Part shown: positions 1 through 41,651 of the stretch, one piece after another | Numbering within the stretch: position 1 is the stretch's first letter | Layout: each line of letters begins with the position of its first letter | Assembly (NCBI GenBank): GCA_017959005.1 | Contig: JAGDBO010000020.1 | Coordinates: forward strand, 1 to 41,651 | Source: Bacteroidales bacterium | Lineage (GTDB): Bacteria > Bacteroidota > Bacteroidia > Bacteroidales > UBA932 | Direction: 5' to 3' | DNA: 41,651 nucleotides | Program-made: the position numbers and the translations under genes | Notes under the pieces: model-generated | What the model saw: the letters and a program-made list of their open reading frames with translations, nothing else | The model's database searches: none | What the model was told of the DNA's origin: nothing

Positions 1-75
1 ATCATTACAAAGATGACGGAGACAATAGCCCGGATATTTAGTTGCGGCCTGCGGTGCATGAGTATGTATGTGACG

Positions 76-354
76 CTAGATATCCTTCCACTCTAATCTG
101 TGGGGGTAAGTGTACTCGGTCTCTATGTCGGTAACGATGGTTTTGACGATGGTATGACTGACATCCACGAAGCCGGTCAGGATCACGCCACTCATTTCAT
201 AGGTAAACCGGTGATTTGTGGTCACTAGAGTGCCCGTCTTTATTTCCAAGGCGATGGCCTTGTGCCGTTTTTCAAGTCCGGCAAATCGTATTTGAAGTGG
301 ATCCGGGAAGGATACCACGATGAATGCGAAGTCGAATATTACAGTTATTTTCAA
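76..354 (-). CDS. Doubtful ORF, possible gene remnant
   Basis: A 92-codon minus-strand ORF. Its C-terminal two thirds (about residues 30-92) read like real protein, with alternating hydrophobic and charged residues ending in LEWKDI. The first third lies opposite a plus-strand ORF from 262 that also looks coding, so both cannot be fully real. No family is recognised. It may be a fragment of a gene cut by rearrangement in a decayed accessory stretch. Confidence 0.2.
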   Translation of the reverse strand: MKITVIFDFAFIVVSFPDPLQIRFAGLEKRHKAIALEIKTGTLVTTNHRFTYEMSGVILTGFVDVSHTIVKTIVTDIETEYTYPHRLEWKDI

Positions 355-612
355 GAACTGAAAAATGCGGTTTCCCCATTTGGCTATGACGAGCCCATCT
401 CAGAAAAAGAAATGTGCAAGGCCCTTGAGCAATCGCAGGTTTCCGGGGAGATGATTGATGTTGTTCCGGATCCGGAATTCCTACCGGGAGGAGCACGCGA
501 AGGTCAGTGTGATGGATGGACATATCATCTGGAATTTGTCTCTCACGAGGAGTATTTTCGTAGGCATCCCAAGGACGAAAACGATGATGCAGAAAGAGTC
601 GAATTAACTTGA
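262..612 (+). CDS. Hypothetical protein, probable remnant
   Basis: A 116-codon ORF beginning with GTG; the frame is open from 229, just after a TAG at 226. The product is acidic, rich in Tyr, Trp and Glu, and has soluble-protein composition, with no signal peptide or membrane segment. I do not recognise a family. It ends at TGA 610-612, but the same frame continues with plausible protein to a TAA at 733-735, so this may be the front part of one gene broken by a nonsense change. The start is uncertain because no ATG or ribosome-binding site is obvious. Confidence 0.4.
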   Translation: MPFFKSGKSYLKWIREGYHDECEVEYYSYFQELKNAVSPFGYDEPISEKEMCKALEQSQVSGEMIDVVPDPEFLPGGAREGQCDGWTYHLEFVSHEEYFRRHPKDENDDAERVELT

Positions 613-627
613 CTTTCCCAGATATCG

Positions 628-735
628 ATGCCATATTTGCAGTGGAAAGATCCAAGAGAAACAGAGCAGATTTGGCAGTTCTTTGAAAACGAAAAATCCG
701 TAACCGTGGGTTACAAAAACGGCCTTGTGGAATAA
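628..735 (+). CDS. Small ORF, possible 3' part of the preceding gene
   Basis: A 35-residue ATG ORF, rich in Trp, Glu and Lys, in the same reading frame as the ORF at 262-612 and separated from it only by one TGA and five sense codons. It is either the C-terminal piece of that protein after a nonsense mutation or a tiny independent ORF. No function is assignable. Confidence 0.3.
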   Translation: MPYLQWKDPRETEQIWQFFENEKSVTVGYKNGLVE

Positions 736-740
736 AGAAA

Positions 741-827
741 GTTCAATTCACCAGCGGTGAATCGAACTCGCATGTCTCTATAGGAGACACGGTGTAGACA
801 TTTTATAGGTACCAACCTGTAACCTAT
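741..827. repeat. Cluster of three hairpins
   Basis: Three consecutive inverted repeats in 87 bases: 741-752 with 756-767 (12-bp stem with one mismatch or wobble, 3-base loop); 773-778 with 784-789 (6 bp, 5-base loop); 805-810 with 822-827 (6 bp, 11-base loop). On the minus strand the order loosely recalls tRNA arms, including a TTCGATT motif, but no acceptor stem forms. It may be a structured regulatory element, terminator cluster or decayed phage tRNA. Confidence 0.4.
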
Positions 828-1024
828 GAAGGCAAAAACCCAAGAAAACCGCTTGTAAGTGCTTGATTATCAAACATTGCAAACGGATCCTCTTCCTCCG
901 CAGTTCGAATACCGATGCTCCAGTAATCTTGTTCTTTGGTGTAGGGAAGTAACCCTAAAAATGCAGCCAGAAGGCCGTAGAAAGGCGATTTGAGTGCACC
1001 CCCGTATAGTGTCGGCACCGTCCC

Positions 1025-1052
1025 AAACCGTGTCGGAAACCGTGTCGGAAAC
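1025..1052. repeat. 12-bp tandem direct repeat
   Basis: The unit AAACCGTGTCGG occurs twice in tandem (1025-1036, 1037-1048), followed by a partial third unit AAAC. A related GTGTCGG occurs just upstream near 1009. Similar GTGTCG-type iterons occur near integrase genes of Bacteroidota mobile elements as I recall them; that link is inference. Confidence 0.6.
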
Positions 1053-1055
1053 AAA

Positions 1056-1080
1056 AAACCCGCTGATAATCAGCGGGTTT
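1056..1080. terminator. Strong intrinsic terminator-like hairpin
   Basis: A perfect 11-bp stem (1056-1066 with 1070-1080) around a 3-base loop, A-rich on the left (1053-1058) and ending in TTT on the right, so it could act in both directions. It separates the decayed stretch 1-1055 from the AraC-type pseudogene at 1104-1310. The 1-1100 stretch otherwise holds only weak ORFs and repeats. Confidence 0.7.
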
Positions 1081-1103
1081 CTGTGGTGCTGGGAATAAAA
1101 ATC

Positions 1104-1310
1104 TCAGAAAATAACTGAGGGATGGCAGATGTAGAAAATCCAGGTTACATGGCTCACAGCGGCAAACAGCATAAAGGCCGCCGCCCATCTGCGCAGACGC
1201 AGGGGTGGCGTCACTCAGTGAGCAATAGCATTAGACTTCCGCAGCAGCAGATAGAGCGCTGCCACAACGCTCAGCATGATTACACCCCCGCAAAGGAGGA
1301 CAAAAACTTT
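1104..1310 (-). pseudogene. Truncated AraC-type membrane regulator (N-terminal remnant)
   Basis: Read on the minus strand, one frame gives a hydrophobic segment (MLSVVAALYLLLRKSNAIAH from 1277), a TGA at about 1215-1217, then in the same frame VTPPLRLRRWAAAFMLFAAV and a second hydrophobic stretch ending at TGA 1104-1106. The layout TM segment - TPP(V/L)RLRRWAAAF - TM matches what I recall of the N-terminus of Bacteroidales multi-pass membrane proteins with a C-terminal AraC helix-turn-helix. The internal stop and complete loss of the DNA-binding part make it a pseudogene. Truncation lies next to the terminator and repeats at 1025-1080, suggesting disruption by an integration event. The original start codon is not evident. 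Confidence 0.55.
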
Positions 1311-2997
1311 ATTTGATTTCTATTATGGCCTCGGAGATGTTGATCATGAAGTCTCCAACGTGTTCGCACTCGTTAATAAGGTCCATATAGTAAACGCCTG
1401 TAAGATAGCTGTATGTGTTGTTCTCAAGGTTGAGTAGGTGTTCCTCCTTGAGGGCGTTGCGGTACTCGTTAATCTGCTGCTCAACATCCTGTGCGTTGGC
1501 AATGTTGGTGATGGAGTCATAGCCTAATTTGAGGTTCTCCTCCATTGCATCAAAGCCGGTGAAGATAAGCTGCATCATGTTGTTGAGTTTGGCAAGCATA
1601 ACCTCATCAAAAGCTGCACCGTGGATGTTGCGTCTCTGGAGTATGCGGCCACAGTTGAAACCACTGTCTCCAATGCTCTCCAACTCGCTGATTACCTTGA
1701 ACATTGCCTGAATGCGGCGGGCAGACTCCTCTGAGAGATCCCACTCGGAAACATCGTTGAGATATTTGGCAATCTCAAACTCAATCTTATCAGTTATCTG
1801 CTCGTAATGTTCAAGTTTGTGGTAGAGTTCGTCAAACTTATCGGGATCTGTAGTGTTCAGGCACTCAACTACGTAGTTATACTGCTCACGGCAAATCTGC
1901 TCAAAGTGGAGTATCTCACCTTTGGCCTGCTCAAGTGAAAGCTCTGCGGTAGAGAGCGGGCCTCCCTGAATATACTGAAGGCGGTAGCCCTCGTCCTCCG
2001 GCTTGCCCGGCAGCAGCCTGGTGACAAACTTCACAATGCGGTTGGTAAAGCCCACCAAAATGGCGGTATTGCTCACATTGAAGAGTGTATGAACCATCGC
2101 GATAGAGCAAAGAATGGAGAAGCTGGAGGCACTTCCGGAGAGCGGATTGTCCAGTCCAACCGCCATAATCACCTTAGAAACAACCCATAAGAACGGGTGG
2201 TATAAGATGAGCACCCATAAGACTCCAAAGAGGTTGAAGAAGGCGTGGCCGGCCGCGGCTCGTCTTGCGGAGATGTTGGCAACGGAGGCGGCTATGTTGG
2301 CGGTGAGTGTGGTTCCTATGTTTTCTCCCAGAACAAGTGCGGCACCGAGTTCAAAGTTGAGGCCGTTATTACACATCATAAGTGTCAGTGCCATAGTGGC
2401 TGCGGAAGATTGCAGCAGTATGGTGATGACGGTTCCAATGAGTACGCAGAGCAGCACGCTCCAGAAACCGTAAACGCTCCAACCGTTGATGAGTTCTTTG
2501 GTCTTCTCCAGAATAGCCGGGTCTACTGAGTTCTGCACCATGCTGAGTCCCAGGAACATAATGGCAAATCCCATAATCATTGAACCAATGGATTTTCTCT
2601 TCTTGGATTTGAACATGGTGAGGATAAATCCAACGGCAATGAGCGGAACGGCAACCGTGGCAATACCTCCGCGGAAGCCTACCAAAGAGAAGAGCCAAGC
2701 TGAAACTGTTGTTCCAATGTTGGCTCCCATTATAACTCCTATAGATTGTGCCAGGCTCAAAAGTCCTGCGTTTACGAAACTTACAACCATCAAGGTTGTT
2801 GCGGCTGAAGATTGTATGCAGGCGGTAATAGTTAGACCGGTGAGAATTCTCTTGAATGCATTTGAGGTCATCATTGCCAGGAAACTTCTGAGTTTGTCTC
2901 CGGCAACCTTCTGAAGGTTCTCGCTCATCATTGTCATTCCAAATAGGAATAGGGCAAGTGAGCCGAACAGTTTGAATAATGATAATGCAATGTTCAT
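1309..2997 (-). CDS. Na+/phosphate symporter with PhoU-like C-terminal domain
   Basis: 562 residues. The N-terminal 320 residues are a multi-pass Na/Pi cotransporter domain with the two inverted family repeats: QSSAATT (62-68) followed by GANIGTT (91-97), and again QSSAATM near 196 followed by GENIGTT. The C-terminal 200 residues are soluble and helical, resembling PhoU, as in YjbB/NptA-type bacterial transporters. It is expected to import phosphate (or export it, as reported for E. coli YjbB) across the inner membrane using sodium. The ATG at 2995-2997 is chosen. A TAnnTTTG match on the minus strand (3003-3010) lies so close that the mRNA could be nearly leaderless. It is divergent from the outer-membrane protein gene at 3070. 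Confidence 0.92.
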   Translation of the reverse strand: MNIALSLFKLFGSLALFLFGMTMMSENLQKVAGDKLRSFLAMMTSNAFKRILTGLTITACIQSSAATTLMVVSFVNAGLLSLAQSIGVIMGANIGTTVSAWLFSLVGFRGGIATVAVPLIAVGFILTMFKSKKRKSIGSMIMGFAIMFLGLSMVQNSVDPAILEKTKELINGWSVYGFWSVLLCVLIGTVITILLQSSAATMALTLMMCNNGLNFELGAALVLGENIGTTLTANIAASVANISARRAAAGHAFFNLFGVLWVLILYHPFLWVVSKVIMAVGLDNPLSGSASSFSILCSIAMVHTLFNVSNTAILVGFTNRIVKFVTRLLPGKPEDEGYRLQYIQGGPLSTAELSLEQAKGEILHFEQICREQYNYVVECLNTTDPDKFDELYHKLEHYEQITDKIEFEIAKYLNDVSEWDLSEESARRIQAMFKVISELESIGDSGFNCGRILQRRNIHGAAFDEVMLAKLNNMMQLIFTGFDAMEENLKLGYDSITNIANAQDVEQQINEYRNALKEEHLLNLENNTYSYLTGVYYMDLINECEHVGDFMINISEAIIEIK

Positions 2998-3002
2998 CTC
3001 AA

Positions 3003-3010
3003 CAAATATA
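3003..3010 (-). promoter_or_regulatory. Putative -7 box of the Na/Pi symporter gene
   Basis: The minus strand reads TATATTTG, a full TAnnTTTG match, only 5 bases before the start codon at 2997. No clear -33 TTTG is seen. If used, the transcript would have almost no leader. Confidence 0.35.
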
Positions 3011-3069
3011 ACTGGAATAATTGAACCTTGAAAATAAAATGGCTATCTTAGTCCCAAATTTTTACAATT

Positions 3070-6000
3070 ATGAGATATTTAGCCAAAAGAATAGTTGCTT
3101 TTGTGGCAATTCTGCTAATGACCGTTCCGGTTATGGCTCAGTATTATGATATTGGAAACGAGCCTGTGGGCATAAAGTGGAAAACCATGCGTTCCAAGAA
3201 CTTTTCCATATTGTTTCCGGACAGCACCTCCTTCTCAAAGTATTCCAGAGTAGGAAACGGCTATGGAAAGCATTTGGAAAAGACTGCGGCAAGATATCTG
3301 GCAATGGTGGAGCGCTCCTATGGCATGCACGCGGACTCTGTAAGGTTCACCTATGGAATACCAAGCAAATTCCCGATGGTTATCCACCCGTTCAACGCAA
3401 AGAGCAACGGAGTGACCGTTTGGGGCCCAAGACAGATAGACTACTTCTCTTTACCATCTACAGAGATCATCTCCACCGAGCCGTGGGATGTGAGCCTTGC
3501 TACTCATGAGGGACGCCACGCCTGGCAGATGGCTCACTTTAACAAGGGAATCTTCAAGGTTCTCTATTGGTTTGCCGGAGACAATGTCATTGGATCTGCA
3601 AGCGGAATCTACCCTTCTGCCTGGATGTTGGAGGGAGACGCGGTGGTTGCTGAGACGGAGATGAGCAAGGGCGGACGCGGAAGAAGTGCAGCATTCCTCT
3701 CTCACACCCTGCGTTGTATCATTCCTCCGGGAGAGAAGGATTTCAGCAAGTACACCTACGGCAAACAGCGTAGTTGGGACCGCTGGCGTCTGGGTTCCGT
3801 AAAAGCATATACCCCGGCAGTTTACGATGTGGGCTATATGCTCAACTCTATGGCTCGCTACAAGAGCAAAGATCCTGACTTCATGCACAACTTCCTCAAC
3901 TATGAGGTAAACCATTTCTTCAGTGCAAACGTTGTTGCCTCCGCATTCAAGAGACACGCAGGCAAGACTCACCGTCAGTTTGTTCTGGAGGATGAACTCC
4001 ATGCCTTTATGGAACTCAACTCAAACAAGCCGTTCATATCTATAATGAATTTTCTGAAGAAAGAGGAGAATTACTCTCCTGTAAGCCTGGCGGAGAATCC
4101 TTTGAGCATAAGCGGAGAAAAGAGTGGTTACTTTACGGTTTACCATTCTCCGGTGGAGATAGGAAAAGACTCTGTGATTGCTGTTGTTGAGGGATATGGT
4201 ACGGCTCCTTACATTGTGCTGATAACCAACGAGAACGGAGAGTGGAAACAGAAGAAACTCACATACTTTGACAGCGGAACTACCAACCTGGCATACTATG
4301 ACGGAGTTGTTTGGAAGGGCGAACACAAACCTCATCCAAGATGGGGACAGGTTGCAAGAAGTTACCTCTGCGGATATAACGTAAAAGAGAACGAGGATAT
4401 AGATTATGTTGGAGAGTTCGGCTCCAGAGAGGGCGGCTATCTCTATGAGCCTGCGGTAGTTATGGTGAGCGGGCGTCCTGTCCTTTATGCCATAACTTAT
4501 GATCCTGCAACCTTCCATCTCTTCTCTGCAATAACACCAATCTGTTACTTGGATAACTCCTCTGAAGATGTATCCCTTCTTCCGGAATACAAGATAGAGG
4601 GGCAGGCGGTATCCTTCACATCAGTGGGTTCTGAAATCATTTATTCTGTTTTAAATGATGAGGGACTCTCAGTTGAGAAGACCTGGATGGACGGCGGAAA
4701 GCAGTTTAACGCAACTCTTATTGAACCATCTTTCCATACGCTTACTCATCTTAAGAGCAAGGGCAATGAAATCTTCTTTGTTTCAGATTATTACGGAAAC
4801 ACCAACCTTTGCCGTATGGATGTCACAACCCGCAAGGTTAAACTTGCAGCTTTGGCAGACAATATAGACAACTACTACCTCTCTGAGTTGGAAGATGACG
4901 TTGTCTACATTTCAAAGGGAGTGGGAGACAAAGGATGCTTCCCGTTCAAAGAGAAACTTGTAAACGTAGAGGTCTCTGATGATATGGAGTTCACCTATCC
5001 TCTGGCTGAGGAACTTACCCGCCAGTATCACCAGAAATGGGATCATCCTATTGCAAAGGAGAAGGTAGAGGACGAAGCAAATAACTATGTTGTAGAGGAT
5101 TACAATAGACTATCACATTTGTTCCGCATCCACTCCTGGTATCCGGCAAACGCTATTCTTACAGGCGAGACCTCCGGAAGTGAGTTTATAGAGATGGACG
5201 GTCTTGGAGTAACTCTCCACTCTCAAAACACTTTGGGAACTTTGAGAGCCTCCGCCTCATACTCTTTCAAGAGAGCATCTCGTTTTGGTACCAAGACCAG
5301 AAACCTTCACGGTGCCCACGCAACACTCACATATTCAGGATTCTATCCTGTTATCAGCGCAGAGGTTCACTTCAATGACAAGGTAATGATTTCAGACAAC
5401 AAACACTCTTTCAGAAGTGAGGTTCTTGCTTACCTTCCTCTGGAGTATGATCTCTTTAAGTCTGAACTTGAGATTGTTCCGTTTGTAGGATGGCAGTATA
5501 GAAATGACGAGAGCATTCCGGAGATAGACCTCAACCAGATCTCTTTCCGCCAAATAGAGAGAAATCAGATTGCTGTGGGAATAGAGAGCGCCAACTACAT
5601 TGGAATGGCCAAGGCGCAGATTTATCCTAGATGGGGAATTGGAGGATCCATTGCAGGATACTTCAACCCTAACGGCGGAGACAAGTTCGGAACTGTTTAC
5701 GCCGGAAGACTTTTCGGTTACCTTCCAGGATTTGGATTTAACCACGGATTGCGTCTCTCATACTCTTATCAGAGGCAGGAGATTTCCGGCAAGAGATTCT
5801 GGATGGACAATGCCATAGATCTTCCAAGAGGCTATACAGAAGACTTTTACGGCCGCAACTATATGCTTGCAACCGCAGATTATGCAATTCCAATCTATTT
5901 GGGAGATGTGAGCCTTGGATTCTTTGCATATCTGAAACAACTCCGCGTAACTCCATTCTTTGACTTTGGAAGAGTGGAGATGCCGCGCACCGTTTCTCCT

Positions 6001-6222
6001 TTCAGGAACGACAGGGTTTGGGAGTATCACAAAAGATTTTCATACGGAGCAGATGCTGTTCTCTGTGCAAACTTCTTTAGAATAGGATTCCCGTTCCAGG
6101 TAGGGTTCCGCTATGCAAGAACCAATAAGCCTGTGGATTATGGTATGGCAACCCCTTTAATCTATGACGGAAAGGGAAGGAAAAACTACTTTGGATTCCT
6201 TTTGGGAATTACTATCAGATAG
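3070..6222 (+). CDS. Large outer-membrane protein with HExxH peptidase motif and C-terminal beta-barrel
   Basis: 1050 residues with a signal peptide (about 1-23, ending VMAQ). An N-terminal globular region contains HEGRH at 146-150 and a downstream Glu in LEGD (E188), the pattern of a gluzincin zinc peptidase. Residues about 330-650 are beta-rich with repeated short strands, suggesting a TolB-like propeller. The last 350 residues have alternating aromatic and polar strands and end GITIR, like a surface-antigen/BamA-type outer-membrane barrel. Function is unknown; a periplasmic metallopeptidase anchored by its own barrel is the simplest reading. The 3' end overlaps uvrC on the other strand by 8 bases. 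Confidence 0.75.
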   Translation: MRYLAKRIVAFVAILLMTVPVMAQYYDIGNEPVGIKWKTMRSKNFSILFPDSTSFSKYSRVGNGYGKHLEKTAARYLAMVERSYGMHADSVRFTYGIPSKFPMVIHPFNAKSNGVTVWGPRQIDYFSLPSTEIISTEPWDVSLATHEGRHAWQMAHFNKGIFKVLYWFAGDNVIGSASGIYPSAWMLEGDAVVAETEMSKGGRGRSAAFLSHTLRCIIPPGEKDFSKYTYGKQRSWDRWRLGSVKAYTPAVYDVGYMLNSMARYKSKDPDFMHNFLNYEVNHFFSANVVASAFKRHAGKTHRQFVLEDELHAFMELNSNKPFISIMNFLKKEENYSPVSLAENPLSISGEKSGYFTVYHSPVEIGKDSVIAVVEGYGTAPYIVLITNENGEWKQKKLTYFDSGTTNLAYYDGVVWKGEHKPHPRWGQVARSYLCGYNVKENEDIDYVGEFGSREGGYLYEPAVVMVSGRPVLYAITYDPATFHLFSAITPICYLDNSSEDVSLLPEYKIEGQAVSFTSVGSEIIYSVLNDEGLSVEKTWMDGGKQFNATLIEPSFHTLTHLKSKGNEIFFVSDYYGNTNLCRMDVTTRKVKLAALADNIDNYYLSELEDDVVYISKGVGDKGCFPFKEKLVNVEVSDDMEFTYPLAEELTRQYHQKWDHPIAKEKVEDEANNYVVEDYNRLSHLFRIHSWYPANAILTGETSGSEFIEMDGLGVTLHSQNTLGTLRASASYSFKRASRFGTKTRNLHGAHATLTYSGFYPVISAEVHFNDKVMISDNKHSFRSEVLAYLPLEYDLFKSELEIVPFVGWQYRNDESIPEIDLNQISFRQIERNQIAVGIESANYIGMAKAQIYPRWGIGGSIAGYFNPNGGDKFGTVYAGRLFGYLPGFGFNHGLRLSYSYQRQEISGKRFWMDNAIDLPRGYTEDFYGRNYMLATADYAIPIYLGDVSLGFFAYLKQLRVTPFFDFGRVEMPRTVSPFRNDRVWEYHKRFSYGADAVLCANFFRIGFPFQVGFRYARTNKPVDYGMATPLIYDGKGRKNYFGFLLGITIR

Positions 6223-8086
6223 AGAAGTGGTCTGAGATTTTCTTTGCGTAAGATTTTCCAACCACAGAGGACAACTCTTCAAAAGAGGCCTTCTTAACTC
6301 TTGCAACGCTGTGAAAGTGTTGCAGGAGTTTTTCTATTGTGGCATCTCCAATGCCTTTTATCTCAGAGAGTTCAGACTTTATCTGTCCTTTACTTCTCAG
6401 GCTTCTATGGAAGGTGATTCCAAAACGGTGAGCCTCATCTCTGAGTTGCATAATGAGTTTCAGTGACGGAGAGTTTTTATCTAGGAACAACGGGTTAGGA
6501 TCTCCGGGACGGATAAGTTCTTCCAGCCTCTTTGCTATGCCAATGATTGGAAGTTTCTTATCAAGGCCCAACTCCGTAAGCGCCTGGTATGCAAAGTCTA
6601 ACTGGCCACGGCCTCCGTCCACAACTACAAGGTTTGGAAGAGGTTCTCCCTCATTAAGCAGTCTGGAATATCTGCGGAAAACTACCTCGTGCATGGAGGC
6701 AAAATCGTTTGCTCCAACAACCGTTTTAATATTGAACTTGCGGTAATCTTTCTTAGAAGGTTTGCCGTTTTTGAAAACCACGCAAGAGGCTACCGGGTTG
6801 GTACCCTGTATGTTAGAGTTGTCAAAGCACTCAATGTGCACAGGGTATTCCTTAAGGTGAAGGTCTCTTTTGAGCATCTCTACGCCAATGGACTTTTTCT
6901 CATCGGGATTTTTAAGAGCCTTCTGCTTAAGGGCTTGCAGCATAAATTCGCGAGCGTTTTTGGTAGAGAGTTCCAAAAGGGAGAGTTTGTCTCCACGCAT
7001 CGGGATATGAATCTCATGCTCTGAAGAGAGTATTCCGCCGGCCGGCATAAACGGCACAAGTATTTGACGGCAAGGCTTTTCTCCGGCCTCCGCTAGTATA
7101 CTGTAAACGCTTAGTATAAAGTGGGTTAAAGCCTCCTCGTGCTCTGAGGAAATCTCTCCGTTGCTAAGATCTTCCGCAGTCTTGAGTTCCAGATTAAGCA
7201 CTCTGGTTATGCAGCCGTTGGTCACTCTCATAAAGTTTCCGAAGGCGGAGGCGCTCTTGCTCTTCTCGCTTACCTTGTCCGTAAAGAGAATTGAGAATAC
7301 ATCCAGGTTGGTGAGATTGGCCTGAACAATAAGAGATTTGTTGTAGTGCGCTCCCAAAAGTTCCATCCTCTCCTTGTAGAGTTGCGCCTCCTCAAAGTTC
7401 AGTGAATCAGAGGCCTGCATCATCTTCTCCTTAAAGAGGCGTATCATCTGGGAACTGTTGCCCTTAAGGATATTCTTCACCGCTTCAATATTCTCCGCAT
7501 ACTCCTCCTCGCTTATTTTTCCAATGCACGGCGCATCACATTTATGGATATGCCAGTTAAGACACTCCTTAAATTTCCCCGCTGCTATATCCTCCCTGTT
7601 CAGCTTCAGAGAGCAAGTTCTCAGACGGAAGAGAGTGTGAAACATATCTATCAACTGATGTGCATAAGTTGCTGAACTGTAAGGCCCAAAGTAGAGAGAG
7701 CCGTCTCTTGTCACGCGCCTTGTGATAAATACTCTTGGGAAAGGTTCCGCCTTTATGCAAATCCACGGATAGGTTTTGCTGTCTTTGAGCATAATGTTGT
7801 AACGGGGCTGGTTCTCCTTAATGAGATTGTTCTCCAAAAGGAAGGCATCCTGCTCGTTTTCCACCACCGTGTACTCAACGTTTGCAATCTTGCTGACAAG
7901 CACCTGAGTCTTGGCGTTCAGGCGGCTCTCCGGAACAAAGTAGGAGGAGACCCTCTTCTTCAGATTTTTTGCCTTTCCCACATAGATTATCTTCCCCGTA
8001 GAGTCTAAAAACCTATAGACACCGGGAAGGAAAGGGAGTAGTGGCAGAATCTCCTTTTTTATTCTATCTTTGTCTAGAATTTGCAT
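6215..8086 (-). CDS. uvrC: UvrABC excinuclease subunit C
   Basis: 623 residues from the ATG at 8084-8086; the frame stays open upstream, but family alignment starts at MQILDKDRIKKEI. Order: GIY-YIG nuclease (about 15-100, GVYRF...IIYVGKAKNLKKR) for the 3' incision; four Cys (158, 175, 183, 187) matching the iron-sulfur ligands reported for UvrC; UVR helical hairpin that binds UvrB (about 213-247); RNase H-like endonuclease for the 5' incision, with IECFDNSNIQG and VVVDGGRGQL; tandem helix-hairpin-helix at the C-terminus (LSEIKGIGDATIEKLL). Acts in cytosolic nucleotide excision repair with UvrA and UvrB, which are not in the window. Its start lies 6 bases from the divergent acyltransferase start. 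Confidence 0.97.
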   Translation of the reverse strand: MQILDKDRIKKEILPLLPFLPGVYRFLDSTGKIIYVGKAKNLKKRVSSYFVPESRLNAKTQVLVSKIANVEYTVVENEQDAFLLENNLIKENQPRYNIMLKDSKTYPWICIKAEPFPRVFITRRVTRDGSLYFGPYSSATYAHQLIDMFHTLFRLRTCSLKLNREDIAAGKFKECLNWHIHKCDAPCIGKISEEEYAENIEAVKNILKGNSSQMIRLFKEKMMQASDSLNFEEAQLYKERMELLGAHYNKSLIVQANLTNLDVFSILFTDKVSEKSKSASAFGNFMRVTNGCITRVLNLELKTAEDLSNGEISSEHEEALTHFILSVYSILAEAGEKPCRQILVPFMPAGGILSSEHEIHIPMRGDKLSLLELSTKNAREFMLQALKQKALKNPDEKKSIGVEMLKRDLHLKEYPVHIECFDNSNIQGTNPVASCVVFKNGKPSKKDYRKFNIKTVVGANDFASMHEVVFRRYSRLLNEGEPLPNLVVVDGGRGQLDFAYQALTELGLDKKLPIIGIAKRLEELIRPGDPNPLFLDKNSPSLKLIMQLRDEAHRFGITFHRSLRSKGQIKSELSEIKGIGDATIEKLLQHFHSVARVKKASFEELSSVVGKSYAKKISDHFSI

Positions 8087-8107
8087 AAGCAGATGTGTGC
8101 AAAAGTA
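8065..8107. promoter_or_regulatory. Face-to-face promoters for uvrC and the acyltransferase gene
   Basis: The plus strand carries TATCTTTG at 8065-8072, inside the uvrC coding start, pointing at the acyltransferase ATG (8093). The minus strand carries TACTTTTG at 8107-8100, inside the acyltransferase coding start, pointing at the uvrC ATG (8086). Both match TAnnTTTG. Predicted leaders are roughly 7-15 bases. No good -33 TTTG is seen for either, so strength is uncertain. Confidence 0.45.
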
Positions 8108-9880
8108 AACAATAAAAACGAACTGAAGAACTCGCTGATTATTCCGGGTTTTGCGGGCAGAGTGCTCTCCGGCCTTACTATGAAGGTTGCGGGGTTTGAC
8201 AAGTTTAATGAGGTTTACAAACACATCTCCCAGTATGAGGGGGTGGAGTTTGCTACAAAACTCATTGAATATCTTGGGATTACCATTAATCTCAATGAAG
8301 ATACCCTGGCCAACATTCCTAAAGAGGGTCCGGTGATCTTTACCGCCAACCACCCCTTTGGCGCCCTGGACGGCATGGCCGCACTGAGCGTTCTGGGCAA
8401 GGTAAGACCGGATCTTAAGATACTTACCAACCTTATCCTGGCCAAGATTCCAAACACCAAGGAGAACTTCATAGCGGGTACCACAACCTACGGCTTTGGA
8501 AAGATTGAGACAGGCTCCATATCCGGTTTCAGGGCTGCAGAAGAGCACCTGACCAAGGGGGGCGCACTGTTACTTTTCCCGGCCGGAGAGGTCTCCACTT
8601 ACAACACCCAGGGAAGAGTTGTAGAGGATAAGCAGTGGTACATATTGCTCGCTCGTCAGATTCGTAAATCCGGAGCTCCGGTTATTCCGGTATACTTCCA
8701 CGGCCACAACTCCAAGTATTTCCAGTTCCTCTCCAAGATAAGCACCAAGCTGAGTGACCTCCGCCTTACCAACGAGATGTTGGACAAGAAGGGCAAGGAG
8801 ATAAAGATGAGAGTGGGCTCTATAATCAACACCCAGGAGCTTGAAAAACAGAAAGATGACCGTGCAGTGGCTCACTATCTGAGAAGCCGCTCCTATATGC
8901 TGGAGGCAGATGTTGAGGAGAAGGACAAGAGTTTCTATACCACGGAGGTGATACCACCTGTAGATATACAACTTCTGCTTAAAGATCTGGAGGATAACCA
9001 AAAAGACCACCTCTTTGATGTTGGTGATACTTCCTGCTATCTTCTTGATAAACAGAATATTCCTAACCTTATGCGGGAGATTGCCCGCAAGAGGGAGGAG
9101 GCTTTCCGTGCAGTTGGAGAGGGAACCAACCTCACCATGGATACAGACTCATATGATGATTACTACAAACACCTTATCCTCTGGAACACCAGAGAGAATG
9201 CGCTGGTTGGAGCATACCGTCTAGGCCTGGGACAGGAGATTCTGAAAACCAAGGGTATACACGGCTTCTACGCAGATATGCTCTTCCGCTACAGTGATAC
9301 TGAAAATGCCCGCACTCTTCTCTCAAAGTGCGTGGAGTTGGGACGTTCATTTGTAAGTGTTGAGCACCAGAAAGATACGCTGGCACTGATGCTCCTCTTT
9401 AAGGGACTTCTCTACTCAATGATGCGGTATCCGGAGTACCGCTACCTCATAGGCCCTGTAAGCATAAGTTCTTGGTATCCTATGCTTTACAGAAGCATTA
9501 TGGTCAAATACCTCAAAGAGAATCACAGCACTCCAAACCACCAGGATATTGTCTCTCCTGTTCATCCGTTTGTTCCGGACTTTGGCAGGGTGGATGTTAA
9601 CGCCCTCCTATATGGCAAGACCGGCAACCTTGAGACCTTTGATCGCTTCCTGCTCCGTATGAGCGGAGGCCAGTACCGTCTGCCTGCGCTGGTAAAGAAA
9701 TACATCAAGATGGGAGCCAAGATAATAGACTATAACGTGGACCCTGATTTCCACGATTGTCTGGACGGCCTTATCCTTTTGGCATTGGAAGATCTCCCGA
9801 CAGATGAGATAGATACCCTCTCAAAAGACTTTGCAGACCGCACCCCTGTCTACCGCCGCTTCTACGGTGCTAACTTGTAA
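8093..9880 (+). CDS. Two-domain acyltransferase (PlsC-like plus GNAT-like), amino-acid lipid synthesis type
   Basis: 595 residues from ATG 8093 (an in-frame TTG at 8081 would overlap uvrC). The N-terminal half is a lysophospholipid acyltransferase-like domain with NHPFGALDG (86-94, His87 and Asp93) and FPAGEVS (162-168). The C-terminal half resembles the N-acyltransferase of ornithine/glycine lipid synthesis (GAYRLGLGQ, YADMLF, CVELGRSFV). Known counterparts are OlsF and the separate GlsB/GlsA pair of Bacteroides, which acylate ornithine or glycine with a 3-hydroxy fatty acid and then add a second acyl chain. It likely makes such phosphate-free membrane lipids at the inner membrane; the head group cannot be told from sequence. 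It ends 7 bases from the convergent rnpA-yidD gene. Confidence 0.8.
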   Translation: MCAKVNNKNELKNSLIIPGFAGRVLSGLTMKVAGFDKFNEVYKHISQYEGVEFATKLIEYLGITINLNEDTLANIPKEGPVIFTANHPFGALDGMAALSVLGKVRPDLKILTNLILAKIPNTKENFIAGTTTYGFGKIETGSISGFRAAEEHLTKGGALLLFPAGEVSTYNTQGRVVEDKQWYILLARQIRKSGAPVIPVYFHGHNSKYFQFLSKISTKLSDLRLTNEMLDKKGKEIKMRVGSIINTQELEKQKDDRAVAHYLRSRSYMLEADVEEKDKSFYTTEVIPPVDIQLLLKDLEDNQKDHLFDVGDTSCYLLDKQNIPNLMREIARKREEAFRAVGEGTNLTMDTDSYDDYYKHLILWNTRENALVGAYRLGLGQEILKTKGIHGFYADMLFRYSDTENARTLLSKCVELGRSFVSVEHQKDTLALMLLFKGLLYSMMRYPEYRYLIGPVSISSWYPMLYRSIMVKYLKENHSTPNHQDIVSPVHPFVPDFGRVDVNALLYGKTGNLETFDRFLLRMSGGQYRLPALVKKYIKMGAKIIDYNVDPDFHDCLDGLILLALEDLPTDEIDTLSKDFADRTPVYRRFYGANL

Positions 9881-9887
9881 TCCGCCC

Positions 9888-10598
9888 CTATGGTACAGGA
9901 TCATAGCCGCTGCCGCCCCAAGGGTGACAACGGAGAATTCTTTTTGCAGCGAGGTAGAACCCCTTAAGCGGCCCGTACTTACGGAAGGCCTCAATTGCAT
10001 ATTGAGAACAGGTTGGGGTAAAACGGCAACTTGCAGGCTTTAACGGAGATATGCAAACCTGATAGAACTTAATCAACAGCACAAAGGGAAAACTCAGCAC
10101 ACCCTTTACTCCCCGCCAAATTTTCTTCCAAAAACCGCCGGTTGGCTGGCTAGTAGTGCAACTGTTTCTTGCTGAGTAGTGTGATGCAGCACAGGCATCA
10201 TCGGAGGAGGAGTTGTCGTCTGATGCAGTGCTGTTTGTTGCGGCAGAAATCTTCTGAAGGATTTCAACAACTGCAGACTCAATCTCTTTGTAAGAACGGA
10301 TATCCTTTGCAATGTACATCAGACTTATGGATAGTCCCTGCTGAGGAAGAATTTCTTTGTGAAGACGGTAAGCCTCTCTCATTCTGCGCTTTAGAAGGTT
10401 GCGGTCTACCGCTCTTTTGAAGCTTTTCTTTGGAGCAATGACCATCACCTTGTTGACGTTCTTCTCCTCTGCTGCAATGTATTTTGACAGGATTGGTGCT
10501 GCCTCAATGCGATGCCCCCGAGAGACAAGTTGAAGTATCTCTCTGCGTGAAGTTACTCTTTCATTCTTCTTGAAAGTATGCCTTACAGTAAGGGACAT
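9888..10598 (-). CDS. rnpA-yidD: RNase P protein component fused to YidD
   Basis: 236 residues, two proteins in one frame. Residues 1-117 are RnpA, the protein subunit of RNase P that helps mature tRNA 5' ends, with the RNA-binding RNR signature ([18 protein letters not shown], 61-78). Residues about 118-153 are a Ser/Asn/Asp-rich linker. Residues about 160-236 are YidD, a small amphipathic inner-membrane-associated factor that aids YidC insertion, with [16 protein letters not shown] and [13 protein letters not shown]. In many bacteria the two genes are separate neighbours, and I see no stop or start between the domains here. Last gene of the minus operon SUI1 - DUF4271 - hemD - rnpA/yidD, 3 bases after hemD. 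Confidence 0.93.
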
Positions 10599-10601
10599 TG
10601 A

Positions 10602-11822
10602 TTATCTCTTACCCGCTTTTTTTGCTACGGGTTTCTTTGTCTTGCTCTTAGACGGAACGGTCTTCTTTACTGCTACCTTTTTAGCAACGGTTTTCTTGCT
10701 AGTAACCTTTGTAACCTGCTTTTTAACAGCCTTTTTCACGATAGCTTTCTTTGCTGCGGGCTTCTTTGCAACTACCTTTTTTGCTACAGGTTTTGGAGCC
10801 GCCTTCTTTGGTGCAACCTTTTTAGTAGCAGGTTTTGGAGTGTTTTTCTTTGCAGGTGCGCTCTTCTTTGCTGCAGGTTTTACTACAACTTTCTTAGCGG
10901 TTGGCTTTGCAACTTGCTTTTTTACAGCAGGTTTTACGGCTGCCTTCTTTGGTGCAACCTTCTTTACTTCAACCTTTGGAGCAACAGGTTTTGGCTCTGC
11001 AACTTTCTTAGCCTTAACAGGTTCTGCCGGTTTTGCAACAACAGGTTTCTTCTCTGCAGGCATAATGGTCTGTTTGAAATCCGGCTCAACAATCAGTTTC
11101 TCAAGAGCGTTTGCCAGTGACGGGAACTCCGAGGTTGGACCGCCGATTGCATAGTTCAACCCCGCCTCTGTCATTGCCTTGCGGATACCGGAACCGAATG
11201 CTACAAACTTGGTATCTCCCGGTTTGTAGTTAGGAAAGTTGTTCTTGAGTGAGGTGATATCCAGTGCGTTGTAGAAGGCAATGATTTGATAGTCATTAAG
11301 GTTGAGATCCTTAAGGTCATTGTCTACAAACTTTGCAACCACTGCGGAGGCAAACTTGAGTTTAGTCTCCTGGAACATAGATATCCACTCAGGATAGATG
11401 TGATCCGGTGAAGCAAGCAAAAACTTGTCATCCTTATGCTTTTCTGCCTTTGCAAGTTTTACAACAGAAGCAAAGGTTCCGTCTCCGTAGAAAATCTTTC
11501 TCTTACGGTAGATGATGTGCTTCTGCAGATAGTATGAAATGTTCTCGGATGTGCAGAAATACTTCTGAGAATCCGGAATCTTAATTCTCTGCTCCAGACA
11601 AAGTTTGAAGAAGGCGTCTATTGTTCCCTTGGAGGTGAATACTATTGCAGTATAGTCCGGGATGTTAACCTTCTGTGCGCGGAACTCTCTGACACTCAGA
11701 GGAACCATGCTGAAGAAAGGCTTAAAGTCTATCTTAACGTTATATTTATGGATGAGGTTTGCATAGTGAGGATTTGCACTTGCAACGCCCGGCTGAGCTA
11801 TAAGAATTCTATCTATCTTCAT
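10602..11822 (-). CDS. hemD: Uroporphyrinogen-III synthase with histone-H1-like C-terminal tail
   Basis: 406 residues. Residues 1-250 match the Bacteroidota HemD family (AIVFTSKGTIDAFF, KYFCTSE, YRKRKIFYGDGT, IIAFYNALDITSL, VAFGSGIRKAM, LEKLIVEPDF), which closes hydroxymethylbilane to uroporphyrinogen III. From about 256 to the end (150 residues) the sequence is almost only Lys, Ala, Pro and Val in repeats such as KKVAPKKAA and KKSAPAKK, like histone H1/HctB-type DNA-binding tails. The tail is in frame and ends at the natural stop. It overlaps the DUF4271 gene by 4 bases. The family is often annotated simply as uroporphyrinogen-III synthase in Bacteroidota; activity is not proven here. The tail suggests nucleic-acid binding. 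Confidence 0.85.
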   Translation of the reverse strand: MKIDRILIAQPGVASANPHYANLIHKYNVKIDFKPFFSMVPLSVREFRAQKVNIPDYTAIVFTSKGTIDAFFKLCLEQRIKIPDSQKYFCTSENISYYLQKHIIYRKRKIFYGDGTFASVVKLAKAEKHKDDKFLLASPDHIYPEWISMFQETKLKFASAVVAKFVDNDLKDLNLNDYQIIAFYNALDITSLKNNFPNYKPGDTKFVAFGSGIRKAMTEAGLNYAIGGPTSEFPSLANALEKLIVEPDFKQTIMPAEKKPVVAKPAEPVKAKKVAEPKPVAPKVEVKKVAPKKAAVKPAVKKQVAKPTAKKVVVKPAAKKSAPAKKNTPKPATKKVAPKKAAPKPVAKKVVAKKPAAKKAIVKKAVKKQVTKVTSKKTVAKKVAVKKTVPSKSKTKKPVAKKAGKR

Positions 11823-12529
11823 CTCAAAATTAATTTTACAATCAGTGCCACCGGTAAAATTTCAAGGGTGCAAAGATATAAAATGTAGAAAAAAAGAGAA
11901 AACTTGTTTTTGAAAATCACTCTGGCCTCCATTATGAGGAAGAGTACCGGCACTACTACCAATAAGATAAGTAACGGTTTGTAAATCAGCAATATAATAG
12001 CAGCAGTAGAGGTTACTGTGAGGTAGTTTGCGCTATTTCTTCCAATGTAACGGAAACAGGTGGTGTTGTTAACATAGTCCAAAAGGGAGAAGATACCATC
12101 CCGGGCCAGAAAAAAGAGAATGAAGAAAACCATCGAGATGATAAAATCCAAAGGTGAGCGTGTGACGGCAAAGAGTGCTGCAGTGGTGCAAAAGAGTGCG
12201 GCCTCACGCCTTAAGCCTCTGAGGGTCAGTTCATAATCTATATCCAGCTGTTTCTTTGGGGAGAGGAGTGAATCCCATGAGTGGAGGATTCCGCCAACGA
12301 TTCTGCGTGTGGCAATAAGAAAGCAGACTATGAGAAGTGCCACCACAACCAGGTTGAAAATCTCCACCTCCTTTGGCTTTGCGCGGAAAGGGGTGGCCTC
12401 AACTGAGGTGTAAAGCGTCCGGCTCCCGCCTAAAGAAGCACTAACCTGCTGAGAGGTAGCAATATCCATAGCGGTGCTGTCCTGTGCAACAAGTGTGTCT
12501 TTAGATATCGGGAGGGTGCTTTGCAACAT
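11819..12529 (-). CDS. DUF4271 membrane protein
   Basis: 236 residues. After an N-terminal soluble stretch of about 50 residues there are roughly six hydrophobic segments (for example VVALLIVCFLIAT, FIISMVFFILFFLA, ILLIYKPLLILLVVVPVLFL), consistent with the Bacteroidota-specific DUF4271 family. Function is unknown. It begins 1 base after the SUI1 gene stop and overlaps hemD by 4 bases, so it is translated from the same operon. I know the DUF4271-hemD neighbourhood as conserved in Bacteroidota; a role linked to heme or membrane biogenesis would be a guess. Confidence 0.75.
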   Translation of the reverse strand: MLQSTLPISKDTLVAQDSTAMDIATSQQVSASLGGSRTLYTSVEATPFRAKPKEVEIFNLVVVALLIVCFLIATRRIVGGILHSWDSLLSPKKQLDIDYELTLRGLRREAALFCTTAALFAVTRSPLDFIISMVFFILFFLARDGIFSLLDYVNNTTCFRYIGRNSANYLTVTSTAAIILLIYKPLLILLVVVPVLFLIMEARVIFKNKFSLFFYILYLCTLEILPVALIVKLILR

Positions 12530-12530
12530 A

Positions 12531-12878
12531 TCAGTTACCTCTTTTAGCCTTGTAACCGGCTGCTGTTAAGAGCTGTACGAGTTTGTCTCTGAAATCTCCC
12601 TGAATGAGAATCTCCCCCTCTTTGACGCTTCCGCCCACACCGCACTTGGTCTTGAGCATCTTGCCCAGAGCCTGGAGATCTTCCTCCGAGCCAATGAAGC
12701 CTTTTACCAGGGTTACCTGTTTGCCGGCCCTGCCGCTGCGGTCTATTGCAACAATTAACTTCTGCTGCTGAGGGGGCAGGGTATGCATCTCCTCCTCCTG
12801 AGCATCATTTTTGTAGTTGAAGTTTGGATTTGTGGAGAAGACTACTCCCTCTCTCTTCTTCCAATCGTTTTTACCCAT
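12531..12878 (-). CDS. SUI1/YciH-family translation initiation factor
   Basis: 115 residues from ATG 12876-12878 (an upstream in-frame start at 12908 would overlap the promoter). The core LIVAIDRSGRAGKQVTLVKG...LKTKCGVGGSVKEGEILIQGD is the SUI1 fold of eIF1/YciH, which binds the small ribosomal subunit and influences start-codon selection. The N-terminal 45 residues are a charged, probably flexible extension typical of the Bacteroidota members. First gene of the four-gene minus operon. A TAnnTTTG box at 12904-12897 (minus) lies about 20 bases upstream. Confidence 0.88.
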   Translation of the reverse strand: MGKNDWKKREGVVFSTNPNFNYKNDAQEEEMHTLPPQQQKLIVAIDRSGRAGKQVTLVKGFIGSEEDLQALGKMLKTKCGVGGSVKEGEILIQGDFRDKLVQLLTAAGYKAKRGN

Positions 12879-12896
12879 AATTCCGTTTTTCTGCCG

Positions 12897-12934
12897 CAAA
12901 GGTAGCATTTAAATAGGTTAAAAGGTTATCTTTG
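12897..12934. promoter_or_regulatory. Divergent promoter region of SUI1 operon and DUF2723 gene
   Basis: The minus strand reads TACCTTTG (12904-12897) ahead of the SUI1 gene; the plus strand reads TATCTTTG (12927-12934) ahead of the DUF2723 gene. Both match TAnnTTTG. No convincing -33 TTTG is seen for either. Confidence 0.5.
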
Positions 12935-12957
12935 CCGAATAGACAAATTTTGATTTG

Positions 12958-15900
12958 ATGGAAATAAAGAGATTCAAAAGGCTTAATAACATTGTGGCGG
13001 TGGCTGTGTTGGCGGTGGCGTCTTTCACCTACCTCTCCACAATAGAGCCTACAGCTAGTTTTTGGGACTGCGGAGAGTTTATAGCATCTTCATACAAACT
13101 TGAGGTGGGACACCCTCCGGGAAACCCAACCTTCCAGGTGATAGCAAGATTTTTTACCCTCTTTGGAGATAAGGAGCACGCCGCAATGCTTGTAAACGCA
13201 ATGAGCGCGCTCTGCTCCGCCCTTACTATAATGCTTCTTTACCTCACGATTGTTCACCTTGCACGCAGAATCTTTGAAAAACGTGCGGGCGGCTTCCTGA
13301 AAGAGGGGGCGGTGGCAACTGCAGATGCCGTTAAGCTCATCATGAGCGGAGTAGTGGGAGCACTTGCTTACTGCTGGTCAGACACTTTCTGGTTCTCTGC
13401 GGTTGAAGGCGAGGTTTACGCTATGAGTTCCCTTGCTACTGCGCTGGTTTTCTGGGCAATGCTAAAGTGGGAAGATGCGGCGGACGAGCCTTATGCCAAT
13501 AAGTGGTTGGTTCTGATTGCCTTTGCAATGGGTATCTCCATTGGAGTCCATCTACTTAACCTTCTGACCATTCCGGCGATGGGTCTTCTCTACTACTTTA
13601 GGAAGGGCAAGGTTACAACCTGGGGAGCGTGGAAGGCATTTATAATCTCCTGCCTTATCCTTATAGCAATCCTTTTGATAGCAATCCATTACCTGCCTTC
13701 TACATCCGCCCTGTTTGACAGATTGTTTGTAAACGGATTCCATCTGCCAAAGAACAGCGGAGCAATCTTCTGGGTATTGGCAATTATAGCGGGTTGTTTC
13801 TTTGGAGCTTACAGATCTTACAAGAAGAAGAGCGCTCTTTGGAACAACATCTTTTTGTGTGCTGCGGCGTTCGTTGTGGGTTACTCTCTCTTTGCTGTTG
13901 TGATTATACGTTCATCCGTAAACACTCCAACCAACGAGTATCAGCCTGATAACCCTTACACCCTTGTAAGATACTTGGGCAGAGAGCAGTACGGCTCCGC
14001 TCCGTTAATTTACGGACAGACCTACAAGTCCAAGATGATAGATGTAAAATGTCCAACCTACTACAACTATATGGATGGACGTTATCGCAAACTTGAAGGT
14101 CCGGCACAGCCTGTTTATGGAGAGAAGATGTTCTTCCCAAGAATGTACTCCAACGCTTCAAGCTCATACGAAGCTTTTTATCAGCTGTATACAGAGGGCA
14201 AGGGAATAGGTCCGGACAAGATTCCTACATTCGGTGCCAATATGAAATACTTCATTGGCTACCAGATGAACTTTATGTACTGGAGATATTTCCTCTGGAA
14301 CTTTGTTGGAAGACAGAATGATCTGCACGCCTCCATTCCTGGAGATATGCACCGCGGAAACTGGGAGAGCGGTATTGGTTTCATAGATGAGATGCATTTG
14401 GGAGACCAGTCTGAAGGTCCTGATTATATTGTAAATAGCAGAGCAAAGAATCACTTCTACTTCCTTCCTCTGATATTGGGAATCATTGGACTTATCTACC
14501 AGCTCAAGAGAGACAAGCGCAACTTCCTGGTTACCTTCCTTCTCTTCTTCCTCACCGGTATTGCAGTTGTGATTTATCTGAACCAGCCGCCGTATCAGCC
14601 AAGAGAGAGAGATTATGCATACGCAGGTTCATTCTATGTCTTTACAATCTGGATTGGATTTGCTGTGATGTGGGTTGCTGATCTACTCAGTAAACTCTTT
14701 AAGAAACAGGAGATTGCAGGAGCCGTTGTTGCATCTGCACTCTGTCTTGCAGTTCCGGTTCAAATGGTTTCTCAGACCTGGGATGACCATGACCGCAGCG
14801 GAAGATACACCTGTAGAGATATGGCATACAACTACCTGATTGGTCTGGATAAAAATGCCATTCTGGTTACTCACGGTGATAACGATACCTTCCCGCTCTG
14901 GTACGCTCAGGAGGTTGAGGGAGTAAGAACAGATGTCAGAATCATGAACACCTCACTCCTCGGAACAGACTGGTACATAGACCAAATGAAGTGTAAGCAG
15001 TATGAGAGTGATCCGGTTCCTTTCACCCTTACAAGAGAGGATTACTACTACGGAAAGAATGATTTTGTTCCTGTGATTGACTATGTGAAGAGTCCTGTTT
15101 TGGCATCGGAGATAATGAAGATTTTCAAGGATCCTAAGGTTACTCTGAAGATGGGAGACAGCAAGAACCACAACGTAATTGCGGGCCGCCATCTTCTCAT
15201 TCCTGTGAACAAAGAGAACGTCATAAAGTACGGCATTGTCTCTCCAAAGGATTACGACAAGATTTTGGATACTCTGCAACTGGATATCCCTGAGGGAGTT
15301 ACTTCATTGGATAAAACCTCCCTTATGACTCTGGATCTTTTGGCTCACTACAATTGGGACCGTCCTCTCTACTTCCTGCAAAGAGGCGGAGATATTGACA
15401 TAGGTGAAAAGTCTTACCTGCAGTATGACGGATTCGGTCACAAGTTTGTTCCAATAAAATCCTCAACCGGAATCAAACAGGACAACGTAGATCAGTACAC
15501 AGATGTAGATACTCTCTACAACAGAGTTATGAACGTTTACAGGTTTGAATCTCTGGCTGCTCCGGTTAATATTGATTACCAGAACTTGTTAACATTCAGC
15601 TCATTGATCTCCATCAGAGACCTTATGTGCACTACCGCTAAACTCCTTGTTTTCAACAACAAACCGGATAAGGCTCTGGAGGTTTTGGAGAGAATGGAGA
15701 AGGTTATGCCGGACAAGAACTTCCCACTCAACTGCTCATTGATTTCATCTGTCAATGACATGGCAGTTCTTGATGCGGTAGGCGTTTACTTTGCCTGCGG
15801 AGCAAATGACAAGGCTTTGGATTTGGGCAAGCGCTTTACAGAGGAGACCTTGAACCACATCAAGCTCTACTCAAAACCTTACGGCGGCGAGTATCCATCT

Positions 15901-16080
15901 TGGGAAGGCGTTCAGAAGAACCTCTACTATCTCATCTGGCTCTCAGACACTTACAAGGCTGCCGGCGCAACGGAAGAGGGCAAAGCTCTCCGCACCCTGG
16001 CCAACACCTACGTTAAAGCCTTCACCGGAGAATCCCTAGAGGAACCGGAAGAGAGCAGCAAGGAGGAGGCAAAGTCCTAG
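12958..16080 (+). CDS. DUF2723 multi-pass membrane protein (possible lipid-linked sugar transferase)
   Basis: 1040 residues from ATG 12958 (a TTG three bases earlier is in frame). The N-terminus, NNIVAVAVLAVASFTYLSTIEPTASFWDCGEFIAS...VGHPPGNPTF, is the DUF2723 signature, related to GT-C transferases and eukaryotic TMEM260. About 10-12 hydrophobic segments lie in the first 620 residues, with an acidic FWDCGEF loop of the kind that binds metal in GT-C enzymes, followed by a large soluble C-terminal domain with TPR-like helices and an acidic end. Likely transfers a sugar from a polyprenyl donor outside the inner membrane; substrate unknown. Followed by a clear terminator at 16108-16144. Confidence 0.85.
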   Translation: MEIKRFKRLNNIVAVAVLAVASFTYLSTIEPTASFWDCGEFIASSYKLEVGHPPGNPTFQVIARFFTLFGDKEHAAMLVNAMSALCSALTIMLLYLTIVHLARRIFEKRAGGFLKEGAVATADAVKLIMSGVVGALAYCWSDTFWFSAVEGEVYAMSSLATALVFWAMLKWEDAADEPYANKWLVLIAFAMGISIGVHLLNLLTIPAMGLLYYFRKGKVTTWGAWKAFIISCLILIAILLIAIHYLPSTSALFDRLFVNGFHLPKNSGAIFWVLAIIAGCFFGAYRSYKKKSALWNNIFLCAAAFVVGYSLFAVVIIRSSVNTPTNEYQPDNPYTLVRYLGREQYGSAPLIYGQTYKSKMIDVKCPTYYNYMDGRYRKLEGPAQPVYGEKMFFPRMYSNASSSYEAFYQLYTEGKGIGPDKIPTFGANMKYFIGYQMNFMYWRYFLWNFVGRQNDLHASIPGDMHRGNWESGIGFIDEMHLGDQSEGPDYIVNSRAKNHFYFLPLILGIIGLIYQLKRDKRNFLVTFLLFFLTGIAVVIYLNQPPYQPRERDYAYAGSFYVFTIWIGFAVMWVADLLSKLFKKQEIAGAVVASALCLAVPVQMVSQTWDDHDRSGRYTCRDMAYNYLIGLDKNAILVTHGDNDTFPLWYAQEVEGVRTDVRIMNTSLLGTDWYIDQMKCKQYESDPVPFTLTREDYYYGKNDFVPVIDYVKSPVLASEIMKIFKDPKVTLKMGDSKNHNVIAGRHLLIPVNKENVIKYGIVSPKDYDKILDTLQLDIPEGVTSLDKTSLMTLDLLAHYNWDRPLYFLQRGGDIDIGEKSYLQYDGFGHKFVPIKSSTGIKQDNVDQYTDVDTLYNRVMNVYRFESLAAPVNIDYQNLLTFSSLISIRDLMCTTAKLLVFNNKPDKALEVLERMEKVMPDKNFPLNCSLISSVNDMAVLDAVGVYFACGANDKALDLGKRFTEETLNHIKLYSKPYGGEYPSWEGVQKNLYYLIWLSDTYKAAGATEEGKALRTLANTYVKAFTGESLEEPEESSKEEAKS

Positions 16081-16107
16081 GCCTGAAAAGAATTCTTGAA
16101 ACATTAT

Positions 16108-16144
16108 AACTTGAGGTGCCACAATCCGGTGCCTCAAGTTTTTT
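16108..16144 (+). terminator. Intrinsic terminator after the DUF2723 gene
   Basis: A 13-bp stem (16108-16120 with 16128-16140, including two G-U pairs) around a 7-base loop, running into six T residues (16139-16144). It lies 28 bases after the stop codon. A second small hairpin (16161-16167 with 16173-16179) follows before the convergent LuxE-like gene. Confidence 0.85.
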
Positions 16145-16232
16145 ACTCAAATACTTGCAAGTAATGATAGTTTCATTACCCTTGCGCTTTCACTCCCTAC
16201 GCTTCTCTTGCTCTAAACGACTGTCCTGTTTT

Positions 16233-17633
16233 TTATTCGATTAGCATGTTGCAGCCGCGGAGTTCGGAGTTCTTGATGCGGCCGTCTACGGTGAACTTCG
16301 GGTGGATAGTGTGGGGTGTGGTAGTGGCTGAGAAATAGAAGGTTCCGCGGTCTTCTGTTTCAATGAAGCAGCAGGATCCGATGTTGGCAAGATCTATGAC
16401 GTTGATACCTCCAACCAGAACTTCTTTAGAAACCCCACCTTCCGTTGTGTTAATTGTTTCTGATATTGGCTGTTGTTCTGTTGCTTGAGATTGATCTAAA
16501 GAGAGAATCTTGAAGGGGTCTTGTAAATCTCTGATTACAACCTGCATCCACGGCGGTGTGGAAAAGATTCCTGTTTCAGAAATATCGTTTTGTTGGATGC
16601 GAGCTTTGTTGTCTGTGGCAGCAAAGATTGTGTTGCTATTATTGAGCGGAAAAGAATAGGCTTGGGAGAGGAGTTCACACATTCCGTACTCTGAGTGGAT
16701 GGCGGTGGAGAAGGCGTCTGAGAGGATGCTGTGTAACTCACTGCGGGAGAGCTCTTTGCCACGGCCTTTCATTCCGCCGGTTTCCATTATGATGACGTTA
16801 CGGAAGAGCTGTTCTCGCTCTTTTTTCTCCGGTATTTGTTGTTTGATGAATGCTGCAAAATCCAACAGGGCAAAGCTGACTCCCAAGAGAATAGTCTTCT
16901 GATTATTAGGCCTCTTGCTAAGTGAGAATTTGTTAAGATTCTTTGTGAGGGTGCTTGAGTTCTTTTCAGATAACGTTTGGAGGGTGGAGAGGAGCTCCTG
17001 GTGGTTGTAGAGGAAGAAGCCACCGGTGTTGCCTTTCTGTTGGGCCTCTTTGATGAGGGCGTCTGCCATAAAGACCAAAGAGGAGCCTTCTCTCTCCAGA
17101 TAGGATGGGAGCAGTGCCAGGAGGTTGAAGTTCTCTCCGTAAAAGTGATGGAAGGCGTTACGGAAACTTTGCTCGTAGATGCTGATATCCTGAACTATGT
17201 GGTGAGAGGGTACCATCCCCGTTGTTGCGGAGGAGGTGAATGTTACAGGTGTTCCCGGTGTCCGTAAAACCGGGACACCGGGAACGTTTTGGGCCTTTTT
17301 TGTGCCAGGTGTCCCAAAAACAGGGACACCGGGAACACTTGATGATGTGCTGGGTGCTTGAGGTGTCCCGGAAACAGGGACACCTTTAGCACTTTGGGCA
17401 GAAGTGGCGGGGAGGGTAGTTACAACATCACGGGTTTTGAAGAGGCGGATGGGAAGGAAGGGGATCTCAAACGGGCTCTTTGGTGTGAGGTTAAGGCGGC
17501 CTGTGAGTTCCAGGTACTCTTTGTAGATAGCGCAGTTTTCACGCTGGTATTCAAAGGCTTGCAGAGCCAAGGAGTTGAACTCCTCCACGCTCTTTATTTC
17601 AAAGATTTTATGTATAAAATCATTTATATCCAT
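16233..17633 (-). CDS. LuxE-like acyl-protein synthetase family protein with palindromic-repeat insert
   Basis: 466 residues from ATG 17631-17633, preceded by AG-rich sequence; a GTG at 17648 is a less likely start. The core matches LuxE-type acyl-adenylating enzymes: PFLPIRLFKTRDVVT, the phosphate-loop-like TFTSSATTGMV (131-141), YEQSFRNAF, IMETGGMKGRGKELSR and HSEYGMCELLSQAYS. LuxE activates a fatty acid as acyl-AMP and moves it to a Cys; the substrate here is unknown. Residues about 75-129 are an insert of three copies of GVPVxGTP-like sequence just before the nucleotide loop, encoded by palindromic DNA (17251-17384). Homologues as I recall them join the flanks directly. It is 118 bases downstream of the GH3 gene. 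Confidence 0.8.
   Translation of the reverse strand: MDINDFIHKIFEIKSVEEFNSLALQAFEYQRENCAIYKEYLELTGRLNLTPKSPFEIPFLPIRLFKTRDVVTTLPATSAQSAKGVPVSGTPQAPSTSSSVPGVPVFGTPGTKKAQNVPGVPVLRTPGTPVTFTSSATTGMVPSHHIVQDISIYEQSFRNAFHHFYGENFNLLALLPSYLEREGSSLVFMADALIKEAQQKGNTGGFFLYNHQELLSTLQTLSEKNSSTLTKNLNKFSLSKRPNNQKTILLGVSFALLDFAAFIKQQIPEKKEREQLFRNVIIMETGGMKGRGKELSRSELHSILSDAFSTAIHSEYGMCELLSQAYSFPLNNSNTIFAATDNKARIQQNDISETGIFSTPPWMQVVIRDLQDPFKILSLDQSQATEQQPISETINTTEGGVSKEVLVGGINVIDLANIGSCCFIETEDRGTFYFSATTTPHTIHPKFTVDGRIKNSELRGCNMLIE
17251..17384. repeat. Three palindromic repeats inside a coding sequence
   Basis: Unit 1: 17251-17263 with 17273-17285, a perfect 13-bp stem with a 9-base loop. Unit 2: 17308-17315 with 17323-17330, 8 bp, 7-base loop. 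Unit 3: 17362-17369 with 17377-17384, 8 bp, 7-base loop. All share the core GGTGTCCC ... GGGACACC. Units are spaced 22-31 bases apart, are in frame with the LuxE-like gene, and each encodes GVPV-x-G/R-TP on the minus strand. Confidence 0.9.
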
Positions 17634-17751
17634 TTCTTCTTCTCCCACTATCTATTCTGCAACTCTTTTTTCCATTATTTAATTGCCCTATATTTCTTTA
17701 ACCATTTGATTCTTAAGTTGTTCTCGTGCTTTTATTTTGCGCCGAGATGGG

Positions 17752-19371
17752 TCATAACTTGATTTCTTTGAGTTGGTTGATGAATGTCTGGTCTTTCCAG
17801 AGGCGGGGAACTTTGTTCTGGCCTCCGAGTTTGCCTCTCTGTTCCATCCACTTGAGGAAGGAGCCCGGGGCAAGAGGTAAGATCTTGAGCCGCTGCATTG
17901 TGCTTCCTGGGCTGCGTTTGGCCTCATAGTCTGAATTGAGGGTTGTAAGCTCACGGTCTAACGCTTCTGCAAACTCCTCAACGGCACGGCTGTCAAAGGT
18001 GGGACTGCCAGGATTGTGAAGCGGGTCACTGAACTCAATGGCCCACAGATGACAGCCCTGTTGCAGGCCGCCGTTGCCGGAGATATCCATAAACTCCGGG
18101 GCGACGGTGAAGTCAGTGACCTGGAGGTTGAATTTCTTGCAGGTGGTTTGGAGGGCGCGCTCTGCGTTGTCTATCATCAACTCCTCTCCAAAGGCATTGA
18201 TGTAAAGTTTTGTTCTTCCGGAAACGACTATCCTGTAAGGGTTTACAGAGGTGAAGCGGACGCAGTCTTCTGGCATATATCTCCAGAGGCCGCCGCAGGT
18301 TGTGATAACTATGGCGTAATCAATACCAATCTTTACTCCCTCAAGCGGAACGCTCTTAAGTGCATCCGTCTCATTATCATTGGTCATCTCCTTGAACGGT
18401 ATGAACTCATAGAATATGCCGTTGTTTACGGTTAGAAGCATCTGTGCCTGAGAATTGTCTGCAAGCGAATCTTTTGGAAACTCATCCTGGAATGCAAAGT
18501 AACCCTCTGAGGCGTTGTAGTTCTCCAGATAATGCATATTCTCAGTTGGGATGAGTTTTTTGTAGGTCTCACGGTAAGGGGCAAAGGAGATACCGCCGTG
18601 CATAAAGAGTTCAAGATTAGGCCAAACCTCAAGAAGATTACTCTTTTGAGTGTACTCCAGAACCTTGTTCATAAGAACCAGGTTCCAACTTGGAACTCCG
18701 GAGAAGTTGGAGACGTTCTGCGTTGTACACTCTTTGCAAATCAGGTTCACCTTCTTTTCAAACTCTGCAATGAGTGCTGTCTTTTGGCTAGGTGTTCTGA
18801 CAAGTTCCGCCATCTTTGGAGAGTTCTTGAGCATTACCGCAGAGAGGTCTCCGTTAAAAATGTTGAGGCCGTTCTGCGCTAAAGAATCCGGCTGCACGCT
18901 TCCGCCCAAAGTTAGTGCTTTGGTGGTGAAGATCTTACTGTCCGGATGAAGATGGACGTAGTTGAAAAGCATCCGCTTCATACCACCAAAGTGGTTGATA
19001 TAGAGTGAGTCCGGCGTAATGGGGATATACTTGCTCTTGTCTGAAGATGTGCCGCTGGATTTGGCAAACCAACGCACCTTCTGGTTCCAAAGTACATACT
19101 CCTCTCCGCGGCGGAGGCGTTCTATGTAGGGAACAAAATCGTTGTAGCGGCAAAGGGGAACTCTCCTTCTGAAATCTTCAAAAGCCTTAATTGCGGAGAA
19201 GTGTTTTTCCGCTCCGTACTTGGTCTCTTTTCCGCAGGAAATCAGATGGTTAAAGAGAGCGTGCTGAAGCTCGGGCGCATGGCTTTTGCTCCGCTCAACA
19301 TCCTTCAGAAACCTCTTTCCAAAGGAGAGGGCGGCACCGTTTACCAACCGTGTAAAACTCTTGGAAGCCAT
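17752..19371 (-). CDS. GH3-family acyl-acid amido synthetase
   Basis: 539 residues from ATG 19369-19371 (a TTG three codons upstream is rejected). Features of the GH3 family: TKYGAEKHFSAI, the AMP-binding loop FAKSSGTSSDKSKYIPIT (about 107-124), PSWNLVLMNKVLE, YNASEGYFAFQDE, and GDCVRFT-like PEDCVRFTSVNPYRIVVSGR. Plant GH3 enzymes adenylate small carboxylic acids such as auxin and couple them to amino acids; bacterial homologues have unknown substrates. The neighbours are recO 18 bases upstream and a LuxE-like acyl-adenylating protein downstream, so both may act on acyl substrates. Cytosolic, no signal peptide. Confidence 0.88.
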   Translation of the reverse strand: MASKSFTRLVNGAALSFGKRFLKDVERSKSHAPELQHALFNHLISCGKETKYGAEKHFSAIKAFEDFRRRVPLCRYNDFVPYIERLRRGEEYVLWNQKVRWFAKSSGTSSDKSKYIPITPDSLYINHFGGMKRMLFNYVHLHPDSKIFTTKALTLGGSVQPDSLAQNGLNIFNGDLSAVMLKNSPKMAELVRTPSQKTALIAEFEKKVNLICKECTTQNVSNFSGVPSWNLVLMNKVLEYTQKSNLLEVWPNLELFMHGGISFAPYRETYKKLIPTENMHYLENYNASEGYFAFQDEFPKDSLADNSQAQMLLTVNNGIFYEFIPFKEMTNDNETDALKSVPLEGVKIGIDYAIVITTCGGLWRYMPEDCVRFTSVNPYRIVVSGRTKLYINAFGEELMIDNAERALQTTCKKFNLQVTDFTVAPEFMDISGNGGLQQGCHLWAIEFSDPLHNPGSPTFDSRAVEEFAEALDRELTTLNSDYEAKRSPGSTMQRLKILPLAPGSFLKWMEQRGKLGGQNKVPRLWKDQTFINQLKEIKL

Positions 19372-19389
19372 CTTACGCAAAAATAGAAA

Positions 19390-20109
19390 TTATATGAAGA
19401 GTTCCCTAAGTACGCCTAAAGATTTAAGTTCCGTTTTGAGCGCGGAGTGGAAGGAGAAATACTCCAATACCTTGGTAAGAAAGCGGTTGCGGAGCTCTCC
19501 GTTGCACTTTACGGTTGGAATGTCTTTAAGCGGAGTGGAGAGAATGGTGTGCAGAAGTTGGGACTCATCCGGAGCAAAACAGAATGCCTCTTGATACTTT
19601 TCCACAAACTGCGCCTGGGTGAAGTTAAAGTGTTTTCTCTCCGTGGAGTAGTTGTCTTGCGGCATGTAACCCAGCAGTTTGCAGAGGTTGACGGTAAAGT
19701 GCAGATGGAAGTTTTCACATCCCTCTTTTATCTCGTTGAGTATGAGAACGGAGTTTGTGAGGAAGGCAAAAAGTCCGGTGTCCGGTTCGCTCTCACGCAC
19801 GCTTCTTAAGATGAGCTCACACATATAGAGCGCTATGGCGTTTTTGCGTATATCTATCTGAATATCAGCGAGCGGGAAGACAGTATCTGCCTCTTTAATC
19901 AAAGGCATCGTACTCTCTCCGCCCCGTTTTGAGTGGAGCACAACGTCCAGAATGTTGAGCGGAAAAGTGACGGAACTCTTTGACTGTTTGCTCTTTGGAT
20001 AGAAGTAGCAGGCGGTTCTTCCTTTGGTATCAGAGTAACACTGCACCACCACCCCTGAGTCTGAATGCTTTATGGTGTGAAGAACTATAATCCTGCTTTT
20101 TGTGAGCAT
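19390..20109 (-). CDS. recO: DNA repair protein RecO
   Basis: 239 residues. The N-terminal OB fold starts MLTKSRIIVLHTIKHSDSGVVVQCYS, followed by the helical RecO domain (IALYMCELILRSVRESEPD, LHFTVNLCKLLGYMP). RecO anneals SSB-coated single strands and loads RecA with RecR at gaps. No zinc-binding Cys cluster is visible, as in other Bacteroidota members. It starts 4 bases after the rdgB stop and is followed 18 bases later by the GH3 gene, so it is the second gene of the minus operon. Confidence 0.93.
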   Translation of the reverse strand: MLTKSRIIVLHTIKHSDSGVVVQCYSDTKGRTACYFYPKSKQSKSSVTFPLNILDVVLHSKRGGESTMPLIKEADTVFPLADIQIDIRKNAIALYMCELILRSVRESEPDTGLFAFLTNSVLILNEIKEGCENFHLHFTVNLCKLLGYMPQDNYSTERKHFNFTQAQFVEKYQEAFCFAPDESQLLHTILSTPLKDIPTVKCNGELRNRFLTKVLEYFSFHSALKTELKSLGVLRELFI

Positions 20110-20113
20110 TCCG

Positions 20114-20704
20114 TTAAAGTTGAGAGAGGAAATGGGCCAGTTTTCTCATCGCGATACCACGGTGAGATATGGCATTTTTCTGATTTTCAGACATCTCTGC
20201 AAAGGTGCAACTGCAGCCCTCCGGAATGAAGACGGAGTCATAACCAAAGCCGCCCTCACCGCTCTCTTTCTCCGCGATAGTTCCGTTCATCACACCGTTG
20301 AAGGTGTAAAGGGTCCCTTTGTGGATGAGTGTTATGACGGTGCGGAACCTTGCGGCGCGGATGTTCTTCTTTCTCTTGTCTACCTTTTCCAACTCTGCTA
20401 ACAGCTTGGCAATGTTTGCTTTGGAGTCATGCTGCTCTCCGGCGTAGCGTGCGGAATAGACTCCAGGTGCGCCGCCCAGGGAGTCAACCTCCAGAGCAGT
20501 ATCGTCTGCAAAACAACTCTTGTTGAATTTATTCCAGATAAACTGGCATTTCATCTTTGAATTGGCCTCAATGGTGGCTCCGGTTTCCGGAATATCTCCC
20601 TTGTAACCAAGCTTCTTTGGCATAATTAGTGTAATACCTTTACCTAGTATTTCAGAGGCTTCTCTAAGTTTGTCTGGATTAGCTGTAGCAAAGATCAGTT
20701 CCAT
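20114..20704 (-). CDS. rdgB: Non-canonical purine NTP pyrophosphatase (RdgB/HAM1)
   Basis: 196 residues, the usual family length. Motifs: FATANPDKLREA (5-16), CFADDTALEVDSLGGAPGVYSARYAG (about 64-89) and SHRGIAMRKL near the C-terminus. It hydrolyses dITP, ITP and XTP to monophosphates, keeping deaminated purines out of DNA and RNA. First gene of the operon rdgB - recO - GH3 - LuxE-like, divergent from the S41 protease gene. A minus-strand TAACTTTG at 20732-20725 is a likely -7 box. Confidence 0.95.
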   Translation of the reverse strand: MELIFATANPDKLREASEILGKGITLIMPKKLGYKGDIPETGATIEANSKMKCQFIWNKFNKSCFADDTALEVDSLGGAPGVYSARYAGEQHDSKANIAKLLAELEKVDKRKKNIRAARFRTVITLIHKGTLYTFNGVMNGTIAEKESGEGGFGYDSVFIPEGCSCTFAEMSENQKNAISHRGIAMRKLAHFLSQL

Positions 20705-20724
20705 ACTTATTTGTTTAGTCCACT

Positions 20725-20752
20725 CAAAGTTAGCAAAAGTTTACTATTTTTG
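20725..20752. promoter_or_regulatory. Divergent promoters of rdgB and the S41 protease operon
   Basis: The minus strand reads TAACTTTG (20732-20725) toward rdgB; the plus strand reads TATTTTTG (20745-20752) toward the S41 gene at 20758. Both match TAnnTTTG, in a 53-base intergenic gap. No well-placed -33 TTTG is visible for either. Confidence 0.5.
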
Positions 20753-20757
20753 GAAGT

Positions 20758-22470
20758 ATGATTATGAGAAGATATAGATTCCTTAAAAAGCTTCTGCTGA
20801 GTGCAGCGGGAGCCCTTTTTCTGACTGCGGCCACCTCCGGAGTCTCCTTTGGCCAGAGCAAGAACTTTAAGTTGGTTCAAGATCTTGAAGTACAGTACAA
20901 TATTCTGAGAACTCTTGCAACCGAGTATGTAGATACGCTCTCTTTCTCCAAGATTCTGCGCTACGGAATAGACGCCATGCTGGAGTCTTTGGACCCTTAC
21001 ACAGAGTTTGTACCGGAGGAGAACGAGGAGTCTATAGAACTCATCACAACGGCCTCATATGGCGGAATAGGGGCTACAATCCGTAAGATTGACTCCCTGG
21101 GAGTTATGATTATGCAGCCTTATCCCAACTCTCCGGCGCTAAAGTTCAACCTTGAGCCGGGAGATATCATCCTAAAGATAGACGGCGTGGATTTAAGACC
21201 GCTCGCCGTGGACGAATGCAGCAAGAGGATGAGGGGAGCACCCGGGACGGAGGTAACCTTCACCGTGAAGAAGGGACGCACCGGCAAGGTGGAGGATATT
21301 GTTGTAACTCGCGATAGAGTACATACTTCAGACGTTACCTACTATGGAATGCTGGACAACGTTGTATACGGAGCTGATATTGAGAAGCCTGCATTTGATC
21401 TCTCTAAAACCGGCTATATCAGAATCAGCAGTTTCACCTTAAACGGAGCGGATGATGTTAGGCGTGCGCTTATGGAACTCAAGGAGAAGGGTGCCGAGCG
21501 TATTGTGCTGGATTTGAGAGGAAACGGTGGAGGACTTATGAACGAGGCAATAGATATCGTTTCACTCTTTGTGCCTAAGGGAACTCTGGTTGCATCTGCA
21601 AAGGGACGCGGTGAGGGCTCAAGTTTCACCTGCGTAACGGAGAAAGATCCTGTGGATACGCTTATCAAACTTGCAGTTCTGGTTAACTCTTCTTCCGCTT
21701 CATCTTCTGAGATTGTAGCAGGAGCGCTTCAGGATTTAGACCGTGCAACCATCATTGGAACAAGAACTTACGGCAAAGGTCTGGTGCAGTCTTTCCGCCC
21801 TGTCGGATACAACGGAAAATTGAAACTCACCACTTCAAAATACTACACGCCTAGCGGAAGATGTATTCAGATTCTGGATTACTCACACCGCAATGCAGAC
21901 GGAAGTGCAGGCGCAGTGCCGGACTCTTTGAAGAAAGCCTTTAAGACTAAAAACGGCAGAACGGTTTACGACGGCGGAGGTATTACTCCGGATACTACCA
22001 TCAAATCAAACAGTTACAGCCGTCCGGTTTACGCTCTTGTGGTTAGCGGAATAATGGAAGATTATGCTGTTGAGTTCTATTCAAAGAACACCAACATCTC
22101 TTCTCCGGAGCAGATTAACCTTACGGACGAGCAGTACAATGACTTTGTAAAATATGCCGCGTCCAAAAAGTTTGATCAGCGCTCGGCTGCGGAAGTGGTT
22201 CTGGAGCAGTTAATTAAAGAGGCCAAAGAGGAGAAGCTTTATGAGAAGGATAAGGCAGAGTTTGATGCGCTCTCTTCAAAACTGAACCTCACAAAAGAGC
22301 AGGTACTTGAGCAGTACAAGAGTACAATCAAACCGATGGTTGAAGAGGAGATACTACAGAAGTATTTCTTTACCGGTGAGCGCATTAAGCACATGCTCAA
22401 CACAGATACCCAACTGCTTAAATCCCTCTCCGCCTGGAAGCAACAGCCTGAAAAATTTTGCATAAAATGA
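20758..22470 (+). CDS. S41-family C-terminal processing peptidase
   Basis: 570 residues with an N-terminal signal peptide or anchor (about 10-32). Order: helical N-domain, PDZ domain (about 90-190, GGIGATI...NLEPGDIILKIDGVDL), then the S41 catalytic domain with LDLRGNGGG, the nucleophile Ser near 315 in SSSASSSEIVAGALQD and general base Lys340 in TYGKGLVQ, a Ser-Lys spacing of 25 as in CtpA. A helical C-terminal extension of about 120 residues follows. Acts in the periplasm on C-termini of proteins. Its stop overlaps the start of the thioesterase gene (ATGA, 22467-22470). Confidence 0.93.
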   Translation: MIMRRYRFLKKLLLSAAGALFLTAATSGVSFGQSKNFKLVQDLEVQYNILRTLATEYVDTLSFSKILRYGIDAMLESLDPYTEFVPEENEESIELITTASYGGIGATIRKIDSLGVMIMQPYPNSPALKFNLEPGDIILKIDGVDLRPLAVDECSKRMRGAPGTEVTFTVKKGRTGKVEDIVVTRDRVHTSDVTYYGMLDNVVYGADIEKPAFDLSKTGYIRISSFTLNGADDVRRALMELKEKGAERIVLDLRGNGGGLMNEAIDIVSLFVPKGTLVASAKGRGEGSSFTCVTEKDPVDTLIKLAVLVNSSSASSSEIVAGALQDLDRATIIGTRTYGKGLVQSFRPVGYNGKLKLTTSKYYTPSGRCIQILDYSHRNADGSAGAVPDSLKKAFKTKNGRTVYDGGGITPDTTIKSNSYSRPVYALVVSGIMEDYAVEFYSKNTNISSPEQINLTDEQYNDFVKYAASKKFDQRSAAEVVLEQLIKEAKEEKLYEKDKAEFDALSSKLNLTKEQVLEQYKSTIKPMVEEEILQKYFFTGERIKHMLNTDTQLLKSLSAWKQQPEKFCIK

Positions 22471-22853
22471 TAGAATTAGGAATTAAAGGAAAAAAGGAAC
22501 TCGTTGTAAAAGAGGAGCATACCGCTAAACATATCGGGAGTGGTACTGTACTGGTTCTGGCAACTCCAATGATGATTGCACTGATGGAACAGACATGCCT
22601 CTGGTCTATCAAGCCCTATCTGGAAGAGGGACAGGGCAGCGTTGGTGTGCACGTAGATATAAGCCATGACAGCGCCGCGCCGCTTGGCAGCACGGTATGG
22701 TGTGAGAGTGAGGTGATTGATATAGACAGAAGAAAGATCACCTTTAAGGTGACGGTATATGACAAGGATGGTGTTGTGGGGCACGGTACTCACCAGCGCT
22801 TTATTATAGACGAACGCAAGTTCGGGGACAAGATGAAAACAAAAAATATTTGA
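22467..22853 (+). CDS. Hotdog-fold thioesterase, FlK-like
   Basis: 128 residues from ATG 22467, coupled to the upstream stop. GSGTVLVLATPMMIALMEQTC and GSVGVHVDISHDSAAPLGSTVWCESEVIDIDRRKITFKV...GHGTHQRFII match the small acyl-CoA thioesterase family that includes fluoroacetyl-CoA thioesterase FlK. The family's Thr, Glu and His catalytic positions appear present (T in LVLATP, E in LMEQ, H in VHVDISH). The substrate is unknown; fluoroacetyl-CoA is unlikely. It sits between a protease and a secreted glycosidase gene, which gives no clear pathway. Confidence 0.85.
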   Translation: MIELGIKGKKELVVKEEHTAKHIGSGTVLVLATPMMIALMEQTCLWSIKPYLEEGQGSVGVHVDISHDSAAPLGSTVWCESEVIDIDRRKITFKVTVYDKDGVVGHGTHQRFIIDERKFGDKMKTKNI

Positions 22854-22855
22854 AT

Positions 22856-24031
22856 ATGAAAAGAATAAGATTTTGGGCAGCGCTTGCTGTAGTAGCAATG
22901 TTTATTTCCGCTTGCGGTGGCGGCGGAGGTGAGAAAAAAGCTTTGGATCCGGATCCTGTAATCCCGCCGGCTCAGGAGGAAGATCCTCCTATCAATGAGC
23001 CTCTTGTGGCTCCAGTTGCTCGCATAGATGACGGCCGTCACGTTACTGCATACGTAACCTATTACGGCAGTTTGATTCCAGATGCAAGTGTTCTTACACA
23101 CATCAACTATGCATTTGCAGAACTCTATATGGTAGACGGTGTCTATCAGAAGTTTGACCTGCAGGGAACCAAGACAAGATTCCAGAACGTTGTTAATCTG
23201 AAGAAGAATTATCCTCAACTTAAGATATGTCTGAGTTTTACTCACGGCGTTGCAAATTCCAACAACAAGCAGGGGGGTAGTTTCTCCGCTCTTTGCAAGA
23301 GTGATGAGAACATGCAGAAGTTTGCAGAGGACTGCCTGGCGTTCCTTGAGGAGTGGGGAATAGACGGTATTGATTTGGATTGGGAGTTCCCGGGACTCAG
23401 CTGGAGCGGTGCAGCCTGTGACGTTACCTGTGACACAGAAAATTACGTGAAACTGGTTAAGAAACTGCGTGAGGTTCTGGGAGACAAATATGAAATCTCT
23501 TACGCAGGTTACTGCATGGATAAGGTCTCTGTAACAGGAGGTTATCGTTACGTAGATATTGCAGGAATGGACAAGTATGTAGATTATGTCAACATAATGA
23601 CTTATGATCTGGATGAGGCTCCTCATCACCATTCAGCTTTGGCAGACACAAGGGCTTACAGGGATTGCAACCGTGCGGTTAACGCCTATCTGAATGCAGG
23701 AGTAAAGCCTAACAAACTGGTGCTCGGTATTCCGTTCTACGGCCGTCACTCATTCAGCACCTCTCCTACGGCCGTCACTTACAAGAGCATACTTACAATG
23801 GATCCTAAAAAGTACAGACGTAACAAATGGGATGCTACCGCAAACTGCCCTTACGTTGAGACAATGCAGGGTGTATTCTATATGGGTTATGACAACCCTA
23901 AGAGCATAGCAGTCAAGGGAAATTGGGCTCGTCAGAAGGGTCTTTTGGGATTGATGTACTGGGAGTATGACCAGGATGACGCAAAGGGAACTCTCCGCAC
24001 AGCAGTTTGGAATGCGGTAATGACTCCTTAA
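22856..24031 (+). CDS. GH18-family lipoprotein (chitinase or endo-N-acetylglucosaminidase)
   Basis: 391 residues from ATG 22856. Lipoprotein signal with lipobox Cys at 20 (FISAC) followed by GGGGGE, similar to Bacteroidota surface-export signals, then an acidic Pro-rich linker to about 55. The GH18 domain has the catalytic DGIDLDWEF with Asp170, Asp173, Asp175 and acid Glu177, the substrate loop VNIMTYDLDE, PNKLVLGIPFYGR, and the closing LGLMYWEYDQDD typical of chitinase-like GH18. Likely cleaves beta-1,4 links next to N-acetylglucosamine at the cell surface. No SusC/D pair is nearby. Its stop overlaps the convergent U32 gene by 4 bases. Confidence 0.9.
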   Translation: MKRIRFWAALAVVAMFISACGGGGGEKKALDPDPVIPPAQEEDPPINEPLVAPVARIDDGRHVTAYVTYYGSLIPDASVLTHINYAFAELYMVDGVYQKFDLQGTKTRFQNVVNLKKNYPQLKICLSFTHGVANSNNKQGGSFSALCKSDENMQKFAEDCLAFLEEWGIDGIDLDWEFPGLSWSGAACDVTCDTENYVKLVKKLREVLGDKYEISYAGYCMDKVSVTGGYRYVDIAGMDKYVDYVNIMTYDLDEAPHHHSALADTRAYRDCNRAVNAYLNAGVKPNKLVLGIPFYGRHSFSTSPTAVTYKSILTMDPKKYRRNKWDATANCPYVETMQGVFYMGYDNPKSIAVKGNWARQKGLLGLMYWEYDQDDAKGTLRTAVWNAVMTP

Positions 24032-25266
24032 GCCTCCTCCCAGATATAAATCTTATCTGAACGTCTGAGTTTTTCTTTTACGGGGATTGAACAGAGATCT
24101 CCCTTAACGGCCTTTTGTACCGGCTTGAGGTCTACGCGTATCTCTTTGATTGTATGCTCAATGCAACCGGTAGAAGGACCAATGATGAGTATTTCGTCTC
24201 CAACGTTGAGCTCTCCCGCCTCCACCAGAACCTCTGCAACTGAGAGGTTGGAGAAGTAGTTGGTAATCTTTGCCACGTAACTCTTTTTTCTTGTGGCCTT
24301 GTTGCCGTAAACCTCGCTCCACTCGCCGAGTCTTGCCCCCTGGTAGTAACCGTCCCAAAAGCCTCTGTTGAATACTCCGGAGAGTTTCTCTTTCAAAGCA
24401 CTCTTAAGCTCATCCGTGTATCCCTTTTCACTAAGCACGGCATCTGCAGCGGTGCGGTATGCTGAGGTTACAATTTTAACGTACTCTGCACTGCGGGCGC
24501 GCCCTTCAATCTTAAAGACTGTGATACCCGCATCTATGATCTTATCTATGAACTCAATGGTACAGAGATCTTTAGGAGACATAATGTACTTGTTGTCTAT
24601 CTCCAGTTCTCTGCCCGTTTCCAGGTCTGCAACCTTGTAACCTCTTCTGCAGAGTTGGAAGCAGCTGCCGCGGTTGGCTGAGGAGTTGTACTCCTGAAGA
24701 CTCAGGTAACACTTTCCGGAGATGGCCATACAGAGCGCTCCGTGAACAAAAAGTTCCAGGCGCAGCAGGTTCCCCGATGGGCCTTTAACCTGCTCTTCTA
24801 CAATCTTTTGGCTTATCTCTTTTATCTGAGGCAGAGTGAGTTCCCTTGCAAGAACAATCACATCTGCAAACTGAGCGTAGAACTTGACGGCCTCAAAATT
24901 GGAGACGTTTAACTGTGTGGAAATATGCACCTCCAATCCCAACTCTCTGCACATCTGAATGACCGCCATATCTGAAGCGATTATTGCACTCACCTGTGCC
25001 TTCTTAGCCTCCTCCAGCGCCTTTCTCACATCTGCCAGATCTGCCTGATATACAACGATATTGAGAGTCATGTAGGTCTTTACGTTATGCTCACGGCAAA
25101 TCTCCGTAATCTTGCTCAAATCTTCCGGAGTAAAATTGTTTGCGGAGTGAGATCTCATGTTGAGATTTCCCACGCCAAAATAGACGGAATTTGCACCACC
25201 CTGAATAGCGGCCATCAGGCACTCAAAGTTGCCGGCCGGAGCCATTATCTCAATATCTTGTTTCAT
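24028..25266 (-). CDS. U32 family protein (TrhP/YegQ-like tRNA hydroxylation factor)
   Basis: 412 residues. MAPAGNFECLMAAIQGGANSVYFGV is the U32 start, and four Cys (179, 186, 202, 206) in LCMAISGKCYLSLQEYNSSANRGSCFQLC match the cluster-binding Cys of TrhP and related proteins. A C-terminal beta domain follows. U32 proteins were named as collagenase-like peptidases, but TrhP is needed for 5-hydroxyuridine at tRNA position 34, and UbiU/V act in O2-independent hydroxylation. The TrhP role fits best. The start directly abuts the stop of the polyprenyl synthetase gene, so the two are co-transcribed. Confidence 0.85.
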   Translation of the reverse strand: MKQDIEIMAPAGNFECLMAAIQGGANSVYFGVGNLNMRSHSANNFTPEDLSKITEICREHNVKTYMTLNIVVYQADLADVRKALEEAKKAQVSAIIASDMAVIQMCRELGLEVHISTQLNVSNFEAVKFYAQFADVIVLARELTLPQIKEISQKIVEEQVKGPSGNLLRLELFVHGALCMAISGKCYLSLQEYNSSANRGSCFQLCRRGYKVADLETGRELEIDNKYIMSPKDLCTIEFIDKIIDAGITVFKIEGRARSAEYVKIVTSAYRTAADAVLSEKGYTDELKSALKEKLSGVFNRGFWDGYYQGARLGEWSEVYGNKATRKKSYVAKITNYFSNLSVAEVLVEAGELNVGDEILIIGPSTGCIEHTIKEIRVDLKPVQKAVKGDLCSIPVKEKLRRSDKIYIWEEA

Positions 25267-26241
25267 CTATTTGATCCTTTTAATTAGTGAAGTGGCAAAC
25301 TGCTGAAGCTGAGTCTTTTGCGCTGCCGTAAGATTCATCTCCTTAAGGATGTCCATAGCCAGGTAGTAGTTCTTCTCAATGGCTTCTTCTGCCATTTTGT
25401 TGATACCCAACTCTTTGTAGAACTCCTGGAATATAGCAATCTTTTCATCTGTAGGCTCCATCTCCAACAGGGAATCCAGCTTTGCCCCCTCTCCCTTAAG
25501 CAGCGCCTCCTCTCTGCAACGTGTTAATAGCCAGCTCTTTTTATTGTTCAGAATATCTCCGCCAATCTTCTTTCCAAAGGTCTTTTCATCTCCAAAGCAG
25601 TCCAGATAATCGTCCTCAATTTGGAAAGCCAGACCCAGTTTTAGACCAAATTCATAAATCTGGTTGCAGAGCTCTTTGTCTGCTCCTCCTATGATGGCTC
25701 CCATCTTTGCTGCACAGGCCAAAAGCACAGCGGTTTTGAGGGTGATCATATTTACATACTCCTCCATAGAGACGTTGTTCATCTCCTCAAAATCCATATC
25801 CAACTGCTGCCCTTCGCATATCTCGATGGCTGTCTTGGAGAAGAGCGTAACCACCTCATTTATATACTCTCTAGGAGTGGAGGAGAGCAACTGGTAGGAG
25901 GAGATGCACATTGTATCTCCGGAGAGTATCGCAATATTTCTGTTCCACTTTTTAAAAATGGTAGGCCGCCCTCTTCTCAAATCCGCATTATCCATAATGT
26001 CATCGTGAATAAGAGTGAAGGTATGGAAGAGTTCCACAGCCATTGCGGGGTTTACAATGTGCGGCCCTATATCATCTTTGAAGAGATTGTAAGTGACCAG
26101 GCAGAAGCGGGGACGGATTCTCTTTCCGCCAACGTCCAACATATACTTCAGGGGTGCATATAGGTAGTGTGGTTCTGCCGGCCACTGAGTCTTTTCCGTG
26201 GCCTCATTTATGATTTTGTAAAGTTCTTCTAATGCCAGCAT
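25267..26241 (-). CDS. Polyprenyl diphosphate synthase (farnesyl/geranylgeranyl type)
   Basis: 324 residues, normal for trans-prenyltransferases. First Asp-rich motif DDIMD (80-84) with ADLRRGRPT, second DDYLD (210-214), plus GGKRIRPRF near 38-46. Makes a short all-trans prenyl diphosphate from DMAPP and IPP in the cytosol, feeding quinone and undecaprenyl synthesis. Product length cannot be fixed: residues before the first motif are LFHTFTLIH, with Phe and Thr rather than two large aromatics. Co-transcribed with the U32 gene, divergent from rsgA. Confidence 0.93.
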   Translation of the reverse strand: MLALEELYKIINEATEKTQWPAEPHYLYAPLKYMLDVGGKRIRPRFCLVTYNLFKDDIGPHIVNPAMAVELFHTFTLIHDDIMDNADLRRGRPTIFKKWNRNIAILSGDTMCISSYQLLSSTPREYINEVVTLFSKTAIEICEGQQLDMDFEEMNNVSMEEYVNMITLKTAVLLACAAKMGAIIGGADKELCNQIYEFGLKLGLAFQIEDDYLDCFGDEKTFGKKIGGDILNNKKSWLLTRCREEALLKGEGAKLDSLLEMEPTDEKIAIFQEFYKELGINKMAEEAIEKNYYLAMDILKEMNLTAAQKTQLQQFATSLIKRIK

Positions 26242-26314
26242 AGCTCAATTATTGTCTCCACAAATTTAACCTTTTTCAGCTATTTTGCTAAATTCGCAAA
26301 TCATTCAGAGTGTT

Positions 26315-27319
26315 ATGGCGGAGAACAAAGAGAAAAACCAAACAAACAGGGCCGTGGTTGTAAAACACACGGGCAGCCACTATTTGCTCTCCCATCTCCC
26401 TGATTGGAACCCCTTTATGGCGGTAGTGAAGGGTAAGCTCCGCCTGGATGACACCACCAACACCAACCCTATTGCAGTGGGGGATATTGTGGAGTATGAA
26501 GGGACTCCTTCCTCCACCTCTTCTGAGAACCCCTGCACAATTAAACGGGTGTTGGAGAGGCGCAACTGTATTGTCAGAAGGTCAACTAATTTATCCAGAC
26601 AAAATCACCTTATAGCCGCCAACATTGACCGCGTTTTTCTTACCGTAACCATCAAAGATCCGGAGGTGAAACTGCAGTTTGTAGACCGCTTCCTTGTTAC
26701 CTGCCAGGCGTATGACGTTCCGGTTACCATTCTGCTGAACAAGGCGGATGTCTACCGCGGAGATGAGAATTCCCAAGAACTTAAAGACGAGGATCTTGCA
26801 GCAATGGCGGCCGGCTTTTCACAAATCTATGCAAATGCCGGCTACGAGGTTATTGAAACCTCCGTTAAGAGCGGTCTGAACATTGAGAAACTCAGAGAAC
26901 TCTGCAAGGATAAGGTTGTGCTTTTCAGCGGACAGAGCGGAGTGGGTAAATCTTCACTAATCAACGCGTTGGATCCTAAACTCAATCTCAAGACTGCAGA
27001 GATTTCTCAGGCACATCTTCAGGGAAAACACACCACAACTTTCTATCAGATGCACCCAATCTCAAGCGGCGGTTTTGTGGTGGATACTCCCGGCATCAGA
27101 GGCTTTGGTCTGGTTAACTTCTCCAAGGAGGAACTGAGCAACTATTTCCCTGAGATGATGAGAGTTCAAGATGGCTGCCGCTTTAACCCTTGCACCCATA
27201 CTCACGAGCCTGGCTGCGCCGTTAAAGAGGCGGTGGAGAGGGGTGAGATCTCTCCTCTCAGATATGACTCCTATCTTGCTATGCTTGAGGATGACGGCAA
27301 GTACAGAGAAGCAGAATAA
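26315..27319 (+). CDS. rsgA: Ribosome small-subunit-dependent GTPase RsgA
   Basis: 334 residues from ATG 26315 (a TTG at 26285 extends the frame by 10 codons but is not needed). N-terminal OB fold, then a circularly permuted GTPase: NKAD (142-145) precedes GQSGVGKSS (206-214) and DTPG (257-260), followed by a zinc-binding Cys/His cluster (Cys288, Cys293, His, Cys301). Aids late 30S ribosome maturation. It ends 1 base before the MATE transporter gene, so the two form an operon. Confidence 0.96.
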   Translation: MAENKEKNQTNRAVVVKHTGSHYLLSHLPDWNPFMAVVKGKLRLDDTTNTNPIAVGDIVEYEGTPSSTSSENPCTIKRVLERRNCIVRRSTNLSRQNHLIAANIDRVFLTVTIKDPEVKLQFVDRFLVTCQAYDVPVTILLNKADVYRGDENSQELKDEDLAAMAAGFSQIYANAGYEVIETSVKSGLNIEKLRELCKDKVVLFSGQSGVGKSSLINALDPKLNLKTAEISQAHLQGKHTTTFYQMHPISSGGFVVDTPGIRGFGLVNFSKEELSNYFPEMMRVQDGCRFNPCTHTHEPGCAVKEAVERGEISPLRYDSYLAMLEDDGKYREAE

Positions 27320-27320
27320 T

Positions 27321-28649
27321 ATGTCAGAGAGCGTTGTTAAAAAGATGAACCGCAGAGTCTTGTCTCTGGCTGTTCCGAGCATCTTTGCCAACATTACCGT
27401 TCCGCTTGTTGGTATGGTAGACGTTGGTGTCTCCGGAAGGCTGGGTGACGCCGTTGCCATTGGAGCAATGGCTATCTCCACAATGCTCTTTGATCTGCTC
27501 TACTGGAACCTCGGATTCCTAAGAGTAGGAACCGGTGGCATGGTGGCGCAAGCCTTTGGCAGAAGGGACTTTAAGGATGTGATGAAGATCTTTACGCAAG
27601 GGTTGGGAACTGCGCTCTCCATTGCTCTTCTGATATTTGCGCTGCAGTATCTCTATGTGGAGATTGCTCTTAAGTTTATCCCTTGCAGCAGTGAGGTAGC
27701 AACTCTTGCACGTCAGTACTACTACATCAGAATTTGGGCCGCCCCTGCAACGCTCTCATTATTTGTCTTTAAGGGCTTCTTCATCGGGATGCAGGATGCG
27801 GTGAGTCCTATGATTGCAGATATAACGGTGAACGTCCTGAACCTTCTGCTCAGCATTCTCTTTGCCTTTAGAATTGGACTGGGTTTCAGAGGAATAGCCT
27901 GGGCCGTCTTTACCGCTCAGTACACCGGTCTTCTGCTCTGCATAGCAATTTTCCTACTCCGTTACTGTTCCCTGCTCAAACATTTAAGCGTTAGGAGTTC
28001 TCTGAAAATTAAGGAGATGCTGCGTTTCTTCTCCGTGAACGGCAACCTCTTCATACGCTCCGTCTGCTTCCTTTTCATATACGTGGGCTTTACCTCTCTC
28101 TCTGCAAAATACGGAGATACTCAGCTTGCGGTAAGCACCATCATTATGAAACTTCTTATGTTCTTCTCATTCTTCATAGACGGCTTTGCGTATGCAGGTG
28201 AGGCACTTACGGGAAGATACATTGGTGAGAAGAATGACTCTTCTCTGCATCTTTCCTCCAGAGTTATCTTCCTCTGGAGTTTCTGGATTGCCGCCGCAGC
28301 AACCGTTGTTTACGTTCTCTTCTCTCGTCAGATGATAGGGCTAATGACAGACAATCAGTCTGTTATAGAGGCCTCCAAACCTTTCTGGATCTGGCTGTGG
28401 ATAATGCCTGCGCTCAGTACTCCAGCCTTCATCTATGACGGAATCTACACCGGAGCCACTGCAACAAAAAGAATGATGTGGGGAATGATATACTCTGTAA
28501 TTGGCTTTTTCATAGCCTATTATGCCCTCTACTCCACAATAGGCATCCAGGCCCTCTACATTGCCTACATGGTGCACATTGCAGTCCGCACCCTCTACCT
28601 CCACCTCTTCTTCCGCAGAGACGTCTACGCTCAGTTAACTCCGCAATAA
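27321..28649 (+). CDS. MATE-family efflux transporter (DinF-like)
   Basis: 442 residues from ATG 27321, one base after rsgA. About 12 hydrophobic segments; the N-terminal RVLSLAVPSIFANITVPLVGMVDVGVSGRLGD is typical of the MatE domain, with the second repeat starting near FFSVNGNLFIRSVC. DinF-like members exchange Na+ or H+ for drugs or metabolites across the inner membrane. The final residues are KTLYLHLFF-like basic/aromatic (RTLYLHLFFRRDVYAQ). Substrate unknown. Confidence 0.9.
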   Translation: MSESVVKKMNRRVLSLAVPSIFANITVPLVGMVDVGVSGRLGDAVAIGAMAISTMLFDLLYWNLGFLRVGTGGMVAQAFGRRDFKDVMKIFTQGLGTALSIALLIFALQYLYVEIALKFIPCSSEVATLARQYYYIRIWAAPATLSLFVFKGFFIGMQDAVSPMIADITVNVLNLLLSILFAFRIGLGFRGIAWAVFTAQYTGLLLCIAIFLLRYCSLLKHLSVRSSLKIKEMLRFFSVNGNLFIRSVCFLFIYVGFTSLSAKYGDTQLAVSTIIMKLLMFFSFFIDGFAYAGEALTGRYIGEKNDSSLHLSSRVIFLWSFWIAAAATVVYVLFSRQMIGLMTDNQSVIEASKPFWIWLWIMPALSTPAFIYDGIYTGATATKRMMWGMIYSVIGFFIAYYALYSTIGIQALYIAYMVHIAVRTLYLHLFFRRDVYAQLTPQ

Positions 28650-28674
28650 AAAACAATGTTCTGCATACGTGTAG

Positions 28675-28702
28675 ATCATTTTCGTGAGGTCACGAAAATG
28701 AT
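28675..28702. repeat. 28-bp palindrome with 2-bp centre upstream of the invertase gene
   Basis: Left arm ATCATTTTCGTGA (28675-28687), centre GG (28688-28689), right arm TCACGAAAATGAT (28690-28702): a perfect 13-bp inverted repeat. It lies 46 bases before the invertase start and 25 bases after the MATE stop. The geometry (two half-sites around a dinucleotide) resembles a serine-recombinase dimer site; it could instead be a regulator-binding site or a hairpin. There is no T-run, so a standard terminator is unlikely. A GATC overlaps its left edge (28674-28677). Confidence 0.85.
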
Positions 28703-28748
28703 AAGGCAGGCTTGGCAGAGAAAAATTATTTTGCAGAAAAACTGCATT

Positions 28749-29354
28749 ATGATTTATGGTTATATTCGCGTAAGCACAAACAAGCAAACTGTTCTTAATC
28801 AGAGGTTTGAAATTAGCAAGTATTGCTCTGCAAACAACCTTACAATAGACGGTTGGATAGAGGAAACTATCTCCGGAACCAAAAACTATGACAAGCGTAA
28901 ACTTGGTAATCTTCTTAAAAGAATTCACAGCGGAGATTTGATAATCTGTGCGGAACTCTCACGCCTTGGCAGAAGCCTCTTTATGATAATGGAGGTTCTA
29001 AATATCTGCATGACAAAGCAATGCAGAGTCTGGACCGTAAAAGAGGGCTACAAACTTGGAGAAGACATTCAGTCAAAAGTGCTGGCCTTTGCATTCGGAC
29101 TCTCTGCAGAGATTGAAAGAAAACTTATAAGCCAAAGAACAAAAGAGGCGTTAGACAGAAAAAGGGCGGAGGGAAAGCGGCTTGGACGCCCAAAGGGTTC
29201 CAAGAACAAACACTACAGGCTTGAGGCAAAGGACAGACTCATCCAACGCCTTACGCAGCAGGGCGTTAAGATGCAGGAAATAGCCTCCCGCTGCCGCGTC
29301 TCCTACAAAACCCTTTACAACCACCTCCACCGCACAGAGCAAGAAACAAAATAA
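28749..29354 (+). CDS. mpi: Serine recombinase, Mpi-type DNA invertase
   Basis: 201 residues from ATG 28749; the frame is open upstream but MIYGYIRVST is the family start, with nucleophile Ser9. Resolvase domain 1-140 with ETISGTKNYDKRKLGNLLKRI, ICAELSRLGRSLFMIMEVLNIC and FAFGLSAEIERKLISQRTKEAL, then GRPKGSKNK and a C-terminal helix-turn-helix (about 160-195). This closely follows Mpi of Bacteroides fragilis, which inverts many promoters, including those of capsule loci. Small size excludes the large serine integrases. It may invert promoters elsewhere in the genome; no matching inverted pair is seen in this window except the palindrome upstream. Confidence 0.9.
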   Translation: MIYGYIRVSTNKQTVLNQRFEISKYCSANNLTIDGWIEETISGTKNYDKRKLGNLLKRIHSGDLIICAELSRLGRSLFMIMEVLNICMTKQCRVWTVKEGYKLGEDIQSKVLAFAFGLSAEIERKLISQRTKEALDRKRAEGKRLGRPKGSKNKHYRLEAKDRLIQRLTQQGVKMQEIASRCRVSYKTLYNHLHRTEQETK

Positions 29355-29369
29355 ATTATTCTTCTGTTG

Positions 29370-29399
29370 TTTGACTGATCCTTTCTTTTTGTATTTTTG
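29370..29399 (+). promoter_or_regulatory. Promoter of the DpnII-type RM operon, GATC in the spacer
   Basis: TTTG at 29370-29373 and TATTTTTG at 29392-29399, 18 bases apart: a full match to the Bacteroidota promoter pattern. The ATG of the first methylase is at 29418. The spacer contains GATC (29377-29380), the site this RM system is expected to methylate, so methylation feedback is possible. Confidence 0.75.
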
Positions 29400-29417
29400 T
29401 GGAAACAAGACGCGCTT

Positions 29418-30329
29418 ATGAGATTGGTTGAAGAAATAACGATTGCCCGTCCTTTTATCAAATGGGTTGGAGGGAAGACACAATTGCTGGATGAAGTTCG
29501 CAAGTCACTGCCCAGTGATTTTGCTACTCGTAAGCATTTAACATACGTAGAACCATTTGTAGGAGGAGGAGCCGTATTGTTTTGGATTCTTCAGGCATAT
29601 CCAAATATTGAACATGCCGTCATAAATGACATAAATAAGGAACTCATCTGCACATATAGGGTTATCCAAGAGGATGTTGAGAATCTTATAGAGATGTTGT
29701 CCAATATACAATCTGAGTATATCCCTTTGAATGCAGAATCCAGAAAGGATTACTTTATGGAAAAGAGGACTTTATTTAACTCTAAAACTATTTCTCCAGA
29801 AGAGACTGCGGCACTGTTCATTTTCCTCAACAGAACGTGCTTTAACGGGCTTTATAGAGTCAATTCAAAGGGCGCTTTTAATGTCCCTCACGGGAAATAT
29901 GTAAATCCACGCATCTGTGACGCTGAAAATCTCCGGGCATGTTCATCTATTCTGCAGAAAGTAGAGATTCTTTGTGGAGATTTTTCTGAAACGGGATGTT
30001 ACGCCGGGCCACGTACTCTGTACTATTTTGACCCGCCATATAAGCCTATCACAGAAACATCTTCTTTCACCTCTTATGCAAAGGATGGATTTGATGACAA
30101 AGAGCAAATTCGCCTCCGCGATTTCTGTGACCAAATTAGCAAAAGAAAGGCTCTTTTTGTGGCAAGCAATTCAGATCCAAAGGATGTGAATCCAAAGGCG
30201 AACTTTTTTGATATTATTTATAACCATTTCATCATCAAGCGTGTTTCAGCTACTCGTATGATTAATTCAGATGCAAACGGTCGCGGAGCTGTTTCAGAAT
30301 TGATGATTTCCAACGTAGTTAATGCCTAA
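29418..30329 (+). CDS. dpnM: DpnM/Dam-type adenine-N6 methyltransferase
   Basis: 303 residues from ATG 29418, using a full Bacteroidota promoter. Class alpha order: PFIKWVGGKTQLL (12-24) and EPFVGGGAV (45-53) for AdoMet, FLNRTCFNGLYRVN in the target-recognition region, then catalytic DPPY (205-208). This is the Dam/M.DpnII/MboI group, which methylates A in GATC of double-stranded DNA and protects it from the partner nuclease encoded 2 bases downstream. The whole operon appears AT-richer than its neighbours, consistent with horizontal acquisition. Confidence 0.93.
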   Translation: MRLVEEITIARPFIKWVGGKTQLLDEVRKSLPSDFATRKHLTYVEPFVGGGAVLFWILQAYPNIEHAVINDINKELICTYRVIQEDVENLIEMLSNIQSEYIPLNAESRKDYFMEKRTLFNSKTISPEETAALFIFLNRTCFNGLYRVNSKGAFNVPHGKYVNPRICDAENLRACSSILQKVEILCGDFSETGCYAGPRTLYYFDPPYKPITETSSFTSYAKDGFDDKEQIRLRDFCDQISKRKALFVASNSDPKDVNPKANFFDIIYNHFIIKRVSATRMINSDANGRGAVSELMISNVVNA

Positions 30330-30331
30330 TT

Positions 30332-31189
30332 ATGAGAGATTTCCAAATTTGGATGGCGGGCTTCCGCTCAGCCATAGCTGGCTATAGGTATTTTACAGAC
30401 TTTGAAAAGATCTACAGAAACGTAGATGCTATCAAAGTGGAACTTAACATTATGAACTCTCTTGTAGGGAGTAAGACTATTGAAAAAGATTTCATTGCTC
30501 TATACAAACGATATCCGGAAATTCTAAAGTGCATTCCTATTCTGATTGCAAAACGTGAATTCGATATTCTTACAGTTGATTCAGACGGAGAACACATGTT
30601 CAACTTTAGGGAAGCAAATTATAGCATAGGGGATTATGTTATCTTTATGAGAGAGACCGGCTTATTTGACCTTATGCAGAATAAACACATCCAAAATCTA
30701 GTTGATTACGTTACAGGTGTAGAAGCGGGTTTAGATTCCAATGCTAGAAAGAATCGCGGAGGACACGCAATGGAAGATCTGGTAGAAAGTTTCATTGTCA
30801 AAGCCGGGTTAGTGAAGGACAAGACATACTTCAAGGAAATGTATATCCATGAGATAGAACAAAAGTGGAATATTGACCTTTCCTGCATCTCAAATAAGGG
30901 TAAAACTGAGAAACGTTTTGATTTCGTAATAAAGAGATCAAAAATGATATATGGCATAGAGACAAACTTCTATGCCAGCAGCGGTTCAAAACTCAATGAA
31001 ACTGCTCGTAGTTACAAAACCCTTGCATTAGAAACAAAAGATCATCCTAACTTTACATTTGTCTGGATTACAGACGGTCATGGCTGGGGCTCTGCTATGA
31101 ACAATCTTAGGGAAACCTTTGATGTCCTAGAGAATATGTACTGTATATTGGATCTTGAAGACGGCGTTATTTCCAAAAAACTTATTTGA
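30332..31189 (+). CDS. dpnB: DpnII-type restriction endonuclease (GATC)
   Basis: 285 residues, about the length of R.DpnII/R.MboI. NRGGHAMEDLVESFIVKAGL (141-160), RFDFVIKR (195-202) with Asp197, and GIETNFYASSGSKLNETARSYK (208-229) with Glu210 match the DpnII nuclease core of the PD-(D/E)xK superfamily. It should cut unmethylated GATC. It starts 2 bases after the methylase stop and is followed 1 base later by an unknown gene. No frameshift or missing motif is seen, so it is probably active. Confidence 0.92.
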   Translation: MRDFQIWMAGFRSAIAGYRYFTDFEKIYRNVDAIKVELNIMNSLVGSKTIEKDFIALYKRYPEILKCIPILIAKREFDILTVDSDGEHMFNFREANYSIGDYVIFMRETGLFDLMQNKHIQNLVDYVTGVEAGLDSNARKNRGGHAMEDLVESFIVKAGLVKDKTYFKEMYIHEIEQKWNIDLSCISNKGKTEKRFDFVIKRSKMIYGIETNFYASSGSKLNETARSYKTLALETKDHPNFTFVWITDGHGWGSAMNNLRETFDVLENMYCILDLEDGVISKKLI

Positions 31190-31190
31190 A

Positions 31191-31754
31191 ATGTCCATAG
31201 AAAAGAAGAAAAACAAAACTCCTTCAATGGAGACGAAAAAATATGAGCTCCTTGCGGAGATCCCAGTAAATGGTACATACATCCTTGGCGTTTACAAGGG
31301 TACTTTATCCAAATTTGATATTTTATTAAGATATCGTCAGAAAGATGGAGAGAAATGGAGTCGGATGAGGACACCCAAACATATACATTGGGCTGTTGAT
31401 ATTTTAGTAAAACACTATAGCGAACCAAGAGAAACAGATTTGTTGCTTACTCATCTTCTTAATATTTGGGGAAATACAGTTCCACTCAAAAGAGATTCCG
31501 AAAGAAAAAAATTGCTGGATACGGACACTTTACTTGCAGAGGTAGATAAAGAGGCGGAAAAATATTCAAAACTTGCCGACAAGGGAGAATACAGTGTAAA
31601 ATTCTTAATTCTCATAGCCAAACTTCTAATGGTACAAGAAAAGACCAAAAGAGATGACGCATTTATGTTTGGGAATTTACTTACAAAATTGAGGGATCAT
31701 AAGAATATTTTTGAAATTGTTTCAGCAGCCTCATTTAATGGCCGTCGTAAATGA
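31191..31754 (+). CDS. Unknown protein inside the DpnII-type RM operon
   Basis: 187 residues from ATG 31191, 1 base after the nuclease stop, and overlapping the next methylase by 4 bases (ATGA, 31751-31754), so it is translated as part of the operon. N-terminus very basic (SIEKKKNKTP). A beta-rich middle (YILGVYKGTLSKFDILLRYR) is followed by RMRTPKHIHWAVDILVKHY and a helical C-terminus rich in Lys and Leu. No signal peptide, membrane segment, or known nuclease, methylase or HTH motif. The classical DpnII locus has only dpnM, dpnA and dpnB, so this gene is extra. It could be a specificity, assembly or control partner; I cannot assign it. Confidence 0.75.
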   Translation: MSIEKKKNKTPSMETKKYELLAEIPVNGTYILGVYKGTLSKFDILLRYRQKDGEKWSRMRTPKHIHWAVDILVKHYSEPRETDLLLTHLLNIWGNTVPLKRDSERKKLLDTDTLLAEVDKEAEKYSKLADKGEYSVKFLILIAKLLMVQEKTKRDDAFMFGNLLTKLRDHKNIFEIVSAASFNGRRK

Positions 31755-32632
31755 TAGTTCCTTTTTACAAATCTAAAGACAAGAATTTCACTCTTTTACA
31801 AGGAGATTGTATTGAACTTTTGAAATCTTTTGATTTTAAGTTCGATATGATTTTTGCGGATCCTCCGTATCATCTCTCAAACGATGGAATTAGTATTCAG
31901 AGTGGAGTTCCCGTTTCTGTAAACAAGGGCAAATGGGATAAGTCTCAGGGATTTGAGGAGGACTATAAATTTGACAAAACTTGGCTTGCTGCCTGTAGAG
32001 AACACTTGAAATCCGATGGTACTATTTGGGTAAGCGGCACGTATCATAATATCTTTTCAGTTGCTCGGTGTCTTACTGAGTTGGATTTTAAGATTCTAAA
32101 TTGTATCACTTGGGTAAAAACCAACCCTCCACCAAATCTTTCCTGTAGATATTTTACATATTCAGCTGAGTATATCTTATGGGCTCGCAGAGAGCAGAAA
32201 AAGGCTCATTACTACAACTATGAGTTGATGAAGGAGATAAACGGTGGCACGCAAATGCGTGATGTTTGGACGTTACCAGCCATTGCTCCGTGGGAAAAGT
32301 CTTGTGGTAAACACCCCACACAGAAACCTCTATGCGTTCTCTCCAGAATCATCCAGGCATCAACAAAGCCAGGAGCCTGGATACTAGACCCGTTCACAGG
32401 CAGCAGTACTACTGGCATTGCAGCAACTCTTCTCAGGCGTCGTTTCCTTGGAATTGATCAGGAAGATAAATTTTTAGAGATAAGCAAAGCCCGTCGCGAG
32501 GAACTGAATAGTATTAATCGCTATCGTGAGATTCTTGGAAAGTTGGAGAAACAAGCTAAACTCTTCCAAGACAATGATATCCGAATCCTAAGTGAAGAGG
32601 AAATTCCTTATGGTCCAGAGTTGCCGTTCTAG
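31751..32632 (+). CDS. dpnA: DpnA-type second adenine methyltransferase
   Basis: 293 residues. Class beta order: catalytic DPPY early (37-40, MIFADPPYHLSNDG), then target region, then AdoMet-binding LDPFTGSSTTGIAA near 215, with the conserved GKHPTQKP just before it. This matches M2.DpnII (DpnA), which methylates GATC also in single-stranded DNA and protects incoming DNA during transformation. Last gene of the four-gene RM operon, followed by 55 bases containing the next gene's promoter-like TAAATTTG (32656-32663). Confidence 0.92.
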   Translation: MIVPFYKSKDKNFTLLQGDCIELLKSFDFKFDMIFADPPYHLSNDGISIQSGVPVSVNKGKWDKSQGFEEDYKFDKTWLAACREHLKSDGTIWVSGTYHNIFSVARCLTELDFKILNCITWVKTNPPPNLSCRYFTYSAEYILWARREQKKAHYYNYELMKEINGGTQMRDVWTLPAIAPWEKSCGKHPTQKPLCVLSRIIQASTKPGAWILDPFTGSSTTGIAATLLRRRFLGIDQEDKFLEISKARREELNSINRYREILGKLEKQAKLFQDNDIRILSEEEIPYGPELPF

Positions 32633-32687
32633 ATTGGTGTGACAAGGATTTTTGCTAAATTTGTAAGGGTTCTTAAAGTAAAAGGTT

Positions 32688-34793
32688 ATGAAAAAGATAT
32701 TGTTGCTATTGGCGGTGTTCTTAGTGGGAATGGTTTCCTATGGGCAGAAGGTTGATATTGAGCAACCTAAGACAGAGACGGGGGTTAGGTTTGCAGTGGT
32801 GATAGACAGTAAGACCTTTCAAAAGTGTAAGAAAGAAGTATATAACTATCGGGATGCACTGGAAAAAGACGGGCTCTCCACTTACATCATAAGCGGCGAG
32901 TGGGAAAATCCGGATCAGGTTAAAGAGGAGATAAAGAGGGTTTATGCAGAGAATCCGAAAAACTTTGAGGGGATTGTGCTTGTTGGGGATATTCCGGTTG
33001 TGATGGTGCGTAACGCTCAGAATCTGACACGTTCTTTCAAGATGGATGAGAATAAGTTTGAGAAGGGGCGTTCTTCTGTTCCGTCTGACCGCTTTTATGA
33101 TGACTTGGGCCTTGAGTTTGAGTTCCTTACAAAGTCCTCCAATATTAAAGATGCCGGCGGAAGAGAACTCTTTTTCTACAATCTTTCAGCCGGCAGTAAG
33201 CAATATTTGAGTCCTGATTTTTACAGCGGAAGAATTCTTTTTCCAAACGGTTTCAAAGGGGATAAATACAAGGAGATCGGTAAATTTTTGGATAGGGCGG
33301 CGGCAGCTCATCTTGCTCCCCCGCAGATGAAAAACATGTTGCTTAGCAGAGGCGCTCTCTCAGAGAATGAAGATTTCTATGCAAGGATTGGAGGCATAGA
33401 GATGATTAAGGATCAGGTGCCGTTCCTTGCTCGTCCAAATGCAATTCAAGTAATTGATTTCAATAAAGATACACCATCTCAAAAAGATCGTTTGATGGAG
33501 GCGTTGAAGCAGCCTCAAAACACGGTTTTCTACTATAGGGGGCACGGCAACTACGCTGTTATGGCTCCGGGGTTTTCAGCAGCTCACGGCTCAACTGCAG
33601 AGATTAAGGCGGCAGAGATGTTAAAGAATCCAACTCAGGCATACTACGTTATGCTTAACTCTTGCTTCAACGGGTCTATCTTCAAAAGTCAGGATATGGC
33701 TCCGTCATTCCTCTTTTCTCCGGGGAATGTTCTTGCTGTTCAGTCGGTTGGAATTAATTCTCATCAGGATGAGTGGGAGTTCAGATATGCGGGTATAATT
33801 TACGGAGGCGCTAGAGTGGGTGAGTGTCACAGACTTGCGCCGCTCTTGGAGCGCAATCTTTTTGGAGATCCTACATTCCATTTCAAGAGCGTTTACAATT
33901 ACGACCTCAAAGATTTTACCGTGAAAAATACTGGGAATGAGGAATTTTGGAGGTATGCTATGGAGAAGGGACTTCCTCTCGGAGTGGAAGGAGACAGAAA
34001 CAATTCTATCACTTGCGTTGCCGTAAACCGTCTATGCAGAATGGATAAACTCTCATCCTCTGACCTTGCAAAATTATGGGGTAAAAGGCTGTCACCAAGC
34101 GTGTTGCTGGAGTGTGTGCTGCAGACTTATGACCTTTATGGGAAGGGTTGTGATACAACTGTTGCCAATGATTTGCTTGAAATCTTGAACGAAGGAATAC
34201 TATCTCAGTATGAGTTTGTGGTTAGGCATTCAGGCATGGCTGCTAAACAGTTCGCAGACCCACGCCTGGAGGATGCTCTGATAAATTCCATCAAATACAA
34301 CTTAAAGAGAACCAGAGCCATAAGATTTGTGGCTGAGGCCTTGAGCATGATTCCAGAGAATGAGATGCTGGCCTCTTTTGCAAATCACCCGCTTAGCAAA
34401 GATCCTACAGTTGCGAAATACATAGAGGATAACAAGAAAGTACTCTATAAGCAGAAACGCATTCAGCATCTGGTGATTACAGATAAGAATACAGGTTCGG
34501 ACAGAAGAATACTTCATTCCTTAGGGGCAAAGAATAATCCTTTCCCGGATTATATACCTCTTTTTGTCTCGATGGTTGAAGATGAATCTCTCAACACAGA
34601 ACTCAGATTTGTTCAGGCGGATCTTTTGGGCTGGTATGAATATTCTTACAAGAAGAAGGATGTAGTTGATGCCATCAAAAGGATGCTGTCTAATCCTTCC
34701 TTTGATGCCACTATGCGTAACTCCCTTAACAATAAGGTTTCCCTAAGAGATGTTCTGACAAAAAGCCTCAACCGGCTGGAGAAAACTCAGTAG
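32688..34793 (+). CDS. Secreted clan CD (gingipain-like, C25-type) cysteine peptidase
   Basis: 701 residues with a signal peptide (about 1-20, VSYGQ). The catalytic region has YYRGHGNY (His286) and VMLNSCFNGSIF (Cys326), the His-Gly then Cys pair of clan CD peptidases such as gingipain and caspases, with IVLVGDIPVV and FGDPTFHF typical of C25. The C-terminal half (about 410-700) is helical, HEAT-like, with no recognisable type IX secretion sorting domain. Thus it is probably periplasmic rather than surface-released. Preceded by TAAATTTG at 32656-32663. The 3' end overlaps the convergent ctlX gene by 7 bases. Confidence 0.82.
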   Translation: MKKILLLLAVFLVGMVSYGQKVDIEQPKTETGVRFAVVIDSKTFQKCKKEVYNYRDALEKDGLSTYIISGEWENPDQVKEEIKRVYAENPKNFEGIVLVGDIPVVMVRNAQNLTRSFKMDENKFEKGRSSVPSDRFYDDLGLEFEFLTKSSNIKDAGGRELFFYNLSAGSKQYLSPDFYSGRILFPNGFKGDKYKEIGKFLDRAAAAHLAPPQMKNMLLSRGALSENEDFYARIGGIEMIKDQVPFLARPNAIQVIDFNKDTPSQKDRLMEALKQPQNTVFYYRGHGNYAVMAPGFSAAHGSTAEIKAAEMLKNPTQAYYVMLNSCFNGSIFKSQDMAPSFLFSPGNVLAVQSVGINSHQDEWEFRYAGIIYGGARVGECHRLAPLLERNLFGDPTFHFKSVYNYDLKDFTVKNTGNEEFWRYAMEKGLPLGVEGDRNNSITCVAVNRLCRMDKLSSSDLAKLWGKRLSPSVLLECVLQTYDLYGKGCDTTVANDLLEILNEGILSQYEFVVRHSGMAAKQFADPRLEDALINSIKYNLKRTRAIRFVAEALSMIPENEMLASFANHPLSKDPTVAKYIEDNKKVLYKQKRIQHLVITDKNTGSDRRILHSLGAKNNPFPDYIPLFVSMVEDESLNTELRFVQADLLGWYEYSYKKKDVVDAIKRMLSNPSFDATMRNSLNNKVSLRDVLTKSLNRLEKTQ

Positions 34794-35734
34794 AGTTCGG
34801 CTATCATGCAGCGGGCGGAGCCGCCGCCTGCGGTCTCTATGGAAGTGAGTTCTGGTGCTACAATCTTTACGTCCTCTTCCAGCAGGGCTATTTGCTCCGG
34901 GGTTAGTGAGCGTTTTGCGGTGGCGCTCATTATGAGCAGTTTGCGGCCGGCTGGGTTTGCCGGAGCGGCAGCGTGGAGTTCAAGCATGTTGCCGGCAAAC
35001 TGGTGCATCTGATCAAAGGTGATTTCTACAATCTCTTTGTCATTTTCTTCCAGCAGTTCTATGAGGCGCTCTCTTTCATTGATGTCTGTAACGGAGTCCA
35101 AACAAACTACGGCAAAGCGGGTGCCTACGTGCATCATTACGTTGGTGTGATAGATTGGCGTACCGTTCTCATCCTCAGCGTTAAAGAGGAAGTAGTCATA
35201 GTCTGTCTTGGAGGCCCACTTCTCTAGAACCTCCTCGTTGGTTCTTGGAGACTCGCACGCAAAAGCAATCTTGTGTTCTCTGTCTAAAATCAGGGAGCCG
35301 GTTCCCTCTAAGAACTTCTCCTCTTTCTCATTTCCGGTGAGATCTATGATCTTTTGGAAGTTCATTTTGCCCAAAACCTTGAGGAGTTTGGTGCGTTCTT
35401 TTCTGCGATTTGGGGCAAACATAGGGTAGAGTACGAGCGTACGTTCATCCTCTTTTGTGAGCGGATTTTTCTCAATGTGGGTTGAGAAGCAGTTGTTTGG
35501 GAAGATGGAATCCGGAGTGAAAGGTTCTTCTGTATCTTGAAGAACCTCAACCTCCACTCCGTTATCTCTTAAAAGTTTAACGTAGTTGTCAAACTCTGTA
35601 ACAGCCTGCTGCTGAATTTTCTGCGCTTCACTATCACTCTCCGTCTTAACTTGGAAGGCGTTGTTTGAAGCGGTCTCTTCATTAAAGGCAAAGCGAACGG
35701 GCCTTACCATCAGAACTTTACTTGTGGTCTGCAT
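34787..35734 (-). CDS. ctlX: Citrulline hydrolase CtlX-type guanidine-modifying enzyme
   Basis: 315 residues. A pentein-fold protein of the arginine deiminase/amidinotransferase superfamily: FTPDSIFPNNCFSTH (substrate Asp/Asn), FLEGTGSLILDRE, YHTNVMMHVGTRFAVV (catalytic His) and C-terminal GGGSARCMIAELY (catalytic Cys309). Bacteroidota members are annotated as citrulline utilisation hydrolases, releasing ornithine. The gene overlaps the stop of rocD by 1 base, and RocD consumes ornithine, which supports the assignment. Arginine deiminase activity is the alternative. Confidence 0.8.
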   Translation of the reverse strand: MQTTSKVLMVRPVRFAFNEETASNNAFQVKTESDSEAQKIQQQAVTEFDNYVKLLRDNGVEVEVLQDTEEPFTPDSIFPNNCFSTHIEKNPLTKEDERTLVLYPMFAPNRRKERTKLLKVLGKMNFQKIIDLTGNEKEEKFLEGTGSLILDREHKIAFACESPRTNEEVLEKWASKTDYDYFLFNAEDENGTPIYHTNVMMHVGTRFAVVCLDSVTDINERERLIELLEENDKEIVEITFDQMHQFAGNMLELHAAAPANPAGRKLLIMSATAKRSLTPEQIALLEEDVKIVAPELTSIETAGGGSARCMIAELY

Positions 35735-37026
35735 TACTCCTCCATCTCCTTAATGGACTTGGCAATAATGGCAATGGCCTTACGGAGCTCAGCCTCAGTG
35801 ATTACAAGCGGCGGAGCAAATCTTATGATGGTCTTGTGAGTTGGCTTTGCAAGCAATCCGTTCTCCATCATCTTAATGCAGAGATCCCAGGCGGTCTTGC
35901 CGTTCTTCATAGGTTTGGTGAGGACGGCATTCAGAAGTCCTCTTCCTCTAACGCCCACAATCATAGGTGATTTAATCTTTGCTATCTCCTCTCTGAAGAT
36001 CTTTCCAAGCTTCTCTGCCTTCTGAGTAAGTTTCTCATCCTTTACAACCTTGAGGGCGGCAACGGCAACCCTTGCTGCCAGAGGGAAGCCTCCGAATGTT
36101 GAGCCGTGCTCTCCCGGTTTGATGTTGAGCATAATCTCATCATCTGCAAGGCAGGCGGAAACAGGGAGCACTCCTCCGCCGAGGGCTTTACCCAGAACTA
36201 CAATATCCGGGCGAATGCCGTCATGCATTGAGCAGAGCATCTTTCCGGTGCGGGCAATACCTGTCTGAACCTCGTCTGCAATGAGCAGAACGTTGTGTTT
36301 GTGGCAAAGGTCATAGCACTTCTTAAGGTATCCGTCATCCGGTACGTAGATGCCGGCCTCTCCCTGGATTGGCTCAACCAAAAAGGCGCAAACCTCTTTG
36401 CCGTGCTTCTCCAAAGCCTTCTCAAGGGCCTTTACGTTATTATAAGGTATGCGGATAAAGCCAGGGGTGAGCGGGCCGTAGTTCTCATAAGAGCTTGGGT
36501 CGTTACTCATCGTGATAACAGTGACAGTTCTTCCGTGGAAGTTTCCGTTGCAGCAGATGATCTTTATCTTCTTGTTAGGTATGCCCTTCTTTACAGCGCC
36601 CCAGCGTCTTGCCAGTTCGAGGGCGGTCTCAACGCCCTCCGCACCGGTATTCATCGGGAGTACGCGGTCATATCCAAAATAATCGTGAATATACTTTTCA
36701 AACTCGCAGAGTGCATCGTTGTAAAAAGCACGGGAGGTAAGGGAGAGCCTGTCTGCCTGCTCCTTGAGGGCCTTCACAATCTTTGGGTGGTTGTGTCCCT
36801 GGTTTACGGCAGAATAGGAGGAGAGGAAGTCAAAGTACTTCTTGCCCTCCACGTCCCAAACGTAGATGCCCTTACTCTTTGTAAGCACTACCGGAAGCGG
36901 GTGGTAGTTCTTTGCTCCGTACTTGGACTCCATGTCCATATACTTTTTGCTGAGGGCTCCCTTAGTGGGTTTTGCAGCCTTCTTTGCAGCACTCTTTGGT
37001 GCGGTTTTCTTGCTCTTTGTAGCCAT
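35734..37026 (-). CDS. rocD: Ornithine aminotransferase with Lys/Ala-rich N-terminal extension
   Basis: 430 residues. Class III PLP aminotransferase with [47 protein letters not shown], and the PLP Lys in [16 protein letters not shown]. It converts ornithine and 2-oxoglutarate to glutamate semialdehyde and glutamate. Residues 2-26 are a basic stretch ([20 protein letters not shown]) before the normal start [12 protein letters not shown]; this resembles the histone-like tail on HemD. Upstream, the minus strand carries TAGTTTTG (37077-37070), a plausible -7 box. ctlX follows directly. Confidence 0.93.
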
Positions 37027-37069
37027 AATATTGTAGTTTTATCTCTATCTAACGTTGATTTTGCATCCC

Positions 37070-37115
37070 CAAAACTACTAAATTTTTGCAGAATAGAAAA
37101 GTATGATTATCTTTG
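37070..37115. promoter_or_regulatory. Divergent promoters of rocD and the rpsL operon
   Basis: Plus strand: TTTG 37085-37088 and TATCTTTG 37108-37115 with a 19-base spacer, a strong match driving rpsL-rpsG-fusA-rpsJ. Minus strand: TAGTTTTG (37077-37070) toward rocD, with no clear -33. The leader before rpsL is roughly 45 bases. Confidence 0.75.
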
Positions 37116-37168
37116 CAACCCGCTTTTAACGGCGGAAAATAACATAAAAGTAAGATTAACAGTATTTT

Positions 37169-37552
37169 ATGCCAACAATCCAACAATTGGTAAGGAACGG
37201 GCGCAAGAGAATTGTTACAAAGTCAAAGTCTCGCGCGCTTGATTCAAGCCCTCAGAAACGTGGAGTATGTGTACGTGTTTACACAACAACTCCTAAGAAG
37301 CCTAACTCAGCAATGAGAAAAGTTGCCCGTGTTAGACTGACAAACCAGAAAGAGGTGAATGCCTACATCCCAGGAGAGGGACACAACCTTCAGGAGCACA
37401 GTATTGTGCTTGTTAGAGGAGGTCGTGTTAAGGATCTTCCTGGAGTACGTTATCACATTCTTAGAGGCGCTTTGGATACTGCCGGAGTGGACGGACGTAA
37501 ACAGGGCCGTTCATTGTATGGAGCAAAGAGACCAAAGCAACCTAAGAAGTAA
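37169..37552 (+). CDS. rpsL: Ribosomal protein S12
   Basis: 127 residues: [14 protein letters not shown] start and [19 protein letters not shown] core, with Lys at the position that confers streptomycin sensitivity and [10 protein letters not shown] near the second accuracy site. S12 shapes the decoding centre. First gene of the operon. Confidence 0.98.
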
Positions 37553-37578
37553 GTCATTAATTTAAAACATTTCCAACA

Positions 37579-38055
37579 ATGAGAAAAGCAAAGCCTAAAA
37601 AGAGGATTCTACTTCCAGATCCTAAGTATCACGATGTTATGGTAACAAGATTCGTGAATAACCTTATGTTGCAGGGGAAGAAGAGTATCGCTTACGCTAT
37701 TTTTTATGATTCAATCGACATGATTGGCGAGAAGATGAAAGATTCTGGCAAGGCTCCTATGGAAATTTGGAAAAAAGCACTTGAGAATGTAACCCCGCAG
37801 ATTGAGGTTAAGAGCCGCAGAGTGGGTGGTGCTAACTTCCAGGTTCCGACGGAAGTGCGTCCGGAGAGAAAAATCTCGCTGAGTATGAAGAACATGATTC
37901 TTTACGCTCGTAAAAGACCGGGCAAATCGATGGCTGAAAAGTTAGCGGCGGAGATCATGGCAGCATATAATAACGAAGGTGGTGCCTTCAAGAGAAAAGA
38001 GGATATGCACAAGATGGCAGAGGCCAACAAGGCATTCGCTCATTTCCGTTTTTAG
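37579..38055 (+). CDS. rpsG: Ribosomal protein S7
   Basis: 158 residues: [19 protein letters not shown] start and [41 protein letters not shown]-type ending of S7, which nucleates the 30S head on 16S rRNA. 26 bases after rpsL, 20 before fusA. Confidence 0.98.
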
Positions 38056-38075
38056 TATTTAAGGAGCAAGCGTAA

Positions 38076-40190
38076 ATGGCTAGAGATCTTAAATATACTA
38101 GAAACATCGGTATCATGGCTCACATTGATGCCGGCAAAACAACCACATCTGAAAGAATCCTTTACTACACTGGTAAGACTCACAAGATTGGTGAGGTTCA
38201 CGATGGTGCAGCTACAATGGACTGGATGGTGGAGGAGCAGGAGAGAGGTATAACTATCACTTCTGCAGCCACTACCGCATTTTGGCACTACAACAGTGAC
38301 AGTTACCAGATCAACTTGATTGATACCCCAGGTCACGTAGACTTTACCGTTGAGGTGGAGCGTTCACTGCGTGTACTTGATGGTACAGTAGCAACATTCT
38401 GCGCTGTAGGACGTGTTCAGCCACAGAGCGAAACCGTTTGGAGACAGGCAGATAAGTACAATGTCCCTAAGATCGCTTACGTGAATAAGATGGATCGTGT
38501 TGGTGCAGATTTCATGGCGGTTGTAGATGACATTAAGAACAAGCTCGGAGCTCATGCAGTTCCTATCTGTATTCCTATAGGTGCTGAGGATAAATTCCTT
38601 GGAATAGTAGACCTCATTGATATGAAGGCTCTTTACTATGATGCAGACAACAAGGAGCTTGTGAATTTTGAAGTCAAGGATGTTCCGGCAGAGCTTGCAG
38701 ATGAGGCAGCTACCTGGAGAAACAATCTCCTGGAGACAGCGGCTGAGTTTGATGAGGCTCTGATGCAGAAGTACTTTGACGATCCGGACACTATCACCAA
38801 AGAGGAGATAATTGCTGCAATCAGAAAGGGAACCATTGAGATGCAGATTGTTCCAATTTGCTGTGGTTCATCCTTTAAGAACAAGGGCGTGCAGTTCCTT
38901 TTGGATGCAATAGTTAGATATTTGCCAAGTCCTCTGGATAAGGGTAACGTAGTTGGTACCAACCCTAAGGACGGTTCTGAGGTTGAGAGAAAACCTTCAG
39001 CATCAGAGCCTTTCTGCGGTCTGGTATTCAAGATTGCTACAGACCCGTTCGTAGGAAGATTGGCATATATGAGAGCATACTCCGGAAAACTTGATTCCGG
39101 TTCTTATGTGCTCAACACCAGAAGCGGTAAGAAAGAGAGAGTTGCAAGACTCTATCAGATGCACTCCAACAAACAGAACCCTATTGAGTTCGTTGAGGCT
39201 GGAGACATCTGTGCGGTTGTAGGCTTTAAGGATCTCCGTACAGGAGATACCGTATGTGCTGAGAACCATCCGATTGTTCTGGAGTCTATGGTATTCCCTA
39301 CACCGGTTATCGGACTGGCTGTAGAGCCTAAGACTCAGGGAGATCTGGACAAACTGGGTATTGCACTCAGCAAACTTGCAGAGGAGGATCCTACCTTTAC
39401 CGTTAAGGCTGATACTGAAACAGGTCAGACCGTCATCAGCGGAATGGGTGAGCTTCACCTTGAGATTCTGGTAGATCGTCTTAAGAGAGAGTTTGGAGTA
39501 GAGATTAACCAGGGTGCACCTCAGGTTAACTACAAAGAGGCTCTCTGCCAGACGGTTCAGCACAGAGAGGTATTCAAGAAGCAGACCGGAGGCCGCGGTA
39601 AGTTTGCGGATATCATCGTTGAGCTCGGCCCTGCAGATGAGGGAGTTACAGGACTCCAGTTTGTAGACGAGGTTAAAGGTGGTAACGTTCCTAGAGAGTT
39701 CATTCCTGCAGTTGAGAAGGGATTCAAGGCTGCAATGGCAAACGGTGTTTTGGCAGGTTACGAGGTTACATCTATGAAGGTTGTTCTTAAGGATGGCTCA
39801 TTCCACCCTGTAGATTCAGACCAGCTTTCATTTGAAATCTGTGCCCGCCAGGCATTCCGCAAAGCAGCTCGTAAGGCAGCTCCTGTGATTATGGAACCTA
39901 TTATGGCTCTGGAGGTTGTAACACCTGAGGAGAGTATGGGTGATGTAATCGGAGACCTCAACAAGAGACGCGGACAGATAACCAATATGGACTCAAGAGG
40001 CGGTGCCAGAATTATTAAGGCAAAAGTTCCGCTTTCAGAACAGTTTGGTTATGTGACAGTTCTGAGAACACTCTCTTCCGGACGTGCAACAAGTACAATG
40101 GAATTCTCTCACTATGCAGAGCTTCCTGCTAACCTTGCAAAAGAGGTTATTGAGAAGGCAGGTGTGCATCTTGCAGATGATGATGAATAA
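38076..40190 (+). CDS. fusA: Elongation factor G
   Basis: 704 residues. G1 [15 protein letters not shown] (about 16-30), G3 DTPGHVDF, G4 NKMD, then domains II-V; domain IV and the C-terminal [23 protein letters not shown] are present. Catalyses translocation by the ribosome. A clear AAGGAG at 38061-38066 precedes the ATG by 9 bases, unusual for Bacteroidota, where ribosome-binding sites are mostly weak. No truncation or missing motif. Confidence 0.98.
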
Positions 40191-40227
40191 ACCGGATTTA
40201 AAAGAAGAAATTTAAAAAATTATAAAA

Positions 40228-40533
40228 ATGAGCCAAAAGATTAGAATTAAACTGAAGTCTTATGATCACGCACTGGTTGACAAATCAGCTGCTAAGATTG
40301 TTGAGACTGTAAAGGCTACAGGTGCTATCGTCAGCGGTCCTATTCCACTTCCGACCAGCAAGAAGATATTCACCGTAAACCGCTCTACCTTCGTTAATAA
40401 GAAGGCTCGCGAGCAGTTTGAGCTCAATTCTTTCTGCCGTCTTCTGGATATCTACTCCTCTTCATCAAAGACTGTTGACGCTCTGATGAAGCTCGAGCTT
40501 CCTAGCGGTGTTGAGGTTGAGATTAAAGTTTGA
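40228..40533 (+). CDS. rpsJ: Ribosomal protein S10
   Basis: 101 residues: [19 protein letters not shown] and [26 protein letters not shown] are S10 signatures. It ends with a double stop (TGA TAG). In the usual Bacteroidota order rplC follows; here it does not. Confidence 0.98.
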
Positions 40534-40557
40534 TAGTACAAAAAAGTATTATCTTTG
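40529..40557 (+). promoter_or_regulatory. Promoter of the CAT tRNA, overlapping the rpsJ stop
   Basis: TTTG 40529-40532 (covering the rpsJ stop region) and TATCTTTG 40550-40557, 17 bases apart. Transcription should start near 40563, ahead of an 8-bp hairpin (40566-40573 with 40583-40590) in the tRNA leader. Confidence 0.65.
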
Positions 40558-40596
40558 CACGAGTTAGCGGCCACCTAACCAATGGCCGCTGGATTG

Positions 40597-40670
40597 GGGC
40601 TCATAGCTCAGTTGGTTAGAGCACCTGACTCATAATCAGGGGGTCCCAGGATCATGCCCTGGTGGGCCCA
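40597..40670 (+). tRNA. tRNA with CAT anticodon (elongator Met or Ile2)
   Basis: 74 bases, no encoded CCA beyond CA after the discriminator. Acceptor GGGCTCA (40597-40603) pairs with TGGGCCC (40663-40669), with one G-U. D arm from 40606; anticodon stem CCTGA/TCAGG (40624-40628, 40636-40640), loop CTCATAA, anticodon CAT at 40631-40633. T stem CCAGG/CCTGG. The T-loop is ATCATGC, not the near-universal TTCRANN: positions 54 and 58 read A and T instead of T and A. The lack of three G-C pairs in the anticodon stem rules out the initiator. Met and lysidine-modified Ile cannot be told apart by eye. Confidence 0.9.
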
Positions 40671-40674
40671 CAAC

Positions 40675-40719
40675 AAGGGATTGTCAAAGCAGATTAACAC
40701 CTGTCAGACAATCCCTTTT
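40675..40719 (+). terminator. Intrinsic terminator after the tRNA
   Basis: Perfect 11-bp stem, AAGGGATTGTC (40675-40685) with GACAATCCCTT (40707-40717), 21-base loop, followed by TT. Just 4 bases past the tRNA 3' end. From 40720 to 40917 I see no gene, only GTGTCGCC near 40851 and the promoter at 40864-40894. Confidence 0.75.
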
Positions 40720-40863
40720 CCATTAAGAAATCCCCATTCCAGACTCATAGGACAGGGATTTTCTATCAAATCAGGTCATCATCTCCCACTCTTTCCACCC
40801 ACCCCAAAACTCCTGAAAAATGTGGGATTTTTTCCAAATCCGTCGCCTATGTGTCGCCAAAAT

Positions 40864-40894
40864 TTTGCCCTTTTAAAACAAAACAGTATCTTTG
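40864..40894 (+). promoter_or_regulatory. Promoter of the small accessory ORFs
   Basis: TTTG 40864-40867 and TATCTTTG 40887-40894, 19-base spacer. The next ATG is at 40918. Confidence 0.6.
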
Positions 40895-40917
40895 ATAGAA
40901 ACTAATGTGCTATAAAA

Positions 40918-41094
40918 ATGGGGAAGGGGAAACATCCATATGAGCTTTATGAGAATTCTTCAAATTGGAAGATAATAAAAGAAGCCTTGGAAGAGTTGGT
41001 TTTAAACAATGATGTTGAACTAATGACACCCAAAGAATATGTTATTGGGTATTTGTGCAAGGCTTTAAAGGAAAAACACCCTAACGAGAATTAG
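40918..41094 (+). CDS. Small protein of unknown function
   Basis: 58 residues from ATG 40918. Pattern HPYELYENSSNWKIIKEALE and NNDVELMTPKEYVIGYLCKAL recalls a widespread family of about 60-70 residue proteins seen in many phyla, whose function I do not know. Soluble, mostly helical, no membrane segment. First of three small ORFs downstream of the tRNA. Confidence 0.7.
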   Translation: MGKGKHPYELYENSSNWKIIKEALEELVLNNDVELMTPKEYVIGYLCKALKEKHPNEN

Positions 41095-41106
41095 AACGGG
41101 ACATTT

Positions 41107-41265
41107 ATGATTATCCTTCAAAGGGAAGAGGTTTTTGGTGCAATGGGACAGTATATCCTGATTCCAGCGTTTGTGATATTGGGATTGTTCTGCGTTATCA
41201 AGATCATTCTCATAATAAGGGATATCTATCGGGAGAAGAAGGAGAAGAGAGAGAGAGAGGGGTGA
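41107..41265 (+). CDS. Small single-pass membrane protein
   Basis: 52 residues from ATG 41107, 12 bases after the previous stop. One hydrophobic segment (about 16-38, YILIPAFVILGLFCVIKIIL) followed by a highly charged tail (REKKEKREREG). Function unknown; possibly in an operon with the preceding small gene. Confidence 0.5.
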   Translation: MIILQREEVFGAMGQYILIPAFVILGLFCVIKIILIIRDIYREKKEKREREG

Positions 41266-41349
41266 AGATCCGAGATGGAGGAGATGGGGATAGGTTTTCT
41301 CTGTTCTGGATTAAACTAATGTGCTGTTAAAAATGTGGATGGGAGTATT

Positions 41350-41651
41350 ATGAAATGGAAGACACTAGAAAAAATCTTATTGGTCACCAGATTGATAGGG
41401 CTACTGTTCTTTATTTACACCATCATTTGTTTCGGGGTAACAGAAAAGTATAATCTTGATGGTATTGGAAACCACTCGGCTTATCAACTCTACTGGAACT
41501 GCCTTGTTGTATGTTGTCTTTTTCTTCTTTTCGATTGTGTCGCTCAGATAATAAAAGTGGCTAATCCCCAAAATATTGCCCCTTATATAATTCAGGCAAT
41601 ATTGTATACTGCTTCTGTTGCATTAGTAATAATAATGATTGCAAACTATCC
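41350..41651 (+). CDS. Partial multi-pass membrane protein
   Basis: At least 100 residues, running off the window end. Starts at ATG 41350; three hydrophobic segments are visible (about 8-28, 50-66, 82-98). No family recognised. Its upstream region carries the repeated AAACTAATGTGCT motif. Confidence 0.55.
   Translation, partial: MKWKTLEKILLVTRLIGLLFFIYTIICFGVTEKYNLDGIGNHSAYQLYWNCLVVCCLFLLFDCVAQIIKVANPQNIAPYIIQAILYTASVALVIIMIANY

Follow-up and report, generated by a model that had tools for sequence, protein, structure and literature searches.

When two neighbouring bacterial genes are read through as one open frame, is the product really a single protein, and what does it mean for the cell if the two halves stay on the same chain? 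This question is raised by a locus in the window, the whole stretch of 41,651 nucleotides analysed here, which comes from the genome of a Bacteroidales bacterium (G000; contig JAGDBO010000020.1). On its minus strand an ATG opens a frame of 236 codons (9888..10598) with no internal stop, the rnpA-yidD fusion gene. A sequence-only reading had proposed that this one frame encodes RnpA, the protein of RNase P, which takes part in tRNA maturation, and YidD, an aid to the insertion of membrane proteins, both intact, and profile searches bear out the proposal. Residues 9-117 (10248..10574, minus strand) match PF00825 (Ribonuclease_P) over profile positions 1-108 of 109 with 56.7 bits against a cut-off of 22.3, and residues 172-235 (9894..10085, minus strand) match PF01809 (YidD) over positions 4-67 of 67 with 105.6 bits against a cut-off of 27, as well as TIGR00278 with 84.5 bits against 40. 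Each of the two Pfam profiles has one match in the genome, and both matches lie within the fused frame. Among 16 aligned fusions, R66, N67, K70, R71 and R74 of RnpA, a region which we take to be the RNR motif and which in the window protein aligns with the T. maritima protein, are invariant, and the same is true of C191, R192, T194, P195, C197, S198 and Y200 of YidD and of its block C224-H-P-W-G-G229. The NCBIfam equivalog model for rnpA, TIGR00188, gives 33.7 bits on the window protein, under its cut-off of 38.35, and 35.1 and 31.1 bits on two further fusions, so that all three proteins tested stay below the cut-off for rnpA and all three pass the YidD model. Therefore, rnpA may be missed in annotation: automatic naming may give YidD only, with rnpA seemingly missing from the genome.

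Could the joined frame be a product of sequencing or assembly? The four fused contigs that are named are all metagenome assemblies, which speaks for such an artefact, but the same fusion is present in 19 genomes with linkers that differ from one another and under purifying selection, and error is thereby ruled out for practical purposes; we give it next to no credence. These genomes came from a search for YidD across the genus. YidD is present in 37 of the 39 genomes of the genus, where 19 have it fused in frame with RnpA and 18 have separate genes; the fusion-bearing group consists of bacteria partly from the rumen. The sequence-only reading had pointed to a stop or a frameshift in the linker as a finding that would speak against it, and all 19 fused genes proved free of both there. 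A family-wide search for RnpA (199 genomes, 176 matched) covered nine of the fused genomes, with one RnpA match each, and the best 80 of at least 581 loci in the collection included four fused ones, taken as the genus members G184, G074, G200 and G150, together with 75 separate ones and one without RnpA in the piece. A tree of flanking genes (HemD domain, SUI1, OlsF-like, UvrC and DUF2723/TMEM260-like, 34 to 39 rows each) was built for 41 genomes, of which 37 belong to the genus and four to other genera. All 19 fused genomes form one clade in this tree with an ultrafast bootstrap of 100, and beside it, also with 100, stand G190 and G003, which have separate overlapping genes. The four genomes from outside the genus are placed among the unfused ones, where branches are weak; because they are no clean outgroup, the root of the tree is uncertain. 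Full separation in relatives, which had been named as a finding that would count against the fusion, does exist in 18 genomes of the genus, but all of them fall outside the fused clade, and the fusion is kept in all 19 readable genomes of that clade.

How could such a fusion arise? The two genes overlap in each of the 18 relatives that keep them separate: yidD lies in the +1 frame in 16, and the overlap is ATGA in the other two. In G190 and G003, the overlap is 23 and 26 nt long, again in the +1 frame, and yidD starts with a hydrophilic leader. Seven of the 18 separate yidD genes (L143, L148, L149, L160, L163, L169 and L174) have TTG only, and no ATG, before their core. In the ancestor of the clade, rnpA and yidD, overlapping in different frames, would have been joined into one frame, for which a single net shift of frame within the overlap, together with the loss of the rnpA stop, could be enough. 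The linker is most likely derived from the tail of the former RnpA plus the leader of the former YidD, and may have drifted in length afterward. The gene upstream, considered here as context only, is hemD-like (10602..11822, minus strand; PF02602, 37.3 bits), and its product ends in a Lys/Ala/Pro-rich, histone-H1-like tail of 171 residues (about 10602-11117). Where HemD lies within the region read, the tail measures 72-290 aa in all 18 fused genomes as well as in G190 and G003, against 12-16 aa in the remaining 19 genomes, of which 15 belong to the genus and four to other genera. By the flank tree, the tail most simply arose before the rnpA-yidD fusion. Elsewhere in the window, an open reading frame of 1050 aa (3070-6222, plus strand) has no Pfam match at E <= 1e-5.

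Is the fusion confined to this one clade? In a search of the order (393 genomes, 386 matched), stop-free frames over both domains appeared, among the matches listed, in G000, G404 and G556, and in a search of the phylum (395 genomes, 388 matched) the only single-frame match over both domains among those listed was that of G000. Outside the genus, 30 regions (4 + 20 + 6) with a long frame or a frame spanning both domains were surveyed; two of them are RnpA-YidD fusions (G404 and G556), eight join YidD to a TatD-like domain, and 20 are neither, five of which (G400, G464, G488, G851 and G879) have no RnpA in the piece read. In G902 rnpA and yidD are separate. The family of G404 (38 genomes, 37 matched) has the fusion in five of the 26 genomes of one genus and in none of the 11 matched genomes of the other. 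The linkers of this second clade do not resemble those of the clade of G000. At the YidD end of its members (L189, L190 and L245-L247), CNPFN..VGYDP replaces [11 protein letters not shown]. In G996, which among the genomes with separate genes stands closest in the tree, rnpA and yidD share a frame and are parted by one TAG, an arrangement which suggests that the second fusion arose by a different route. In the best tree computed from RnpA and YidD together (65 rows, 204 columns), two changes have to be assumed, and the starred branches alone require as many; the 19 fusions make up one side of an unstarred branch at 88/92. The tree comes with a warning of long branches (G213 with G217), and a single fusion clade is not rejected by the AU test (p = 0.286). 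From the tree, from the dissimilarity of the linkers and from the placement of the genomes in different families, two independent origins are likely, though not proven.

The part that joins the two domains is rich in Ser, Asp and Asn and occupies residues 118-156 in the window protein (10131..10247, minus strand), as delimited by the predicted structure and by its variable length in relatives. Among the 19 fusions its length, measured between the end of the final RnpA helix and a point 22 residues ahead of YidD's first Cys, ranges from 24 residues (G178 and G212) to 122, and it is hydrophilic and in frame throughout. The several cysteines ascribed to it came down to two (C136 and C147), which are not conserved: linkers contain zero to two Cys, and 12 of the 19 have none. 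Pooled, uncorrected pN/pS was computed over 11 non-independent pairs, in several of which the synonymous sites of the linker are close to saturation; RnpA has a value of 0.18, the linker one of 0.39 and YidD one of 0.07. Because of this value of 0.39 and of its in-frame evolution, the linker, judged from its sequences, is translated and evolves as a weakly constrained protein.

What would the chain look like? A model was made by AlphaFold2 from 42 rows, namely the window protein, four further fusions, and pieces of unfused RnpA (21) and unfused YidD (16) from named contigs, and reached a mean pLDDT of 84.9 and a pTM of 0.57. Its RnpA part has block pLDDT values of 93-98 across residues 11-120, and the last RnpA helix, residues 103-130, runs into the linker. 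Residues 134-152 have pLDDT below 50 and are predicted to be disordered; then come a helix of residues 156-182, with pLDDT 92 across 161-180, and the YidD helices, and confidence is low at the C-terminal residues 229-236. No support for a fixed orientation of RnpA and YidD to each other was obtained from the model. Foldseek returned 16 PDB matches at E <= 0.001, whose titles are nearly all RNase P protein or holoenzyme, with TMt up to 0.83 against experimental RnpA structures from T. maritima and B. subtilis (0.83 for the holoenzyme chain 3q1q_A); no solved structure of YidD was found by sequence search. The long helix between linker and YidD (residues 157-182; 10053..10130, minus strand) is predicted to be amphipathic in its first part from the model and from the hydrophobic moment, which is 0.60 in the window protein and is reached by 1% of 300 shuffles; for some relatives, as for the window protein, hardly any shuffle has so high a moment, and for other relatives the moment does not stand out. 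YidD proteins are membrane proteins of the cytoplasmic side, and an amphipathic, membrane-associating helix at the N-terminus is characteristic of the family. If both domains lie on this side, a tether between them is possible.

Our main reading, to which we give a probability of about 0.6, is thus a fixed fusion of overlapping neighbours: one chain in which the RNase P protein is predicted to be tethered to the helix of YidD. The fused gene would be read as one uncleaved polypeptide with two separately folded domains. Its RnpA half would bind the RNase P RNA, whose gene lies at another place in the genome, and its YidD half would probably be attached through its N-terminal helix to the cytoplasmic side of the inner membrane and assist YidC, while the flexible linker may let both halves act. 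With a flexible arm on a membrane-bound YidD, at least part of RNase P would therefore be held near the membrane. The ratio of RnpA to YidD, which the sequence-only reading had regarded as fixed by the fusion, is indeed fixed at synthesis because there is a single frame, and it is to this step that the statement applies.

The main rival of the tethered chain is cutting of the arm. The fusion would then be a precursor polyprotein, made as one chain and cut in the exposed linker to release ordinary RnpA and YidD. A linker which is hydrophilic, disordered in the model and free to vary in length would suit this fate, but no conserved cleavage motif, or conserved Cys, is evident by eye in the 19 linkers, and the shortest linkers of G178 and G212 give little room for a cut. 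Hydrophilicity being the only evident feature that the linkers have in common, a general protease might still cut them. We regard a polyprotein as rather unlikely, though as an alternative to be taken seriously.

Another way to obtain YidD alone is initiation inside the fused frame, and an internal start had likewise been named as a point on which the single-chain reading could fail. As candidates we considered ATG, GTG and TTG codons in frame from the RnpA region to the first Cys of YidD. At least one is present in 16 of the 19 fused genes, seven of which have one upstream of the last 24 codons, while the other nine have theirs solely within these 24 codons, inside the YidD helix. Also on the side of internal initiation is the presence of TTG without ATG in the seven separate relatives mentioned above. 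But G200 and G210 have no candidate at all in this interval, G097 has none from codon 91 to the first Cys, and a start at the commonest site, which 11 of the 19 genes have 18 codons ahead of the Cys, would remove the helix. In the second clade, three genes out of five (G556, G1013 and G1016) likewise lack any such codon beyond the RnpA region. The last in-frame ATG of the window gene comes no later than codon 94, and an in-frame ATG inside the linker occurs in G150 only among the 19 fusions. An internal start is thus ruled out as the general source of YidD by G097, G200 and G210; candidate codons stay in place in the other 16 genes, and we consider it improbable that YidD is additionally made alone from them.

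If the tethered chain is the product, are its partners there? In the genome of the window, RNase P RNA was found with RF00010 at 169.7 bits (G000:C18), SRP RNA at 50.9 bits (G000:C10) and a YidC-family gene at 188.8 bits (G000:C9). Across the genus RF00010 has a match in 32 of the 39 genomes, 31 of them above the cut-off. With at most 28 candidates scored per genome, five of the 19 fused genomes (G074, G097, G210, G212 and G214) and two of the 18 separate ones (G027 and G208) gave no RF00010 match; because of this number of candidates, the misses are weak evidence and may be technical. G027, G074 and G097 are well completed genomes among the seven. Two of the five fused genomes without a match are more than 90% complete. 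YidD assists YidC according to an excerpt of PMC3573977, and it is listed among SecYEG contacts in a table of PMC8082313. It might be imagined, then, that the RNase P of this clade is membrane-anchored, each of its protein subunits carrying an insertase helper, and that a physical coupling of RNA processing to membrane-protein synthesis evolved twice; this further step is doubtful in our eyes. If it were true, tRNA, and possibly SRP RNA, would be matured beside the YidC/SecYEG site.

Why has the fusion spread and been kept? The overlapping genes might have merged neutrally, tethering bringing no advantage, and have stayed merged because a split is hard to regain. Several observations go along with such a history: rnpA and yidD overlap in E. 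coli K-12, too, by 37 nt; linker conservation is poor; and in eight genomes read (L212-L219), from three families of the order, the C-terminus of YidD is fused to its other neighbour, a TatD-like domain (three of the eight calls confirmed with Pfam and five made by eye). In P. gingivalis W83, hemD, rnpA, yidD and tatD are neighbouring genes (PG_0202 to PG_0199), all four upregulated in the mutant studied, as an excerpt of PMC10101095 reports. This gene run and the YidD-TatD fusions suggest that members of the run merge readily, and therefore favour the neutral view. Against it stand the retention of the fusion throughout the clade and its second appearance in another family. We hold a neutral merger to be nearly as probable as not; as it concerns why the fusion spread, it does not exclude a tethered protein, with which it is compatible.

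Both protein families are known, no report of an RnpA-YidD fusion was found in literature searches, and the fusion is an unreported combination in the literature searched. We know of no established reason why rnpA and yidD adjoin each other. Are RNase P and membrane insertion functionally linked, or are their genes mere neighbours? The fused clade and the second case are natural material for this question. The adjacency itself is found in many bacteria, as stated in excerpts of PMC10941002 and PMC7191817. The rpmH-rnpA-yidD-yidC cluster of E. coli K-12 has the same two proteins in the same order and on the same strand as the window, but there rnpA and yidD are two frames making two proteins, while the window has one frame; moreover, the upstream neighbour in the window is hemD-like, and yidC is on another contig. 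P. gingivalis W83 has the same neighbours as the window, annotated there as separate proteins. In Thermus, rnpA contains a nested rpmH (PMC9841429, in an excerpt citing Feltens 2003), and thus shares DNA with a neighbour gene as the window's rnpA does; according to that excerpt L34 is made from its own start as a separate protein, whereas in the window the neighbour is in frame and joins the chain. The YidD-TatD fusions of other Bacteroidales families also merge YidD with a neighbour, but they do so at the other end of YidD and with a different partner protein.
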